The notes below the pieces were generated by a model, which was given only the letters and a program-made list of their open reading frames with translations, did not search any database and was not told where the DNA came from. Shown in pieces: positions 1-58,307 of a stretch of DNA of 58,307 nt; within the stretch, counting starts at the first letter, position 1, and each line of letters opens with the position of its first letter. The stretch is from Lachnotalea glycerini. GTDB taxonomy: Bacteria > Bacillota > Clostridia > Lachnospirales > Lachnospiraceae. The translations under genes were made by a program, and so were the position numbers. The DNA lies in NCBI RefSeq assembly GCF_003201285.1, contig NZ_QICS01000019.1, positions 1 through 58,307 of the forward strand, written 5' to 3'.

Positions 1-8
1 TTATCCAT
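1..8 (-). CDS. 5' end of next lysis gene (partial, cut by window edge)
   Basis: An ATG at 8-6 on the minus strand is preceded by an AGAGAGG Shine-Dalgarno sequence about nine bases upstream. It lies just downstream of the holin gene in transcription order. Only the first two codons are inside the window. Position next to a holin makes an endolysin the natural guess, but nothing in the visible sequence proves it. Confidence 0.4.
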
Positions 9-47
9 ATATATTAACCTCTCTTTCTACGTTTAAAAAGAGGGCGA

Positions 48-521
48 TTATTCACCCTCTGTACCTGAATTTGTTATATCTTCTACTTTCTTATTGACAA
101 TATCTAGTCCTTTGATTAGGAATGTTGGTACATTAGCTCCCATAGCAACTACGTTTTCCAAGATACTGCGTAACTCATTAATCAAATATGTAGCCAACGT
201 GAAATAACCAAACAGTACCACGAAGCCTAAATCAATTCCCACCATGTTTCCCATATCCTGAAATACAATGGAAACAAAAAAGGCAATGCAAATCACCACC
301 CAATACCAAACTTTCTTGAAGATTCCTTTTGCTCCGACTGCTGAACTTTCATTCTTCAAATAGTATTTTGCTTTGATAAAGCCGGTAGTATAATCTATGA
401 TATTGGCTACTAAAAATCCAAGGAATAGAAACCAGTATCTCCCTAATAGTGCAGCTCCAACCGTTGCAATTGTGCCATAAATTAAATTTGTCGTGTTATG
501 CAATTCTGTTAATTTTGTCAT
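48..521 (-). CDS. Phage holin (phage-lysis holin family)
   Basis: A 157-residue, strongly hydrophobic protein with about four predicted membrane segments (roughly residues 13-28, 30-46, 72-88 and 95-115), separated by basic stretches and followed by a charged C-terminal tail. This matches the Clostridium toxin-secretion/phage-lysis holin family in length and layout. It would form lesions in the cell membrane that release the endolysin at the end of infection. It is the last complete gene of the late operon, after the tail fibre genes, which is the normal place for lysis genes. Confidence 0.85.
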   Translation of the reverse strand: MTKLTELHNTTNLIYGTIATVGAALLGRYWFLFLGFLVANIIDYTTGFIKAKYYLKNESSAVGAKGIFKKVWYWVVICIAFFVSIVFQDMGNMVGIDLGFVVLFGYFTLATYLINELRSILENVVAMGANVPTFLIKGLDIVNKKVEDITNSGTEGE

Positions 522-541
522 AGTCCTTTACCTCTTTTCTT

Positions 542-667
542 TTATTTGTTTTCTTCTATAGCTGATTCCGGTTCTATAATAGCCTTTACTTCCTTGTACC
601 AACGCACCGGCACTTGTTTAAGTGTATATTTACCATTATTAATCATGTATACATAGAGTGCTACCAT
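542..667 (-). CDS. Small CD1375-like phage protein
   Basis: A 41-codon ORF beginning MVALYVYMINNGKYTLKQVP. Its ATG overlaps the stop of the preceding gene as TAATG, so it is probably translationally coupled. N-terminal residues and size match the small CD1375-type proteins found between tail fibre and holin genes in clostridial prophages. The C-terminus is acidic. No function is established. Confidence rests on coupling and position; the family assignment is from memory. Confidence 0.6.
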   Translation of the reverse strand: MVALYVYMINNGKYTLKQVPVRWYKEVKAIIEPESAIEENK

Positions 668-1044
668 TATTCACCACCTCCTAGTGCAGATGCCAATTCT
701 ACAACAGCTTCGGAAGTGACACTATTAGCGACTTCCATAGCTGCAAGCCTAGTAATTATGCTATCAAGGGTATTTTCCACGTGATTGATTAGATAGTATG
801 TAACCTGGCACTTATCACTTATCTCTTCTACAAGATATTTATTCGCGTACTCTTTGTTTTCTACTATGCTATAAACACCTTCTCCCTGCTTATACTTAAC
901 TAACTTTAAAGCATTGACCGTAAGCAAATCTTTTACACTGAGAGCCTCGTCCAATGTGCCGCATATCACAGTAAAGCTACTATCATTTGCATTTGTTAAA
1001 ATATCATATTCTTTTTCTACTTCATTTAAAATTAATTTAAACAT
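667..1044 (-). CDS. Hypothetical tail-fibre-associated phage protein
   Basis: I place the start at the ATG at 1044 because GGAGGTAATAATT lies directly upstream; longer versions overlap the tail fibre gene without a ribosome site. The resulting protein has 125 residues, opens with MFKLILNEVEKEYDIL, and is mildly acidic with helix-rich composition and a glycine end. I do not recognise a named domain. It lies 16 bases after the tail fibre gene and before the lysis cassette, where clostridial phages often carry a small fibre-associated or chaperone protein. Confidence 0.6.
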   Translation of the reverse strand: MFKLILNEVEKEYDILTNANDSSFTVICGTLDEALSVKDLLTVNALKLVKYKQGEGVYSIVENKEYANKYLVEEISDKCQVTYYLINHVENTLDSIITRLAAMEVANSVTSEAVVELASALGGGE

Positions 1045-1060
1045 AATTATTACCTCCATT

Positions 1061-2056
1061 CTAAGCAATTCTCTTCCACATGTAACAAGTAATAAAAGGC
1101 TGTAAGTTATTAACAGCAGATCCGTTACCGCTACTTCCAGTTGTTCCATTGATTGTTAAATTATTCATGTTAACACTTGTACTTGCTGTGACGGTATGAT
1201 TGTGCCCTCCACCCCAATCAGTTGTCCCACCTACCGTATGACTATGGCTTGCATTTAAATATATATTATCAATTGTGTTTGGTATTACAGGTGACTTCAC
1301 TCCTCTTAAGGCATTAGATGCACCTCCTGAAAAAACCCCTCCCGTCCCAATGCCATCGTTCATGTCGATTGCAAAATTATTGGCGTTACCTTGAATATCT
1401 GCCCAACCCACGCTAAGCGATCCAGAGTTATGGTAGTGATTATCTGCGGCTCCAATGTTAACACTTGTACTTGCTGAACCGCTTGGCTTACCTGTCCAAG
1501 AATAGCTGTGTGTATGAGCTGGCATATTTTTTACTTGTAGGATTGTAGTCTCACTTCCGCCAATCTTTTGGGAATCAATATAGCTGCTATTATTAGTATC
1601 GACCCCGATTAAAGTTCGTCCCTGCGCAAATCGCTCCCATGTTCCTCCTATAAATTCAGCTGGAGATACATTGTTAATGCTTAAATAAATTGATCCTATG
1701 GGATAAATCTTATCAAGCAGTGTAGCTATATTTACACTTGCTACTCCATCTGAAATTTGTAGACCCAAGCCGATTTTAATGTGCCCTAAGGTTGTTTCTG
1801 TCGCTACTTGATTAATATGTTCACTTATTACTGTAATTGCTTTTTTAAGTTTTCCCCACATATTACTGTTTGTATCTGTAATATCAATTTGAGTCAATTC
1901 ATCAGGTTCAGTTATTTCTGCTATTTTTTGTGCATTAACATGAATATCTGTATCACTCAAATGTTCCTCAATAATCTGAGCATTATCATTAAAATCTTCT
2001 ACGTTGTAAAAATCTTCACTGGCCGGCTTTTTTAGCCCATGTTCTGTGATCTCCAC
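1061..2056 (-). CDS. Phage tail fibre / tail collar baseplate protein
   Basis: A 331-residue protein. The N-terminal third carries a tail-fibre-like motif (EITEHGLKKPASEDFYNVED). A collar-type segment follows around residues 113-155 with YPIGSIYLSINNVSPAEFIGG and GTWERFAQGRTLIGVD. The C-terminal half is rich in Gly, Ser, Asn and His (SHSHTVGG, GGGHNHTVT), as in receptor-binding fibre tips that bind metal through histidines. The terminal FITCYMWKRIA is typical of this collar family. It lies 12 bases after the XkdU-like gene and likely determines host attachment. Confidence 0.8.
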   Translation of the reverse strand: MEITEHGLKKPASEDFYNVEDFNDNAQIIEEHLSDTDIHVNAQKIAEITEPDELTQIDITDTNSNMWGKLKKAITVISEHINQVATETTLGHIKIGLGLQISDGVASVNIATLLDKIYPIGSIYLSINNVSPAEFIGGTWERFAQGRTLIGVDTNNSSYIDSQKIGGSETTILQVKNMPAHTHSYSWTGKPSGSASTSVNIGAADNHYHNSGSLSVGWADIQGNANNFAIDMNDGIGTGGVFSGGASNALRGVKSPVIPNTIDNIYLNASHSHTVGGTTDWGGGHNHTVTASTSVNMNNLTINGTTGSSGNGSAVNNLQPFITCYMWKRIA

Positions 2057-2067
2057 TTTAGTCCCTC

Positions 2068-2613
2068 CTATTCTTCAAATGGTTCATCTCTTAATTGTTG
2101 ATGTGTGAATCCACCAAGGTACCCATGAGTGTATGGATGCAACAACCCGTGTGTATTATACTTAAGTGTAACATCCAAAAACAAATTCAACGGAACCACC
2201 CTTTCACATAACCTCGCTACTTCAGATTCCATTTTTTTTGTTGTAAGTGCTACCCTAACACTCAATATGAATTCATCCTCATTTAATTTAATCTCATATC
2301 CATCCTTGCCACATAAAGCCCTAATTTGATTGTTCAAAGTTCTATATGTAAAAGGTAAATCTTCAATTAGTCTGCATTGTATTCGAAAGTTTCTAAGCAG
2401 AAGAGTGTCTGTATCGAGGGGATTAATTTCTAAGATACGTTCCCATCTTGTTGCACCTATCTCAGTTTCGTCTGTCACGAACGCCTCTCTTAACAAATTT
2501 TTTAGGGCATCCCACACCCTCTCTATTTCTTCTTGCTCTACATTCATTATTTGTTCCATTTCACCGTACGTCTGCATAAAAAGAGGTAAGTACTTAATAA
2601 GCTTTCTATCCAC
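2068..2613 (-). CDS. Baseplate wedge protein, XkdU / YmfQ (DUF2313) family
   Basis: 181 residues beginning MDRKLIKYLPLFMQTYGEM, with the family's 'LLRNFRIQCRL..LPFTYRTL' region in the middle. The order after baseplate J and before the fibre is exactly that of PBSX xkdT-xkdU and Mu-like tails. It likely links the baseplate wedge to the tail fibre. Its start overlaps the end of the baseplate J gene by eight bases, showing tight operon packing. Confidence 0.8.
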   Translation of the reverse strand: MDRKLIKYLPLFMQTYGEMEQIMNVEQEEIERVWDALKNLLREAFVTDETEIGATRWERILEINPLDTDTLLLRNFRIQCRLIEDLPFTYRTLNNQIRALCGKDGYEIKLNEDEFILSVRVALTTKKMESEVARLCERVVPLNLFLDVTLKYNTHGLLHPYTHGYLGGFTHQQLRDEPFEE

Positions 2614-3682
2614 TTATCTCCCCCCTAACTGGTATTGCATCAACGCTTAGAATAACATTGCTTGCTACCCCATTTAGCTTTGTATCAGCAATATCCTGCA
2701 CACCATCAACATTCAAAATGGCTGACTCTATTTGACTTATTCTAGCTACAAGATTTGAGCTTGTTTCCCAGGCTTTTGCCAATGAAAGAAAGTAATTATC
2801 CACTACAGATTCGATTTGTGTTTTTATATCTACAAAAGCAATACCTGCATCATATGTTATTGTACTTACTATATTAATCACAGTGCCTGTCACAGATTGT
2901 ATATGTGCTACGTGGCCAATCGGAGCAAGTCCATATCCCTCCATGTCCTGTGTTGGGTCAATAACTTGCTGTACTGTATTTACCAATTCTTTTGTAGGGA
3001 CAGAATAATCCGATGCTATTATGACACATTTTACATGTCCCCCTACAAGCTCGCCCGACTCGTTTGTAGCTCTGTAGCACTTGCACCCACCAACACCTGC
3101 AATTGCCTTTATTTTTTCTGTATAGTCGGCTCTATTACCTCCGAATGCAGTCGCATTAAACGCATCTCTCCAGCGTTTCCTAAATACTTCTGTGCCCTCT
3201 TCCTCCTCACCAGGTATTAGTAATCCGGTTAATTCACACCGTGTAAGTCCTGAAATGTAGTTAATCGGTATCATTGTGCCAAAGTGTTTATTTCCCTCTA
3301 CACCTGCCTTTTCGCATTGAACTTTGTATGTATGCAAAGAATCGTCAATTAATTCTGTAACTGCATAATTTAAGGTATCTAGGCTAAATCTTGTACCAAT
3401 GTCAACAGCAATGTTAAATTCACCTTTTAAGATTGCATATGTGGCTTTGTTAGGCTCTAAACCTCTTGTGTCTTTTGCAATCTTTATGAGATATTCCCGA
3501 TCAGCAGTGTCTCCAAACATTTGTTTAAACATCCATTCGAGTTGAATATATATCATGGCAGCTTCTGCACTGTTCGGAGCTAATGCATCATAAATAATTG
3601 AACCCTCTCGTTTGTCATACTTTGAGTCAACTTTACTTAGCTTTTCATCTAAGAGCGATTCATAATCTTTATCTTCAAACAT
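2606..3682 (-). CDS. Baseplate J / gp47-like protein (XkdT)
   Basis: 358 residues with the baseplate J hallmark N-terminus (YDKREGSIIYDALAPNSAEAA) and a central RWRDAFNATAFGGNRADY region, followed by the 'IAGVGGCKCYRATNESGEL' segment. It forms the wedge of the contractile-tail baseplate. Length matches XkdT. Start and stop overlap neighbours by one and eight bases. This gene, with the sheath and tube genes, establishes a myovirus-type tail. Confidence 0.92.
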   Translation of the reverse strand: MFEDKDYESLLDEKLSKVDSKYDKREGSIIYDALAPNSAEAAMIYIQLEWMFKQMFGDTADREYLIKIAKDTRGLEPNKATYAILKGEFNIAVDIGTRFSLDTLNYAVTELIDDSLHTYKVQCEKAGVEGNKHFGTMIPINYISGLTRCELTGLLIPGEEEEGTEVFRKRWRDAFNATAFGGNRADYTEKIKAIAGVGGCKCYRATNESGELVGGHVKCVIIASDYSVPTKELVNTVQQVIDPTQDMEGYGLAPIGHVAHIQSVTGTVINIVSTITYDAGIAFVDIKTQIESVVDNYFLSLAKAWETSSNLVARISQIESAILNVDGVQDIADTKLNGVASNVILSVDAIPVRGEISG

Positions 3683-4092
3683 TAGTATTCAACCTCTCTT
3701 TCCATAGCTAAAGTACCGAACTGGGTATCGACATTAAAAGTTACAGTTACAACATTCTTCTTTGGAGTAGCAAATTCAAAATTATATACATCTATGATTC
3801 TATCATCTTGCATGAGAGCATCTATAATTCTACGCTCCAACTCTGGAATCACATAGGAGGTCGGTTGTCCAATTAATTCCTCCAACTCTATCCCGTAGTC
3901 TTGCGAGTAAATTATATAATTGTATCGTTCGGTACATAAAATTTTGTAAATAGCCTGCTTCACAGCTTCTAGATTGTCACAATAGTCATTAATTCGCTCT
4001 GTTTCAAGATTCATTTCATAAGTGTATGACGGTTCGCTCGTTTCTTCTAAATCTTCTAGTATATCATCATCTAAATTTAAAACTGGAATCAT
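3682..4092 (-). CDS. Baseplate protein, DUF2634 / XkdS family
   Basis: 136 residues. The segment 'KQAIYKILCTERYNYIIYSQDYGIELEELIGQP' region and the ending 'FNVDTQFGTLAMEREVEY' are typical of the XkdS/gp25-like proteins (DUF2634) that precede baseplate J in PBSX-like phages. It probably nucleates the baseplate hub-to-sheath joint as a gp25-type lysozyme-like fold. Stop codon overlaps the baseplate J start by one base. Confidence 0.85.
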   Translation of the reverse strand: MIPVLNLDDDILEDLEETSEPSYTYEMNLETERINDYCDNLEAVKQAIYKILCTERYNYIIYSQDYGIELEELIGQPTSYVIPELERRIIDALMQDDRIIDVYNFEFATPKKNVVTVTFNVDTQFGTLAMEREVEY

Positions 4093-4103
4093 TCCATCAC
4101 CGC

Positions 4104-4463
4104 CTAACTCTTTACCCTATCAATAACTAAGTACATTTGACCGCCTTGTTGCTTTAACAAGATTACCTTGTCATTTGACTTTAAAGCATTTAATACTTTT
4201 ACTTTCTTTTTTCCTGTTATTTTATGCTCGTGTGCCGCTGTACAGGTTTCACTTTCCGTACTCCAATCAATTTCAATTTCTGCCTCATAGTTAATTACAT
4301 TCTTTGTCAGCACAAGAAACTCTTTTGAGAGTAGTAATTTTTGTTCTACTTGAATTTGTAAAGGACTTACACTTGTAACCGTCCCATATAAAAAAGTAGC
4401 CGGCTCACTTTCATTTACAGCGGCCATTGCTACTTGTTTGATTGCTTTATTCATATCTGCCAT
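4104..4463 (-). CDS. Baseplate-associated DUF2577 / XkdR-like protein
   Basis: 119 residues, with the family's opening (helix, then 'VTSVSPLQIQVEQKLLLSKEFLVL') and a C-terminal beta-strand pair 'KSNDKVILLKQQGGQMYLVID'. It is an OB-like small protein found between XkdQ and XkdS in PBSX-type tails; its structural role is probably in the tail spike/hub. Start overlaps the stop of the XkdQ gene by one base. Confidence 0.8.
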   Translation of the reverse strand: MADMNKAIKQVAMAAVNESEPATFLYGTVTSVSPLQIQVEQKLLLSKEFLVLTKNVINYEAEIEIDWSTESETCTAAHEHKITGKKKVKVLNALKSNDKVILLKQQGGQMYLVIDRVKS

Positions 4464-5422
4464 TATGCTATAAACTCACCTCCTATCAATGTTAAATCCA
4501 TGGTGTGAAGATTGTTGCCAAATTTATGAGTTACTTTTTCGCACAACATAAAATTGTTAACTGATATATCACCTAATTTAAGAGAAATAATAAGAGATGT
4601 ACCGGCCCTCACTCGCACATCTCCCCATGCATCCTTAATCGTTAATTTCCTGCTCTTTTTATCATAGTAAGAAAGCAACTGGTTTACCTTTTCTGCTCCG
4701 TTTTCCCCCTCTTGGAGAGTATCAAAATATTGCAAAATCCCCCATTGGTTCATATTATTGCTGTCTTGTGCAATATAAACTTCTCTTTTTCCAGTAGTTT
4801 TATTATCATAAGTAAGTTTTATTTTATTGTAAGTCTGCTCGTCTATACTGCTCTGATAATCAAAGTTTTGTCCTGTTTCGGAATCAATTACCATAGGTAC
4901 TTTCATATCTGAAACATTGGAAAGAGTAATAGACCCATAACTATCATATAAACAATACAAGGAATTTGTATTAACCATAGTTAAATCTAATGCATTCTGC
5001 ACAATATCAAATAGGGTCTTATTGCTCTCTATCCTTTGGGGTATTACATAGCCCGTGTCAGATACATTCCCTACTTTTAAGCCAAAGTCCTCACAAATCA
5101 TCTGTATTAAACTACTTGCTGTTAGCCCTGTATACACATAAGTATCTTTGTTCTTAAAATATCTCAACTGGTCGTAGCAGGTGTAAGTAATACGCTGCTC
5201 TTTATCCCTGTTCTTAGTAAAAATGTAACCGTAAAATACTCCTGTGCCATTGATTTTAAGTGTGACAGCCTGTCCTTCATACATAGGATAGCCACTATCT
5301 TTCAATACTTTAAACACTAGTTTTGCAGGAATTCCTTTCCGCTCACTTGTAAGCTCAATATTTTCCTCTGTACATGGCTCATAAATCGCATCTGATGTAT
5401 AAGTTAATAATTGTATTTTCAA
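4463..5422 (-). CDS. Tail hub protein XkdQ/YqbQ-like (gpD/gp27 type)
   Basis: 319 residues. The early 'GTGVFYGYIFTKNRDKEQRI' and 'YTCYDQLRYFKNKDTYVY' segments match the XkdQ/YqbQ family, distant relatives of phage late control protein D. The protein likely forms the central hub (gp27-like ring) between tail tube and spike. It sits between the LysM protein and the DUF2577 protein in canonical PBSX order. Confidence 0.85.
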   Translation of the reverse strand: MKIQLLTYTSDAIYEPCTEENIELTSERKGIPAKLVFKVLKDSGYPMYEGQAVTLKINGTGVFYGYIFTKNRDKEQRITYTCYDQLRYFKNKDTYVYTGLTASSLIQMICEDFGLKVGNVSDTGYVIPQRIESNKTLFDIVQNALDLTMVNTNSLYCLYDSYGSITLSNVSDMKVPMVIDSETGQNFDYQSSIDEQTYNKIKLTYDNKTTGKREVYIAQDSNNMNQWGILQYFDTLQEGENGAEKVNQLLSYYDKKSRKLTIKDAWGDVRVRAGTSLIISLKLGDISVNNFMLCEKVTHKFGNNLHTMDLTLIGGEFIA

Positions 5423-5435
5423 TGCATCACCCTCT

Positions 5436-6119
5436 TTACTCCGTCTTGGGAATCGTTAATACTGTCCCAACAACTAAATCCTCGGGATTTTTAAGCTTAT
5501 CTTCGTTCGCATGCCAAATTGGACTATACTTTAATCCGTCATTATAATAATACTTTGCCAAGCTCCATATCGTATCATTTGCAGCTACTTTATGTGTAGT
5601 TGGCAGGCTTTCAGAGGGACTGCTTACGTTTGCCCTGCTACCGCTTTTTTTTACCGATATAGTGCCATCTGAATTAGTAACAAGCTTTACTTTTTTGACT
5701 CCGTACTTTACATACTGCTTAAGCTTTACACTTGCAATAACGTCAAAACCCTCTTTTACATCCTCTTTTATCGTGTAATCTTCAAGCGTTACAAGCATAC
5801 TGGTGGAAAATAGCTTTTTGCCGGACGGCAATTCTCTATATACCGTCCATGTAAAAGGCTTTTTTTGTTTCTTGAATCTTTCTAGCTTTTCAAGATGAAA
5901 GTAAGCACTCTTAAATCCCCCTGGACCATGTGGCACAAATGGATATTTTATGTTAGGAATCAGCAAATCAAATTCAATGTCTGTCAGTCCGGTAGGCTTA
6001 ATGACATTAACTTCGCCATTATTTATGAGATTTACAGTTTTATTATTTCCATTAATTTTCATTGCGATTTTTTCAGGTATAACAGGAATCCACCATTTAT
6101 TAAAATACATACTGTACAT
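5436..6119 (-). CDS. Tail protein with C-terminal LysM domain (XkdP)
   Basis: 227 residues. The N-terminal part (about 1-145) contains 'KNDVKEGFDVIASVKLKQY'-type strands that typify XkdP tail-tip proteins. A single LysM module occupies about residues 178-225 (KVAANDTIWSLAKYYYNDG, ending VVGTVLTIPKTE). LysM binds glycan chains of peptidoglycan, so the protein probably helps the baseplate engage the wall or hold the tape measure. It directly follows the tape measure gene (3-base gap). Confidence 0.88.
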   Translation of the reverse strand: MYSMYFNKWWIPVIPEKIAMKINGNNKTVNLINNGEVNVIKPTGLTDIEFDLLIPNIKYPFVPHGPGGFKSAYFHLEKLERFKKQKKPFTWTVYRELPSGKKLFSTSMLVTLEDYTIKEDVKEGFDVIASVKLKQYVKYGVKKVKLVTNSDGTISVKKSGSRANVSSPSESLPTTHKVAANDTIWSLAKYYYNDGLKYSPIWHANEDKLKNPEDLVVGTVLTIPKTE

Positions 6120-6122
6120 AGC

Positions 6123-8249
6123 CTATCCCTCCATACTGGCTGATGCTGTTTGAATGATTACATCACCCAAATAATCTCCAATTCCGTCCAAGTCAGCCAT
6201 ATTATTAACCGTGTTACTTACACCGCCCATATCGACCGTCAGAGATTGGAATACCGTTCTATCAATAATTTCTCTTTCCGCTATATCCCTAAGATACTTT
6301 AAATCCTCATCCGTAATTTCTAAGGAGTCCGCTATCTTATCTGTACTTTCTGCCCCGCTTGCAGTGTTGGTGTCTATGTTTCCTAATGAATCTAGTATGC
6401 TTCCTTGCGTTCCGGCTGCAGCGTCGCTCGAAAACATTCCTGATACTTTATCGTCAATTCCCTTTCCAAACTGATAACCTGTATCCCAAGCATCACCATA
6501 GCCAATTCTTGAATTAATTGTTGGTGCATCTCGATTGATTGTGATAGCACTTTCGTTCTTTCCCCATGCAAGAACGCTATTTTGCAAGGATGATAGTCCA
6601 GAAGTCCAATCAGTTCCGAATATTGCATCTATGATTTTTGTTACTACCTTACCTAAGGACAAAAACCATGATATTATTTGTCCTATTAAGTTAGCAACTG
6701 CATCTCCAAAACTATTAAATCCCCCATTTGCAGCATTTAATACCCACTCTATAATACTAATAAACGGCTCAACGAAACTAGACCATAAAAATTGAATAAT
6801 AGCATTAAGAACCCCAACTACAGTATTCCATATAAATGCACCTAAGACTGCAAAAGCTCCTATAATTACACCAGTTGCGCTATAACTTGTACCTGCAAAA
6901 TGGTTAATGGCGGCAACAACTAAATAAATTACAGCTATAACTGCAATTATTAATAAGATAATCCATGTGAGCGGACATGCTAATAATGCTGCATTTAATC
7001 CGACTTGGGCTGCTGTTTGTGCAAACGTAGCTCCTGTAGCTAACATAATTTTTGCAGCATATACACTATCTCTTAATGCTGCAATAGCAGTCAACGTGTT
7101 TTTAATTCCAAGCACGACATTGTGCGCAATTATAATTCCAGTATAAAATATCATTGCAGTAGCTACACCGTAAATAACTGGACTTATCATATCCCAGTTA
7201 TCATATAAAAACGAACCTACTGTAACTAAAACATCAAATACTCCTGACGCAACGCTTGCTAATGCATATAAGCTATTAACTATACCATTAGAAAAACTTT
7301 GTAATTTATCGCTATTGGCAATTTCATTGACTTTTGTAAGTATCGGTTGAAAAGCTACGAGTGCTTGGTTTTTAATACTTGTTGCAACTTGTGACCATGT
7401 CATGGGCATAGTTTCAAATGCTTCATTTATTTCACTAGATGCACCGAATAACGCCGCTTTAATTACGTCTGCTGTAAGTTTTCCATCTGATGCCCAATCT
7501 TTCATGGATCCTTGTGCGCCTTTTACATTTATCATGTAGTCTTCAATAGATTTTGCTAACAATGGTGAATTTTCTATAATGCTTCTATATTCATCACCTT
7601 GTAGCTTTCCTGCTGCCATTGCTTGTGTTAATTGGTACATTGCAGATGCTTGTTCAGTTGCTGACGAGCCACCAACAACAAAACCCTTGTTCATTAATTC
7701 TGCAAACTCTATAATTTCATCATTACTTGAAAACGCCTTACTAGCTAATAATCCTAATTTTGATATGGTACTTGCCATGTCTGTATAGGCTGCACGAGAA
7801 TCCTGTGCCGATTGAAAAATCTTTTGTTGTAGTTCGGCGGTAGTTTGTAAATCATCATTCATTAAATCAAGTCTCGCTGTCGTTTGTGTCATTGTGTCAG
7901 ATATTGCAGCAAGTCCTTTAATTCCTTGCAAAGATGCATAAGCTCCTACTAATCCTATTGCTTTACCTACAAGTCCACTCATTGCCGAGTTTCCTCTTGT
8001 AACTTCATTATTAAACTGTTGTTGTCTATTTCTTGCTTCCGCAATTTCATCTGCAACTTGACCAGCTGTAATATCTACATCATTTAGTGCACTTCTAGCA
8101 GCTTGTATAGATGCCGTATTTACCCCTTGACCTGCGGCTTCCTGCATTTCTATAAAACTACTTAAGCAAACATTGATAGATTGTGTCATAGTTCTAAATG
8201 CCGCTGATAGACCGTCATTTACATTTACACTAGTGTGTATTCCTGCCAT
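6123..8249 (-). CDS. Tail tape measure protein
   Basis: 708 residues. The segment around 100-250 (TARLDLMNDDLQTTAELQQK ... GKLQGDEYRSIIENSPLL) is the tape measure domain. Three or four hydrophobic stretches occupy about residues 360-480, as expected for a protein that is ejected into the host membrane. Flanking parts are helical. At about 1.5 angstroms per residue the tail would be near 105 nm (inference). A cargo gene and terminator sit between this gene and the tail chaperone. Confidence 0.9.
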   Translation of the reverse strand: MAGIHTSVNVNDGLSAAFRTMTQSINVCLSSFIEMQEAAGQGVNTASIQAARSALNDVDITAGQVADEIAEARNRQQQFNNEVTRGNSAMSGLVGKAIGLVGAYASLQGIKGLAAISDTMTQTTARLDLMNDDLQTTAELQQKIFQSAQDSRAAYTDMASTISKLGLLASKAFSSNDEIIEFAELMNKGFVVGGSSATEQASAMYQLTQAMAAGKLQGDEYRSIIENSPLLAKSIEDYMINVKGAQGSMKDWASDGKLTADVIKAALFGASSEINEAFETMPMTWSQVATSIKNQALVAFQPILTKVNEIANSDKLQSFSNGIVNSLYALASVASGVFDVLVTVGSFLYDNWDMISPVIYGVATAMIFYTGIIIAHNVVLGIKNTLTAIAALRDSVYAAKIMLATGATFAQTAAQVGLNAALLACPLTWIILLIIAVIAVIYLVVAAINHFAGTSYSATGVIIGAFAVLGAFIWNTVVGVLNAIIQFLWSSFVEPFISIIEWVLNAANGGFNSFGDAVANLIGQIISWFLSLGKVVTKIIDAIFGTDWTSGLSSLQNSVLAWGKNESAITINRDAPTINSRIGYGDAWDTGYQFGKGIDDKVSGMFSSDAAAGTQGSILDSLGNIDTNTASGAESTDKIADSLEITDEDLKYLRDIAEREIIDRTVFQSLTVDMGGVSNTVNNMADLDGIGDYLGDVIIQTASASMEG

Positions 8250-8276
8250 TTTATCACCTCGCTTGTCGCACTAAAA

Positions 8277-8303
8277 AACCACCTACATTAATGTAAGTGG
8301 CCT
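8277..8303 (-). terminator. Intrinsic terminator of the cargo gene
   Basis: On the minus strand a stem of CCACTTACATT / AATGTAGGTGG (one G-T style mismatch) is followed at once by six T residues. It lies five bases after the stop of the 161-residue cargo gene and 28 bases before the tape measure start. It would end the cargo transcript and could also reduce late read-through into the tape measure gene. Confidence 0.75.
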
Positions 8304-8307
8304 ATTT

Positions 8308-8793
8308 CTATAATATTATTGTTTGCATATTATCTTTTTGATTTTCGTACAGTGTAACAAATTCCTTGCTCTTTGGTGTATAGGTTACATCAAATCCAAT
8401 ATATTTCACTTCATTATTATCATCTATATATGTAAATATTAGATACGAAGTCAAATTTTTCTCTGTTTTTGTTTTAACTCTTCCACCTATTAATGCACCT
8501 ACCGCCCCGAATAAAACTGCTCCTGCAACTGCGCCACCCGCGCTGCTAACGTAATTTTTAGCTATTTCAACGCTAGTTTTAATTGATATATCTTGAATTT
8601 TATTAAACGGTAAGACAAAATTAACATTGTTTCCATCAATTTCAATTCTATCATCGCAATAATACAATTGGCACGTTGTAGTTTCTGGCAATGGCAAGCC
8701 TGCTGTAAGTCCAACTGATATAAATGATTTGGGTGATAAATTTTTAATTTTTTCTTCAATATCTTTTCTAAGCTTTGGTTTAAATAATCCCAT
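8308..8793 (-). CDS. Prophage cargo (moron) protein, unknown function
   Basis: 161 residues starting MGLFKPKLRKDIEEK with a GGGAG ribosome site. Residues about 85-110 form a Gly/Ala-rich zipper (GGAVAGAVLFGAVGALIGGR) that could insert into or associate with the membrane. Flanking beta-rich segments (YCDDRIEIDGNNVNFVLPFN; YLIFTYIDDNNEVKYIGFD) resemble a PH-like strand pattern. No tail gene belongs here; the gene has its own promoter and terminator, so it is probably a lysogenic conversion or superinfection-exclusion factor (inference). Confidence 0.65.
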   Translation of the reverse strand: MGLFKPKLRKDIEEKIKNLSPKSFISVGLTAGLPLPETTTCQLYYCDDRIEIDGNNVNFVLPFNKIQDISIKTSVEIAKNYVSSAGGAVAGAVLFGAVGALIGGRVKTKTEKNLTSYLIFTYIDDNNEVKYIGFDVTYTPKSKEFVTLYENQKDNMQTIIL

Positions 8794-8822
8794 TTATATT
8801 TCTCCCTAATTTGTTTTTCTTT

Positions 8823-8851
8823 ATCATACAACATAAGGTAAATTATGGCAA
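8823..8851 (-). promoter_or_regulatory. Sigma-A-like promoter of the cargo gene
   Basis: Minus-strand TTGCCA (8851-8846), 17-base spacer, TATGAT (8828-8823), then 30 bases to the ATG at 8793. The -35 box overlaps the stop of the chaperone frameshift extension. A private promoter inside the tail operon is the classic signature of a moron. Confidence 0.6.
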
Positions 8852-9037
8852 TTACTTCTTTCCAGCTTTCCTTGCCTTTGCTTGCTCTTTTTTATCTGTC
8901 TCTATTTTTATATCAATAGCTGCAATAATAAAAGCTTTTTCATATCTATCCATTTCAGCAAATTGTGAAGGAAGTATTTTGAATTTATGGAGGCAATAGT
9001 AAGCAAAATTCGCTTCGCTATCACCCCCATTAATTAG
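8852..9037 (-). CDS. Tail assembly chaperone -1 frameshift extension (gpGT-like)
   Basis: This frame has no start codon of its own. It is entered by a -1 slip at 9037-9043 and encodes 61 residues after the slip, including 'HKFKILPSQFAEMDRYEKAF' and a basic Lys/Ala tail (KKEQAKARKAGKK). This acidic-aromatic-then-basic pattern is the standard second part of tail assembly chaperones in Firmicutes phages, where the long form binds the tape measure. The fused protein would be 199 residues. Confidence 0.85.
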   Translation of the reverse strand, partial: LINGGDSEANFAYYCLHKFKILPSQFAEMDRYEKAFIIAAIDIKIETDKKEQAKARKAGKK

Positions 9038-9450
9038 TTTTTTGCTTCATCCACTAACTGTGAATCCGTTTTGTTGTAGCCCGAGATTTCAAGAATCTTT
9101 TGGCAATAAGCTTGATATTCTCCGTCATTATCAAGCATTTCCACAATCAGTTCTTCGGCACTCATAACACCATAGCTGTCTTGCAGCTCTTTATCATTCA
9201 GATTAGGAAATACCGTACATTTTGCCGCAATCATACGATTGAATTTTGCATTGTCAACATCAACCTTTTTCCCTTTCTGATTAATTGAAGTACACTCATT
9301 ACGAATATAATCCGCTTCTTTTGTTTTTAACGAACGAATTTCCCACATTAGGGAATTCCCTTTTTCATCCTCAAAACTTTCACTTGCTGCAATCTGAATA
9401 TTATTTCTTTCTATTTTACTTTGTTTCATAAATGAATTAAAGTTACTCAT
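9034..9450 (-). CDS. Tail assembly chaperone, short form (XkdN-like)
   Basis: I choose the ATG at 9450 (MSNFNSFMKQSKIERNN) because AAGGAGGAG lies just upstream; this gives 138 residues ending DEAKN. It has the XkdN-type arrangement: N-terminal strand, 'WEIRSLKTKEADYIRN' middle, 'AAKCTVFPNLNDKELQDSYG' and an acidic helical C-terminus. Sits between the tube and tape measure modules as expected. Translation mostly stops at 9034, giving the short form; a fraction slips into the downstream frame. Confidence 0.88.
   Translation of the reverse strand: MSNFNSFMKQSKIERNNIQIAASESFEDEKGNSLMWEIRSLKTKEADYIRNECTSINQKGKKVDVDNAKFNRMIAAKCTVFPNLNDKELQDSYGVMSAEELIVEMLDNDGEYQAYCQKILEISGYNKTDSQLVDEAKN
9037..9043 (-). 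promoter_or_regulatory. -1 programmed ribosomal frameshift slippery site
   Basis: Minus-strand heptamer A AAA AAC in the zero frame (codons GCA AAA AAC), immediately before the TAA stop. After a one-base back-slip the ribosome reads CTA ATT AAT GGG GGT, opening a 61-codon extension. This is a canonical X XXY YYZ slippery site, and its position at the very end of the short chaperone ORF is typical. Confidence 0.88.
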
Positions 9451-9460
9451 ATACTCCTCC

Positions 9461-9961
9461 TTATTGCATTCCACTTAAGACAGCGAATGCTTTTGCAATG
9501 TCAAACCTTTCGGCTGTGAAGTCGATATCCTGCTCTAACCAGTCACCATCCGCATCCATACCGGCTATGACTGTACCGTCAATATTACATCCGTTAATTG
9601 TAACACTTCGGACACCCGCCGCACTGGTTGGATCCTCATTTGTAAGAACCATATCAAAATATACATCTTCTCCGGTTTCTTGGTACTGATAAATCATATT
9701 TGTAAAAATATCCGTATTATGATAAATAGTAGCTGACCCGGTAATTTTGCCCCCATTGGTTTTGTTGCCCGCGGTTGTCCTGCCCAGTATAGGTACTTCA
9801 CTTTTTGATTTCTCATATTTAACTTCAATGTTTTTTAACTGCATAAGCAGATAACGGTTATCCCCGATAGTTACATAGCAAGAACCCAACTTTGCGCTTA
9901 CTGCATCCCTGGCATTCATCGTTGTTTCGCCCGCATGAAACTGTAAATTCATTTTTAACAT
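9461..9961 (-). CDS. Phage tail tube protein (XkdM-like)
   Basis: 166 residues. AAAGGAG lies seven bases before the ATG at 9961. 'MNARDAVSAKLGSCYVTIGD' (from residue 15) and 'KSEVPILGRTTAGNKTNGGK' match XkdM tail tubes, followed by beta-strands ending in 'FTAERFDIAKAF'. It forms the inner tube contacted by the sheath. It follows the sheath gene with a 15-base gap. Confidence 0.92.
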   Translation of the reverse strand: MLKMNLQFHAGETTMNARDAVSAKLGSCYVTIGDNRYLLMQLKNIEVKYEKSKSEVPILGRTTAGNKTNGGKITGSATIYHNTDIFTNMIYQYQETGEDVYFDMVLTNEDPTSAAGVRSVTINGCNIDGTVIAGMDADGDWLEQDIDFTAERFDIAKAFAVLSGMQ

Positions 9962-9976
9962 TCTAACACTCCTTTC

Positions 9977-11281
9977 TTAGGATGCCATAACAGTCATGTA
10001 TAGTTTTTCCATTGCTGCAACCGGCTGTACTGCATTGGTAACAACTACAGAACGTTTGTCATTTCCTGCTTTAACTGTAACGTCCGTACTCTCGAATCCC
10101 TCAATCGCATTCAGTGTTTCGAGTTCTTTATTGTAGACAACCATATCATTCCAAAAGCTTACTCTTCCTGCTTCATTATTCTGGATTTTGCCTAAATAAC
10201 GAGTATTGAATAATACCGCAATATCATTCCCAATCTGGTCTAGGATACGTATTACTTGGTTTAAACTGAAATCTGAATTTTTATCCGATACAAAGGTAAC
10301 GAATGAGTTGATATCCTCTAGTACCCTTACTTCTACGCCTACTTTATGAAAAACAAATTCTCCGGCCAAAATTGCTGCTTCAAGCTCTGATTGTTTGTAA
10401 TTAACATCAACCGTATATTCACCATCATAAGTGATATTCGTATTTGATTTATTTACTGCGCATCCGGCTTGCGCTCCTACAGTCCAGTAAACAATGTTTT
10501 GCTCTGGCATTCCCGCTTCTGTAATCTTATTCTTTACATTAATTACACCCTCATAATCAGCCCCATAATTATAAATTACTGTCTGGAACTTCACACCTGC
10601 TTCATCACGCATACGCTTTGTATAAGCCACAAACAAAGCCTTAATTGTATCGGTAGTAGATACGCAACCTAGTGTGTTAAACGAATAACTCTCAAGCTTG
10701 TCAAGTGCATCCTGATACTGTGTACCAGTTAGGGTTGCTAAATTAGTACCACCTGACAATGCAATTCCCGCCGTCGCTTCTAATGTGGCTCCCGTCTTAA
10801 ACATAATGTAATCGTTTGCGACTAATTCATTTGAAACTGAAACCGTCTGTGTGTCAACTTTAGAAGCACCTAAGTAGGTAATTACATCAAACTGATTTTC
10901 ATCATCTGCATTCGCCTGAATAACGATTTTAATATCATTTCCTCTTGTACCTGAATATTTAGCGGTAGCATATGTATTCGTTGCTTTCTCACCAGAGTTT
11001 AAACGATACACATGTAATGTCCTTGCGTGCTTGAATACTTCTCTAATGTTTAATACTTCGTCTGCATCATAGCTGTAGCCTAATATCTTAAGAGAATTCT
11101 TCTCAAAATCGCTATTTTCTACAGTAAATACTTCACCGTCCATGCCCCAATTTAATTCCATAGGGATTGCACAAATACCTCGATCAGATAATGTAGCACT
11201 TGCTCTTGCTACACTAACAAAGTTAATGTAAGCACCCGGTAATACTTTATTTTGTGTTGTAAATGTTCCGCCACCTAGCAT
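9977..11281 (-). CDS. Phage tail sheath protein (XkdK-like)
   Basis: 434 residues. The start 'GGGTFTTQNKVLPGAYINFV' is the phage sheath N-terminus; 'TYDGEYTVDVNYKQSELEAA' and the C-terminal 'VLFNTRYLGKIQNNEAGRVS' region are the conserved core of the sheath family. It contracts to drive the tube through the wall, defining this as a myovirus-like phage. Preceded by a 61-residue small gene with one-base overlap. Confidence 0.95.
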   Translation of the reverse strand: MLGGGTFTTQNKVLPGAYINFVSVARASATLSDRGICAIPMELNWGMDGEVFTVENSDFEKNSLKILGYSYDADEVLNIREVFKHARTLHVYRLNSGEKATNTYATAKYSGTRGNDIKIVIQANADDENQFDVITYLGASKVDTQTVSVSNELVANDYIMFKTGATLEATAGIALSGGTNLATLTGTQYQDALDKLESYSFNTLGCVSTTDTIKALFVAYTKRMRDEAGVKFQTVIYNYGADYEGVINVKNKITEAGMPEQNIVYWTVGAQAGCAVNKSNTNITYDGEYTVDVNYKQSELEAAILAGEFVFHKVGVEVRVLEDINSFVTFVSDKNSDFSLNQVIRILDQIGNDIAVLFNTRYLGKIQNNEAGRVSFWNDMVVYNKELETLNAIEGFESTDVTVKAGNDKRSVVVTNAVQPVAAMEKLYMTVMAS

Positions 11282-11466
11282 TATTTCACCTTGCCTTTCT
11301 TGAAATCTTCAATTTTTTTATCAACTTCCGCCGATGTATAAGTCTTGGAATCTAAAAGAAGTACATTCACCAAATCTTTCAAGTGAACATACTTTTTTGA
11401 ATTTAGTATTTGTTCTTTTGTAAATGTATTTGCTGCCTTTTCAGCAGCTTCTTTTTTTGATGCCAT
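11281..11466 (-). CDS. Small Lys-rich phage protein upstream of sheath
   Basis: 61 residues, mostly charged helix (KKEAAEKAANTFTKEQILNS at the start; ending EVDKKIEDFKKGKVK). Similar small genes precede sheath genes in clostridial XkdK-type prophages. Its stop codon overlaps the sheath ATG by one base, so translation is likely coupled. Function unknown; probably a short structural or assembly factor. Confidence 0.65.
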   Translation of the reverse strand: MASKKEAAEKAANTFTKEQILNSKKYVHLKDLVNVLLLDSKTYTSAEVDKKIEDFKKGKVK

Positions 11467-11898
11467 CTATTCATCCTCCTTTAGTGATACATCCGAATTA
11501 ATATCGTTCATATTGATTCGCTCTTGCTGCTTTATCACAAACATATTGAAATCTACAAAGAAATGCAATATGCCATCTTGTATCTCTGCACTCATATTAA
11601 TGCCCCTGACTAAATCACCGTCAATACTTATATACTCAAGTACATCAAACAGCTTTTCTGTCACTTCCATGCACTCACATGTGCACTCCTTTTCATTGTT
11701 AGGAAAATAAATAATATCGAAAGGTTGAAAGCGCTCATACCGTTTTCCTAATCTTTGTTCCTGTGACGGATTGAGCGAGGTGATTTTAAAACAGGGAGTG
11801 TTCAGGTCTTGCTCTATATCATCAATATGTATTGCGTATGCTTCTTTGAATACCTCGTGTAGAGCTTTGGAAATACCTACAATTGTCTTTTTAAGCAT
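11467..11898 (-). CDS. Tail terminator / neck protein (DUF6838-like)
   Basis: 143 residues with the pattern of phage tail terminator proteins: N-terminal helix 'ISKALHEVFKEAYAIHIDDI', then 'PCFKITSLNPSQEQRLGKRY', 'FDIIYFP', and 'EYISIDGDLVRGINMSAEIQ'. The family caps the tail tube and lies between gp10-like neck protein and the sheath genes, as here. Start overlaps the stop of the upstream gene by one base. Confidence 0.78.
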   Translation of the reverse strand: MLKKTIVGISKALHEVFKEAYAIHIDDIEQDLNTPCFKITSLNPSQEQRLGKRYERFQPFDIIYFPNNEKECTCECMEVTEKLFDVLEYISIDGDLVRGINMSAEIQDGILHFFVDFNMFVIKQQERINMNDINSDVSLKEDE

Positions 11899-12395
11899 TA
11901 ATTAAACACTCCTTTCAGATAGCTCATTAATTTCTTTTGAATAACTGCAGGTGCCTGCCTTTCCAGTTCCTTTTCTGACATGGTCATCATAAACCGGCCA
12001 TTCACCCATCCTTTCCCGCCGCGCTTTCGGTGTCCGTATTCAACATATGACGCATACTCAACCGGATTAGTAATTTCTACGACATAATAACCACCGTAAT
12101 GATGCACTTTTAATGTGTTAACATATTCTGATGCACCATTGGTTTTTAGTCCTTCCGAACCACCACCGGATTTCTGCGTAGTCCAACCACGCCTTAATGT
12201 TCCGCCTTTTACCCCTGCCGGACAATCCTCTGATTTTCTAACCGGAGTACGCTTTATCACTTTTGCAATTAACCTGGCTGCAAGCTCTTTCGCTACAACC
12301 GTGCAGAATTCATCCACCCGCCCCTCTGATAATGATTCTATTTTATCCCTGAACTTTTTTAATTCTGTAAAATCACAAGAACCCCAATCAGCCAT
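11898..12395 (-). CDS. HK97 gp10-like neck/head-tail joining protein
   Basis: 165 residues with the gp10 hallmark: 'LAARLIAKVIKRTPVRKSED' followed by 'GGTLRRGWTT' and 'VEITNPVEYASYVEYGHRKRGGKGWVNGRFM'. This family joins head and tail. Expected length is about 130-170 residues. It lies between the head closure gene and the tail terminator gene in standard order. Confidence 0.9.
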   Translation of the reverse strand: MADWGSCDFTELKKFRDKIESLSEGRVDEFCTVVAKELAARLIAKVIKRTPVRKSEDCPAGVKGGTLRRGWTTQKSGGGSEGLKTNGASEYVNTLKVHHYGGYYVVEITNPVEYASYVEYGHRKRGGKGWVNGRFMMTMSEKELERQAPAVIQKKLMSYLKGVFN

Positions 12396-12406
12396 TGCGT
12401 AACCCC

Positions 12407-12787
12407 CTATGCATACTTCGCGAATAATTCTAATACTATTTCTTGATGCGTGGTAAACTTTCCGCTTTCTCCGCTTCGTTGATATAATTTAGTCGCATTG
12501 TTTTGTGTAACTTCAATCTTTGAGCCGGGTTTAATATTGATTTCAGGAGCAATAAACAGCTTAGGGGTCTGCGTAACAGTTGCAGCACCGCCCTGCATAT
12601 CTGTAGCCTTTAGAGACGTAAAAGACAGCTTGCAAGGCTGATTCTCTAACACAAGTACTTCCTGTTTCTTCGTAATATGTATATCAGCATCCGTTACATT
12701 CTGTCTTTCATAAACATTGCATGTGCCTTTATAAAACTTTTCTATCGCTTTTCTTGACTGCTCCATAGCTTTTCCAATTACATCCAT
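12407..12787 (-). CDS. Head closure-type protein (XkdH/YqbH-like position)
   Basis: 126 residues, beta-rich (CNVYERQNVTDADIHITKKQ ... VLVLENQPCKLSFTSL ... VTQTPKLFIAPEINIKPGSK). Strand pattern and location between the gp6-like connector and gp10-like protein fit a head closure protein. The family assignment is from position and general pattern rather than a decisive motif. Start overlaps the connector gene by ten bases. Confidence 0.65.
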   Translation of the reverse strand: MDVIGKAMEQSRKAIEKFYKGTCNVYERQNVTDADIHITKKQEVLVLENQPCKLSFTSLKATDMQGGAATVTQTPKLFIAPEINIKPGSKIEVTQNNATKLYQRSGESGKFTTHQEIVLELFAKYA

Positions 12788-13122
12788 TCTATCCTCCTGT
12801 ACCGGTTCAATTGCTTTTTATAATCTTTTAAAAGACTATCTTTAAATTCATTAGTCGTACTCAAAAAGCTTGTTGAGGTATCTCCCGTCGTAATAGATGA
12901 AACCGTACCAAGGGGAGTACTTTCGTCCCCCGGTGACTCGTTTCTATATAGGTCAATAGCCATGCGGTAAGCAGTGTTAAATAGCCCCTCCGGAAGTTCA
13001 TCCATATTGCAGTAATTCAATATCATTTCTTTTACATTATCAATAATAAATTGCAGAGGAACGTCTTTTGTTTTATCGTCTATATCTAGTCCTAGTAGCC
13101 GTTTCAATTTGCTTAAATCCAT
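12778..13122 (-). CDS. Head-tail connector (gp6-like adaptor)
   Basis: 114 residues, mostly helical: 'LSKLKRLLGLDIDDKTKDVP' then 'FIIDNVKEMILNYCNMDELP'-type helices and 'AYRMAIDLYRNES', ending in a basic helix (KDYKKQLNRYRRIEWM). This is the usual layout of phage gp6/gp15 connector proteins that attach below the portal. Lies two genes after the capsid gene. Confidence 0.75.
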   Translation of the reverse strand: MDLSKLKRLLGLDIDDKTKDVPLQFIIDNVKEMILNYCNMDELPEGLFNTAYRMAIDLYRNESPGDESTPLGTVSSITTGDTSTSFLSTTNEFKDSLLKDYKKQLNRYRRIEWM

Positions 13123-13133
13123 ACTACCAACTC

Positions 13134-13262
13134 CTAACTATTAGGAGCCTTTTTCTTAGGCTCTTTTACCTCTTTTTCTGTGTTAGAAGCCTTTTTCTTA
13201 GGCTCCTGTAATTCTTCCAATTTCGCTTCACGCCTCATTCTCTGGAATGCTGTAGCACTCAT
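13134..13262 (-). CDS. Small basic phage protein (42 aa) after capsid
   Basis: A 42-codon ORF beginning MSATAFQRMRREAKLEELQE and containing a duplicated EPKKKAxN segment. Small ORFs with the same MSATAFQRMRR-type start are common between capsid and connector genes in Firmicutes prophages. The repeated PKKKA stretches give two near-identical DNA segments. It fills the gap between capsid and connector genes on the same strand. Function unknown. Confidence 0.6.
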   Translation of the reverse strand: MSATAFQRMRREAKLEELQEPKKKASNTEKEVKEPKKKAPNS

Positions 13263-13276
13263 AAAATCACCCTTTC

Positions 13277-14224
13277 TTACAGCTTGTGTATGAATTTAAC
13301 CATACGAATCGCTTTATCTTCATACACCTTAGACCAGTTTGTACCTGTTGCTAATTCTACATTAGTAGGGGAAGAACCTGCCGCTGTTCCAATCCATTTT
13401 ACCCCTCTTGGATGCAAGATATAATGTTTACGGTTGATTAAGATATCATCACCTGCAAGGCTATCTCTGTCTGTTTCCGTAGGAACTGGCGCTGCCCCGT
13501 TACCTAGACCAATTGCACCTTGTCCGAATAAATAAGTGGTGTATACTCCATTTGCAATCGGGCATGAATCGTCAATAATAACTCTCTTTTCCATGAATAA
13601 TGAGATAGGCTTATTATTTGAATCTAATTCAGTTTGAATTAAATTGTTTTTACGTAACTGCGTTTCTGTAGCGGAGTGCATAATAACACCAGTCAGTTTA
13701 TCTTTAGCGTCTCCCATCTTCTGTAATGCATCCAGAAATGTCTCACCATCTATCTTAGCCGCGTCACCCGCTGCTGCTGAAATATCAGACACTTTATTGG
13801 TCATATTGCTTGCTGCAAATGCACCATCTAATAATTTAATAGTAGTTGCTTGCATTCGCCTAGCCCAATACTCCGCAACCAAGTCACCTATAGCTGCCAT
13901 TGGGTCTGAACCGGACAAAGCTTTTGCTAAATCATTTGTACTCCATGCTCTACCGCGCATCAATAGAGCCGCGCCATCCCGTCCAGCGGTAATTTTACCC
14001 GGGATTAACGCTCCATCATCAGATAACACTTCATCGTCTCCGCCTAAATCTTCCCAATATGGCATATTGATTGTAGAACCACCAGAAGAAGCCAATCGAT
14101 CTAATTCTGGATTATTTGATATTATCCCACTGTTATATAACGCTGATAACTGCATTGTTCTTTGGATAACGTAGGGGTTAAATACCTCGGGTACAATTAT
14201 GTCACTAATTTTTGTTTTTGCCAT
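13277..14224 (-). CDS. Major capsid protein
   Basis: 315 residues. 'EVFNPYVIQRTMQLSALYNS' and 'INMPYWEDLGGDDEVLSDDG' near the N-terminus, 'RGRAWSTNDLAKALSGSDPM' and 'VAEYWARRMQATTIKLLDGA' in the middle, and 'LINRKHYILHPRGVKWIG' near the end mark the HK97-fold coat family of XkdG/SPP1-like phages. Follows the scaffold gene by 20 bases, the usual scaffold-capsid order. Confidence 0.92.
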   Translation of the reverse strand: MAKTKISDIIVPEVFNPYVIQRTMQLSALYNSGIISNNPELDRLASSGGSTINMPYWEDLGGDDEVLSDDGALIPGKITAGRDGAALLMRGRAWSTNDLAKALSGSDPMAAIGDLVAEYWARRMQATTIKLLDGAFAASNMTNKVSDISAAAGDAAKIDGETFLDALQKMGDAKDKLTGVIMHSATETQLRKNNLIQTELDSNNKPISLFMEKRVIIDDSCPIANGVYTTYLFGQGAIGLGNGAAPVPTETDRDSLAGDDILINRKHYILHPRGVKWIGTAAGSSPTNVELATGTNWSKVYEDKAIRMVKFIHKL

Positions 14225-14244
14225 TTAAAACACCTTTACCTTTC

Positions 14245-14895
14245 TTAAATAACGATTCCTGCCGCACTTGCCAACTCTTTTGCTTGTGCCGGATTCTCTT
14301 TCATTAATTTTCCTTGTTCTGTTAGATTGAAACTATCCTTTTCAAAAGGATTTTTGCCATTGTAATCTCCACCACCTGCCGGATTATATGGCGGCTTATC
14401 TGCTTTGAATAGATGCGCCAATGTCTTATCATCCTTATACCGCTTAATAGAGTCCTCAACTCCTACTGGACTCCCGTCTTTGTCATAATTAAATTTTTCA
14501 ACCCCACCATGCTTGTAAATTAAATAGTCAGGATCATTAACCCCCGCCTCTCTTAGCTTATCTTTTAAGCTATACTCTTTCTTAATAGTTTCATTCTCTA
14601 ACTTCAAATTGTTAATAGTTGTTTCATTCTCTTTAATCGTGTTTTGAGGTGCATCATTGCCCTTGTTGTCTTTTTTGAGAGTCTCAATTGTTCCATTTAA
14701 AGTAGTAATCTGAATCTCGAGATTCTTCTTTTCACTCTCTAATGTCGCATACTTATCTTTACTCACATATTCACCATTTGCAAGATTACCAATTTTTATT
14801 TGTTTATCTTTGTTTTCCGGCTTTGCATTATGAGTATTGATAGCAGTTTCAATGACTGAGTAATTCTCTCCTAAAAGTTCTTTTAAAAATTCCAT
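14245..14895 (-). CDS. Phage scaffolding protein (GP20-like)
   Basis: I choose the ATG at 14895 (MEFLKELLGENYSVIETAIN) because AAAGGAGCACC precedes it, giving 216 residues. The centre is a long coiled coil (LESEKKNLEIQITTLNGTIE ... NLKLENETIKKEYSLKD). The C-terminus 'NPAQAKELASAAG' is typical of scaffolds that contact capsid protein. Scaffold proteins direct procapsid assembly and then leave. It lies directly upstream of the capsid gene. Confidence 0.9.
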   Translation of the reverse strand: MEFLKELLGENYSVIETAINTHNAKPENKDKQIKIGNLANGEYVSKDKYATLESEKKNLEIQITTLNGTIETLKKDNKGNDAPQNTIKENETTINNLKLENETIKKEYSLKDKLREAGVNDPDYLIYKHGGVEKFNYDKDGSPVGVEDSIKRYKDDKTLAHLFKADKPPYNPAGGGDYNGKNPFEKDSFNLTEQGKLMKENPAQAKELASAAGIVI

Positions 14896-15003
14896 GGTGC
14901 TCCTTTCAATCGCTGTGTTTTTAAACGTGGTGTCACCACTGCGATACATGAGTTTATATCTCGTCATGCTAGAGTTAATTTAGTTTAAACGTCATTTCGG
15001 ACA

Positions 15004-15032
15004 CAAAAATAAGACCTTACCCTGGTCTTATA
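15004..15032 (-). terminator. Intrinsic terminator within head module
   Basis: Minus-strand stem TATAAGACC / GGTCTTATT-type pairing around an AGGGTAA loop, followed by TTTTTG. Lies after the stop of the HExxH gene and before the scaffold gene, splitting the head module. Confidence 0.65.
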
Positions 15033-15059
15033 GGGAGATAGCTGGATTACCTTCCTTTT

Positions 15060-15419
15060 TTATTCTTCGCATTTAATTTCTCTAAAAGCTTGCAATATTT
15101 TGGGAAACTGAATTGCTATCCAATCCACCATTTCCTCATTCTTACTCCAAGGCCCATTAGGGCTTTGCGCGCTGTCCTTTAACCCTGATTCATTTAAAAA
15201 TGCGTGGACTATTTCATGCCGTAAACAACTTTTAAAGTAAGTATCCTTTTCTTTATCATCATGAAATTTAAAATTTTGGTCATCGTCCAAATCGCCAATA
15301 ACAATAAGTGGCTTGTCACTGCAACAATACGCCGCCCACGAATTGTTTTTTAAAGTGACATCGTTATCAAACTTATGTATTTCTATCTTATACTCTGTTC
15401 CAAGAACATCTACTTTCAT
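15060..15419 (-). CDS. Zincin-like HExxH protein in head module
   Basis: 119 residues from the ATG at 15419, chosen because GGAGG ends five bases upstream; the earlier ATG lacks a ribosome site. It contains HEIVHAFLNESG (about residues 67-78), an HExxH zinc-site motif, within a strand-helix context. A second acidic patch (EEMVDWIAIQFPKIL) follows. Proteins of this type occur in prophages near head genes. It could be a minimal metallopeptidase or a degenerate domain; substrate unknown. A terminator follows it. Confidence 0.65.
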   Translation of the reverse strand: MKVDVLGTEYKIEIHKFDNDVTLKNNSWAAYCCSDKPLIVIGDLDDDQNFKFHDDKEKDTYFKSCLRHEIVHAFLNESGLKDSAQSPNGPWSKNEEMVDWIAIQFPKILQAFREIKCEE

Positions 15420-15441
15420 ATCCACCTCCATTTTTATTTAT

Positions 15442-16473
15442 TTAATCCGCTATATATTTGTCATACCACTCATTATAGTTCATATCTGCATCAATATAAT
15501 ATGTCTTACCATCTGCTTTTCTTGCTATTCTCTTACCGTAGTTGTCATCAAAATACGGTACCGTTGTAGTCCTGCACCATACATGATACGGCGGGGCGGT
15601 TGAACCTGCGACATAATCTTTCATTTCATACACTTTGCCGTCCAATGTCCGGCATATATCTGACGTATGACTGTCTAACGTAGCTACTATTTCATATTTC
15701 TCAACGTCTAATTCATTAAAGGAATCTTTTTGTGCTACACTGGAAAAATAAGCCTGCTCGGTCATTACAAGCCGTCCTGCTTGTGTTTTTGAAACATTCA
15801 TGCGTTTAGCAATATTACTAATTGTTTTATCAGGTGTTCTGCCTAGCATAATGCTTTGTGTAAGTTCTGTATGTATCTCATTGAGTAGCTTTGACTTACT
15901 CCCCCATATGCGTTCGGAAAAATTCTTACCGTCAACCGCCCAAGGCTTAGATATGATAGTGGTTAACTGCTTATCATTAACTACCGCTACGTCCCAAGCT
16001 ATCTTAAATCCTTTCTGTACCTCATATGCTGTATGGTAATATCTCGACAAGTATACTTCTTTCATTTCCTTATCGATTTGGTCTAATTGATTACCATATA
16101 GTTTTTCAATTTCTTGCTGTAGTTGCAGCTCTAAAGCTTCTAATCGTGTAATATGATACTTAGCCGAAGCGTTCTCTAACTGCTTCATCCACACTTCACT
16201 GATAGCATTTTCCTTGCCATATTTAATATACTCTTTTACATTCCATTTAAGCTCTTTTAGCTCTTCTGAATTAAGAAATTTTCTTGTCTCGACTAAAAAA
16301 ATGTTATTGTTATCCGCAAATCTTTGATACCATACTGCTATTTTAGCTTCAATTTCCTGCTGAGCTTTATAGTATTGATTTTCCAGTACGTTTACTAATT
16401 CTAAACTGTTTCTATGAGCTGCCTCTTCTAGCTGTAAATAACGATTTTTCCAGTATTCATTATTCTGTGGCAT
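15442..16473 (-). CDS. Minor head protein (SPP1 gp7 / phage Mu F-like)
   Basis: 343 residues from the ATG at 16473 (MPQNNEYWKNRYLQLEEAAH). N-terminal two thirds are helical. The C-terminal region carries the Mu F domain: 'KTQAGRLVMTEQAYFSSVAQ', 'YEIVATLDSHTSDICRTLDG' and 'TAPPYHVWCRTTTVPYFD', with Cys and His residues of the family. This protein is packaged in the head in SPP1-type phages. It overlaps the portal stop by 14 bases. Confidence 0.92.
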   Translation of the reverse strand: MPQNNEYWKNRYLQLEEAAHRNSLELVNVLENQYYKAQQEIEAKIAVWYQRFADNNNIFLVETRKFLNSEELKELKWNVKEYIKYGKENAISEVWMKQLENASAKYHITRLEALELQLQQEIEKLYGNQLDQIDKEMKEVYLSRYYHTAYEVQKGFKIAWDVAVVNDKQLTTIISKPWAVDGKNFSERIWGSKSKLLNEIHTELTQSIMLGRTPDKTISNIAKRMNVSKTQAGRLVMTEQAYFSSVAQKDSFNELDVEKYEIVATLDSHTSDICRTLDGKVYEMKDYVAGSTAPPYHVWCRTTTVPYFDDNYGKRIARKADGKTYYIDADMNYNEWYDKYIAD

Positions 16474-17845
16474 TATTATCACCTACAGTAAATTGATTGA
16501 ATGCGTCTTTATACTGATTTTCCTTTTTTTGTTTTTCCTCCTCTTCTTCTTGCAGATATTTCAATTCTTTATCCGCGTCCTCAACAAGCGGATGATTCTT
16601 TAGGATTGTACGTGTTGATACTATGCCTACACTATCCTTACAAATTTGAGCCTGCTCCGTATCGCTCTTAATACTAGTGCGGGTCCATGTTTGGATAATA
16701 GTTTTGCATTCTATATTGTAAAATTCACAAATAGCTCTAATAAGTTCAGCAAATCCTAATTTAAACTCTGTTTCCATCAACCCTGCTTTCATTTCAAGCA
16801 ATGAGTACATAAATTTAAGAGCTTCTCCCGACTGATTACCAAAGTTTTCGGGCTGTGGGTCAAATCCCTGTCCTTGCTCAAATATAGCTTTTCTTGTAAC
16901 GTCCAAGACGGTCTTACGCGCTTCTAAAGGTATTTCTATGCTTAACGTACTTACTCCCGGATTATTACTTTCGTCACCATCTACCTTGATAGTCTTATAC
17001 TTCTTAAGCTCTTGCAGGAATCCATTAAGTGATTCGCCTCCATATCCTGATAACACAAATATAAGTTCTTGAATATCGTCTAGGTCATTTATGAAACCAC
17101 TATATACCTTGTCGTACACATCGATAAGACGTTTAATATTATCTAGATCACCAGTACCAATATTATTATTTCTGAAAGGTATAAAAGGTACTCTGTTGAA
17201 TCCATGTTGGTAATTCGCAAATTCTTCTCCGCTTTCCGCATTAATAAACATATTGTAAATCGCTAATCCCTCATCTAATGTATCAGATGCCTTTCTCCTA
17301 TAAGCCTGACACTCATTATCTGTCCAGTACTCATAAATAGTATATTTATCACCTGTATCCTCATCTATATCACTATATACCCGAAATACACCTTGTAACT
17401 TCTTTTTTAGATTTTTGGACCATACCGGAATGATTTGTTTGCTATCAACTACCGCCCATTCAAAACCGTCGTCAGACTTCCAATAATGAATCCATGCGGT
17501 AGAAGCATTCGCGGCATTAACACATAACTCCATGCAGTTTTTTGCGTACTCATCACCAAGAATCTCCGTTATTCTCTTATTATTAGCACTATTGCCAATA
17601 TCGAATAGTGGCGGTGCCGTGAAAGTATAGGAAGTTTTCTGATTAACAATAAGACCGTGAAAATTGCGAGGGATTCTATTATCTGCATTTCTAAGTGGAT
17701 TCCCCTCTTCATCTTCTTTTCTTTTTTGGTTTAATACATCTGTTTCATTGCGATAATATCTCTCTGCTGTCATTGCTTTTGTAACAAATGATGCATGTCC
17801 CATTTCATGCTTTTTAATTAGCTTCTTAATTACTTCTAATTCCAT
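16460..17845 (-). CDS. Portal protein (SPP1 gp6 family)
   Basis: 461 residues. N-terminal 'ERYYRNETDVLNQKRKEDEE' and 'NRIPRNFHGLIVNQKTSYTF', middle 'FRVYSDIDEDTGDKYTIYEY' and 'GFNRVPFIPFRNNNIGTGDL', and 'ENFGNQSGEALKFMYSLLEM' are the conserved SPP1 gp6 portal blocks. Twelve copies form the channel for DNA packaging. It lies between the large terminase and the minor head gene as expected. The C-terminal tail is acidic and Gln/Lys-rich. Confidence 0.95.
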   Translation of the reverse strand: MELEVIKKLIKKHEMGHASFVTKAMTAERYYRNETDVLNQKRKEDEEGNPLRNADNRIPRNFHGLIVNQKTSYTFTAPPLFDIGNSANNKRITEILGDEYAKNCMELCVNAANASTAWIHYWKSDDGFEWAVVDSKQIIPVWSKNLKKKLQGVFRVYSDIDEDTGDKYTIYEYWTDNECQAYRRKASDTLDEGLAIYNMFINAESGEEFANYQHGFNRVPFIPFRNNNIGTGDLDNIKRLIDVYDKVYSGFINDLDDIQELIFVLSGYGGESLNGFLQELKKYKTIKVDGDESNNPGVSTLSIEIPLEARKTVLDVTRKAIFEQGQGFDPQPENFGNQSGEALKFMYSLLEMKAGLMETEFKLGFAELIRAICEFYNIECKTIIQTWTRTSIKSDTEQAQICKDSVGIVSTRTILKNHPLVEDADKELKYLQEEEEEKQKKENQYKDAFNQFTVGDNNATE

Positions 17846-17858
17846 TTTCTCACCTGCT

Positions 17859-19136
17859 TTATTTTAATATTGATATTCCATTCTTCTTGCGAATTATTGT
17901 ATAGCAAAAATATCTAACTGCATCCATTGCATGATCATGTTGTTTCACTGGCTTATCCTCTCCTCGTTCAGTTGCCTTTGCATCCCAGATATAAGAATTA
18001 AATTCTTTTATTGTGTTAATGCACTGCTCAGAAAATGCAATTTTTTCTTGATTCAGGAGCGTTGCTACATACCGGATACCGTCAAGCACATCATTATTTG
18101 CTTTTTTTATCTGGTACCCTCGTTTTCTAAGTTCAGCTATGAAAGAGGCTGCACTTGGGTCAATTACAATTGCTTTGGGCTTTATGATTTCCAAAAAAAC
18201 TTTCAGATCGTCAGCATACTCACTATCTGTTTTCTGGCTATCTTCATCGCGGCCAGAATAATAATACTCTTTAATACATATCCATTTTCCGTCTGTGCTT
18301 TTACTCCATAAAAGAAAAACGGTTGCATTCTGTGTTCCATAATCGACACTGACATAATAAGTATCTTTTAATAAATCTGATAGGCTTTGTACCGTGTGTT
18401 TGGCCTTATCAAACATATCATAAATAATTCCCTCAGCTACTACCCACAATCCTTGAATATATCGCTGAAAGAATACCCCTGAATACATTGATCGATATCT
18501 GGCCTTTATCTTTTCGGATAGACTTAGATTATCATCCATTGTGAAATGTAAGTATAATAAATTCTTTTCTACCTGCTTATCAATCCAGTTTGTTTTAAAC
18601 CAATGATATGGTCCATCAGGGTTACAATTGAACCAATACTTTGAATCATCTACGGAACAGCGCCCTGTTGCCTGATTTACAAATGATTCCGGCATAAGTG
18701 CAACTTCATCAAAAAAACAGCCTGCAAGAGTGATACCTTGTATCAAATCTTGTGACCGTTCATCTTTACCACCAAATATATAAAAAAGATTTGTCTTATT
18801 GCCTTTTGTTATAACAACCAAATTATCGGCTCTGTGATCGGTAACACCATAACCTCTTGACCGCAGCATTAGTTTCAGCCAAAATAAAACGTTTCTTCGA
18901 AAGGATCCTATCGTCTTACCACACATTCCAAAGTTTTGCCCGTCAAATGTTTCCATAGCCCACATAACATAAGACAATGACATGGATAAGGTCTTTCCTG
19001 ACCGTATTGCTCCATCTGCTATAACACCATCTCTATCCTTTACAGGAGAGTTTGGAAGCCACCAGGTTAATACTTTCAGTTGCTTGTTTGAAAATGGTTT
19101 GAATTTGAAGATTGCCCGCCTTATTCCTCCTGCCAT
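17859..19136 (-). CDS. Terminase large subunit (PBSX family)
   Basis: 425 residues. Walker A-type GAIRSGKT (about residues 42-49), Walker B 'LAGCFFDEVALMPESF', and the nuclease aspartate in 'YYVSVDYGTQNATVFLLWSK' followed by 'KAIVIDPSAASF' and 'HDHAMDAVRYFCY' at the C-terminus. It drives ATP-dependent packaging and cuts the concatemer. The start overlaps the small subunit gene by 16 bases. Confidence 0.95.
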   Translation of the reverse strand: MAGGIRRAIFKFKPFSNKQLKVLTWWLPNSPVKDRDGVIADGAIRSGKTLSMSLSYVMWAMETFDGQNFGMCGKTIGSFRRNVLFWLKLMLRSRGYGVTDHRADNLVVITKGNKTNLFYIFGGKDERSQDLIQGITLAGCFFDEVALMPESFVNQATGRCSVDDSKYWFNCNPDGPYHWFKTNWIDKQVEKNLLYLHFTMDDNLSLSEKIKARYRSMYSGVFFQRYIQGLWVVAEGIIYDMFDKAKHTVQSLSDLLKDTYYVSVDYGTQNATVFLLWSKSTDGKWICIKEYYYSGRDEDSQKTDSEYADDLKVFLEIIKPKAIVIDPSAASFIAELRKRGYQIKKANNDVLDGIRYVATLLNQEKIAFSEQCINTIKEFNSYIWDAKATERGEDKPVKQHDHAMDAVRYFCYTIIRKKNGISILK

Positions 19137-19867
19137 ACTACATCAACCTTTCCTGATAAAGCTTCAAGAAATCCATCATCCTCTATCTGGTCATTCTCAT
19201 CCGTGTAAGCTTTGGCTTTGAGTAAGGCAATTCTTGCCTTTTGTTCTTCTGTAGCATCCTCCCAATTTTTATGCAGCATTTCATCATATTGTTTTATCAT
19301 GGACCTTAGTTCACCCATGGCTCTTGACTGCGCTTTTAGAAAGGTTGCATGTTTATCCCATGCCTGCTGCACTTCCCACTTTTCACTACTTCCTGTATCG
19401 CTGTAACCCTCTCCTATCTTTGTTGTAGTGACGTCTTCCTGGTCTTTTACAAACATAAGCTTTTGCGCCCTTACAATGGCAGTAAACTGTAGCTGAATAT
19501 TATCCCAGAGGATATCAAGTGGATTTGTTTTTTCAATCGCTTGCATTATCTCGGCGGTTTCCTCTGGCAGCCACTTGGCAAAGAAGCCGTGCTTCTCTGC
19601 TCTCTTATTTCCCTCTGGCGTACTTGAGGCATGACCAACGGAATTTTTATTCCCCGGCTGACCACCTTTAGAACGTTTAGAACGTTCCGTACTTGTTGGG
19701 AGCGTTCCATTCAACTGCTGTTCCCATTTGTCTTTTGACTTCCAGCCCCTTATTGTTCCGGCTGATAAATTTAGTTGACTTGCAATCTCAACCAAATCGA
19801 TATTACCCTTATGCTCTTTATAAATTAAAAAAGCGGCTTCCCTATTAGGGTCCCTTGCTCTTGGCAT
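19121..19867 (-). CDS. Terminase small subunit (PBSX-type)
   Basis: 248 residues starting MPRARDPNREAAFLIYKEHK. The N-terminal HTH (IDLVEIASQLNLSAGTIRGW) followed by 'KSKDKWEQQLNG' is the PBSX-type terminase small-subunit DNA-binding domain. The middle 'GNKRAEKHGFFAKWLPEETA' is a typical linker and the rest is helical. It selects the packaging start. GAGGTGGTGG precedes the start. Confidence 0.9.
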   Translation of the reverse strand: MPRARDPNREAAFLIYKEHKGNIDLVEIASQLNLSAGTIRGWKSKDKWEQQLNGTLPTSTERSKRSKGGQPGNKNSVGHASSTPEGNKRAEKHGFFAKWLPEETAEIMQAIEKTNPLDILWDNIQLQFTAIVRAQKLMFVKDQEDVTTTKIGEGYSDTGSSEKWEVQQAWDKHATFLKAQSRAMGELRSMIKQYDEMLHKNWEDATEEQKARIALLKAKAYTDENDQIEDDGFLEALSGKVDVVWQEE

Positions 19868-19904
19868 TCACCACCACCTCGTATTCGTTCTGATTTGTTG
19901 TATT

Positions 19905-19934
19905 AAAAAAGGAATCATCAAAAACGATGATTCC
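19905..19934 (-). terminator. Intrinsic terminator after DUF2335 cassette
   Basis: Minus-strand perfect nine-pair stem GGAATCATC / GATGATTCC with a six-base loop and a TTTTTT tail. It lies between the DUF2335 gene and the small terminase, so it should end the cassette transcript. No obvious promoter follows before the terminase genes. Confidence 0.85.
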
Positions 19935-19960
19935 TTGATTCCTTGATTTTGTCTATTCTT

Positions 19961-20407
19961 CTAACTCTTATCTTCGTTCCCGTTACTCCTAGTTCCGTAT
20001 ATAAAGACTGAAACTAATCCAACTAATCCTGATACTCCCAACAAAGAGGATGCTATAGTTCTGCCGTTTAAACCAAGTACTAAACTTACAATCAAAGCAG
20101 CTAGCCCAATAATAAATCCAAATATGATACCTAGCTTACTATCATTAACTCCAGATTTTACTATTCGCTTTTCTATTTCCTGTCTATGCAAAGATTGTTG
20201 TTCCGCCATCACCAGTATTCTATTTGCAAAAGTAGGATCAATCTTATTGTATTCAGCTAACACTTCTGGAGAAGGTATTGGTCCTATATGCATACTGCTA
20301 TGTTCATAAGAAACTGCCATCTCAGAATTACTTAATTCTTCTTCATAAGGATATAAACCCTCATCATCCTCTGTTGATTCCGTGGTATTTACTATCTCTG
20401 AATTCAT
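19961..20407 (-). CDS. DUF2335 membrane protein
   Basis: Start set at the ATG at 20407 (MNSEIVNTTESTEDD), seven bases after AGGAGGG; 148 residues. The core 'GPIPSPEVLAEYNKIDPTFA', 'NRILVMAEQQSLHRQEIEKR' matches DUF2335. Two membrane segments follow (about residues 96-113 LGIIFGFIIGLAALIVSLVL and 117-137). Function of DUF2335 is not known. It overlaps by 44 bases the 75-residue gene upstream, so the two are almost certainly co-expressed. Confidence 0.85.
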   Translation of the reverse strand: MNSEIVNTTESTEDDEGLYPYEEELSNSEMAVSYEHSSMHIGPIPSPEVLAEYNKIDPTFANRILVMAEQQSLHRQEIEKRIVKSGVNDSKLGIIFGFIIGLAALIVSLVLGLNGRTIASSLLGVSGLVGLVSVFIYGTRSNGNEDKS

Positions 20408-20591
20408 CAATAGCCCTCCTAATATCCGTACCAATCGCTTCCCAGTCTGAGTGTATGGCTTCTTCATCTACTTTAGTAGCATTTTTTGTTATTCCATACT
20501 TTTTTTTATTTATTGTTGAACCCATATCCAAAACCCTAGCTAATCCCTCTTTAGAATTGGGAACCTTTTCCATATATTGACTTTTATACAT
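20364..20591 (-). CDS. Unknown 75-aa partner of DUF2335 protein
   Basis: Start at 20591 (MYKSQYMEKVPNSKEGLARV), with AGGAGGTG seven bases upstream. Charged protein with a helix ending in 'DWEAIGTDIRRAIDEFRDS'. I do not recognise it. It overlaps the DUF2335 gene and shares its promoter and terminator. The pairing of a small soluble protein with a membrane protein would fit a toxin/antitoxin or membrane-effector/inhibitor pair, which is inference only. Confidence 0.7.
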   Translation of the reverse strand: MYKSQYMEKVPNSKEGLARVLDMGSTINKKKYGITKNATKVDEEAIHSDWEAIGTDIRRAIDEFRDSKYHGINRG

Positions 20592-20636
20592 ACTGACACC
20601 TCCTATTACTTGCATGTCAAAATATACCATGTGTAT

Positions 20637-20664
20637 ACTATATTTATATCAAATATACTGTAAA
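20637..20664 (-). promoter_or_regulatory. Promoter of the DUF2335 cassette
   Basis: Minus-strand TTTACA (20664-20659), 16-base spacer, TATAGT (20642-20637), 45 bases before the ATG at 20591. Region is very AT-rich so chance matches are possible, but the cassette lies between two terminators and must have its own promoter. Confidence 0.5.
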
Positions 20665-20722
20665 AATGCAATGAAAATGTAAATTTAATACAATATTTCG
20701 TATTAGTGCTTTAATAATTTTT

Positions 20723-20756
20723 CAAAAAAGCACCCTACACAATTGTAGAATGCTTT
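20723..20756 (-). terminator. Terminator after sigma-like late regulator
   Basis: Minus-strand hairpin AGCA..CTAC AATTGT GTAG..TGCT with mismatches, followed by TTTTTTG. It separates the early/middle operon ending with the 20862-21287 regulator from the DUF2335 cassette. Confidence 0.65.
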
Positions 20757-20861
20757 CTAAAAATAATTAAGGAGGATTCTTTAAATCCATTCTTCGCACT
20801 TTAACTATAACACGTTATCTATGGCGCAATCTAGTGACACGCTATGACATACTATGCCAAC

Positions 20862-21287
20862 TTACATCATAAAGTGTTTTAATGCAATGCCATGCTTTCT
20901 TATCGTATTGCGTGCACTGTAATCCAACTTCTCCGCAACTTCGTCAAACGTTAATAACCTAAGATATTTCAATGTAAGCAGTGACCTCTCGGTGGCATCA
21001 CTCATGTTTTCAATCTTGTCCGCTATCTCCCCATATCGTATCAAAGCCCGCTCTTTCACGTCAGCTAACTGTCTCTCTTTGCTGTCTAACACTGCCGCGT
21101 ATGTGGATAGGTCAGTATTGTTGTTTGGGTGCGGCATATCGTCATATGTAACGCTGGGATTCATTTTTGATATCCTAAGTTGATCTATCTCAACCTGCAG
21201 AAGTTTTATGTTCTTCAATAGCCCCTGATACGACCTAAGATACTCTTTTTTATTTTCATTCTCTCTTTGTAATTCTTCCTTTGTCAA
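20862..21287 (-). CDS. Sigma-70 region 4-like / ArpU-type late regulator
   Basis: 141 residues. N-terminal coiled coil (NENKKEYLRSYQGLLKNIKL, EIDQLRISKM) and a C-terminal HTH similar to sigma region 4: 'ERSLLTLKYLRLLTFDEVAE' then 'KLDYSARNTIRKHGIALKHF'. It is the last gene of the early/middle block just before terminase. In related phages this position holds the activator of late genes (ArpU/DUF1492-like), so that is the likely role. Confidence 0.85.
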   Translation of the reverse strand: MTKEELQRENENKKEYLRSYQGLLKNIKLLQVEIDQLRISKMNPSVTYDDMPHPNNNTDLSTYAAVLDSKERQLADVKERALIRYGEIADKIENMSDATERSLLTLKYLRLLTFDEVAEKLDYSARNTIRKHGIALKHFMM

Positions 21288-21345
21288 ATTTATTCACCTC
21301 TTTTCTTTCTCGGTTTTTTCTTACTTGGTTAATGATTAGATTAGT

Positions 21346-22473
21346 TTAATTACCTAAGTCCATTTCAAGTTGCCCTGATACTTGTATATCTTCTGGTCGG
21401 TTTTCCCATCTAACACCTATATAATCAAGCACTTTTCCCCAGCCATATTTATTTCCTTGTTTATCCTCACAACACTCATACATCCAGTAGTGCCATTCTT
21501 TTGGGTTTCGTTCTCTTAGCTGGTCAAATCTATGCGGTCTTTTTTCTAAGTGGATACCGAAGCCACACATACTGCATCCTGTTCTTTGCGCTTTTGTAGT
21601 ATAAAGAGTTCCATCCTCTTTTCTTTCAATCGTTCCGTAAATTTCTGGTACTGGAACATTTAGATCAAGTGTTAACTGTAATAAGTCCTGTCTATTGAAA
21701 ATAGCAAATGGTGCTGAACGTACTGTTGATTTACCAAAATAATTACATCCATTTAGTCTTAAGCTCTTTGCTCTACGCCCACCTTCTGATGCCATAAGTC
21801 CCAAAAATGGAACACTTTTATTTTGCTTTGCCCAATCGTCACATGGCTTTTCTTTCAAGTAATAACAGCATTTTGACGATACCTTAAAGCAAGGTATTTG
21901 ATAAGCTGTTCCCTCTTCTTCATTTGAATATCCACCAAACTTTTCAAGCCATTTTTGAGACATTTTCATTCTACTGTTTTTCTGAAATCCACCATATTCA
22001 CCTGTTTCACCAGTAACAATTGCATGTCTCACTGTTTTATTCTTTTCGGTAGGATTTGCAAGGGTTTCAATCTTGGATGCAATTTCTTTTGACAAAACAG
22101 GAAAACCAAACTCATTCAAAACACTTGACTTATTCCAATATGTTCCATCTGCTTTTTGAACAGATTTTAATCTTATTAAACCAAGTTCCCTATGAACTTT
22201 TTGAATACTAATATCCTCCAAATATGATACTGATATACCTTGGGCTTCAATTCCTATACTTCTAAGGAAATAGTAAAGGGTGATGCTATCTAATCCACCA
22301 ACAGACACATGGTAATTAAGTCCTCTCTTCTCGCATTCCTCTACAAACTCTCTTGCTCTGATAGCAGCATATTTTATTTTAAATTCATATGTTTGTTGTT
22401 CCTTAACCATAAAATCTGCAATTTTCTTTTTACCGTCAATCCGTTCCATTCTTTCTAAACAATTTTCTTTCAT
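21346..22473 (-). CDS. Phage PAPS-reductase-like (PP-loop) enzyme
   Basis: 375 residues. The PP-loop motif VSVGGLDS (about residues 56-63) marks the adenine-nucleotide alpha hydrolase superfamily; 'TGCSMCGFGIHLEKRPHRFD' is the C-terminal Cys pair, with further cysteines 'SSKCCYYLKEKPC'. Related to PAPS reductases and to DndC. As a phage gene beside DNA methyltransferases it may take part in base or backbone modification, or sulfur metabolism; the substrate is not visible. The start lacks a nearby ribosome site: GGAAAGGAG lies about 49 bases upstream beyond two palindromes. Confidence 0.85.
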   Translation of the reverse strand: MKENCLERMERIDGKKKIADFMVKEQQTYEFKIKYAAIRAREFVEECEKRGLNYHVSVGGLDSITLYYFLRSIGIEAQGISVSYLEDISIQKVHRELGLIRLKSVQKADGTYWNKSSVLNEFGFPVLSKEIASKIETLANPTEKNKTVRHAIVTGETGEYGGFQKNSRMKMSQKWLEKFGGYSNEEEGTAYQIPCFKVSSKCCYYLKEKPCDDWAKQNKSVPFLGLMASEGGRRAKSLRLNGCNYFGKSTVRSAPFAIFNRQDLLQLTLDLNVPVPEIYGTIERKEDGTLYTTKAQRTGCSMCGFGIHLEKRPHRFDQLRERNPKEWHYWMYECCEDKQGNKYGWGKVLDYIGVRWENRPEDIQVSGQLEMDLGN

Positions 22474-22514
22474 TATTTTGTACTTAGAGTAAAGACGTCT
22501 TTATGCGGCCGCAA
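22473..22514 (-). CDS. Possible 13-codon leader peptide upstream of PAPS-like gene
   Basis: A TTG at 22514 follows AAGAGG and GGAG and opens a 13-codon reading frame (RPHKDVFTLSTK after the start) whose TAA overlaps the next ATG as TAATG. It runs through the two palindromes at 22490-22513. It would explain how the PAPS-like gene is translated despite lacking its own ribosome site. The coding potential is too short to prove. Confidence 0.3.
   Translation of the reverse strand: MRPHKDVFTLSTK
22490..22513 (-). promoter_or_regulatory. Adjacent perfect palindromes between SD and PAPS-like gene
   Basis: TAAAGACGTCTTTA (22490-22503) abuts TGCGGCCGCA (22504-22513). Both are perfect dyads. A similar pair precedes the cytosine methyltransferase gene at 23601-23626. 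Two perfect palindromes in tandem are unlikely by chance in AT-rich DNA. Candidates are protein operators or RNA hairpins that control translation of the modification genes. Confidence 0.5.
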
Positions 22515-22546
22515 ACCTCTTACTCCTTTCCTTTTTTTGTTAATTA

Positions 22547-22687
22547 CTAATTTAGGTGAGATAGGACTTCTCTGTATGCTCTTACTTGTCCATCCATTCT
22601 TGCCTTTTCAATTTCATCTTCACACACTTCATAAACAGATTCTGCTACTCCTAACAATGATTCTACAATTTCTTTAATATTTTCCAT
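22547..22687 (-). CDS. Small phage protein (46 aa)
   Basis: MENIKEIVESLLGVAESVYE then a mostly helical acidic body ending AYREVLSHLN. ATG at 22687 is only 12 bases downstream of the previous stop, with AGATAGGGAGAAAAA as ribosome site. No recognised family. It lies between a Cys-rich small gene and the PAPS-like gene. Confidence 0.55.
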   Translation of the reverse strand: MENIKEIVESLLGVAESVYEVCEDEIEKARMDGQVRAYREVLSHLN

Positions 22688-22698
22688 ATTTTTTCTCC

Positions 22699-22926
22699 CT
22701 ATCTATCTTTATATCTTTTGATATAATTTGATACTTTTACTAAATCTCCATCATGTTTCGCGTACGATTGAACTATTTTTTCATAATGCATTTTCTCTGC
22801 TTTTGATAGCATATCGCAATATGATGGACAATAATCTTCTGATGTACAAGAATCACAACACTTAGATGCAAATACTTTAAAATTAGGTATTCCTTCGTCC
22901 TGTCCTTTTGCTTGTTCTAATGTCAA
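22699..22926 (-). CDS. Cys-rich small phage protein, TTG start
   Basis: The frame is open further upstream inside the methyltransferase gene, but the plausible start is TTG at 22926, about eight bases after GTGAGG, giving 75 residues. A cluster CCDSCTSEDYCPSYC (about residues 22-36) suggests a metal site or iron-sulfur cluster. The C-terminus 'YAKHDGDLVKVSNYIKRYKD' is recognisable in small clostridial phage ORFs, function unknown. Confidence 0.65.
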   Translation of the reverse strand: MTLEQAKGQDEGIPNFKVFASKCCDSCTSEDYCPSYCDMLSKAEKMHYEKIVQSYAKHDGDLVKVSNYIKRYKDR

Positions 22927-22960
22927 TTTTAGTACCTCACTTTCCTCGTTAAAGTCTACT

Positions 22961-23587
22961 TTATTTCGCTTTTCCTGCCCATTGCTCTGCCATTGCCTTT
23001 GCCTTTGCGATTCCTGGAAATGTTTTGCTACGATTCTTAGCTCTATCTGTTGTAAACATTCCTCTGTGCTTTTCTCCATGTTTATGCGAATATGAACCGC
23101 TTGGGCACTGGGTCCGTTCTGGTTCTACTTCATTCGTTGGTATCAGATTAGGTAATCCCTTAAGCCATAATTGTGTACGTTTTGTATACGGATGCCCGAA
23201 TTGATACGGCTGTATAACCTGTGTTTTTTCTGGCAACTCATATATTCGACTTGGTGTTGGATTCTCTACTCCAATTCTTTCACAATCTGCATTGTAAAAC
23301 ATCATAAAAAATTCTTTTGCTTCTAATCCTTTTTGATACCTCTCTAAATTCAATTGGTGATTCTTCCAAAGATGCCTTGCTCCTGCATTTGTAAGATAAG
23401 TGCATGGAGGAAAAGCAACTATCATATCCCACTTTTCTTTCAAAATAGGAATCACGTCTTGTTGTATATGCCACTCTGGATGCCCTCCGCTACATGGCTC
23501 TATATCGCAAGAATATGCTTCGTGTCCTAACTTTCTCAATTCTATTGTTACTGCTTGACTTTCTTCACAAGCTACTAATATTTTCAT
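22961..23587 (-). CDS. Cytosine-C5-type DNA methyltransferase, short phage form
   Basis: 208 residues. Motif I-like 'MKILVACEESQAVTIELRKL' followed by 'YSCDIEPCSGGHPEW' and the catalytic-type 'DMIVAFPPCTYLTNAG' (PPC motif). Region 'RIGVENPTPSRIYELP' is the ENV-like motif. It lacks the large target recognition part of full-size enzymes, so it may be an orphan phage methyltransferase of a compact family. The ATG has no nearby ribosome site; GAAAGGAG is about 45 bases upstream with two palindromes in between. Confidence 0.85.
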   Translation of the reverse strand: MKILVACEESQAVTIELRKLGHEAYSCDIEPCSGGHPEWHIQQDVIPILKEKWDMIVAFPPCTYLTNAGARHLWKNHQLNLERYQKGLEAKEFFMMFYNADCERIGVENPTPSRIYELPEKTQVIQPYQFGHPYTKRTQLWLKGLPNLIPTNEVEPERTQCPSGSYSHKHGEKHRGMFTTDRAKNRSKTFPGIAKAKAMAEQWAGKAK

Positions 23588-23600
23588 TTTTCTATGTAAG

Positions 23601-23626
23601 AAAGGGTACCCTTTTATCCGGCCGGA
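23601..23626 (-). promoter_or_regulatory. Tandem palindromes between SD and methyltransferase gene
   Basis: AAAGGGTACCCTTT (23601-23614) and TCCGGCCGGA (23617-23626), perfect dyads two bases apart. The order and spacing parallel the pair at 22490-22513 (a 14-mer AT-flanked dyad and a 10-mer with CGGCCG core). Both separate an AAAGGAG from an ATG. Confidence 0.5.
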
Positions 23627-23664
23627 ACTGTTCTCCTTTCTATTTTTAATTGTTAATGTTAAAA

Positions 23665-23973
23665 TTAACTAGTTTCTTTAATGATTTCTATAGCGTCTTG
23701 ATAAGCTGATATAAATGCTTCTGCTGTATCATTTGCAATTTCATCTAATTTATCGCATGACTCTTTTACAATAACTTTCTCTGCACTTGCAATTCTCTCT
23801 TGTAATTTTTTAATTATATTTTTCTCCATCATTTTATAATTTTCTACTTGCTGATTTATAGTGTCATGTAAAACATTATTGTTATGCTCTAAGTGCATGA
23901 TCTGATTTACTAAATCTTCTTTTTTGCTACTAATAAGAGTTGTTCTCTTATGTTCTTTTTCTACCTGCAACAT
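23665..23973 (-). CDS. Coiled-coil phage protein (102 aa)
   Basis: MLQVEKEHKRTTLISSKKED start, predicted coiled coil in the middle (LEHNNNVLHDTINQQVENYK, NIIKKLQERIASAEKVIVKE). No recognised domain. AGGAGGGAAAA is upstream. Lies in the run of small genes between the Dam methylase and the C5 methyltransferase. Confidence 0.65.
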   Translation of the reverse strand: MLQVEKEHKRTTLISSKKEDLVNQIMHLEHNNNVLHDTINQQVENYKMMEKNIIKKLQERIASAEKVIVKESCDKLDEIANDTAEAFISAYQDAIEIIKETS

Positions 23974-23989
23974 TTTTCCCTCCTAATGC

Positions 23990-24148
23990 TTACTTTTCAT
24001 TGCTTACTGTAAAAGTATCTAACATAAATACAAGCTGCTTTTCTGTTTCTTTTTCAATTTCCGCATATGTTCTAGCAACCTCTATAGGATCAGAACAATC
24101 TGTAAACCATTCTTGTATACACTGTTTCATATCTTCTACGCTATACAT
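23990..24148 (-). CDS. Small phage protein (52 aa)
   Basis: A 52-codon ORF, MYSVEDMKQCIQEWFTDCSD then 'RTYAEIEKETEKQLVFM', with AAGGAGGAATAAAT before the ATG at 24148. Acidic, helix-rich. No recognised family; likely real because of the ribosome site and tiling with neighbours. Confidence 0.6.
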   Translation of the reverse strand: MYSVEDMKQCIQEWFTDCSDPIEVARTYAEIEKETEKQLVFMLDTFTVSNEK

Positions 24149-24191
24149 ATTTATTCCTCCTTAATTAATGTTTGCTTTTACTCGTTAAATA

Positions 24192-24380
24192 TTAATTTAA
24201 ATGACTAACTGATTCATTCATTTGTTTTCTAATATCATTAATCTTTTCTTTTGAATATTTATTGATAACATTAATTTTATTTTCTTTATGGCAGATTGCA
24301 CATTTAAATATATACTGGTCACTAAAATTACCGCTGTAATACCATTTATGACGATGAAGAATATATTTAATCCAATTCAT
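24192..24380 (-). CDS. Small CxxC protein (62 aa)
   Basis: Sequence starts MNWIKYILHRHKWYYSGNFS and has a single CAIC pair and a preceding HRH, a half zinc-finger. The C-terminal half is basic and helical. AAAGGAG precedes the ATG at 24380. Similar small HRHKWY-type zinc proteins occur in clostridial phages. Function unknown. Confidence 0.6.
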   Translation of the reverse strand: MNWIKYILHRHKWYYSGNFSDQYIFKCAICHKENKINVINKYSKEKINDIRKQMNESVSHLN

Positions 24381-24410
24381 ATATACTCCTTTCCCAAAAC
24401 CTAATTTACT

Positions 24411-25187
24411 TTAGTAATTCATCCACAAATATTCCGTTCTCGGTAGTGATTTTTCCGCTCTTGCCGGAATGGATTCTTTTCTCCAATTTGATAAATATGT
24501 ATTATATAATTCGCTGTCGTACCCCGATAACATTACTGGTCCAGTATGCTGCAACAAAACTTCTAGCAGTTCAATATGATCCTCGTTTGTCATTTCATGT
24601 TTATACTGTTTTCTAGTTCTTGTTGACAAAACATATGGTGGATCAGCATAAATTAAAACATTGTCATGATTAAAAGATTTAATTAATTCAATTGCCGGCT
24701 TATGTTCGATTTGAACCATTTTAAGCCTTTGTGCTACATTAGTAATATTTGTAGGTAAATCATTCCAATATCTAACTGCGTATGCCGCTTCTCTTGCATA
24801 AACATCTTTCTTCCACCCGCATTTTTCACAAAGTCTAAAACCATGCCCCATGCCCGACCGAATAAGAAAGTTTTTTGCTCTTTCCACGTCTGATAAATTA
24901 TCATCACTTTCCGGAAAGGAATTATCATACTCTTTTCTTGCATATGGTGTATATACGATTTTATGTATTAAATCTTCTCTGGTACCATCATTTTTTATTA
25001 CCCTAAATAGATTAATTACATCATCATCCAAATCATTTACTGTCTCTATCCTAGATGGTTCTTTATTTAATAATACGGCCAGACCTCCTGCATATGGCTC
25101 TAAATAACTATGATGCTTTGGAATATGTGATATAATCCAAGGTGCTATCCTTTTTTTACTTCCTGGATATCTTAGTAGATTTTTCAT
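24411..25187 (-). CDS. DNA adenine methylase (D12 class, Dam-like)
   Basis: 258 residues. FxGxG-type start 'LLRYPGSKKRIAPWIISHIP' and 'YLEPYAGGLAVLLNKEP', with the catalytic DPPY in 'VLIYADPPYVLSTRTRKQY'. It is an orphan N6-adenine methyltransferase; no restriction partner is visible. It probably protects phage DNA or marks replication. Preceded by AAAGGAG. Confidence 0.92.
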   Translation of the reverse strand: MKNLLRYPGSKKRIAPWIISHIPKHHSYLEPYAGGLAVLLNKEPSRIETVNDLDDDVINLFRVIKNDGTREDLIHKIVYTPYARKEYDNSFPESDDNLSDVERAKNFLIRSGMGHGFRLCEKCGWKKDVYAREAAYAVRYWNDLPTNITNVAQRLKMVQIEHKPAIELIKSFNHDNVLIYADPPYVLSTRTRKQYKHEMTNEDHIELLEVLLQHTGPVMLSGYDSELYNTYLSNWRKESIPARAEKSLPRTEYLWMNY

Positions 25188-25198
25188 GCTTTACTCCT

Positions 25199-25368
25199 TT
25201 ACTTTATCTTCTTACACAAAGAACACTGTCGGTTACACCCTGTATCATAAGCAGGTCGTTCAAAGGTTTCACGTGCTGTACGTGATATATCCTTTTCTAA
25301 ACGATCATGTTCTCTGCTTTTATCGTTCTTTATTTCCTTTGTGGTTCTACCTTTTCCCGTTTATTCAC
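25199..25368 (-). pseudogene. Probable frameshifted small zinc-finger ORF
   Basis: One frame opens at GTG 25368 with NKREKVEPQRK and stops at 25330. Another frame continues from there without a start codon as a charged stretch (KNDKSREHDRLEKDISRTAR) ending 'DTGCNRQCSLCKKIK' before TAA at 25199. The Cys spacing and charge look like a genuine zinc-binding phage protein split by a frameshift near 25330. A real start with good ribosome-site spacing is not visible, so this could also be chance. Confidence 0.4.
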
Positions 25369-25377
25369 CGCTCCTTA

Positions 25378-26766
25378 CTAAGCCGATTCTTTATATTTTT
25401 GTATTCTGGCTTTAAGACTTTTCATTACCCAATTCTGTACATCGTCCTTGCGTTCAAGTGCTTCCATGACATCCTCGTCTCTGGTACCGCTACAAACTAA
25501 ATGATGGATAATAACCTTGCCCAATTGTCCTTGACGGTGTAGTCTTTTATTTGCCTGTGTATATAATTCATAATTCCATGTAAGGCCAAACCAGATTACA
25601 TGATTGCCTCCTTGTTGCAAATTAAGTCCATACGCACTGCTTGCAGGATGTGTTAGCAGGATATCAATTTCATGATTATTCCAATCATCTTCGTCCTGTG
25701 TAGTCTTAAGTTCCCTTACCCTTAATCCTGTAGGTTTAAGTACCTTTAGGATTCTCTCACGGTCGTGTTGATAATTATAAAATACCAAAGCCGGTTTACC
25801 TTGTAAGGATTCAATTAGTTCCATGAATGCTTCAATCTTACAATTATGTACTTCATGTGCGACATGGTCCTCATCATAAAGGGCACCATTGGCAAGCTGT
25901 AAAAGCTTATTGCTTAAAGCCGCCGCGCTCGTAACACTTATCTCATCTTCCGTATCCGGTAATGCTAATACCATTTGTCGTTCAAGTTCGTAATATGCCT
26001 TACTTGATTTTGAATCCAACTCCACCGGTATTTGGTGATATGTGATATCCGGAAGTTGTAAATAATCCTCTGATTTCATGCTGATGCAGATATCTGATAT
26101 CTTTTCCAGAATACTATTTTCACTTCCGGGTTTCGCTTTGTAGTTATAGATTACATTGTTTCCCCTATCGCCTGGATCAAAGTATCTTTCTCTAAATTGT
26201 GTATATTTTTTTCCCAATCGCTCTCCACCGTCTAACAGGAATACCTGCGACCATAAATCATTTAGTCCATTAGGTGACGGTGTTCCGGTAAGTTCTATCA
26301 TTCTATCAATATGACCGCCCATGCTTGCTAAGGCTTTAAATCTCTTTGCTTTATGACTCTTAAAACTACTTGATTCATCTACAACCACCATGTCAAATGG
26401 CCAAGCATTTCGATAATAATCAACCAACCACGCAACATTTTCACGGTTAATGATATAAATATCTGCCGGCGTATTTAAAGCTCTAATTCTCTTTTGTAAA
26501 CTTCCTAGTACTGTTGAAACACGAAGCATTTTTGTGTGTTCCCATTTATCCTTTTCTTTCGTCCATGTACCCTCTGCTACTTTCTTTGGGGCTATTACTA
26601 AAACCTTACGAACTTGGAATCGGTTATATTTTAAATCCTTTATGGCTGTCAATGTTGTCACTGTTTTCCCGAGGCCTTAACCCATATCAAGGAACAGTCC
26701 TATTTTTTTGGTATCATAAATTTTATCAATACAATGTTGTTGGTAGGCATGTGGCTTGAATATCAT
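25378..26766 (-). pseudogene. SNF2-family helicase interrupted by TAA in Walker A
   Basis: From ATG at 26766 (AGAGGTGATGCCAC upstream) the frame reads MIFKPHAYQQHCIDKIYDTK ... GLFLDMG, then TAA at 26679-26677, then GLGKTVTTLTAIKDLKYN and 427 further residues with the SNF2 helicase motifs (DMVVVDESSSF, ELTGTPSPNGLNDLWSQVF, 'TQANKRLHRQGQ'). A normal Walker A would read DMGLGKT; a six-base insertion adds a stop there. The downstream part can start at GTG 26661 but would lack Walker A and so ATPase activity. Confidence 0.8.
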
Positions 26767-26792
26767 GTGGCATCACCTCTTTTCTGCTTTCT

Positions 26793-26808
26793 GTTGCGCC
26801 GGCGCAAC
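26793..26808. repeat. Perfect 16-bp palindrome GTTGCRCCGGYGCAAC, copy 1
   Basis: GTTGCGCCGGCGCAAC lies between the VRR-NUC stop and SNF2 start, on the CTTTCT flank. A second copy with a compensating change in both arms (A/T instead of G/C) lies at 36025-36040. Paired changes preserve symmetry, suggesting selection for a dyad or an RNA hairpin. Confidence 0.6.
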
Positions 26809-26809
26809 T

Positions 26810-27127
26810 CTATAAATCATATTTGCAATCAATTGCTTTGCTTACTTCTTCGTATCCGTAATCTTGGAAGAACTGACTTAGTCCGTTGATTCCTTTTACC
26901 ACTTCCACAGGCTGCCCTAATTCTCTAAGTCTCTTTATCTGTACAGATTGCAATGCACTTAATTTTCCTTTGTCTGTCTTTAATTCCACAAATATGGGTT
27001 GCCTATCAGGAAAAATAACAATTCTGTCTGGCACTCCATCGTTGCCTGGGCTTATCCATTTATAGGCTCTGCCACCTAACTTCTTTACTACACTTACTAA
27101 CATTTTTTCTATATCGCTTTCTTTCAA
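26810..27127 (-). CDS. VRR-NUC domain nuclease
   Basis: 105 residues. Motif order 'GGRAYKWISPGNDGVPDRIV', 'PIFVELKTDKGKLSALQSVQ' with D..ExK catalytic pattern (PDR and ELKTDKG) and 'LRELGQPVEVV' matches the compact VRR-NUC family encoded next to SNF2 helicases in many phages. Probably a structure-specific nuclease acting on replication or recombination intermediates. Confidence 0.92.
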   Translation of the reverse strand: MKESDIEKMLVSVVKKLGGRAYKWISPGNDGVPDRIVIFPDRQPIFVELKTDKGKLSALQSVQIKRLRELGQPVEVVKGINGLSQFFQDYGYEEVSKAIDCKYDL

Positions 27128-27138
27128 TTGCTCTCACC

Positions 27139-27399
27139 TCAAAAAACTTCCTTGCTTAGATCCCTCCATAACTTTTCAGGATTATCCTCTTTGGTCCATC
27201 TCCAATGGTATCCATCTTCAAATGATTTTGATTCTATTTCTAGCCTTTTTCTTGCATCCTTAAATTCTGATTTTTGTATGCCCTGAAACTTTACTTCCTC
27301 CAGTACATCTTTCACAGGATGTCAATCAGGATTATTGTTTTCGGTAAAGTATTTTGCAAGAAGTATTTCTGCGCATAAAATGTTTTTCTCGTTATTCAT
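27139..27399 (-). pseudogene. Small replication-module gene with in-frame TGA at a Trp position
   Basis: The frame from ATG 27399 reads MNNEKNILCAEILLAKYFTE ... NPD, then TGA at 27324-27322, then HPVKDVLEEVKFQGIQKSEF and on through 'YHWRWTKEDN' to the stop at 27139 (86 codons). The bases around the stop read DxHPV where DWHPV would be expected, so the likely cause is a TGG to TGA change. The conserved context on both sides argues it was one gene. Confidence 0.6.
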
Positions 27400-27665
27400 A
27401 TTCCGTCCCTTCTAAAAATTGCTGTCAACTCCGTCATATAACATGTAATGTGATATGTATAACAGGTAATTCAGGTAATACACATATATACCTAATATAT
27501 CTATTTTTATATTAATATAGATAATTGGTTGACATAGTTGACATTTAATTGTTTTATCAGTATCTATGCTGTTTAAGGTGTCAAATAAGTATGTCAACTT
27601 TTATGACTTATTAGTTGACATGGTTGACACCCACCGTCAACCAAAATTTTAAGGTGTCAACCAAC
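27400..27665. other. AT-rich gene-free stretch with TTGACA/TGTCAA repeats
   Basis: About 265 bases without a believable gene (a 61-codon frame here has no ribosome site and low-complexity coding). The downstream-facing half holds at least eight TTGACA or TGTCAA hexamers. Candidate replication origin or operator array; see the repeat entry. Confidence 0.5.
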
Positions 27666-27676
27666 TTAAGTTGACA
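27529..27676. repeat. Iteron-like TTGACA/TGTCAA cluster
   Basis: Hexamers at 27529, 27538, 27579 (TGTCAA), 27592 (TGTCAA), 27615, 27624, 27655 (TGTCAA) and 27671, plus a CGTCAA at 27635. Two direct pairs are spaced nine bases apart (27529/27538 and 27615/27624). They overlap the 3' end of the VapE-type gene. This is far above expectation in 148 bases. Confidence 0.6.
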
Positions 27677-30074
27677 CTCTTTCAAATCCTTTTTGCCTGC
27701 CATATGGCCCATATCTGCGCATTGATTTATTGCGTTTCCATTCTTTCATACTCAACATAATATTGTTTATTTCCGTACTGTCCTGACGCTTCATATATTT
27801 GGTATCACCATTAAAACATTCCGCCCATATTTCCATTGCACACACCTTATCTCGGACAACTAGAACCTCATTCTCTGATAAATGAAGCTGTCCGTTCCAA
27901 AACATTCTCCTTTTTTGTAAATCCATCTGATCCCAATTTGAAGGAATTTTCTTATCAAGGAAATCTGATATAATTCCCTCTTTCCCGGAAGTCTCCCTGT
28001 GACTTTCCTGTTCTTCAAATGCCATTTCTTCAATCTCTTTTGAAAGAAATAGTTCTTCTCCCAATATCCAATATGTGTATGCCTCCGCCCATATCTGATC
28101 TACCTCTTTCGGTAAATCGTTCCAGACTGATTTCTTAGCAGGATGCGCGCCCACATCCACTGGCCAAAAGCGTCTGTTGCCTGTGGAGTCCTTTAAAAAC
28201 TCACTGTCATTACTTGTTCCAAAAAATACACAACGCCTTGGATATCGCTCTGTACGCCTACCATATGCTGCCCTGTAGATATCTTCTCGTTTACTTAAAA
28301 ATTGTTTAACTGCTGACGTTTCCTGTTTTGTCATGGCTGTTAGTTCGCCAACTTCATTGATCCAAGTACCTTGTATCATTTCAGCCGCGTCTTTGCCCTC
28401 AAAACTTGCAAGACTATCAGAAAACCACTCTTTCCCTAGTACACTTAAAAACGTACTTTTTCCGATTCCCTGAGGACCTGTAAAAATAGGCATATAATCA
28501 TATTTAACACCACCTACAACACCTCTTGCGACCGCTGCGCAAAGGGATTTTCTCATAACTGCCCTTGTGTAAGTTGTATCTTCTGAACCCAGATAATCGG
28601 ACAATAGCGTATCAAGGCGCTTTACTCCGTCCCACTTAAGGCCTTTTAAATACCGTTTTACATCATTAATCATGTTCTGTCCGCCTACTATTGTTAGCGC
28701 AGCGTCTAGTTTATCTCTTGAAGTAATCCCGTAATAAGTTTCCATGTACCAGAAAAATCCTGCATCATCCGGATCAACCCATTGACGTTTTTCATCCACG
28801 GTATTCCATGGAACCGAACCAAGTACAAGACCTCTGTTTGCAAATTCATCCGTAACAATTTTTCCTCTCAGTAGAAGATCATTTTCCAATATGATAATCA
28901 CGTTGTTGACTGTCTTTTGATAATTTCCATTACCATCCACTGATAATTTACTAATCCAACTTAAATCATCTTGTGGATGTTGTTCAAATTGCTCAGGGGT
29001 ACAAAACGCTTCTCTTGCTGCTTCAAACTTCTCCTTTGCTATTAAATCCGTTACTGCTTTATCTCTTAGCGCCAATTGATTCATAGCCACGAAAGATGGC
29101 AGCTTATTAACTGGGGTTCCCTCCTTGGCTTCAACATCTTTATCTCCGTACATATGAAGTCTGATAAAGTCAAAAGCATTCACTAGCTGACCAGAACACG
29201 GGTCTGTTGCGTGGTGGGAGAAAAGAAACATATCTCCGTCATAAACGATGGCCCCACCTGTTGTATGACCACCTACATAGGTGTATCTTCCAGAAATTGC
29301 TGTATCTTCGTACATTCCTGGTATAAATTTATCCATTGCCTCAGTAATCGTATATGTACGGCAAAATGCACCAATAATTCCCTTCTTAACAGTTGGGTCT
29401 TCTTGCTTTGCCAAACGTCTGCGTTCTAAAGCTTCAGTTCCAGGAACCTGTGGCCATGATGAAACGTCTTGCCAATCCCCATACATTCCAAGGAGTCCAT
29501 CAAGGCTACAAAATGCATTGTCATATGCCTCACAGACATAAACACTGTCTGCGCTACAGCTCGGCCAATACATCAAGCGAGAAGCCTCAAAAGTGGTAGG
29601 ATCACAAAATTCAATCCCGATAAGTGCAGCTAATTTTCGTGTTGCTGGTTCATATTCATCTGCTGTGGATGTTCTATCAAGGGGCACAATAACTCTTAAT
29701 CTCGGGGCAAATTCAGCATGTTTACGGGTACTATAGATTACTGCAGCACAACCTAACCCATGGACTCTTTTTAAAATATCTGACGTCTGACCCGTTGGTA
29801 TATTATCCATATCTAGGGTGATCAAGTCTCTTCCTTCTACTAATGAAGCTTTTCTTCTATTGCCCAGAAAGGTTCCCCCAACAAAGCCTCCTATGTCTTT
29901 CAGATCGTCTTGTTGGGATTTAGGCAAAGCTAAATACTGTTCTAATGTTTCAGTGCTCCGGACAGGATTTTTTAACCGGTCAATGAATTCTGACCACATG
30001 ATAATACTTTTTGGCCAGTGCATAGCTTTTCTACTTCCGGCCATACTTATTTGCAGTTTTTTATTATTCTGCAT
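27666..30074 (-). CDS. VapE-family replication protein (primase-like plus helicase)
   Basis: 802 residues. N-terminal part has primase/polymerase-like blocks (LDMDNIPTGQTSDILKRVHG, 'FAPRLRVIVPLDRTSTADEY', and 'FEASRLMYWPSCSADSVYV'). C-terminal helicase: Walker A GPQGIGKST (about residue 530), 'GKDAAEMIQGTWINEVGELT' and the 'RRCVFFGTSNDSEFLKDSTG' motif C typical of VirE. It probably initiates and drives phage DNA replication. Flanked by the DNA polymerase gene. Confidence 0.93.
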   Translation of the reverse strand: MQNNKKLQISMAGSRKAMHWPKSIIMWSEFIDRLKNPVRSTETLEQYLALPKSQQDDLKDIGGFVGGTFLGNRRKASLVEGRDLITLDMDNIPTGQTSDILKRVHGLGCAAVIYSTRKHAEFAPRLRVIVPLDRTSTADEYEPATRKLAALIGIEFCDPTTFEASRLMYWPSCSADSVYVCEAYDNAFCSLDGLLGMYGDWQDVSSWPQVPGTEALERRRLAKQEDPTVKKGIIGAFCRTYTITEAMDKFIPGMYEDTAISGRYTYVGGHTTGGAIVYDGDMFLFSHHATDPCSGQLVNAFDFIRLHMYGDKDVEAKEGTPVNKLPSFVAMNQLALRDKAVTDLIAKEKFEAAREAFCTPEQFEQHPQDDLSWISKLSVDGNGNYQKTVNNVIIILENDLLLRGKIVTDEFANRGLVLGSVPWNTVDEKRQWVDPDDAGFFWYMETYYGITSRDKLDAALTIVGGQNMINDVKRYLKGLKWDGVKRLDTLLSDYLGSEDTTYTRAVMRKSLCAAVARGVVGGVKYDYMPIFTGPQGIGKSTFLSVLGKEWFSDSLASFEGKDAAEMIQGTWINEVGELTAMTKQETSAVKQFLSKREDIYRAAYGRRTERYPRRCVFFGTSNDSEFLKDSTGNRRFWPVDVGAHPAKKSVWNDLPKEVDQIWAEAYTYWILGEELFLSKEIEEMAFEEQESHRETSGKEGIISDFLDKKIPSNWDQMDLQKRRMFWNGQLHLSENEVLVVRDKVCAMEIWAECFNGDTKYMKRQDSTEINNIMLSMKEWKRNKSMRRYGPYGRQKGFERVST

Positions 30075-30086
30075 ACTTGCTTCCTC

Positions 30087-32066
30087 CTAGTCCTTCATAT
30101 AATAACTACTTTCAAATCCTGCTCCTTTTAGTAGAAGCCCGGGCGCCCACGATATAGGCTCTGACATGATATTACATAAATAATCTACCTGCACACCCAA
30201 AGGAGCATCAACAATCACTTCATCATGGACATGAAATACTGTCTGTAATCCTTTGTCGTGAATGCGTTTAATTGTTATCGCAAGGCAATCTCTTGCGATA
30301 GCCTGCACGATGTTCTCTGTCATTTTTCCTCCGTAGGTTGAAGTCACTTCCCATTTTTTTGTCTGCTGTCCAACGGTATAATAATGGATAGCCATCTTAT
30401 CAAATTGATTTTCCTTTAAAAATGGTTTTGGATAATATAACTTTCTTCCACTTGGAAGTTGTACCGTTAAGAAAGATTGTCCGTATACCACGTCACCTTC
30501 TAAAGCAAAAATGAGTCCATAGATTCCTTGTGGCTGCGCTGTCTGCATTACGGTCAAGGCTGCTTGTTCCACCGCGTACCACAAGTCCCTTATTCTAGGA
30601 TTTGCCTGTCTCCATCTTTGAACAATGTCTGGTAATTCGTCTTCTGATAACCCCATATCTAGTGCCCCCATAGCAATAAGGGCGTTTGTCCCGCCTTGGT
30701 ATCCAAGTGCTAGTGTTGCCACTTTACCTTTTTGTCTTAGATCATATTCTGGATTTCCTTTTGTAATCTTCTCGATCGGGACATGAAACATTTGAGAAGC
30801 TGTAGCTTCATATATTCTCCCGTGTGTAGCAAATACTTCATTAACCCACTGTTCTCCCGCGAGCCATGCAATCACACGGGCTTCAATGGCGGAAAAATCT
30901 GCTACCACAAACTTATTGCCATCTGATGGTATAAAAGTTGTCCTGATCAATTGTGAAAGAGTATCTGGTACATTTCCATAAAGTAATTTAAGTCCGCTAT
31001 AATTTTTGTTCCTAATAAGCTCTCTAGCGTAATCTAAGGTCTTTATGTAATTTCTAGGAAGATTCTGCAACTGTACTAATCTTCCCGCCCATCGTCCTGT
31101 CCGATTTGCTCCGTAGTATTGGGTAAGTCCTCGCACTCTTTCACCTTCTCCGCAAGCTTCATCCATAGCTACATATTTTTTTATGGATGTTTTACCAAGC
31201 TGCTGACGGATTTCAAGAGCGCGTCTAACATTCTCCGGATAATCTTTATCTAAAAGCTCTATAACCGTTGCTTTTTGCAAGTTATCAATCTTATTTCCTG
31301 TTTCCTTTTCTAGCCATTCAGTAAGTTGCGCTGGACTGTTTGGGTTTGATAACCCTGTAATTTTGATGGCTTCCTCTGTCAATTTTTCGGTGCTAACGGT
31401 ATCAATACACAAAGCTCCCTCAATAACTTTTCTGTCAACCTTAACTCCGTAAGCGTTCATCAGGATATCAAGCTGCCACATATACCATTCATCATCCGGG
31501 ACAGGAAAAAGACTCAATCGTTTTAATATTTCTCTTTCTGTAACAACATCTTGTTTACAATATTCTTTAAATAATTCCCACTTCTCCTTATCGTGCCATG
31601 GTTGATTCCATGTACGACCGCCATTCGTCCTAGTTGGTTTACAAGGAGTACAAAAATATTTAATCAATGCCTTACCAACTGTAAGCTTTTGTTTATCCTG
31701 TGAAAGACCAATTGCTTTTCCGGTTGCTTCCAGTCCTGCGGTATACCCGCAATAAAGTCCATGCGCCATAGTACAACGCCATTGTTCAATTGGGGTACTA
31801 TAGCTGGCCTTATTCAAGCAATACCACTCAAATGCCGCATTGTAAGCATGTTTGACTACTCTGTTGTCCGACAAGGCTTGATTGATATAATCTGGAATGA
31901 TTTCTCCATTTGCCAAATCAATAAGTTCTACACCATTGTTATTCCACTCATAGGCGAACAATAAAACTTGAAAATCTGGTGATTGAGCATATTTATAAGC
32001 TCCTGCCTTTTTTATGTCTACACTGCTCCTTGTTTCTATATCTATACTCAAATGATGTTCTATCAT
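30087..32066 (-). CDS. Phage DNA polymerase, family A
   Basis: 659 residues. N-terminal exonuclease-like motif DIETRSSVD, then polymerase motif A 'FVVADFSAIEARVIAWLAGE', motif B 'LRQKGKVATLALGYQGGTNA', and motif C 'VFHVHDEVIVDAPLGVQ' near the C-terminus. The protein is a T7-like replicative polymerase of the compact prophage type. It is tightly packed (12 bases) against the VapE gene. Confidence 0.95.
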   Translation of the reverse strand: MIEHHLSIDIETRSSVDIKKAGAYKYAQSPDFQVLLFAYEWNNNGVELIDLANGEIIPDYINQALSDNRVVKHAYNAAFEWYCLNKASYSTPIEQWRCTMAHGLYCGYTAGLEATGKAIGLSQDKQKLTVGKALIKYFCTPCKPTRTNGGRTWNQPWHDKEKWELFKEYCKQDVVTEREILKRLSLFPVPDDEWYMWQLDILMNAYGVKVDRKVIEGALCIDTVSTEKLTEEAIKITGLSNPNSPAQLTEWLEKETGNKIDNLQKATVIELLDKDYPENVRRALEIRQQLGKTSIKKYVAMDEACGEGERVRGLTQYYGANRTGRWAGRLVQLQNLPRNYIKTLDYARELIRNKNYSGLKLLYGNVPDTLSQLIRTTFIPSDGNKFVVADFSAIEARVIAWLAGEQWVNEVFATHGRIYEATASQMFHVPIEKITKGNPEYDLRQKGKVATLALGYQGGTNALIAMGALDMGLSEDELPDIVQRWRQANPRIRDLWYAVEQAALTVMQTAQPQGIYGLIFALEGDVVYGQSFLTVQLPSGRKLYYPKPFLKENQFDKMAIHYYTVGQQTKKWEVTSTYGGKMTENIVQAIARDCLAITIKRIHDKGLQTVFHVHDEVIVDAPLGVQVDYLCNIMSEPISWAPGLLLKGAGFESSYYMKD

Positions 32067-32119
32067 GTAGTCCTCCCTTTCCTCCCTTATAGATTGAGGG
32101 GCATATGCCCCTCTTTTAA

Positions 32120-32902
32120 TTAATATGGAAGTCCGGTAATTGGATTAATCCCTGTTGGTTGCTGCGCATATTGTTGAGGCTGTCCGTAAGCCTGTTGTTG
32201 ATTATATTGTGGCTGTGATTGAGTATGAGGCTGTTGTTGGTTGAATTGTGGCTGCGCATATTGTTGAGGCTGTCCGTAAGCCTGTTGTTGATTATATTGT
32301 GGCTGTGATTGAGTATGAGGCTGTTGTTGGTTGAATTGTGGCTGTACAGCTTGCTGTGGTGAAGCTCCAAACGCTTGTGACGCTGATAATGCACTGCCGC
32401 CTAATGATTCTCCATCTCTTCTCTTTTGTACTGGTCCTAATCCACAGCCAACACCTTTCTTTCCACCAAACGCATAAGGGAAAAATGTTACATTCACACG
32501 AGCATAAATACCGCTATAAACCTCTGACTGGTTGATAATAGGGTTTCCATTTGCATCCACTACTTCGGGTGGATAATCTGATTTTGCACTTGCAGTGAAC
32601 ACCCACTGACCTTTGCATTCGGGACCAAACGCCATACCGTCCGATGGTCTTACTCCGTCACCATCATAAACAGGAGTTGGAATCATAGGAGGGCACACGC
32701 CATTCCATTTTTCAGTAATTCCTTTTTGTTTCGCTGTCTCAATGGCTGCATTAATACGATTCATTGTGTCAACATCTGATTTTGGCACTAAAATGGTAGT
32801 GCTGTACTTTTCTTCTTGTCCTGGCATTGGTGAATAAGGTTTAAATAAGTGTACGTAAGATAATCTCACTTCTCCGGTTGTTACATTTGTTAAATCATTC
32901 AT
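32120..32902 (-). CDS. DUF2815 ssDNA-binding-like protein with Gln-rich repeat tail
   Basis: 260 residues. The core (about 1-175) carries 'VHLFKPYSPMPGQEEKYSTT', 'YSGIYARVNVTFFPYAFGGK' and 'GVGCGLGPVQKRRDG', the DUF2815 signature; the fold is like phage ssDNA-binding proteins. Residues about 195-255 hold two identical 30-residue Gln/Tyr/Pro units (QFNQQQPHTQSQPQY...) followed by GINPITGLPY. The disordered tail with conserved tip is typical of SSBs that recruit partners. Confidence 0.88.
   Translation of the reverse strand: MNDLTNVTTGEVRLSYVHLFKPYSPMPGQEEKYSTTILVPKSDVDTMNRINAAIETAKQKGITEKWNGVCPPMIPTPVYDGDGVRPSDGMAFGPECKGQWVFTASAKSDYPPEVVDANGNPIINQSEVYSGIYARVNVTFFPYAFGGKKGVGCGLGPVQKRRDGESLGGSALSASQAFGASPQQAVQPQFNQQQPHTQSQPQYNQQQAYGQPQQYAQPQFNQQQPHTQSQPQYNQQQAYGQPQQYAQQPTGINPITGLPY
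32161..32340. repeat. Perfect tandem 90-bp duplication
   Basis: Bases 32161-32250 and 32251-32340 are identical, coding for two copies of a 30-residue Gln-rich block. Zero divergence points to recent duplication by slippage or recombination. Confidence 0.9.
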
Positions 32903-32903
32903 A

Positions 32904-34088
32904 TTAATTTTCCTCCTTGAAAGCGTCTTTTGCGCTTATAATGTTTGTAATTGCTTCTCTTTTATCTGATTCCTTCACTAAAGTAGGTTTTCCCGGTGCT
33001 TTTACCACCATTTCTCCTACAAAGGATTCAAAATCTTTCTTACCTACTACTTTCTCTACTTGCGCCAATGTAAGAGGTTTCTTTTCCCATAAAACAGTTT
33101 CTGATATTCCATTTGCTGATAATTTATCAAACGCCGAATCCATATCAGTCCAGTTTCTTGAGCCTCTACCTTCAACCGCTTTCCATCCTGCCACTTCATT
33201 TCCTGCTAGGCATTCAGCTAAGGCACAATCTTGTAGATCACTTAACCACTTGGCTACATCCTCTCCTTGTTTCAGAAATTGTCCCATTTCCTCATTTGAT
33301 ATAAGAGGTGGTATCTTTCCAACATCAAATGCAAGCTTCACATTTTCTTCTGATCTTGCACGGCACTTTCCTTTTGCCCTACAGTACTCGCAAGTTTTCA
33401 CATCTGGTTTAAAATCGCCCTCCCCTTTTATTGCAAGCTCGGCTCTTTCTTTAACATAATTTCCAAAAGCAAGTAACTCACTTAGCGAACAACTCCATTC
33501 TGATATGCCATCAGGAAGCCTTGGCTGAACAATGGATAACTTTATTTCTTCAATAAAATAAAGTATCTTGTATGCTTCATAAGCTCCCAAGGCATATAAA
33601 GCGAGTTGTGGATTTCCTATTGCATCAACACGTCCACCTGGACTCTTTCCGTATTTAAAATCAATAACGTGTAGTGTTTTGCCGCTTATCATGACACAAT
33701 CTGCTGTTCCAAACCCTTCTGGAACATAGGTACTGAAATCAACCTGTTTTTCTATTACTACGTATGGAGCGCTTTTCAGCGCAAGAGCAGTTGTCTTAAT
33801 ATAATCAAGATATTCATCTGTGTAACTCATCATTTCGTCTTGCCAAAGCTCTTCCTTTTTTAGTTTATTAATCGCGGCTGTAAGCTTACGTTTTCCAAAG
33901 TCTACAGTATAAAAATAATTTCTAACTTTTAACTCTGCTAACTTATGCGCAAGAGTACCCTCTTTCGCCGCTTCTGACGTGGTATCTGGAAACTGTTGTT
34001 CCAGTAGAGCACTCGGTGTACAATTCATCCACCGATGTGATCCTGAGGCACTTAAAATAGCGTGTGCCCTTTCTTCTGAATGAGCCAT
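32904..34088 (-). CDS. DUF2800 protein, RecB-like nuclease
   Basis: 394 residues. 'ERAHAILSASGSHRWMNCTP' start, 'FGTADCVMISGKTLHVIDFK' and 'YGKSPGGRVDAIGNPQLALY' hold the PD-(D/E)xK core, and 'CEYCRAKGKCRA' gives a Cys cluster like those of RecB/Cas4-type iron-sulfur nucleases. It likely works with the SSB-like protein in recombination or end processing. Overlaps the next gene by one base. Confidence 0.9.
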   Translation of the reverse strand: MAHSEERAHAILSASGSHRWMNCTPSALLEQQFPDTTSEAAKEGTLAHKLAELKVRNYFYTVDFGKRKLTAAINKLKKEELWQDEMMSYTDEYLDYIKTTALALKSAPYVVIEKQVDFSTYVPEGFGTADCVMISGKTLHVIDFKYGKSPGGRVDAIGNPQLALYALGAYEAYKILYFIEEIKLSIVQPRLPDGISEWSCSLSELLAFGNYVKERAELAIKGEGDFKPDVKTCEYCRAKGKCRARSEENVKLAFDVGKIPPLISNEEMGQFLKQGEDVAKWLSDLQDCALAECLAGNEVAGWKAVEGRGSRNWTDMDSAFDKLSANGISETVLWEKKPLTLAQVEKVVGKKDFESFVGEMVVKAPGKPTLVKESDKREAITNIISAKDAFKEEN

Positions 34089-34555
34089 TATATTTGTGCC
34101 CCCAATCCACGAAGTGCTGTTGCGAATGCCCCGTACTGCTCTTGTGGCAATGCTGGTAAAGACTCAACTCCAAACTGTGCAAGTAGATTAAGTAAATCCG
34201 GTTGTCTTCCTGTATCTAATAAAGTCATTGCGGCTGCTGATAGATTATCAAGTGTATAACTTGTTGTGGCTGTCTGAATAGTCGTCTGTTGGTTCGTAGC
34301 TGATGTCGGTTGTGTCTGAGTATATGTATTAATTGGTTGTTGTGTTGGTATCTGTGCTTGTATAGCCGGTTGACTTGATTGTTGAACCGTCATATTTTGG
34401 TTAGCTGATACATCCTGTTCCATAGCTTTCTGCATTACCGGGATAGGCGCTAAGTTTGATACTGTTTGTACCTTACTCGTTTTTAGTGCCTCCGCCATAT
34501 TGTTAATAGCACTTGCAATTACTTCTAAACCTTGAATATTAATCGTTATTTCCAT
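34088..34555 (-). CDS. Gln/Thr-rich phage protein (155 aa)
   Basis: Start at 34555 (MEITINIQGLEVIASAINNM), nine bases after AGGAGG; longer versions overlap the zinc-ribbon gene. Helical N-terminus, disordered Gln/Thr-rich centre, and a conserved helical C-terminus 'DNLSAAAMTLLDTGRQPDLL'. Occurs upstream of DUF2800 in clostridial prophages; probably a small replication or recombination cofactor. Function unknown. Confidence 0.65.
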   Translation of the reverse strand: MEITINIQGLEVIASAINNMAEALKTSKVQTVSNLAPIPVMQKAMEQDVSANQNMTVQQSSQPAIQAQIPTQQPINTYTQTQPTSATNQQTTIQTATTSYTLDNLSAAAMTLLDTGRQPDLLNLLAQFGVESLPALPQEQYGAFATALRGLGAQI

Positions 34556-34661
34556 CTTCCTTTTCCTCCTTAATATTTGAATATTTTTCTTTGCAATCAC
34601 ATTTTTCGTCAGGGTCTAAATTTGCACCACAATTCAGGCAAGTCACATAGTAATGTTTCAT
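34539..34661 (-). CDS. Small zinc-ribbon protein (40 aa)
   Basis: 40 codons, MKHYYVTCLNCGANLDPDEK, with CxxC and CDC pairs, then a charged tail. It overlaps the upstream AbrB gene by four bases and the downstream gene by 17 bases, so all three are translationally linked. Likely a metal-binding accessory. Confidence 0.6.
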   Translation of the reverse strand: MKHYYVTCLNCGANLDPDEKCDCKEKYSNIKEEKEDGNND

Positions 34662-34918
34662 TTCTTACTCTCCCACACTGAATGCACCTTAGTCGCGCAT
34701 TCTCTACAAATATGGATACCATCTATAGTAAGCAACTCATTTTCCTCTGAACTACCACAGATAGCACATTGTAGTTTGCATTTTTCAATACTGATAATTC
34801 CCTCCCTTAGATAAATATCTAGCGGTTCACCTGTTTCAATATTTAGTGATCTTCTCATTTCTTTTGGTAGTACAATTCTACCTAACTGATCAACTTGTCT
34901 AACTACTCCTTTAATCAT
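34658..34918 (-). CDS. AbrB/SpoVT-type transcription regulator with zinc-ribbon tail
   Basis: 86 residues. The swapped-hairpin AbrB domain is clear: 'GVVRQVDQLGRIVLPKEMRR' 'SLNIETGEPLDIYLREGIIS'. A C-terminal CAIC ... CREC finger is appended. Phage AbrB proteins often control the switch between early and late genes. It overlaps the following zinc-ribbon gene by four bases. Confidence 0.92.
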   Translation of the reverse strand: MIKGVVRQVDQLGRIVLPKEMRRSLNIETGEPLDIYLREGIISIEKCKLQCAICGSSEENELLTIDGIHICRECATKVHSVWESKK

Positions 34919-34921
34919 TAA

Positions 34922-35623
34922 TTAATCCTCACTTTCGGTTGACAAATCTATCTGTGTCTTAGCAAGTTCCGCAGCTAATTTGTAAACAATCGCATGTTTT
35001 GTTTCACCATTTGCCAGTCCCCGAGTTTTACTCACTTTCTGAATAAATTTATCTATTTTTCCCAAGAAACATCCACAACTTACCGAGATTTCCTTGTCCT
35101 TGTCTCTGTAAAATGTAGTAAAATCATTTCGAGAACCAATCGGTCCAATTACAACCAAGTGTGTAATTTCGGAAACCCTTGCATTGCCGGAAACCCTTGC
35201 ATTGCCGGAAACCCATGCATTGCCGTAAACCTCTGCATTGCCGTAAACCTCTGCATCGCCGTAAACCCTTGCATCGCCGGAAACCCATGCATCGCCGGAA
35301 ACCCTTGCATTGCCGGAAACCCTTGCATTGCCGGAAACCCATGCATTGCCGGAAACCCATGCATTGCCGTAAACCTCTGCATCGCCGTAAACCCTTGCAT
35401 TGCCGGAAACCCTTGCATTGCCGGAAACCCATGCATTGCCGTAAACCTCTGCATTGCCGGAAACCCATGCATCGTTCTCATCTGACAAGTTTTCTTCTTT
35501 TTCAATCCAGCCGCCTAATTTTCCAACTTCTACGATTCCAAAACTGATAGATGCTTTGATTCTTCTTAACGTTTTTCCAAAGATATTTGTCTTGGTTTCC
35601 CCTGTGAACTCATATTTTTTCAT
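34922..35623 (-). CDS. Hexapeptide-repeat (beta-helix) phage protein
   Basis: 233 residues. Residues 51-152 are 17 consecutive hexads [N/D]A[W/E/R]V[S/Y]G, the pattern of left-handed parallel beta-helices. N-terminal 50 residues include 'FGIVEVGKLGGWIEKEENLS'; the C-terminus 'SCGCFLGKIDKFIQKVSKTR' is conserved in phage homologues. Variation is confined to the third and fifth hexad positions. Role unknown; probably structural or host-interacting. The repeats leave all six frames open. Confidence 0.85.
   Translation of the reverse strand: MKKYEFTGETKTNIFGKTLRRIKASISFGIVEVGKLGGWIEKEENLSDENDAWVSGNAEVYGNAWVSGNARVSGNARVYGDAEVYGNAWVSGNAWVSGNARVSGNARVSGDAWVSGDARVYGDAEVYGNAEVYGNAWVSGNARVSGNARVSEITHLVVIGPIGSRNDFTTFYRDKDKEISVSCGCFLGKIDKFIQKVSKTRGLANGETKHAIVYKLAAELAKTQIDLSTESED
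35168..35473. repeat. 17 tandem 18-bp repeat units
   Basis: Codons follow [AG]AT GCA then TGG/GAG/AGG, GTT, TCC/TAC, GGC or near variants. This is a low-complexity array in frame with the beta-helix gene. It explains long spurious frames on the other strand and other phases. Confidence 0.9.
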
Positions 35624-35862
35624 TGCTTTTTCTCCATTTCTGTGCTACTATGCACATATAATTTGTTATTAGTTACTGGACTTATCAAAGTTGCTGCTTT
35701 GTGAGTCCTTTTTTCTTCTGTTAAACGTTTTGTACTAATATCATTCTTGTTAAAGCTTCCTACTAATCCAACTATAAAGAAATAAACAATTGTTAGCCTT
35801 TTAAGTTGTGTAATGCTGTCAACCATTTCATGAATCTGTTGCCTGTAGAATTCTTCGTTCAT
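35620..35862 (-). CDS. Small membrane-anchored phage protein
   Basis: 80 residues starting MNEEFYRQQIHEMVDSITQL, with one hydrophobic segment (about residues 23-37 RLTIVYFFIVGLVGS) and a polar tail. AAAGGATGTGAAGT precedes the start. Function unknown. Overlaps the start of the beta-helix gene by four bases. Confidence 0.6.
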   Translation of the reverse strand: MNEEFYRQQIHEMVDSITQLKRLTIVYFFIVGLVGSFNKNDISTKRLTEEKRTHKAATLISPVTNNKLYVHSSTEMEKKQ

Positions 35863-35875
35863 ACTTCACATCCTT

Positions 35876-36061
35876 TCAATTTTCTCTCCGACTCTTGATT
35901 ACCGCCGCCCGAAGCAATGCACAATTATTTTGTAACAATTTCAAGTGGTTATCATCGATCTGATCAATGTACATTTTCATCACGGCTTTAAATATTTTTG
36001 CATCTTCCAATCTTCCACCTTTCTGTTGCACCGGTGCAACTTCGTATATTTGATTAAGCAT
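35876..36061 (-). CDS. Small phage protein encoding across palindrome copy 2
   Basis: Frame from ATG 36061 gives 61 residues (MLNQIYEVAPVQQKGGRLED then helical 'FKAVMKMYIDQIDDNHLKLL'). Longer upstream frame lacks a ribosome site. It overlaps the end of the 60-residue membrane gene in another frame, so one of the two overlapping tails may be non-functional. The VAPVQQK segment is read from the palindrome at 36025-36040. Confidence 0.5.
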   Translation of the reverse strand: MLNQIYEVAPVQQKGGRLEDAKIFKAVMKMYIDQIDDNHLKLLQNNCALLRAAVIKSRREN

Positions 36062-36162
36062 GTCCCAGCACCAAATAAAATTAATGCTACAGGAATGCGT
36101 AAATCCACACTGTCCATGCAACATCCACCTATTATGATTAAGGTTAGTCCTAATCCGTACAT
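35980..36162 (-). CDS. Two-segment membrane small protein
   Basis: 60 residues from ATG 36162 with GGAGGACAAGCC upstream. Two hydrophobic segments (about residues 3-15 GLGLTLIIIGGCC and 23-37 IPVALILFGAGTCL). Small proteins with this layout are common in clostridial phage early regions. C-terminal part beyond residue 42 overlaps the next frame. Function unknown. Confidence 0.65.
   Translation of the reverse strand: MYGLGLTLIIIGGCCMDSVDLRIPVALILFGAGTCLIKYTKLHRCNRKVEDWKMQKYLKP
36025..36040. repeat. Perfect 16-bp palindrome GTTGCRCCGGYGCAAC, copy 2
   Basis: GTTGCACCGGTGCAAC with the same CTTTCT left flank and T right flank as copy 1. It lies inside the overlapping small genes rather than between genes. 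Candidate binding site for a dimeric phage regulator or a target of a modification enzyme. Confidence 0.6.
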
Positions 36163-36353
36163 GGCTTGTCCTCCTGTCCCGATGGATAAGTATTAATAAA
36201 ATTTTCTAAGTCAATCCCTCTAACTTTTTTACTTCCAAGTTGTAAATATGGAAGTTGCCCATTATTCATAAATTCATACACTGCGTTCGTGCTTACATGA
36301 AGCATCTTTGATACCTCTTTTGCTGTATAAATAGGTTTATAAGGTTCTACCAA
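36150..36353 (-). CDS. Excisionase-like HTH protein, TTG start
   Basis: Start TTG at 36353, eight bases after GGGAGG, giving 67 residues. 'YTAKEVSKMLHVSTNAVYEF' and 'NGQLPYLQLGSKKVRGIDLE' form the MerR-like winged helix of excisionase/HTH_17 proteins. Because it is in the early region close to the integrase it may act in excision, but it could also be a general regulator. Confidence 0.85.
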   Translation of the reverse strand: MVEPYKPIYTAKEVSKMLHVSTNAVYEFMNNGQLPYLQLGSKKVRGIDLENFINTYPSGQEDKPCTD

Positions 36354-36366
36354 TCTAATTACCTCC

Positions 36367-37152
36367 CTATAAAGAAATTTTATATTTGACAGCCATTTCC
36401 TTAATGATTGCAATATATCCCTCGATTAGCTTCTTATCCTCTGCAATTACATCAAGTTGATTAAGCTTGTCCAATCTGGACTTACAAACACCATTCAGAG
36501 ACATTGTCTTTTTCTTATTAGTAAGACGAATACCAAGAGCTACTCCGAAACGCTGTTCTAGTAATTTGTAACTTTCTTCACGGATAACTCTGATATGTTC
36601 ATATCCACCACAGGTTAAAGCCATTTTATTAATAAGCGCGGATGAGTCTTTTCTCCAGTCGTTCGGATTCAACGCTACAATTTCACGAATATCCTCGACA
36701 TTATGTCGAACCTCTTGTACATCTTGCTTGATTTGCTTATTTTCGAGTTCCTGTTTTGCCACTTGGTCAAATATGCTTTTGAATAATTGAAGTTCTGGAG
36801 ATAATTCTTGAACAGGTAAAATTTTATTCACGATAATTTGTTCCATATCTCTAAATCTTTTTACATACTTAGCAGTGAATAATATTCCTTTTTCTCCTGT
36901 GAATTTGTTTGCTAGGAAGTCACAACCTATTTTTGTTACTAAATAACATTTTCTTGGCTTATCCTGTGCATCTTGATATGTACTTTCCTTGAAGTAATCA
37001 GCCACCACAATTTCGTGGGCGCACATTGTTGGTATAATACCCTTTGTTTTCTTATCCTTTGTGCCCTCTAACTTTTCAAGTATTTTGTAATGTTCTGTTT
37101 CCATCATTTCTGCGACTTCTAAAGTGGTTATTGTCTGTTCAATTTGTTTCAT
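36367..37152 (-). CDS. Phage antirepressor (Rha N-terminus, ORF6C-like C-terminus)
   Basis: 261 residues. N-terminal 'LEVAEMMETEHYKILEKLEG' and 'YFKESTYQDAQDKPRKCYLV' is the Rha family; 'FLANKFTGEKGILFTAKYVK' follows. The C-terminal half (KQELENKQIKQDVQEVRHNV, 'RFGVALGIRLTNKKKTMSLN') is like ORF6C. It probably counters the CI-like repressor or host regulators at induction. Located just after the lysogeny switch. Confidence 0.9.
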   Translation of the reverse strand: MKQIEQTITTLEVAEMMETEHYKILEKLEGTKDKKTKGIIPTMCAHEIVVADYFKESTYQDAQDKPRKCYLVTKIGCDFLANKFTGEKGILFTAKYVKRFRDMEQIIVNKILPVQELSPELQLFKSIFDQVAKQELENKQIKQDVQEVRHNVEDIREIVALNPNDWRKDSSALINKMALTCGGYEHIRVIREESYKLLEQRFGVALGIRLTNKKKTMSLNGVCKSRLDKLNQLDVIAEDKKLIEGYIAIIKEMAVKYKISL

Positions 37153-37172
37153 AGTTTAATTTCCTTTCTTAT

Positions 37173-37201
37173 TTGATTTTTTGTTTGTATTCTCCTATAA
37201 T
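37173..37201 (+). promoter_or_regulatory. Promoter for plus-strand 37253 gene
   Basis: TTGATT (37173-37178), 17-base spacer, TATAAT (37196-37201). About 45 bases before the TTG start at 37253. Confidence 0.6.
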
Positions 37202-37252
37202 TTAAATACAGGCTCTGCCAAGCTAAGTACATAAGAGAGGAGAAAATATTTA

Positions 37253-37525
37253 TTGACTTATTACACAATTGTTGGAAAAACTGTTACTTGTCCTCACTGG
37301 AATGAAAAAATAACTCTAAAAGGTAAATACTTATTATCCAGTGACACCGATATAGCTAAATTTTTATATGCTACTTGTCCTATCGTTGAAAACAGTAAAC
37401 TACCATTATCAAAACAAATTAATAATTTTAAATTATTGCGTTGTCCAAATAAAGATAATCGCTGTGAACTACTAGACCAATTTAAGAAAGTTATCAATAT
37501 TAATACTGACGGCTATTCTCAGTAA
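37253..37525 (+). CDS. Plus-strand small zinc-binding-like protein
   Basis: 90 residues with TTG start at 37253 preceded by GAGAGGAGAA. 'VGKTVTCPHWNEKITLKGKY' gives a CPHW pair, and 'CPIVENSKL' and 'CPNKDNRCELL' add cysteines, so it may bind metal. It is on the opposite strand to its neighbours and has its own promoter, so it is likely lysogeny-expressed cargo. Overlaps convergently the 3' end of the 79-residue gene. Function unknown. Confidence 0.65.
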   Translation: MTYYTIVGKTVTCPHWNEKITLKGKYLLSSDTDIAKFLYATCPIVENSKLPLSKQINNFKLLRCPNKDNRCELLDQFKKVININTDGYSQ

Positions 37526-37739
37526 ATACTTTTCTTTGTTCTACACGAAATTCAAAATCTTTTGCTTTCAAAATATTCATGTGTAGTCTTTTTGACACTT
37601 CTTCCAAGAAATCTATTGAGGGAGTGTCTTTTTCCAATTCATTCCTTATGTTCAAAATATCCAAATATGCCGATTCGATTGTCTCTTCTAGTACAGCTAT
37701 ATTAACAATTCTTTCTGATACGTATTCTATTTGATTCAT
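37500..37739 (-). CDS. Small phage early protein (79 aa)
   Basis: Begins MNQIEYVSERIVNIAVLEET; helical, ending 'FEFRVEQRKVFTENSRQY'. AGAAAGGATGATTAA lies before the ATG. It is just downstream of operator copy 2 of the repressor site, suggesting control by the lysogeny switch. Function unknown. Confidence 0.6.
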   Translation of the reverse strand: MNQIEYVSERIVNIAVLEETIESAYLDILNIRNELEKDTPSIDFLEEVSKRLHMNILKAKDFEFRVEQRKVFTENSRQY

Positions 37740-37761
37740 TTAATCATCCTTTCTTTGTATT

Positions 37762-37777
37762 GTTCTATATTTAGAAC
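37762..37777. promoter_or_regulatory. Operator-like dyad, copy 1
   Basis: GTTCTATATTTAGAAC, a 16-bp near-palindrome between the Cro-like gene and the 79-residue gene. It shares GTTCTATAT...AGAAC with 38050-38065. Likely bound by the CI and/or Cro-like repressor. Confidence 0.6.
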
Positions 37778-37780
37778 GTT

Positions 37781-38020
37781 TCAGGGTAAAAAAATTTCAT
37801 CCAGTGATAGCGATTCTTCCCCCATCGCTTTCATTTTTTTGTTTAAAGCTGATTGAATAAGTAACATTTCTTTTCTTTTTAATTCTGTGTGTCCACTCTC
37901 TTTTAATGAGTAATTTTGTTCTGTACAGCCCAAAAGAGTTCCAAAGTCAGATTGCTTAAGTCCTGCTAAAGCACGATAATATTTGAGTTTGTGAAGCTTT
38001 TTATCTTGTTTTTGCAACAT
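37781..38020 (-). CDS. Cro-like XRE-family repressor
   Basis: 79 residues from ATG 38020 (MLQKQDKKLHKLKYYRALAG), eight bases after AAGGAG. 'LKQSDFGTLLGCTEQNYSLK' is the HTH. It runs divergently from the plus-strand repressor, as Cro does from CI. The short C-terminus fits a Cro-type dimer. Confidence 0.85.
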   Translation of the reverse strand: MLQKQDKKLHKLKYYRALAGLKQSDFGTLLGCTEQNYSLKESGHTELKRKEMLLIQSALNKKMKAMGEESLSLDEIFLP

Positions 38021-38049
38021 ATCAATATCTCCTTTCCAGTAATTATATC

Positions 38050-38065
38050 GTTCTATATAAAGAAC
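38050..38065. promoter_or_regulatory. Operator-like dyad, copy 2, at Cro promoter start
   Basis: GTTCTATATAAAGAAC lies just beyond the -10 of the Cro-type promoter, at the likely transcription start. Together with copy 1 it defines a two-operator switch. Confidence 0.65.
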
Positions 38066-38073
38066 ATATTTAA

Positions 38074-38102
38074 AATATAGCACATGAATCAAAGCAAGTC
38101 AA
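38074..38102 (-). promoter_or_regulatory. Promoter of Cro-like gene
   Basis: TTGACT (38102-38097), 17-base spacer, TATATT (38079-38074), then operator copy 2 at the start site. Confidence 0.65.
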
Positions 38103-38112
38103 TATGTTTTTA

Positions 38113-38141
38113 TTGCTTATTTTAAACAAATTTGATATAAT
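38113..38141 (+). promoter_or_regulatory. Promoter of CI-like repressor and integrase
   Basis: TTGCTT (38113-38118), 17-base spacer, TATAAT (38136-38141), about 42 bases before the repressor ATG. Divergent from the Cro promoter, with the two -35 boxes 10 bases apart. Confidence 0.6.
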
Positions 38142-38182
38142 TGTACTCAAATATTAAACGTTTCAAACGAAAGGAAACCAAA

Positions 38183-38491
38183 ATGAACGAATTTAGTAAA
38201 AGATTAAAAAAATTAAGAGAAAAAAGAAATTTGTCACTTTCAGAATTGGCGTTATCATTGGGATTGGCAAAATCATTATTATGGAGATATGAAGCTGGAA
38301 AATCAGAACCTGGTTTGTCCACACTTATAACTTTGGCAGAATATTTTGAAGTTACACTTGATTGGATTGCAGGAAATGGAGACATCAATAGCATACAGTA
38401 TAAAAATTATGAAAATGCGATTAATAAATGTGTAAAAGAAGACATAACACCTGAAAAACTTGAAAAATTGATTGATGTAATAAAGGAGTAA
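38183..38491 (+). CDS. CI-like XRE-family repressor
   Basis: 102 residues from ATG 38183 (MNEFSKRLKKLREKRNLSLS), preceded by AAAGGAAACC. 'LALSLGLAKSLLWRYEAGKS' is the HTH, with 'LSTLITLAEYFEVTLDWIAG' completing the XRE domain. It lacks a peptidase domain, so induction may depend on an antirepressor rather than RecA cleavage. It lies 5 bases before the integrase, so they are co-transcribed. Confidence 0.88.
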   Translation: MNEFSKRLKKLREKRNLSLSELALSLGLAKSLLWRYEAGKSEPGLSTLITLAEYFEVTLDWIAGNGDINSIQYKNYENAINKCVKEDITPEKLEKLIDVIKE

Positions 38492-38496
38492 TTAAA

Positions 38497-39735
38497 ATGA
38501 AAGCTTCTATTTATCAAAGAGACGAAGATAAAAAATGGGTTGGTCAAATCGAATTAGGGAGGGACAATAAGGGCAAAAGAAAACGAAAAGTCATTTATGG
38601 AGGTTCAAAAAAAGAAGTAGAAGAAAAAGTTAATATTGTTTTATATGAATTACAAACAGACCAATATATAGGAGATTCGAAAGACACCTTAATTGAATTT
38701 CTAAAAGATTACCACAGAATATGCTCTGGCTGTGATATGTGGAAATCTAAATACATTTATCCTGACAGCGCTAAATGGCAAAAAACAACAGCAGAACTTT
38801 TCAAAATGTATATAGATGTTCATTTTGAACCATACTTTCAGTCTACAAAACTTAAAGATATAAAAGCAATTACCCTTGATGCATTTTATAATAACAAAAT
38901 GTCTATTGAAAGAGATTATAAGATTAAACAAGGAAATAAAATGGTGACCAAAAAACAAAAACCTCTTAGTATCAATTCGGTTATTAAGTTAAATAAATTT
39001 TTAAAGGCAGCTTTTAATTATGCTATAGTTAATGATCAACTCAAAAAGAACCCCACAAGCGGAGTTAAATTATCCTCTCCTGAAAAATTCAGTCCAAATG
39101 TATATGATAAGGATAAATTTTTTAAATTACTTATTGCTGTACGTGGTGAAGATGAAGAAATACCTGTTATTTTAGGAGCTGGGTGTGGGTTGCGTCGCGG
39201 TGAGATGTGCGGACTAACCTGGGATAATATTGATTTTGATAAAAAAGTAATTACAATAGAAAAAACGCAAGTAAGATTTAATGATAATTTAGAGAAAATG
39301 CCCAAAAACGAAACAAGTAAAAGAACAATAATAGCTCCTGACTATGTAATCGATACATTAAGAGATTATTATGAAAGAAAAAACAATCCTCCTAAATTAG
39401 AGAATATAATTACACGCTGGAAACCACAGTCTTTATCTGAAATGTTTTCAAACTTGTTAAAAAAACACAATCTAGACCAAATACGTTTGCATGATCTTAG
39501 ACACTATAACGCGGTTATTATGCTTCACAATGGAATTTCTGATAAGGTAGCTGCTGAAAGACTAGGGCATTCAAATGTTTCGACGCTCAGAGAGGTATAT
39601 CAACATGTATTAAAGGAAATGGATGAGGAAGCTGCTAATAAAATAAATGAATCTATATCATTTGTAAATAACAAAGAAAAGGAAAATAAGGAAGAAACAA
39701 AAGAAGAATTAAAAAGGTCATTTAAAATAGTATAA
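38497..39735 (+). CDS. Tyrosine-type phage integrase
   Basis: 412 residues. N-terminal arm-binding domain then SAM-like region (KPLSINSVIKLNKFLKAAFN). Catalytic core: Arg in 'ILGAGCGLRRGEMCGL', HxxR in 'IRLHDLRHYNAVIM', His in 'ERLGHSNVSTL', Tyr in 'REVYQHVLKEM'. The C-terminal tail is Glu/Lys-rich. It ends 84 bases from a tRNA-Leu gene, the probable attachment site. Confidence 0.95.
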   Translation: MKASIYQRDEDKKWVGQIELGRDNKGKRKRKVIYGGSKKEVEEKVNIVLYELQTDQYIGDSKDTLIEFLKDYHRICSGCDMWKSKYIYPDSAKWQKTTAELFKMYIDVHFEPYFQSTKLKDIKAITLDAFYNNKMSIERDYKIKQGNKMVTKKQKPLSINSVIKLNKFLKAAFNYAIVNDQLKKNPTSGVKLSSPEKFSPNVYDKDKFFKLLIAVRGEDEEIPVILGAGCGLRRGEMCGLTWDNIDFDKKVITIEKTQVRFNDNLEKMPKNETSKRTIIAPDYVIDTLRDYYERKNNPPKLENIITRWKPQSLSEMFSNLLKKHNLDQIRLHDLRHYNAVIMLHNGISDKVAAERLGHSNVSTLREVYQHVLKEMDEEAANKINESISFVNNKEKENKEETKEELKRSFKIV

Positions 39736-39762
39736 TAGCCAATGTAATTAAAACATTGGCTA
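39736..39762 (+). terminator. Hairpin after integrase
   Basis: TAGCCAATGT / ACATTGGCTA, a ten-pair perfect stem with a seven-base loop, one base after the integrase stop. The tail is only moderately T-rich (CATTTTC), so termination may be partial. Confidence 0.6.
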
Positions 39763-39818
39763 CATTTTCGGCTACATTAAATTTTTAATAAAATCAAAAA
39801 TCTCTGTACCCTTAGTAC

Positions 39819-39865
39819 TGCGGATGACAGGAATCGAACCTGCACGGTCTCCCACTAGATCCTAA
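39819..39865. other. Probable phage attachment site (attL or attR)
   Basis: The 3' half of tRNA-Leu(UAG) lies next to a tyrosine integrase gene with no host genes between. Phages of this type integrate at tRNA 3' ends. The core cannot be delimited because the opposite prophage end is outside the window. Confidence 0.5.
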
Positions 39866-39898
39866 GTCTAGCGCGTCTGCCAGTTCCGCCACATCCGC
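39819..39898 (-). tRNA. tRNA-Leu(UAG)
   Basis: Minus-strand cloverleaf with acceptor GCGGATG / CATCCGC, anticodon stem CTAGA..TCTAG around TAG, a short variable arm. CCA is not encoded. Its 3' end faces the integrase gene and is the likely attB/attL site. Confidence 0.92.
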
Positions 39899-39920
39899 AT
39901 ATGTTATCAATGATAACAAG

Positions 39921-39993
39921 TGAGACATCGGGGATTCGAACCCCGGACAACTTGATTAAAAGTCAAGTGCTCTACCAACTGAGCTAATATCCC
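39921..39993 (-). tRNA. tRNA-Lys(UUU)
   Basis: Anticodon stem CTTGA CT TTT AA TCAAG, T-loop GTTCGAATC, 3' discriminator A, no CCA encoded. Confidence 0.95.
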
Positions 39994-40036
39994 ATAACCA
40001 ATTCATATGATTAAAATTAACATTTACTTTAGCTAA

Positions 40037-40108
40037 CTGGGCTAGCTGGATTTGAACCAGCGAGTGCAGGAATCAAAATCCTGTGCCTTACCGCTTGGCG
40101 ATAGCCCA
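40037..40108 (-). tRNA. tRNA-Gln(UUG)
   Basis: Acceptor TGGGCTA/TAGCCCA, anticodon stem CAGGA TT TTG AT TCCTG, no CCA encoded. Confidence 0.95.
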
Positions 40109-40138
40109 CTATACGCTTTTCTAAAACGAAAAACCAAG

Positions 40139-40212
40139 GTGGATACAGGGATTCGAACCCTGGGCCTCCAGAGCCACAATCTGGCGCGCTAACCAACTGC
40201 GCTATACCCACC
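40139..40212 (-). tRNA. tRNA-His(GUG)
   Basis: Eight-pair acceptor with extra 5' G typical of tRNA-His; anticodon stem CCAGA TT GTG GC TCTGG. No CCA encoded. Confidence 0.95.
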
Positions 40213-40236
40213 ATAAGCAATTTTGGCGAAAAAAAA

Positions 40237-40310
<74 letters not shown>

Positions 40311-40368
40311 ATGTCATAAAAATTATATTTGTATGATATATCTTGTCCATAAACAAATTGTATCATAA

Positions 40369-40439
40369 AGCGGGTGATGGGAATCGAACCCACGTATCTA
40401 GCTTGGAAGGCTAGTGTTCTACCATTGAACTACACCCGC
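40369..40439 (-). tRNA. tRNA-Gly(UCC)
   Basis: Acceptor GCGGGTG/CACCCGC, anticodon stem CTAGC CT TCC AA GCTAG. No CCA encoded. Confidence 0.95.
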
Positions 40440-40465
40440 AAATCAATATTAAATTGTTAGCGAAT

Positions 40466-40539
40466 CGGGGTGACAGGATTCGAACCTGCGACCTCCTGGT
40501 CCCAAACCAGGCGCTCTAGCCAAGCTGAGCCACACCCCG
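40466..40539 (-). tRNA. tRNA-Pro(UGG)
   Basis: Acceptor CGGGGTG/CACCCCG, anticodon stem CCTGG TT TGG GA CCAGG. First gene of the seven-tRNA operon. No CCA encoded. Confidence 0.95.
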
Positions 40540-40855
40540 TTATTTCTCTTGCCTCACTGCTTTCCTATGACGCAAGATATATTATATCTTAGGAATGGCT
40601 TATTGTCAACATCTTTTTCAAACTTTTTTATTTTCATCATAAACCTAGTATTTATGCGCCTTACAGTAATTTTTGTTACCTATTTCAAGTTCTTTGTTTG
40701 AAATATTTATATTATTTTAAAATTTTTAATTATTTAAACTATTGATAAAATTTTTTCATACTCTAAATTACGCTTTTATTTAAAACTCCTTCTACTAATC
40801 TATTCTCGTTCCATAATAGATTTAATTAACCCCTTATTCTCTTCTCAATATTCTA
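40540..40855. other. Gene-free AT-rich stretch between tRNAs and phosphoesterase
   Basis: About 316 bases. It contains the tRNA operon promoter at 40581-40609; the rest (40610-40855) is AT-rich without a clear gene or hairpin. The phosphoesterase gene ends at 40856 and no strong terminator is visible after it. Confidence 0.6.
40581..40609 (-). promoter_or_regulatory. Consensus promoter of tRNA operon
   Basis: TTGACA (40604-40609 as TGTCAA on plus), 17-base spacer, TATAAT (40581-40586 as ATTATA). Both boxes are perfect sigma-70 consensus. It lies 42 bases before tRNA-Pro and should drive Pro-Gly-Arg-His-Gln-Lys-Leu. Confidence 0.9.
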
Positions 40856-41353
40856 TTATTCTTCTCTTTTTCCTTTATACTCATTAATCGTAAAATGAGC
40901 CTCACCTTTTGCATCAATTTCCATAATCGCATAGGTAGGGATTCTATTACTCTGCCTTGGAAAGGATAAACTGCCCGGATTAAGTGCTATAATATTATCC
41001 TCTATTTCCAATAAAGGTCTGTGAGTATGCCCAAACATTACAATATCAAACTGTCTGCTGATAGCTTCAGTTTTTATATTCTCAGTATCAACACTTACAT
41101 AGTAAAAGTGGCCATGTGTTAACAAAACCCTGTATTTCCCAATTTTTATCTCCTTCTCTCTTGCTAAATCAGAAAAATAATCATTATTCCCAGCTATCAT
41201 TTCTACCGGACAGTCAGCCTCTAATGTAATTCTATCTTCACTGCCCTCAGCATCCCCCAGATGAATCAACAAATCCAGGGGTCCAACCTTTTTAATTACT
41301 TCAAACAAGTTCTTGTTCTGTCTGTGAGTATCACTTACAATTAATATTTTCAT
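40856..41353 (-). CDS. YfcE/MJ0936-family metallophosphoesterase
   Basis: 165 residues. Metal motifs DTH (ILIVSDTHRQNKNLFE), GD (LIHLGDAEG), GNND, LLTHGH and GHTH (DIVMFGHTHRP). Cleaves phosphodiester bonds in small substrates. It lies one base after rdgB and is probably co-transcribed; the pairing of RdgB with a YfcE-like protein is common in Firmicutes. Confidence 0.92.
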   Translation of the reverse strand: MKILIVSDTHRQNKNLFEVIKKVGPLDLLIHLGDAEGSEDRITLEADCPVEMIAGNNDYFSDLAREKEIKIGKYRVLLTHGHFYYVSVDTENIKTEAISRQFDIVMFGHTHRPLLEIEDNIIALNPGSLSFPRQSNRIPTYAIMEIDAKGEAHFTINEYKGKREE

Positions 41354-41953
41354 CTATTCTTCCTCTTTCCTAAGAATCTCTTTCATTGCTTGTAATGCTT
41401 TACCCCTATGACTTACTTCATTTTTTTTATTCATATCAAGCTGTGCTGTGGTACAACCAAATTCCGGCAGATAAAAGATCGGATCATAACCAAAACCGTT
41501 TTCACCGCTTATCTCATATCCTATCATCCCCTCAACTGTCCCTCTGGTGGTAAATACCTTACCATTAGGCAGCACTGCTGCTATTGCACATACAAATCTT
41601 GCCGTTCTATTTTCCGGCGTAACATCCTTAAGCAGTTCAAGAATTTTACTATTTTTAACCGTGTAAGGCGTATTCTCGCCCATATAACGGGCTGAATAGA
41701 TTCCCGGTTCCCTATTCAGGTAATCTACTTCTAGTCCCGAATCATCCGCTAATACAATGCTATTTGAGATAGCTTTTATTGCATTTGCTTTAATCAAGGC
41801 ATTTTCCTCAAAAGTTGTCCCATTTTCTTCAATATCAACATCGATTCCGGCTTCTTTCATAGATAGTATTTCCATTCCTAAGTCTGATAATATACTCCTT
41901 ACTTCTTTCATCTTGCCTTCATTGCCTGTTGCAAATATAATTTTATTATTCAT
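41354..41953 (-). CDS. rdgB: dITP/XTP pyrophosphatase
   Basis: 199 residues. 'IIFATGNEGKMKEVRSILSD' and 'LADDSGLEVDYLNREPGIYS' with the SARYMGE motif, 'GFGYDPIFYLPEFG' and 'NEVSHRGKAL' are diagnostic of RdgB/HAM1. It hydrolyses non-canonical purine triphosphates to prevent misincorporation. Its start overlaps the amidase 3' end by eight bases. Confidence 0.97.
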   Translation of the reverse strand: MNNKIIFATGNEGKMKEVRSILSDLGMEILSMKEAGIDVDIEENGTTFEENALIKANAIKAISNSIVLADDSGLEVDYLNREPGIYSARYMGENTPYTVKNSKILELLKDVTPENRTARFVCAIAAVLPNGKVFTTRGTVEGMIGYEISGENGFGYDPIFYLPEFGCTTAQLDMNKKNEVSHRGKALQAMKEILRKEEE

Positions 41954-43037
41954 TTTCCGTCTCCTGTGTACTATTTACACCTGTATTGTCCCTTGCTTCA
42001 TACGCTTTTTCAATTGCATCATAGATAGCTTGTGCGGCCTTTTTTTGATAACTTTCACTTTTTAAATTGGCAGCCTCAGTCTTATTTGTTATAAATCCTA
42101 CCTCAACTAATGCAACCGGGATTTCCGAAAGCCTGATAATTTTAATTGTACTTCCATTTACAAGACCTCTGTCTCTACTTCCTAGTTTTTCCACTAATTC
42201 GTCTTGACATATCTGAGCTAATTCCTTACTGCCAAACCCAGTACTTTCTTCATTGTCATTATATAAAACCTCTGTTCCACTTGAACTGGATGCTTTTGTA
42301 TCTCCATTATTATGTACACTGATAAAAAAATCAGGCTTTATACTGTTGGCAAAGGCTACCCGGTCTGCATTACTAGGCTTTGTATCATCAAGCCTTGTAT
42401 AATATGCTTTTATATCAGATGCATCCAGCAATTCTTTTAGCTTTAAAACTATATCCAGATTAACTTCCTTTTCAACTGTGTTAAAATGCTCAGTACCATC
42501 ATCCTTACCACCATGTCCCGCATCAATAACAACTATTTTGTCATACATGCTTCTAGGCTCGATAAAGGTCATATTTAAACTATTATTCACATACTCCGTA
42601 TTATATTCATATACATTATCTAATAACAGCTCAATTGTAGCACCTTGGTTCGAAGAACTGTACGCAATATTACTAATATGATCACTGCTGCCCACCAATG
42701 GGTTGTCATTAAAAAAGTTTTCATCTATATTATGGATTGTTATACTTATCGTTTGACTAATATAGCTGTCCTCTATCGTAATATCTTCTTCTTTCACTTC
42801 CTCTGGCAAGGGAATTTTTAAATAGCTCGTTACTTTGGAAGCATTCTCTCCATCTATTTCTGCCTCATCATAATAATTCATTGTTTCTTCGTTTACATCC
42901 TGACTTTCTTCAACCTGCTTCGTTACTGTTTCAACCACTATTTGGTTTGGAAGTTGAAACAAGATAATGGATACTCCAATAGCAAATAACGTACTGCCGA
43001 TTGCGGTCCTTTTTATTAGTCTTTCTTCTGCTAACAT
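41946..43037 (-). CDS. N-acetylmuramoyl-L-alanine amidase, membrane-anchored
   Basis: 363 residues. N-terminal membrane segment (about residues 12-31), a linker of AMIN-like beta strands (SQTISITIHN, 'SNQGATIELLLDNVYEYN'), and an Amidase_3 domain with zinc ligands in 'VVIDAGHGGKDDGTEHFN', 'VEKEVNL', 'FFISVHNNGDTKASS' and catalytic Glu in 'VALVEVGFITN'. It cleaves peptide from muramic acid in peptidoglycan. Confidence 0.93.
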   Translation of the reverse strand: MLAEERLIKRTAIGSTLFAIGVSIILFQLPNQIVVETVTKQVEESQDVNEETMNYYDEAEIDGENASKVTSYLKIPLPEEVKEEDITIEDSYISQTISITIHNIDENFFNDNPLVGSSDHISNIAYSSSNQGATIELLLDNVYEYNTEYVNNSLNMTFIEPRSMYDKIVVIDAGHGGKDDGTEHFNTVEKEVNLDIVLKLKELLDASDIKAYYTRLDDTKPSNADRVAFANSIKPDFFISVHNNGDTKASSSSGTEVLYNDNEESTGFGSKELAQICQDELVEKLGSRDRGLVNGSTIKIIRLSEIPVALVEVGFITNKTEAANLKSESYQKKAAQAIYDAIEKAYEARDNTGVNSTQETENE

Positions 43038-43079
43038 TACCTAAGCGGCTCCTCTCATAGATTAACTGGGATATTACTA

Positions 43080-44792
43080 TTAGGGTACATTTTTGGTATA
43101 TACCTTAAGACACAAATTGCAGCTTTGTGTTTCCTCAACACTATCCCATTTTTTTCCTCTGTTGCTAATATATCCTTCTCCATCACTTAAATCCACATTT
43201 TTTGTTGATTCTTCTGCATGATATTCAATTGCAGCCGGATGAACGGAGTTTGGAGTATTTATATATATCATGATTGCAAATTTTTCACCTTCAGCTACTA
43301 GCTTAGGGGTATCAAATTTAACTGTATAAAAACCAGCATTTTCGAATTTTCCTTTCTTAATTAGCTTCCTATTATTTACATCTAATGATTCAATATTTTC
43401 AAAATTACTAATATAGTACATTTCATAATCCGTGTTTTCTCCAGTTGCGTAAAATCCGGCAGCACTTACCTCTTCTTTTGTATTTGCTGTATAAGCATTA
43501 GCAAAATAAACACTTTCCCTTCCGTATCCCAACTGTCCCACCCAACCGCACAAATCGGACTGATAGATATTATCATAATTATTCGTATCCTCTATCAAGG
43601 AATAAACAACATTATGAATACCTATATTAACATCATAATAGGATACATAAAAAACACCATCATCTCCAAAGCTTTCACCCCAACTGTTCTGGCATATAAA
43701 AGCTCCATTCTGTTCCAGTACCATGTTGAAATTTTCTTTTGGATAGTTGTCATCCCAACCAATGATTACAATATCATGATTTGGGCGTTCTTCCCCTTTA
43801 TAGCAATAAGCATAGTTTTTTCTATTATAATACACAGACTTGCTGGTAGGACTTGTTAAAGATAAATACAACGAGGATTGTACACCTCCATATTTATACA
43901 CAGCTTCCTTTATTTTCTCATAATTTTTCTCAGGCAGAATTTGTACCTCCTGAACATGCTTTACAGCAGTTAGATTAGGATTTGATACTCCATCTCCATA
44001 TGGATCGTCCTTTTCATAAACAGGTCCTTGCCAACTGGTTAAATAAGCGGCAGCCATAGTATATTCACCGCCATCATTTTGAGAAGAGCTGAAGCTATTT
44101 TGCAACGACATATGATCTGGTGCAAGCTCTAATTCTTCCTCTGGCAATAGAGATGACTCAATCGCAGTTAAAGAAGCAAACGCCCAGCAGGTTCCAAAGC
44201 TACCCTGATTTTTTACTTTGCTGTTTCTTGCCACATCTCGCAAATCATAGGAATATGGTACAATCGGATTATCTAATGAATTATTCAAAGCTGAAATTTT
44301 ATTAGCTGCAATATCCCACTGATAATCATAATCAAATTCCCTGGCTACTAATTCAAGAGGCACATAAATCTCTGAATCACAAATAAATGGTTCTGAATCC
44401 AATTCAATTTCAGCATTATTGATATAAGCAGTATTAGAATTTATCTCTAACTCAATTTTTGTATTATATTTTTCAAACACAAGTCTGTCGTTATCATAAA
44501 GATTAACCGCACAGTCAAAGTTCTGTTTTAACTTTTTATATGATATCATAATATTCAGATTTTCATCCATAAACATATCCTGCTTGTCCACATCAACCTC
44601 TAAGCCATCCACCACTAAAATAATCTTTTTTTCATTTACACTATCTGAAATCAGTGGATTCCAGATATCCTTTACATAGCTAATATCATTGGTCTTTACA
44701 ACAGAAGCATTTTTATTAAATACATTGGTATTTAAGTTTAATAGTCCAAATAATATAATTGTAAAAACTATATATTTTATAGAATATTTCAA
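43080..44792 (-). CDS. Secreted C1A papain-like protease with stalk and lectin-like domains
   Basis: 570 residues. N-terminal signal/anchor (about 7-22), copper-amine-oxidase-N-like domain (about 55-165, 'EPFICDSEIYVPLELVAREF'), then papain core with catalytic Cys in 'VKNQGSFGTCWAFASLTAIE', His in 'HDIVIIGWDDNYP' and Asn in 'FICQNSWGESFGDDG'. The C-terminal ~140 residues look like a lectin-like domain (GRESVYFANAYTANTKEEVS). It likely acts at the cell surface. Confidence 0.92.
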   Translation of the reverse strand: MKYSIKYIVFTIILFGLLNLNTNVFNKNASVVKTNDISYVKDIWNPLISDSVNEKKIILVVDGLEVDVDKQDMFMDENLNIMISYKKLKQNFDCAVNLYDNDRLVFEKYNTKIELEINSNTAYINNAEIELDSEPFICDSEIYVPLELVAREFDYDYQWDIAANKISALNNSLDNPIVPYSYDLRDVARNSKVKNQGSFGTCWAFASLTAIESSLLPEEELELAPDHMSLQNSFSSSQNDGGEYTMAAAYLTSWQGPVYEKDDPYGDGVSNPNLTAVKHVQEVQILPEKNYEKIKEAVYKYGGVQSSLYLSLTSPTSKSVYYNRKNYAYCYKGEERPNHDIVIIGWDDNYPKENFNMVLEQNGAFICQNSWGESFGDDGVFYVSYYDVNIGIHNVVYSLIEDTNNYDNIYQSDLCGWVGQLGYGRESVYFANAYTANTKEEVSAAGFYATGENTDYEMYYISNFENIESLDVNNRKLIKKGKFENAGFYTVKFDTPKLVAEGEKFAIMIYINTPNSVHPAAIEYHAEESTKNVDLSDGEGYISNRGKKWDSVEETQSCNLCLKVYTKNVP

Positions 44793-44794
44793 AA

Positions 44795-45943
44795 TTATCT
44801 CCCACTTTTCTTAGGTTTTGGTCCTAAAAACTGATAGTAATAAGTTTTTATCATTCCATTATAAAGTTTACGATTCTTATCCGACTTTCTACCGATATAC
44901 TTTTCAGCTTCTTCATAGCTCGTAATCAAATATACAGACCATGAATCCAGTCGTTTCATAGATTCTCCAATTTCATGATATAATTGCGGCAAATCCTTTT
45001 TATCCTCCAAACGTTCTCCATAAGGCGGATTGGAAATTACAAAGCCAAACTTTTTAGGATGACTTAATTCACTTACAGCCCTTCTTTGAAAATGTATGAA
45101 CTTATCTACTCCTGCAAGCTTTGCGTTTTCTCTTGCAGCCTTAATAACTGTGGGATCAATATCATATCCTTGAATATCCATTTCAATATTCAACCGAATT
45201 AAGTCATTTGCTTCATTTACAGAGTCGTACCATTCCTTTTTATCAATTAGGTTTGTCCAATTTTCAGCAATAAAAGAACGGTTCATACCAGGAGCTATAT
45301 TGGCTCCAATCATAGCTGCTTCAATTGGAAATGTTCCACTTCCACAAAACGGATCTACTAATATTCTGTCTCTCTTCCAAGGAGTGAGCATAATTAGAGC
45401 TGCTGCAAGAGTTTCCGATATAGGTGCAATAGCAGAGTTTAGTCTGTATCCTCGTTTATGCAGGGAATCCCCAGTCGTATCAAGAGCAATTGTAACCTCA
45501 TCTTTGATAAGAAACACTCTGATGGGATAATCGCACCCGTTTTCCTCAAACCATGAAACATTATATTTTAATTTCATTCTTTCAACAATTGCTTTTTTTA
45601 TAATCGACTGTATATCCGAACTGCTAAATAATTTACTTTTCACACTTGATGCCTTTGTTACCCAAAACTTTCCATCCACCGGAATATATTCTTCCCATGG
45701 TATAGATTTAACATTTTGAAATAACTCTTCAAAGGTCTCTGCCCTAAATCTAGCAACCTGTAATAAAACACGTTCTCCGCTGCGAAGAAATATATTTGCT
45801 CTACAAATGGCCTCTGCATCACCTTCAAAAGTAATCCTTCCATCCTCCACAAGACTTACCTCATAACCTAAATCTATTATTTCTCTCTTTAAAACCGCTT
45901 CTAAGCCAAAATGGCATGGTATAACAAGTTGAAATTTTTTCAT
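44795..45943 (-). CDS. THUMP-domain class I rRNA methyltransferase (RlmL/YpsC-like)
   Basis: About 382 residues from ATG 45943 (MKKFQLVIPCHFGLEAVLKR). THUMP region then Rossmann fold with 'DRILVDPFCGSGTFPIEAAM' and NPPY in 'FGFVISNPPYGERLEDKKDL'. N2-guanine methylation of 23S rRNA is the usual role. An alternative start at 45967 is possible; the first has weak ribosome-site spacing. Confidence 0.92.
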   Translation of the reverse strand: MKKFQLVIPCHFGLEAVLKREIIDLGYEVSLVEDGRITFEGDAEAICRANIFLRSGERVLLQVARFRAETFEELFQNVKSIPWEEYIPVDGKFWVTKASSVKSKLFSSSDIQSIIKKAIVERMKLKYNVSWFEENGCDYPIRVFLIKDEVTIALDTTGDSLHKRGYRLNSAIAPISETLAAALIMLTPWKRDRILVDPFCGSGTFPIEAAMIGANIAPGMNRSFIAENWTNLIDKKEWYDSVNEANDLIRLNIEMDIQGYDIDPTVIKAARENAKLAGVDKFIHFQRRAVSELSHPKKFGFVISNPPYGERLEDKKDLPQLYHEIGESMKRLDSWSVYLITSYEEAEKYIGRKSDKNRKLYNGMIKTYYYQFLGPKPKKSGR

Positions 45944-45993
45944 AATTAGTATATTTCTCCATTTCATTTATATTTCATGATATTAAACTTTTG

Positions 45994-46536
45994 CTACAGC
46001 CTTAGCTCCTTAACAACATCATAATTAAAGTTTTTAATTTGAAAATTATTTTCTTCTATTATACCATAGGTTTGTTCATTATTTTCTTTCGGCAAGGAAA
46101 TAGACCCTGGATTTAATAGGATAACTGCTTCATCCTTTTGAGCCATGAGTACATGAGTATGTCCTTGTATAAAAATATCTCCCTTTTTTAAAGGTGGCAA
46201 ATTATCTGTATGATATATATGACCATGAGAAGCATAAATTGTTCTTCCATTTAAAAATAAAATACAGTAATCTGCCATAATAGGAAACTCCAATACCATT
46301 TGATCTACCTCAGCATCACAGTTTCCCCTTATCGCACATATCTCATTCTTTATTGCATTTAGCATTGCTATCACTTTCTTTGGTGCATACTCCTTAGGTA
46401 AATCATTTCTTGGGCCATGATAAAGTAAATCACCTAATAATATTAATCTATCTGCTTTTTCTTTTTTATAAGCTTCTATCATCTTCTCACAGTAATATGC
46501 TGATCCATGAATATCTGATGCAAACATTAACTTCAC
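45994..46536 (-). CDS. yfcE: YfcE-type phosphodiesterase, GTG start
   Basis: Start GTG at 46536, eight bases after GGAGG, giving 180 residues. Motifs 'LMFASDIHGSAYYCEKMIEA', GDLLYHGPRNDLP, 'CAIRGNCDAEVDQMVL', 'YASHGHIYH' and 'FIQGHTHVLM' match YfcE closely. Second metallophosphoesterase of the block; unlike the 165-residue one it belongs to the 180-residue YfcE branch. Confidence 0.92.
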   Translation of the reverse strand: MKLMFASDIHGSAYYCEKMIEAYKKEKADRLILLGDLLYHGPRNDLPKEYAPKKVIAMLNAIKNEICAIRGNCDAEVDQMVLEFPIMADYCILFLNGRTIYASHGHIYHTDNLPPLKKGDIFIQGHTHVLMAQKDEAVILLNPGSISLPKENNEQTYGIIEENNFQIKNFNYDVVKELRL

Positions 46537-46643
46537 TTTCTTTTCCTCCGTATCTTCAAAATACAAAATATTTAATATCGATAAACAAATCTCACTCTCT
46601 ATACTATCTCCCGCAAAATATGCTGTCAATAAGTTTATACATC

Positions 46644-46946
46644 TTATGTCAAATTTTTTCCGTGATACGAGTTAAATCCTCCTACTACACTAATTGTCCG
46701 GTACCCCATTACACTCATTTTTTTTGCAGCCATCAGACTTAATCCTCCTCTGTCGCAATACAAAATAATAATTTTATTACTTGGCAGCTCAATGCTGTTA
46801 CTTTCTATTAAATCATAATCCATATAAATAGCTCCAGTAATATGGCTTTTTACATAGTCTTCTTCCTCACGCAAGTCAACTATCAAATAATTATTGTTAT
46901 TTATATAAAAATCAAGCTCATTCGCTGATATTGTTTCAAATCTCAT
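46644..46946 (-). CDS. Rhodanese-domain protein
   Basis: 100 residues, single rhodanese domain: 'YLIVDLREEEDYVKSHITGA' and active-site loop 'IIILYCDRGGLSLMAAKKMS' with catalytic Cys. Probably handles sulfane sulfur. AAGG at moderate distance is upstream. Small single-domain rhodaneses are common next to sulfur or tRNA genes, but no partner is visible here. Confidence 0.9.
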   Translation of the reverse strand: MRFETISANELDFYINNNNYLIVDLREEEDYVKSHITGAIYMDYDLIESNSIELPSNKIIILYCDRGGLSLMAAKKMSVMGYRTISVVGGFNSYHGKNLT

Positions 46947-47091
46947 ATTAACACTACCTTGCTTGCTTTCTTATCTTATTATATTCTACTGACCTTAGTT
47001 TGTTTCTAAGTACATTACTAATTTCTTATAATGTCAAGATGTTTAATAATTAATATGATTTTGTTCGTATAACTTTCCTATTAAATACAAT

Positions 47092-47206
47092 AGCGAACAA
47101 GTGCGCATCAGCTCCCTAATCCTCACTCATGAGGGACTTACTTGACTGCTTTCTAGCTCCGAATGCAGTCACGCAGTGACATTTTCTACTTGCATTCGTG
47201 CGCATT
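47092..47206 (+). repeat. Structured dispersed repeat, copy 1
   Basis: Closely matches 57042-57152. Contains CCTCACTCATGAGG hairpin, TGTCACGCAGTGAC dyad, and a CGAATGCA / TGCATTCG pair enclosing it, ending TGCATTCGTGCGCATT. Higher GC than surroundings. Confidence 0.75.
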
Positions 47207-47242
47207 CCACGAAGCATTTTTATGTAATAGGACGATTTCCTA

Positions 47243-47290
47243 TTGCATAAAAAAGCAATGGCACGATTACTCCATTGCTTCTTTATGCAA
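47243..47290 (-). terminator. Strong inverted repeat / terminator
   Basis: TTGCATAAAAAAGCAATGG pairs with CCATTGCTTCTTTATGCAA around a ten-base loop. On the minus strand the stem is followed by T-rich sequence; it would end the Asn/Ser/Thr-rich gene. Confidence 0.75.
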
Positions 47291-47326
47291 AATATTGAAT
47301 TTTGATTTACTTCAAAATAAATCCTA

Positions 47327-47527
47327 TTAGCTAAGCTTATTTGTACTCTTTGATGAAGTCTTAGAAGATTCTTTATCTTTTAAGTTAGATGACTTAGTTG
47401 TATCAGATGTGGAATCCTTGCAGTTATTTGCATTATAAGCACTTTTTGAAGTATAATTTTTAGCTTCGTTTGTTGAGTTTGTTGAGTTTGTTGAGTTTGC
47501 TGAATTAGTAGTATTAGACTTTGCCAT
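47327..47527 (-). CDS. Low-complexity Asn/Ser/Thr-rich small protein
   Basis: 66 residues, MAKSNTTNSANSTNSTNSTN followed by Lys/Ser-rich sequence; over half are N, S, T or K. TAGGAGGAATTAAA precedes the ATG. Similar MAKSNTTN-type small proteins occur in Lachnospiraceae. It has no signal peptide. Function unknown; spore-associated or surface adhesin roles are speculative. Confidence 0.7.
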   Translation of the reverse strand: MAKSNTTNSANSTNSTNSTNEAKNYTSKSAYNANNCKDSTSDTTKSSNLKDKESSKTSSKSTNKLS

Positions 47528-47661
47528 TTTAATTCCTCCTAAATTATTTTATTTACAAATTCTATTATCCCTATTTTTATATTTATTATTCACAAAATAT
47601 AAAATCAAAAATATCATTTTATTAACATAACTTACATAAAAAACATTTTTTATATTATATA

Positions 47662-47690
47662 TTGCATTTTTCGACAAGATGAGTTATAAT
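47662..47690 (+). promoter_or_regulatory. Promoter of candidate small RNA
   Basis: TTGCAT (47662-47667), 17-base spacer, TATAAT (47685-47690). Confidence 0.55.
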
Positions 47691-47696
47691 CTTCTT

Positions 47697-47812
47697 GTAA
47701 AAAGAATTTACCCTTCAAAGAATTTTTTTTACATTATATAACCCCTTATTAATTATTTATACTCCCCTCATTGAAGGCTTGGTAGCTCCCCTACCAAGCC
47801 TTTGATCTTTGT
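47697..47812 (+). ncRNA. Candidate small RNA (about 110 nt)
   Basis: Bounded by the promoter above and the strong terminator at 47776-47800. No ORF of note inside. CCTTCAA near the 5' end can pair with TTGAAGG just before and into the terminator stem, giving two alternative folds. Could also be a leader, but a separate promoter lies downstream for the ECF gene. Confidence 0.4.
47776..47800 (+). terminator. Strong intrinsic terminator
   Basis: GGCTTGGTAG / CTACCAAGCC perfect ten-pair stem, five-base loop, then TTTGATCTTTG and more T-rich sequence. Confidence 0.85.
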
Positions 47813-47833
47813 ATTTTTCTTTTTCAATCACCC

Positions 47834-47910
47834 CTGGCTAATAAGCAAAACTGGTATGATAATTTTTAACAAAACTGGCTATTTCGAATATGCCATATGT
47901 CTTGTATAAT
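47834..47910 (+). promoter_or_regulatory. CTGG-repeat activator site and promoter of ECF S-component gene
   Basis: CTGGCTA at 47834, CTGGTAT at 47851, CTGGCTA at 47875 and TATAAT at 47905-47910; the -35 region (47882-47887) is poor. The 24-base step between CTGGTAT and CTGGCTA recurs upstream of the aminotransferase gene. Reverse complement of TGGTAT is ATACCA, the GabR half-site, so a MocR-family activator is likely. Confidence 0.6.
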
Positions 47911-47988
47911 TACCTCAACTTAACAATAGACTGTATAAAATTTATTGATTTTTATGTTTTATCTCTATTGCACAAAAGGAGGTTCGAT

Positions 47989-48570
47989 ATGAATAATAAA
48001 ACTAAAAAAATAGTAATAGGTTCCTTATTTGCTGCACTAACAACAGTTACTACCATGTTAAAACTCCCAACCCCAAGCTTTGGATATATTCATCCCGGTG
48101 ATAGTTTGGTTCTAATGTGTGGTATTATCTTAGGACCTGTGGCAGGTGCACTTTCAGCCGGAATCGGTTCTATGTTTGCCGATATTTTCTCAGGCTATAT
48201 CTCATTTGCACCGGCTACACTAGTTATTAAGGCTATAACTGCTCTAATTGCAGGCTTAATATTCAATCATACTAATTGTAATCACACAATGCGAACTATT
48301 ATAGCCGGAATACCAGGCGAGCTTTTTATGGTATCTGGCTATTATGCTTATGAAGTTTTCCTATTCATTACAACGGCAAAAAGTACCACCGGCACTTCCT
48401 TAGCTGCTGCAATGTCTGCATCACTATTGGGAGTTCCATTTAATATACTTCAAGGTATTGCCGGTATTCTTATTTCTCTGGCCTTGCTTCCGGTTTTATT
48501 AAAAATTAATGATATCCGTGACTGTATTTATCATGAGATGCATAGTATAAAAAAAGATAAGCAAATTTGA
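47989..48570 (+). CDS. ECF transporter S-component (vitamin uptake)
   Basis: 193 residues from ATG 47989 (MNNKTKKIVIGSLFAALTTV), preceded by AGGAGGTTCGAT. Six hydrophobic segments; the S-component motif around 'YIHPGDSLVLMCGIILGPVA' is clear. Lacks ATPase and T subunits here, so it uses the shared energy-coupling module. The promoter shares MocR-like repeats with a PLP-enzyme gene, pointing to a vitamin B6 substrate; riboflavin-type S-components are the alternative. Confidence 0.88.
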   Translation: MNNKTKKIVIGSLFAALTTVTTMLKLPTPSFGYIHPGDSLVLMCGIILGPVAGALSAGIGSMFADIFSGYISFAPATLVIKAITALIAGLIFNHTNCNHTMRTIIAGIPGELFMVSGYYAYEVFLFITTAKSTTGTSLAAAMSASLLGVPFNILQGIAGILISLALLPVLLKINDIRDCIYHEMHSIKKDKQI

Positions 48571-48591
48571 TTTCTGCTTATCTTTTTTATA
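48546..48591. terminator. Bidirectional terminator between ECF and DUF1700 genes
   Basis: TATAAAAAAAGATAAGCA pairs with TGCTTATCTTTTTTATA; A- and T-runs on both sides let it work for both convergent genes. The ECF stop codon lies in the loop. Confidence 0.85.
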
Positions 48592-48599
48592 CTAATATC

Positions 48600-49085
48600 T
48601 TAACGTCTTCCACCCGTAAAATAAGAAACAAGGAAAAAAATTACAATAACAGGAAATAAGATTGGAAGAATGGCAATCGCAATTTGCCCAACTATACACA
48701 AAATAACAATCAACATAATTATTATTAGCATTTTTCCATACCACGAATTTATTTTAAAATTTCCAAATCTAACATCCCAACCATCTTGCTCATCATAAGC
48801 CGCATTAAAACCTTTTCTTCTACTTTCTTCCTTTTGTTCTTCTGCATTTTCATTACTGTAAGTATAAGTTCTGCTGTTTTTTTCAATACTATTTGTATCA
48901 ATGATTGTTTTAGCAATTAATCTAGGTTCTCCAAGTTGCTGCAATACCATTGACTCACTTTTTCCTTTTCTAATTTCTCCATCAATATAGTTTTTATAAT
49001 AAGAAAGATTTTCATTCATAACATTTTGTGTAACTTCACCTTCCAGAGCCTCTTGCAAGGTATTTAAAAATTCGTGCTTACTCAT
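48600..49085 (-). CDS. DUF1700 family membrane protein
   Basis: 161 residues. The N-terminal 'KHEFLNTLQEALEGEVTQNV' to 'MVLQQLGEPRLIAKTIID' region is the DUF1700 signature. The C-terminal third has two hydrophobic segments (about residues 118-136 and 138-156). In many Firmicutes a PadR-family regulator precedes DUF1700, but none is present here. Function poorly known. Confidence 0.9.
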   Translation of the reverse strand: MSKHEFLNTLQEALEGEVTQNVMNENLSYYKNYIDGEIRKGKSESMVLQQLGEPRLIAKTIIDTNSIEKNSRTYTYSNENAEEQKEESRRKGFNAAYDEQDGWDVRFGNFKINSWYGKMLIIIMLIVILCIVGQIAIAILPILFPVIVIFFLVSYFTGGRR

Positions 49086-49414
49086 TTTTTCCTCCTATAT
49101 AGCTTAGAAGCAAATTTATATTATTGCTTATATCATCATATTATCCTTTAAAATATGTTTTATTATATACCATTGCTTTTAAAAATACTACACTTTCACA
49201 ATTAATTCATTATTATAGAATATGTTTCACCCAATTCACTAATTTTTATCACATAATCATCTTAAAACTGGTATGTTTGATTTGTTTAAAATTGGCTATT
49301 TTAAATAATCCATTTATTTTATAATATAAGAATGTGATTTATATAATTCAATTTAATAAGTAGTACATGTGCTGTCTTAGATAACTATCATTACATATAG
49401 AAAGGGGATACAAA
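49086..49414. other. Gene-free stretch upstream of aminotransferase
   Basis: About 330 AT-rich bases between divergent genes. It contains the CTGG-type promoter at 49264-49325; nothing else clear. Confidence 0.6.
49264..49325 (+). promoter_or_regulatory. CTGG-repeat activator site and promoter of aminotransferase gene
   Basis: CTGGTAT at 49268, TTGGCTA at 49292 (24 bases later) and TATAAT at 49320-49325; -35 poor. Flanking AAAACTGGTATG and AAAATTGGCTATTT match the ECF site. Confidence 0.65.
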
Positions 49415-50557
49415 ATGGTTAAGTTAATGACTCCCGGTCCGACACAGGTTAGAGATAATGTACGCTATGCCCGAAGCATTGAAACTACCAATCCTGACTT
49501 GGATTTAGAATTTTATGATTACTATAAGGATACTTGTATGCTGATAGGCAAACTGCTGCAAACCGATAATCCCGTATATATCATGAGTGGAGAAGGTATT
49601 TTAGGTCTTGAATCCGCTTGTGCCTCCTTAACAGAACCAGGCGATAAGGTCCTGGTTCTTGACAATGGCGTATTTGGAAAAGGATTTGCAGATTTCATAA
49701 CTATATACGGAGGGATTCCTGTCTATTATACAGATAGCTATACAGATGAAATTGATGTTGCCAGATTAGCAAAATTTCTAAAATTTAATCATAATTATAA
49801 ATATGCAACATTGGTTCACTGTGATACTCCCAGTGGAGTACTAAACAATGTGAGTGAAATATGTCCTCTCCTTCACCAATATGGAATTCTGACTGTTGTT
49901 GACTCTGTATCCGCTATGTTTGGAGAGCCATTGAATGTAGATAGATGTAACATTGATATCGTATGCGGCGGGTCACAAAAAGCCCTGTCTGCTCCTCCCG
50001 GTTTATCCATGATAGCGGTAAGTAACTCTGCCTTTGAAGCCATGCGAAACCGCCAAACGCCAATTGCATCCTACTATGCAAATATACTAAACTTAAAAGA
50101 TTATTACCAAAATAAATGGTTTCCTTATTCGATGCCAATTAGTGATATTTATGGATTGAGGGCGGCTCTTGACAATGTATCTCTTGATCTTGATATTTAT
50201 CTAAGACATAAGCGAATTGCAAATGCTGTAAGAAATGCAATCACAGTAGGAGGACTACAACTCTATCTTAAAAGTGGCTTTTCAAACACCGTAACTGTGA
50301 TTCAAGTACCTTCTGGAATAAATTGCAAAGATATTTTGACAATATTAAAAGAAAAATATCAAATAATGATTGCTGGAAGCTTTGATGTTATGGCTGATAA
50401 GGTTATCAGAATCGGCCATATGGGTGAAAACTGTAACATAGATGATGTTGCATTGACACTGAATGCATTGACAGAGGTTTTAAGGCAATTGAATTTTCCA
50501 CTAACCAATAATCTAAAGGATATATTTCTTTATAATTTAAATGAATCACATGACTAA
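49415..50557 (+). CDS. Class V aminotransferase (alanine-glyoxylate / PucG / PPAT-like)
   Basis: 380 residues. 'VKLMTPGPTQVRDNVRYARS', 'YIMSGEGILGLESACASLTE', 'YATLVHCDTPSGVLNNVSEI', 'LTVVDSVSAMFGEPLNVDRC' and PLP-lysine 'IVCGGSQKALSAPPGLSMIA' define fold type I class V. Close relatives include alanine-glyoxylate, (S)-ureidoglycine and pyridoxamine-pyruvate aminotransferases. No purine catabolic genes are nearby; the shared promoter with a vitamin transporter hints at B6 metabolism. AGAAAGGGG precedes the ATG. Confidence 0.92.
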   Translation: MVKLMTPGPTQVRDNVRYARSIETTNPDLDLEFYDYYKDTCMLIGKLLQTDNPVYIMSGEGILGLESACASLTEPGDKVLVLDNGVFGKGFADFITIYGGIPVYYTDSYTDEIDVARLAKFLKFNHNYKYATLVHCDTPSGVLNNVSEICPLLHQYGILTVVDSVSAMFGEPLNVDRCNIDIVCGGSQKALSAPPGLSMIAVSNSAFEAMRNRQTPIASYYANILNLKDYYQNKWFPYSMPISDIYGLRAALDNVSLDLDIYLRHKRIANAVRNAITVGGLQLYLKSGFSNTVTVIQVPSGINCKDILTILKEKYQIMIAGSFDVMADKVIRIGHMGENCNIDDVALTLNALTEVLRQLNFPLTNNLKDIFLYNLNESHD

Positions 50558-50620
50558 CCACTAAATAGCCAATTTATTAAAAAAGAGTTCGTACTACATT
50601 ATGAAATGAACAAAACGCAT

Positions 50621-50666
50621 ATAGGAAAAAAGACTGTAAAAGTCAAAATTCTGTCTTCTTTCCTAT
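50621..50666. terminator. Hairpin after aminotransferase
   Basis: ATAGGAAAAAAGAC pairs with GTCTTCTTTCCTAT around an 18-base loop. It can serve the plus-strand aminotransferase and the minus-strand oppA. Confidence 0.6.
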
Positions 50667-50749
50667 ATTATTAAATGTTAATATTGAGCCTATAACCAAT
50701 CCCTGTTAAACTGCCAAACCTAATTGTTATGGTTCAAAGGCTTAACCTA

Positions 50750-52441
50750 TTATTGTTGAACAGTCTCACAGTACATAAAGAATTTATATCCCAATGGAGC
50801 TGTATAAACTCCCCTTAAGGAATCTGACTGTAAGTATGGGTCTGTGTAATAATAGATTGGAATAATTGGCATTTCTTCCCCAAGTATCTTCTCTGCTTCA
50901 TGCATTTTTGTATATCTTTCATTATTATCTGTGGTAGTCTTAACTTCTTGAATTAATTTATCATATTCCTCATTGCTGAATTTAGCATCATTATTTCCAC
51001 CGCCTGATACCCACATATCAAGAAAAGAAATGGGGTCATTATAGTCAGCCAACCAGCCATGACGTGCAATCTGATATTCGCCATTTTGCCTTGTTTCTAC
51101 AAATACAGCCCAGTCATTCGTAGCTACTGTTACATTTAATCCCAGCTTTTCCTGCCACATATTCTGTACTGCCTGTGCCACATCCTCATGACCGGGATTA
51201 ATCATAATTTCAATAGACGGAAAACCCACTCCGTTTGGATAGCCTGCATCTTCTAATAGCTTCTGTGCTTTAGAAACATTTGCATCATAATCTGAAGTGT
51301 CATACCACGCATCGGCATTACTGTGAAATTCTGTTCCATTTGGCTCGGTCAGGCTTTTCGCCACGAAAGTATCAGCAGGGACAGCTCCATTTTTCTTAAC
51401 AGAATCAATAATATATTGTCTGTCAATTGCTAATGCCAATGCTTTCCTAACATTAACATCCTTAAATTCTTCCTTTTGATTATTAATGCATAGAAAGTAA
51501 GTTCCCAATTGTGGTGCAAAATAAAGTCCATTTCCTTTCATAGCCTCCATTTCCTCTGAAGGCAATTCATCACCAAATAATATATCTCCGTTCTTAAATG
51601 CAGTTAAAACTGAATTCCAGTCCTCAATCAGCATGAAATTAATCTGATCTGGACCTAATGCATCAACACCGTAATAATTTTGATTTTTTGAATACACCAT
51701 CTTAGACTGATGATCCCACTCTGTTAATGTGTAAGGTCCATTGCTTACATAATGCTCTGGTTCCGTTGCCCATGCATCACCATAAGCTTCTATAATATCC
51801 TGCCTGACCGGAAAAGTATTTGGGAAAGCACAAATTTCTAAGAAATAAGCACACGGAGCAACAAGAGTTATTTCAACTGTCTTGTCATCAAGTGCTTTTA
51901 TCCCTAATGTATCCGGCTTTGCATCACCTGTCATAATTGCATTTGCATTTTGTACCATATCAATAATATAATTGTATTCTGCTCCTGTTGCTGGATCAAC
52001 TAATCTCTGCCATGCATAAACAAAATCAGAAGCTTTAACAGACTGTCCATCTGACCATCTAATATCATCACGAAGTGTAAATGTATATACTAATCCATCC
52101 TCACTTACCGTATGAGATGCAGCCTGCGCATCTACATAAATGCCATCTTGGTCTATTTTCGTTAAGCCTTCAAATGCATGGTTTAGTAAGCTTCCTCCAT
52201 CCACTGTAACATTAAGCGCAGGGTCAATCGAATTTGGTTCTGGTCCTACATGTACATTAATCGTTCCGCCTTTTGCAGTTGTATCATTCGTTGCATTTGT
52301 ATCATTTGTATCAGCCAATGATGCTTCTGTAGCAACAACTGTTTTTTGTTTTTGTTCTTCTTTAGACTGACAACCGGTTGCGGATACCATAATCATACTC
52401 ACAGCTAATACCAACGTCATAATTTTCTTGAACATTTTCAT
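50750..52441 (-). CDS. oppA: Oligopeptide-binding lipoprotein OppA
   Basis: 563 residues. Lipoprotein signal with lipobox SATGC (Cys 24), then a Thr/Asn-rich linker and SBP_bac_5 fold: 'NSIDPALNVTVDGGSLLNHA', 'YTFTLRDDIRWSDGQSVKAS', 'VRKALALAIDRQYIIDSVKK', 'YQIARHGWLADYNDPISFLD'. Binds extracellular peptides. Last gene of the operon, 59 bases after oppF. Confidence 0.95.
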   Translation of the reverse strand: MKMFKKIMTLVLAVSMIMVSATGCQSKEEQKQKTVVATEASLADTNDTNATNDTTAKGGTINVHVGPEPNSIDPALNVTVDGGSLLNHAFEGLTKIDQDGIYVDAQAASHTVSEDGLVYTFTLRDDIRWSDGQSVKASDFVYAWQRLVDPATGAEYNYIIDMVQNANAIMTGDAKPDTLGIKALDDKTVEITLVAPCAYFLEICAFPNTFPVRQDIIEAYGDAWATEPEHYVSNGPYTLTEWDHQSKMVYSKNQNYYGVDALGPDQINFMLIEDWNSVLTAFKNGDILFGDELPSEEMEAMKGNGLYFAPQLGTYFLCINNQKEEFKDVNVRKALALAIDRQYIIDSVKKNGAVPADTFVAKSLTEPNGTEFHSNADAWYDTSDYDANVSKAQKLLEDAGYPNGVGFPSIEIMINPGHEDVAQAVQNMWQEKLGLNVTVATNDWAVFVETRQNGEYQIARHGWLADYNDPISFLDMWVSGGGNNDAKFSNEEYDKLIQEVKTTTDNNERYTKMHEAEKILGEEMPIIPIYYYTDPYLQSDSLRGVYTAPLGYKFFMYCETVQQ

Positions 52442-52500
52442 TTATAACTCTCCTCTATTTTATATTTATTCTAAAGCAATCTGCCCTAAAATCTACTGAT

Positions 52501-53475
52501 TCACTTAAGATTGTGACATGCCACAAGATGCCCTTTTTTATGCTCCCTAAACTCTGGAGCCTTTTTTGTGCAAATCTCGGTTGCGTATGGACAGCGCGTT
52601 TGAAAAGTACAGCCACTGGGCGAATCCAATGGACTTGGAATATCACCTGTTAAAATTTTTCTTTCCTTTATTCTAGACTCTTTGGGATCGGCAATTGGTA
52701 TTGCTGATAACAATGTTTGTGTATACGGATGCATCGGATTTTTATAAAGCTCATTACTATTGCTAAGCTCTACAAGATGCCCCAAATACATAACACCAAT
52801 ACGATTACTGATATGCTTAACTACTGATAAATCATGTGCGATAAATAAATAAGTAAACCCCTTTTCCTTTTGTAAATCTTCTAACATATTAACTACTTGT
52901 GCCTGAATCGAAACATCCAATGCTGAAATTGGTTCATCGCAAACAATAAATTCAGGATTCACTGCCAAAGCTCTTGCTATTCCAATTCTTTGTCTTTGAC
53001 CTCCTGAAAACTCATGAGGAAATCGATCAGCATGTTCTTCATTTAAACCAACTGTTTTTAACAACTCATATATTCTGGCCTGCCTTTGTACCTTTGAAGA
53101 ATAAAGCTTATGAATATCCAATGGCTCACCTATAATATCACCTATCGTCATTCTAGGATCTAATGATGCATATGGATCCTGAAAAATAATCTGCATTTTT
53201 TTTCGATAAGAAAGCATATCTACCTTTGTAATATCTACTCCATCATAAATTATTTTTCCCTCTGTCGGCTCATATAACCGTAATAAAGTACGCCCAAAAG
53301 TAGTTTTTCCACACCCAGATTCACCAACAAGACCAAGTGTTTCACCTTTTCTAATTGTCAGACTTACATCATCTACAGCCTTTACATAAGAAGTTTTAGC
53401 AAAACCGGCTTTTACAGAAAAATACTTTTTAAGTCCAGTAATCTCAAGTAAATTTTCATTCTTATTAGTAATCAT
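52501..53475 (-). CDS. oppF: Oligopeptide ABC transporter ATPase OppF
   Basis: 324 residues. Walker A '[12 protein letters not shown]', signature '[17 protein letters not shown]', Walker B '[12 protein letters not shown]', C-terminal Cys/Pro motif of oligopeptide ATPases '[20 protein letters not shown]'. Start overlaps the oppD stop by one base. Confidence 0.96.
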
Positions 53476-54485
53476 TATTGATTTTTCTCCTTTTCATAGA
53501 CTTCTTTCACAGTAAGCCAGCAATCAACTTCATGCTCTTTATTAACAGCATATACTGGTGGTCTTTTTGTCATACAAACTTTCATACAATGCTCACATCT
53601 CGGAGCAAAAGCACATCCCTTTGGCGGATTAATTAAATCGACTGGATTGCCTTCAATCGGAATTAACCGTTCATGCTCATCTGCATTAATTTTAGGTACA
53701 GACCTTAATAGTCCCCATGTATACGGATGCTTTGGTTCATAGAAAATATCATCAATATTTCCTTTTTCAATTAAACTGCCTCCATACATCACTGCAACCT
53801 TATCACAAACATCGGCAACAACACCTAAATCATGCGTAATAAAAATAACAGACATGTCAATTTTGTCTTTCAATTCCTTTAATAAAGCTATAATTTGTGC
53901 TTGAATTGTGACATCAAGTGCCGTGGTAGGTTCATCTGCAATCAACAGCTTAGGATTACAAGCCAAAGCCATAGCAATCATAACGCGCTGTCGCATACCG
54001 CCGGAAAATTCATGTGGATATTGTTGTATTCTTTTTTCCGGCTGAGTAATTCCGACTAATTCAAACAATTCAATTATTCTGTCTAGGCGTTCTTTATTTG
54101 TTAGGCTTGTGTGTTTTATTAGAACCTCATTAATTTGATTTCCAACAGTAAACACAGGATTTAAAGATGTCATAGGATCTTGAAAAATCATACTGATATC
54201 TTTTCCACGTATCTTTAAAAGCTCTTTTTCAGGTAAATGAGTGATATCCCTACCATCAAATAGAATTCGACCTCCTACAATTTTTCCGGGATTAGGTAAA
54301 ATTCCCATCACCCCATAAGAGGATACTGATTTACCAGAACCAGATTCACCTACAATTCCCATGACTTCTCCCGGATAAAGATCATAGGATATCTTCCTAA
54401 CAGCTTTCACCTCTCCTACATACGTAAAGAAAGATATCTCTAAATCCTGTACCCTTAATAAAGGTATGTGTTCATTTGATTGCAT
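53475..54485 (-). CDS. oppD: Oligopeptide ABC transporter ATPase OppD
   Basis: 336 residues. Walker A '[16 protein letters not shown]', signature '[20 protein letters not shown]', Walker B '[12 protein letters not shown]', C-terminal '[18 protein letters not shown]'. Stop overlaps the oppF start by one base. Confidence 0.96.
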
Positions 54486-54497
54486 TTTGTCCCCTCC

Positions 54498-55505
54498 TTA
54501 TTTCTTCATCATCGGATCAAGAGCATCACGAAGACCATCACCAAATAAATTAAATGCCAGAATAATAATACTAATTGTTAGAGCCGGAAATATTAATTTA
54601 TAAGGATAAGAAGAAAGGCCGTTTAATGCTTCTGACGCCAAGGAACCTAAACTGGCCATTGGCATACTGACTCCCAGACCTAAAAAGCTCAAAAATGCCT
54701 CTGTGAAAATAGCAGACGGTATCTGCAACATTGCTGTTACTACTATTTGACCTGTGCAGTTTGGAAGGAGATGTTTAAAAATTAGTCTCTTATTATCTGC
54801 TCCTAACGCTCTTGCTGCACTAATAAATTCCATCTCCTTTAATTGAAGAACCTGTCCTCGAATAATTCTTGCCATGCCCACCCAATATAAAAGTGCATAA
54901 ACAATAAAAATAGCTAATATACCAGGTCCTAACTTTTGCAGTGGCCCCAATTTTCCTGCATTAGCTAGGGCTATCAAAGGATCCTTTAGCGTAATCTGCA
55001 ATAGAATAATAATTAAAATATCTGGAACTGAATAAATAAGCTCACAAATTCTCATCATAATACTGTCGACTTTTCCCCCAAATAAACCTGATATTGCACC
55101 ATAAACGGATCCTATCACTAAGACTAAAAAAGAGGCTCCAATACCAATAATTAAGGAAATGCGTGCACCAATCATTGTTCTAACCAAAAGATCCCTTCCA
55201 AACTGATCTGTTCCAAATGGATATTCAGTACATGGAAACAAACTCTCGTCTCCCCTGTTTTGCATATCATATGTATATGGACTAAATAGAGGTCCAATAA
55301 ATGCAAAAATAATAACTGCTATAATAACAATAAGAGATATCATTGCTATTCTATTCCCTTTTAATCTCCTCCATGCATCTTTCCAATAGCTGACATTTGT
55401 CCTCATTTGAACTAACTGCTTTTGCTCCTCCTTTAAAACAGGCTTAAAGTCCTCATCATTTACTTCTATGTGTAAGCTAAAAAATCTTTCATTATTTAAT
55501 ACCAT
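54498..55505 (-). CDS. oppC: Oligopeptide ABC transporter permease OppC
   Basis: 335 residues. N-terminal OppC_N segment 'NRIAMISLIVIIAVIIFAFI' then six-segment permease with EAA loop 'EFISAARALGADNKRLIFKH'. A long cytoplasmic N-terminus (about 45 residues) precedes the first helix. Confidence 0.95.
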   Translation of the reverse strand: MVLNNERFFSLHIEVNDEDFKPVLKEEQKQLVQMRTNVSYWKDAWRRLKGNRIAMISLIVIIAVIIFAFIGPLFSPYTYDMQNRGDESLFPCTEYPFGTDQFGRDLLVRTMIGARISLIIGIGASFLVLVIGSVYGAISGLFGGKVDSIMMRICELIYSVPDILIIILLQITLKDPLIALANAGKLGPLQKLGPGILAIFIVYALLYWVGMARIIRGQVLQLKEMEFISAARALGADNKRLIFKHLLPNCTGQIVVTAMLQIPSAIFTEAFLSFLGLGVSMPMASLGSLASEALNGLSSYPYKLIFPALTISIIILAFNLFGDGLRDALDPMMKK

Positions 55506-55517
55506 TCCTTTTTCCTC

Positions 55518-56438
55518 CTATTCACCAAGTTTTATTCTAGGGTCTACTACCTTATATAAGATGTCACAAAACAGATTCATTACTATAATCAGTACTGCTA
55601 AAAAAACTGTAGTTCCCATAATGAGTGAATAGTCTCTATTTTCTATAGCCTTTATAAAATATCTCCCTAAACCAGGAATATTAAAAATCTTTTCCACAAC
55701 AAAAGCTCCAACTAAGGTATATGCAATCATTGGACCCACATAAGTAATAACAGGAATCAAAGAATTTCTCAAAGCATGTTTAAAGGTCGTAACCCTTTCA
55801 GACATTCCTTTTGCTCTGGCTGTTCTTATATAATCTTGACCTAACGCTTCTAACATACTTGCTCTCATCAATCTGGCTATATAACACATTGGATAAAAAG
55901 TAAGTGATAGCACCGGTAAAATATAACTTTTTGGAGAACTCAGTCCTAAACTTGGCACCCATTTTAATTTAACAGCGAAAATCAGCATAGAAATCGACGC
56001 AATAACAAAACTTGGTATTGCAATACCACAAGTCGAAAATATTCTAATTACATTATCCTGCCATTTCCCATTTCTTAGTGCACCAATACATCCTAAAGGA
56101 ATACCACATCCCAGCGCTAGCAAGATTGCTAATCCACCCATTCTTGCCGATACGGGAAAAGTTGTTTTGATAATTTTAACTACCTTTGCATTTTTCTGCA
56201 CCTTATAGCTAATACCTAAGTCTCCATGTATTAACTGTTCTAAATAAATGCCATACTGAACATAAATAGGTTTATCCAGACCATATTTTTCATTTAATGA
56301 TGTTTCAACAATTAAATTTGCCTTTTCAGATGTAAAAGGACTTCCCGGTACTGCTTTCATCAATGCAAAAGTTAATGTAGCAACAATAAATACTGTAAAT
56401 AATGATGCTGCTGTACGTTTTAATATATATTTAGTCAT
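55518..56438 (-). CDS. oppB: Oligopeptide ABC transporter permease OppB
   Basis: 306 residues. Classic N-terminus 'MTKYILKRTAASLFTVFIVA', 'YGLDKPIYVQYGIYLEQLIH' loop and EAA loop 'DYIRTARAKGMSERVTTFKH'. First gene of the operon; AAAAGGGGG precedes the ATG. Confidence 0.96.
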   Translation of the reverse strand: MTKYILKRTAASLFTVFIVATLTFALMKAVPGSPFTSEKANLIVETSLNEKYGLDKPIYVQYGIYLEQLIHGDLGISYKVQKNAKVVKIIKTTFPVSARMGGLAILLALGCGIPLGCIGALRNGKWQDNVIRIFSTCGIAIPSFVIASISMLIFAVKLKWVPSLGLSSPKSYILPVLSLTFYPMCYIARLMRASMLEALGQDYIRTARAKGMSERVTTFKHALRNSLIPVITYVGPMIAYTLVGAFVVEKIFNIPGLGRYFIKAIENRDYSLIMGTTVFLAVLIIVMNLFCDILYKVVDPRIKLGE

Positions 56439-57041
56439 ATCGTACCCCCTTTTCTTAATTTAATTTTTTTGTTGTCAATCATAAATATCTTTTACTATCG
56501 TGCAAAATTAACACAAATAGTTTATCCATTACGAAAAAAGAGCTAGTTTCAAAATGTCTTCGCTCTTAATGACATCAACCGCTCGATTCACTATCAGTAT
56601 AAATTCATAATTATTCACAATACATAATTATAAAACTATTTTAAAAATATTTAACTATTATTTTAGACCTATTTATTCGTATTGTAAAGTATTTATTGTT
56701 GACTGTCAATATTTTTTAATTATTTTCATAAATTCCTCTGTATTGAAATAGTCATCATTTTTACAATTTCTGCATATCCATGAATTGAACTTTATGTGTT
56801 CGAATAATCTTTCATAATTAATTAAGTGATTAGTAATAAGACATTTTCATTGACAACACGTAAGAATTTTTTAAATACATTAATAAAAGAGTACGTTCAA
56901 ATTATACATTCACAAAGTATCTGCATACAGACCTCTTGAGAGGCGCGTTTGCGAAGCAATTACTCCTCCTTACTTGCATCTCTGCGATCCACAGAGGTTT
57001 ATATATAAGAAAATTCATCAGAATTTACTTTTATATAACAA

Positions 57042-57152
57042 AGCGGACAAGTCCGCATCAGTTCCTAGTCCCTCACTCATGAGGGACTTAACCGTTTTTC
57101 CGCGCCGTATGCTGTCACGCAGTGACATTTTCCACTTGCATTCGTGCGCATT
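57042..57152 (+). repeat. Structured dispersed repeat, copy 2
   Basis: Same order as copy 1: GCGGACAAGTCCGC perfect hairpin, TCCCTCACTCATGAGGGA hairpin, TGTCACGCAGTGACA dyad, and CTTGCATTCGTGCGCATT. Copy 2 has more complete stems than copy 1. Confidence 0.75.
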
Positions 57153-57212
57153 GTGTTTTTATTTCAGAGGAATCAAAGCTTTTATACGTTACCACAACAA
57201 GGTCTTTCCTAT

Positions 57213-57248
57213 AAAAAAATACCCATAGCATAAATACTATGGGTATTA
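57213..57248 (-). terminator. Terminator of tRNA/rRNA operon
   Basis: ATACCCATAG / CTATGGGTAT ten-pair stem with eight-base loop and a run of seven T on the minus strand, three bases after tRNA-Arg. It ends the rrn-tRNA transcript. Confidence 0.9.
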
Positions 57249-57249
57249 A

Positions 57250-57323
57250 CGTGCGATAGAAGATTCGAACTCCCGGCCTTCTGGTCCGTAGCCAGACGCT
57301 CTATCCAGCTGAGCTAATCGCAC
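57250..57323 (-). tRNA. tRNA-Arg(ACG)
   Basis: Acceptor GTGCGAT/ATCGCAC, anticodon stem TCTGG CT ACG GA CCAGA. No CCA encoded. Last gene before the terminator. Confidence 0.95.
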
Positions 57324-57414
57324 ACATATAAAATAATAATATTAATCTCTTGCATCTAATTGCTGAAACAATTATCTATAAGAGATAAAAGCAATAGAAA
57401 CTACTATTGCTTAC

Positions 57415-57501
57415 TGCCGGCAACCGGAATCGAACCGGTACGAGAGTATAAGTCCCGCAGGATTTTAAGTCCTGTGCGTCTGCCAGTTCCGCCACGCCGG
57501 C
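57415..57501 (-). tRNA. tRNA-Leu(UAA)
   Basis: Acceptor GCCGGCG/TGCCGGC-type, long variable arm, anticodon stem CAGGA CT TAA AA TCCTG. No CCA encoded. Confidence 0.95.
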
Positions 57502-57565
57502 AAAACCATCATTCACTTAATTATTTTAAGTATTATGGTTACTTATTATATAAAATAATAAGTTA

Positions 57566-57638
57566 TGGGACCAACAGGGCTCGAACCTGTGACCCTCTGC
57601 TTGTAAGGCAGATGCTCTCCCAGCTGAGCTATGATCCC
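57566..57638 (-). tRNA. tRNA-Val(UAC)
   Basis: Acceptor GGGATCA/TGGTCCC, anticodon stem TCTGC CT TAC AA GCAGA. No CCA encoded. Confidence 0.95.
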
Positions 57639-57677
57639 ATGGGAAAAACAATATTGACTTTTTATATCCAATATCAA

Positions 57678-57751
57678 CGACCCGAATGGGACTCGAACCC
57701 ACGACCTCCGCCGTGACAGGGCGGCGCTCTAACCAACTGAGCCATCGGGCC
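57678..57751 (-). tRNA. tRNA-Asp(GUC)
   Basis: Acceptor GGCCCGA/TCGGGTC, anticodon stem CCGCC CT GTC AC GGCGG. No CCA encoded. Confidence 0.95.
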
Positions 57752-57780
57752 TTACTACATTACAAAGAGTTTTAAATAAA

Positions 57781-57854
57781 TGGACCTTCGGGGACTCGAA
57801 CCCAGGACCGATCGGTTATGAGCCGATTGCTCTAACCAACTGAGCTAAAGGTCC
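57781..57854 (-). tRNA. tRNA with CAU anticodon (Met elongator or Ile2)
   Basis: Acceptor GGACCTT/AAGGTCC, anticodon stem ATCGG CT CAT AA CCGAT. CAU serves elongator Met or, if lysidine-modified, Ile; sequence alone does not decide here, though it resembles elongator Met. Confidence 0.9.
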
Positions 57855-57886
57855 AAATCTCTTCATTACTAATATGATATTAGTCA

Positions 57887-57959
57887 AGCCGACGATCGGA
57901 CTTGAACCGATAACCTGCTGATTACAAGTCAGCTGCTCTGCCAATTGAGCCACGTCGGC
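57887..57959 (-). tRNA. tRNA-Thr(UGU)
   Basis: Acceptor GCCGACG/CGTCGGC, anticodon stem GCTGA CT TGT AA TCAGC. No CCA encoded. Confidence 0.95.
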
Positions 57960-57968
57960 ACTTATAAG

Positions 57969-58040
57969 TGACTCCAAGGGGATTTGAACCCCTGTTACCG
58001 CCGTGAAAGGGCGGTGTCTTAACCGCTTGACCATGGAGCC
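57969..58040 (-). tRNA. tRNA-Glu(UUC)
   Basis: Acceptor GGCTCCA/TGGAGTC, anticodon stem CCGCC CT TTC AC GGCGG. No CCA encoded. Confidence 0.95.
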
Positions 58041-58052
58041 GGCTTTTCTAAA

Positions 58053-58124
58053 CTCCCTGAGTAGGGCTCGAACCTACAACACCACGGTTAACAGCCGTGT
58101 GCTCTACCATTGAGCTATCAAGGA
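58053..58124 (-). tRNA. tRNA-Asn(GUU)
   Basis: Acceptor TCCTTGA/TCAGGGA, anticodon stem ACGGC TG TTA-style loop with GTT, GCCGT side. First tRNA after the rRNA. No CCA encoded. Confidence 0.94.
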
Positions 58125-58221
58125 TTATAAAGGTTTGTACCTTCAAAACTGCACATTGAACTCGAAAAATATTTGACGCTTCTTAGCTCTTCAAGCTTCG
58201 CTTGTCGTTTGCTATTCTCTT

Positions 58222-58307
58222 TGGGTCATGCCCTCGACCGATTAGTAACAGTCAGCTCCATACATTACTGCACTTCCACCTCTGCCCTATCTACCTTGTA
58301 CTCTTCA
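58222..58307 (-). rRNA. 23S rRNA 3' end (partial)
   Basis: On the minus strand the sequence runs through GGAGCTGACTGTTACTAATC to GGTCGAGGGCATGACCC, the conserved 3' end of Firmicute 23S rRNA. The spacer to tRNA-Asn is about 97 bases and holds no 5S gene. Confidence 0.95.

Follow-up and report, generated by a model that had tools for sequence, protein, structure and literature searches.

Promoter sites of PdxR type shared by an ECF S-component gene and a pyridoxamine-pyruvate aminotransferase-like gene in Lachnotalea glycerini

Do two genes of Lachnotalea glycerini that carry the same repeats in their promoters belong to one regulon, and what would that regulon be for? The genes, encoding an ECF transporter S-component and a class V aminotransferase, lie in a stretch of 58,307 nt (hereafter the window) and are listed with their promoter elements in Table 1. 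A sequence-only reading had attributed the repeats to a regulator of the MocR family and the two genes to a small regulon for vitamin B6 salvage, with the aminotransferase perhaps interconverting pyridoxamine and pyridoxal.

Table 1. Coordinates of the promoter elements and genes in the window.
Feature	Coordinates	Strand	Remarks
Box 1, site A	47849..47857	+	AACTGGTAT; ACTGGTAT begins at 47850
Box 2, site A	47874..47882	+	ACTGGCTAT; spaced 24 bp from box 1, ACTGG to ACTGG
Box 3, site A	47893..47895	+	CCA, inverted half-site
-10 TATAAT of the S-component gene promoter (site A)	47905..47910	+	31 nt past the start of box 2; without a good -35
ECF transporter S-component (PF07155), PdxU/HmpT-like	47989..48570	+	Start placed at the ATG behind AAGGAGG; site A upstream
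HAAS-domain gene between the two units	48600..49085	-	Outside the regulon
Box 1, site B	49266..49274	+	AACTGGTAT; ACTGGTAT begins at 49267
Box 2, site B	49291..49299	+	ATTGGCTAT; 24 bp after box 1
Box 3, site B	49310..49312	+	CCA, inverted half-site
-10 TATAAT of the aminotransferase promoter (site B)	49320..49325	+	29 nt past the start of box 2
Class V aminotransferase, pyridoxamine-pyruvate aminotransferase (PPAT)-like	49415..50557	+	Glu60, Asp163, Lys189; site B upstream

Read directly from the sequence, the two promoters share a single three-part layout, which spans 47849-47910 at site A and 49266-49325 at site B. The double repeat reported earlier is real: box 2, whose consensus over both sites is A(C/T)TGGCTAT, follows AACTGGTAT at the same spacing in each and precedes TATAAT by a similar distance. 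The -35 boxes, described as poor, are indeed so, the promoter listing giving no sigma-70-type -35 partner for the TATAAT of either site. What had been overlooked is the third, inverted box (CCA), which in both sites lies 19 bp downstream of the first base of box 2 and is followed, counting from its first base, by TATAAT after 12 bp (A) or 10 bp (B). The additional CTGGCTA noted at 47834 is present, but CTGG occupies that offset in only one of the 102 sites read, the window's own; the repeat is therefore taken as chance and not as an extra box. A site search found no such site before the intervening HAAS-domain gene. A terminator-like stem of 16 pairs (47770-47806) lies upstream of site A, and the window also holds two clusters of tRNA genes (39818-40539 and 57249-58307), the second adjoining the end of a 23S rRNA gene.

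Searched through the window with up to three mismatches, the two-box pattern gave two matches, both perfect, against 0.33 expected, and five of 100 shuffles reached two; a three-box pattern, with CCA set one base late, gave two matches of two mismatches each against 0.00 expected. Across the 4.86-Mb genome, the two-box pattern occurs twice without mismatch (sites A and B) and six times with three mismatches, the reversed control giving two. An initial search of 299 genomes of the family Lachnospiraceae (numbered G, with G000 the window's own genome; loci are numbered L), allowing one mismatch at most, returned 34 places in 29 genomes, against four for the reversed control. Of these, 31 were read, in 30 loci; The other three had no locus of their own: two belong to L194 and L272, and one is G033:C3:176743. 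Five were dropped, four because they fall inside long reading frames (L040, L041, L043, L054) and L058 by judgement, its site falling where a short frame begins and no vitamin B6 gene is nearby, and a profile was built from the 24 of the 26 retained sites that are not the window's. At E <= 1e-6 the profile finds 96 sites in 79 of the 299 genomes, comprising the 24 training sites, the two of the window and 70 new ones. Of the 102 sites read, 92 have CCA in the place of the third box, though the pattern first searched for did not include it. The upstream regions of relatives thus conserve the repeats and their spacing, as a MocR-type operator with boxes a fixed 24 bp apart. In the window's genome, sites A and B score 44.2 and 41.5 bits and the next place 18.1, leaving just two strong sites, and the regulon there seems to consist of just two single-gene units. 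Four training sites (L038, L052, L053 and L062, in G207, G147, G089 and G078) have TATT after box 1, and their genomes hold only the second MocR type described below; the last base of that stretch is G in 18 of the 24 training sites, and T also in L046 and L056. The variant perhaps marks two PdxR types with slightly different sites.

The genes behind the sites are few in kind. In 92 of the 96 cases the first reading frame of at least 80 codons encodes an S-component, PdxS, PdxK or this aminotransferase, so that the pattern is not spread over many unrelated genes. Classed by BLAST against references taken from those loci that had supplied the training sites, some of which were checked by family scan (PdxS, PdxT and pyridoxamine kinase above their equivalog cut-offs, seven S-components as PF07155, and DUF436), the sites precede an S-component without another known partner in 47 cases, an S-component with the aminotransferase in 10, with pdxK in nine, with DUF436 in three and with a MocR-like frame in one; pdxS with or without pdxT in 11; pdxK in six and pdxK followed by an S-component in three; the aminotransferase alone in five; and none of these classes in one. 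The DUF436 protein (PF04260, TIGR01440; the L177 copy was scanned) follows the S-component in three operons with such sites: L038/L178, L039/L177 and L053. In the remaining four cases the first frame of at least 80 codons is an amidohydrolase of PF04909 type, assigned in L207 (1639-2424, + strand) by family scan and in L220, L254 and L263 by likeness to it by eye. An S-component follows it in L207, L220 and L254, two of which were counted above as S-component alone and one as S-component with a MocR-like frame. This amidohydrolase is a candidate new enzyme of vitamin B6 salvage. The published target set of PdxR comprises pdxST, pdxK and pdxU, the same genes as are found behind these sites, and two direct boxes with one inverted box are described in that account as the commonest layout of MocR motifs (PMC5320631). 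Judged by site and gene context, both genes of the window are members of a PdxR-type regulon. The small vitamin B6 regulon proposed from the sequence is thus supported, with two strong sites in the genome and 96 in the family, next to which lie vitamin B6 genes or, in four cases, the amidohydrolase.

The S-component of the window belongs to PF07155 (108 bits, cut-off 26.7). Because the Pfam name of this family mentions riboflavin, a riboflavin importer was considered and rejected: a profile of 20 S-components from the regulon matches HmpT (4hzu) at 8e-22 (81 bits) and RibU at 2.2e-6 (31 bits). A profile restricted to the window's own subgroup of seven finds HmpT at 1.2e-8, the next match being 6fnp, a 'Membrane protein', at 0.2; the window protein alone has no match among solved chains at 0.001. 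HmpT, also named PdxU2, is a PF07155-type S-component (PMC9997740) and is described as preferring pyridoxamine (PMC4860826). The nearest solved relative of the regulon's S-components is therefore this vitamin B6 transporter and not RibU, and the grouping with a non-B6 family that would have spoken against the vitamin B6 assignment was not found. At the positions of the HmpT ligand residues Glu41 and His84, the window protein has Asp and Lys in the alignment. The S-components of the regulon fall into several clades. When 77 of them were placed in a tree together with HmpT, the 15 linked to the aminotransferase, along with one from an incomplete contig, formed a single clade (100/98); since many of the 15 were fetched because of the aminotransferase, they are not a blind sample. 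The window's S-component falls in another clade, and HmpT, on a long branch, joins two DUF436-linked S-components with weak support, outside the window's clade.

The best NCBIfam family of the aminotransferase is NF046070, pyridoxamine-pyruvate transaminase, with 226.2 bits against an equivalog cut-off of 600, and its best solved match is 2z9u (2.9e-44); 2Z9X, of the same set of PPAT entries, is named PPAT in a published account (PMC6797613). In a tree that includes the window protein and 10 of the 37 in-clade rows of a wider alignment (L175 left out), the enzyme and its relatives join the Mesorhizobium PPAT (100/98), apart from AGT, BhcA, 2-aminoethylphosphonate aminotransferase and the genome's own paralogue; 2z9u forms a long branch there, so its place is less sure. 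Three residues of PPAT have their equivalents in the window protein, with Glu60 for Glu68 of the phosphate-cup loop, Asp163 for Asp171 and Lys189 for the Schiff-base lysine. In PPAT, Glu68 takes the place of phosphate binding. In the tree alignment, glutamate occupies this position in all 13 rows of the PPAT clade and in none of the 11 others, and in the wider alignment in all 38 in-clade rows, the window's included, the others having Ser, Thr or Pro. The PPAT residues K197 and D171 are given in a published account (PMC9309667). The earlier guess of a pyridoxamine/pyridoxal enzyme is thus well supported in terms of sequence by the clade and by Glu60, but the score stays below the NCBIfam cut-off.

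Orthologues of the aminotransferase (E <= 1e-60) occur in 31 of the 299 family genomes, and the nearest named relatives are from Anaerocolumna bins and Candidatus Galacturonibacter. Their 31 loci, of which L068 is incomplete and L167 has only a short remnant as its S-component match, show a site upstream in 21 cases (profile score of at least 15), an S-component directly upstream in 22, and one or both in 27; neither lies upstream in L152, L155, L160 and L162. Sites are found in 19 of the 31 genomes with the aminotransferase, as against 60 of the 268 without it (Fisher p 1.6e-5). The enzyme does not mark genomes that lack pdxS, a gene present in nine of the 31 with it and in 55 of the 268 without (p 0.35). 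In G144 there are two sites, one leading to an S-component of the window's type and the other to an S-component of the linked type with the aminotransferase, and in Candidatus Galacturonibacter (L128) one site precedes a window-type S-component while a second lies about 630 nt before the aminotransferase. In the light of these two arrangements, the window looks like a derived form, with loss of the linked S-component that would have separated site B from the aminotransferase.

The Lachnospiraceae are a family of anaerobes. No match to pdxS was found in the window's genome, which is 97.9% complete, at E <= 1e-30, and the gene is present in 64 of the 299 family genomes. The profile of the PdxH C-terminal domain scores above its cut-off in none of the 299, with one weak match in G239. 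Given that neither pdxS nor this domain was found in its genome, the bacterium probably imports and salvages vitamin B6. For the type of pdxK that is regulated in relatives, a search at E <= 1e-10 gave no match in the window's genome and matches in 17 of the 36 genomes covered.

Three full-length MocR genes are present in the window's genome. The product of one (C14:23757-25151) scores 558 bits against the PdxR equivalog NF052282, for which the cut-off is 320; a second (C9:163510, at L015) also lies above it with 366, and the third (C9:151843) below it with 264. The nearest solved relatives of the C14 protein are 7pq9 (1e-120) and then GabR. The proposed check for a MocR or PdxR gene with the same site thus yields the gene, a PdxR equivalog encoded outside the window, but not the site, since no strong one precedes the C14 gene. 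Autoregulation was likewise rejected for all three MocR genes, none having a convincing site before it. Orthologues of the C14 protein (47-76% identity) were fetched from 29 of 48 other genomes, many of them picked for having sites, and among the 28 of these relatives that were scanned 21 have a site and seven have none at the threshold (G005, G013, G127, G022, G003, G019 and G012). None of the 30 loci of this type, viewed over about 1.5 kb on each side, has it beside vitamin B6 genes. A second MocR type in relatives, about 40% identical to the C14 type, does flank such genes and is also a PdxR equivalog (529 and 557 bits for the two scanned). A site at E <= 0.001 is present in six of the 16 loci around second-type genes (L178, L278, L273, L276, L281 and L275). 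In L178 the gene lies upstream of the site, an S-component and DUF436; in four loci it diverges from pdxS, the two genes enclosing a weaker site in L275 and L276 and none in L274 and L277; and L273 has, beside its operon, just a PdxR-like segment of 94 residues. In G036 (99% complete; strong sites at L047, L064 and L238), the C14 PdxR query found no full MocR gene. Control by a MocR-type regulator is thus supported by a PdxR equivalog in the genome and by PdxR-equivalog genes that adjoin such sites in some relatives, among them L178 and L276, and the protein binding sites A and B is most likely the C14 PdxR.

Other readings of these data have to be weighed. The least credible, to which we give practically no weight, is that the repeats are a chance resemblance or an effect of low complexity: the sequence is AT-rich and five of the 100 shuffles above reach the two-box count, but the genome scan and the gene context contradict it and the recovery of 96 sites in 79 genomes refutes it. 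The motif might also belong to a regulator other than the C14 PdxR, for instance to either of the remaining MocR proteins, of which the L015 protein also exceeds the PdxR cut-off. The want of a strong site before the C14 gene and the seven scanned relatives that have the orthologue and no site would suit such a regulator. We nevertheless hold this to be improbable, as among the three MocR genes it is C14 that matches PdxR best, 21 of the 28 scanned relatives with an orthologue of at least 47% identity have the site (many having been chosen for it), and genes of the second PdxR-equivalog type adjoin sites of this kind.

For the enzyme, the regulon could hold and yet switch on, together with the supply of PLP, an ordinary PLP-dependent aminotransferase of the alanine-glyoxylate or serine-pyruvate type. 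Many such enzymes belong to class V, PdxR regulons are known to include PLP-dependent aminotransferases (PMC5320631), and the NF046070 score is low. Against this stand the place within the PPAT clade, a glutamate that among the rows compared is common only to PPAT, and the repeated operons with an S-component of vitamin B6 type, so that we regard an ordinary aminotransferase as unlikely. A still slimmer chance is left to an enzyme that acts on phosphorylated vitamers (PMP with 2-oxoglutarate, EC 2.6.1.54) or in the reverse direction, from pyridoxal to pyridoxamine. Clostridium kainantoi is cited as the source of a PMP:2-oxoglutarate aminotransferase (PMC9309667). Reactions of this kind are reversible. 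The glutamate in place of a small phosphate-cup residue argues against phosphate there, and the direction from pyridoxamine to pyridoxal is favoured by the gene's association with an importer that takes up unphosphorylated vitamins.

We therefore return to PdxR and a PPAT-like enzyme as the preferred reading, and consider it likely, as judged from sequence comparison, that PdxR switches on vitamin B6 import together with an oxygen-independent conversion of pyridoxamine to pyridoxal. By analogy with characterised PdxR proteins, the C14 PdxR would activate both genes when PLP is short. PdxR of Streptococcus pyogenes is reported to induce pdxKU when vitamin B6 is absent (PMC11619246). At low PLP the C14 protein would sit on boxes 1 and 2, beside the place where a -35 is lacking, and recruit RNA polymerase, and the inverted box close to the -10 may act in a shut-off that depends on PLP. 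The S-component, together with a shared ECF module, would import vitamin B6. The aminotransferase is proposed to form pyridoxal and alanine from pyridoxamine and a keto acid, for instance pyruvate, using vitamin B6 vitamers as substrates and not as cofactor, and would thereby stand in for the oxygen-dependent PdxH in a bacterium that probably has no PLP synthesis of its own; a putative kinase would then make PLP from pyridoxal. Taking the loci of relatives together, we suggest more tentatively, as a possibility we would not yet favour, that Lachnospiraceae have a dedicated, PdxR-controlled pyridoxamine module, in which an ECF S-component of a clade of its own captures pyridoxamine and a PPAT-like enzyme of the same operon turns it into pyridoxal without oxygen, and that the window has lost the dedicated S-component, so that its site drives the enzyme alone.

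If this reading is correct, pyridoxamine could sustain anaerobes that lack PdxH and are at present believed to salvage pyridoxal alone, and predictions of which forms of vitamin B6 such bacteria need or share would change. About 93% of some 1900 salvage-only organisms are reported to encode only a PdxK or PdxY kinase, suggesting salvage of pyridoxal alone (PMC9997740), and the biological role of pyridoxamine aminotransferases is called currently unclear in a review (PMC9309667). The regulatory and operon evidence gives such an enzyme a likely role in a large anaerobic family, that of salvaging pyridoxamine without oxygen. PdxR regulons, PdxU and PPAT are each known; their link looks new, and is not reported in the titles, abstract openings and text passages of open-access papers that the search covered.

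The system can be compared with three that are known. It shares with HmpT/PdxU2 (PDB 4HZU) an S-component of PF07155 type, HmpT being the best PDB match of the regulon profile, and differs from it at the two aligned residues and in the separate clade of the window protein. With the Mesorhizobium PPAT (PDB 2Z9U-2Z9X), its best PDB match, the aminotransferase shares a clade and the equivalents of the Schiff-base lysine, the aspartate and Glu68. The M. loti enzyme belongs to vitamin B6 degradation. The window enzyme differs from the Mesorhizobium PPAT in scoring below the NCBIfam equivalog cut-off, in standing under PdxR-type control and in its pairing with an importer. The PdxR regulons of Firmicutes (Suvorova and Rodionov 2016; PdxR-PdxKU in Streptococcus pyogenes) have in common with this one a MocR regulator, the targets pdxST, pdxK and pdxU, and the layout of the boxes. 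The terms 'pyridoxamine-pyruvate', 'PpaT' and 'class V' are absent from the main text of PMC5320631. Compared with these known regulons of Firmicutes, the one described here has a PPAT-like class V aminotransferase as a recurrent target.
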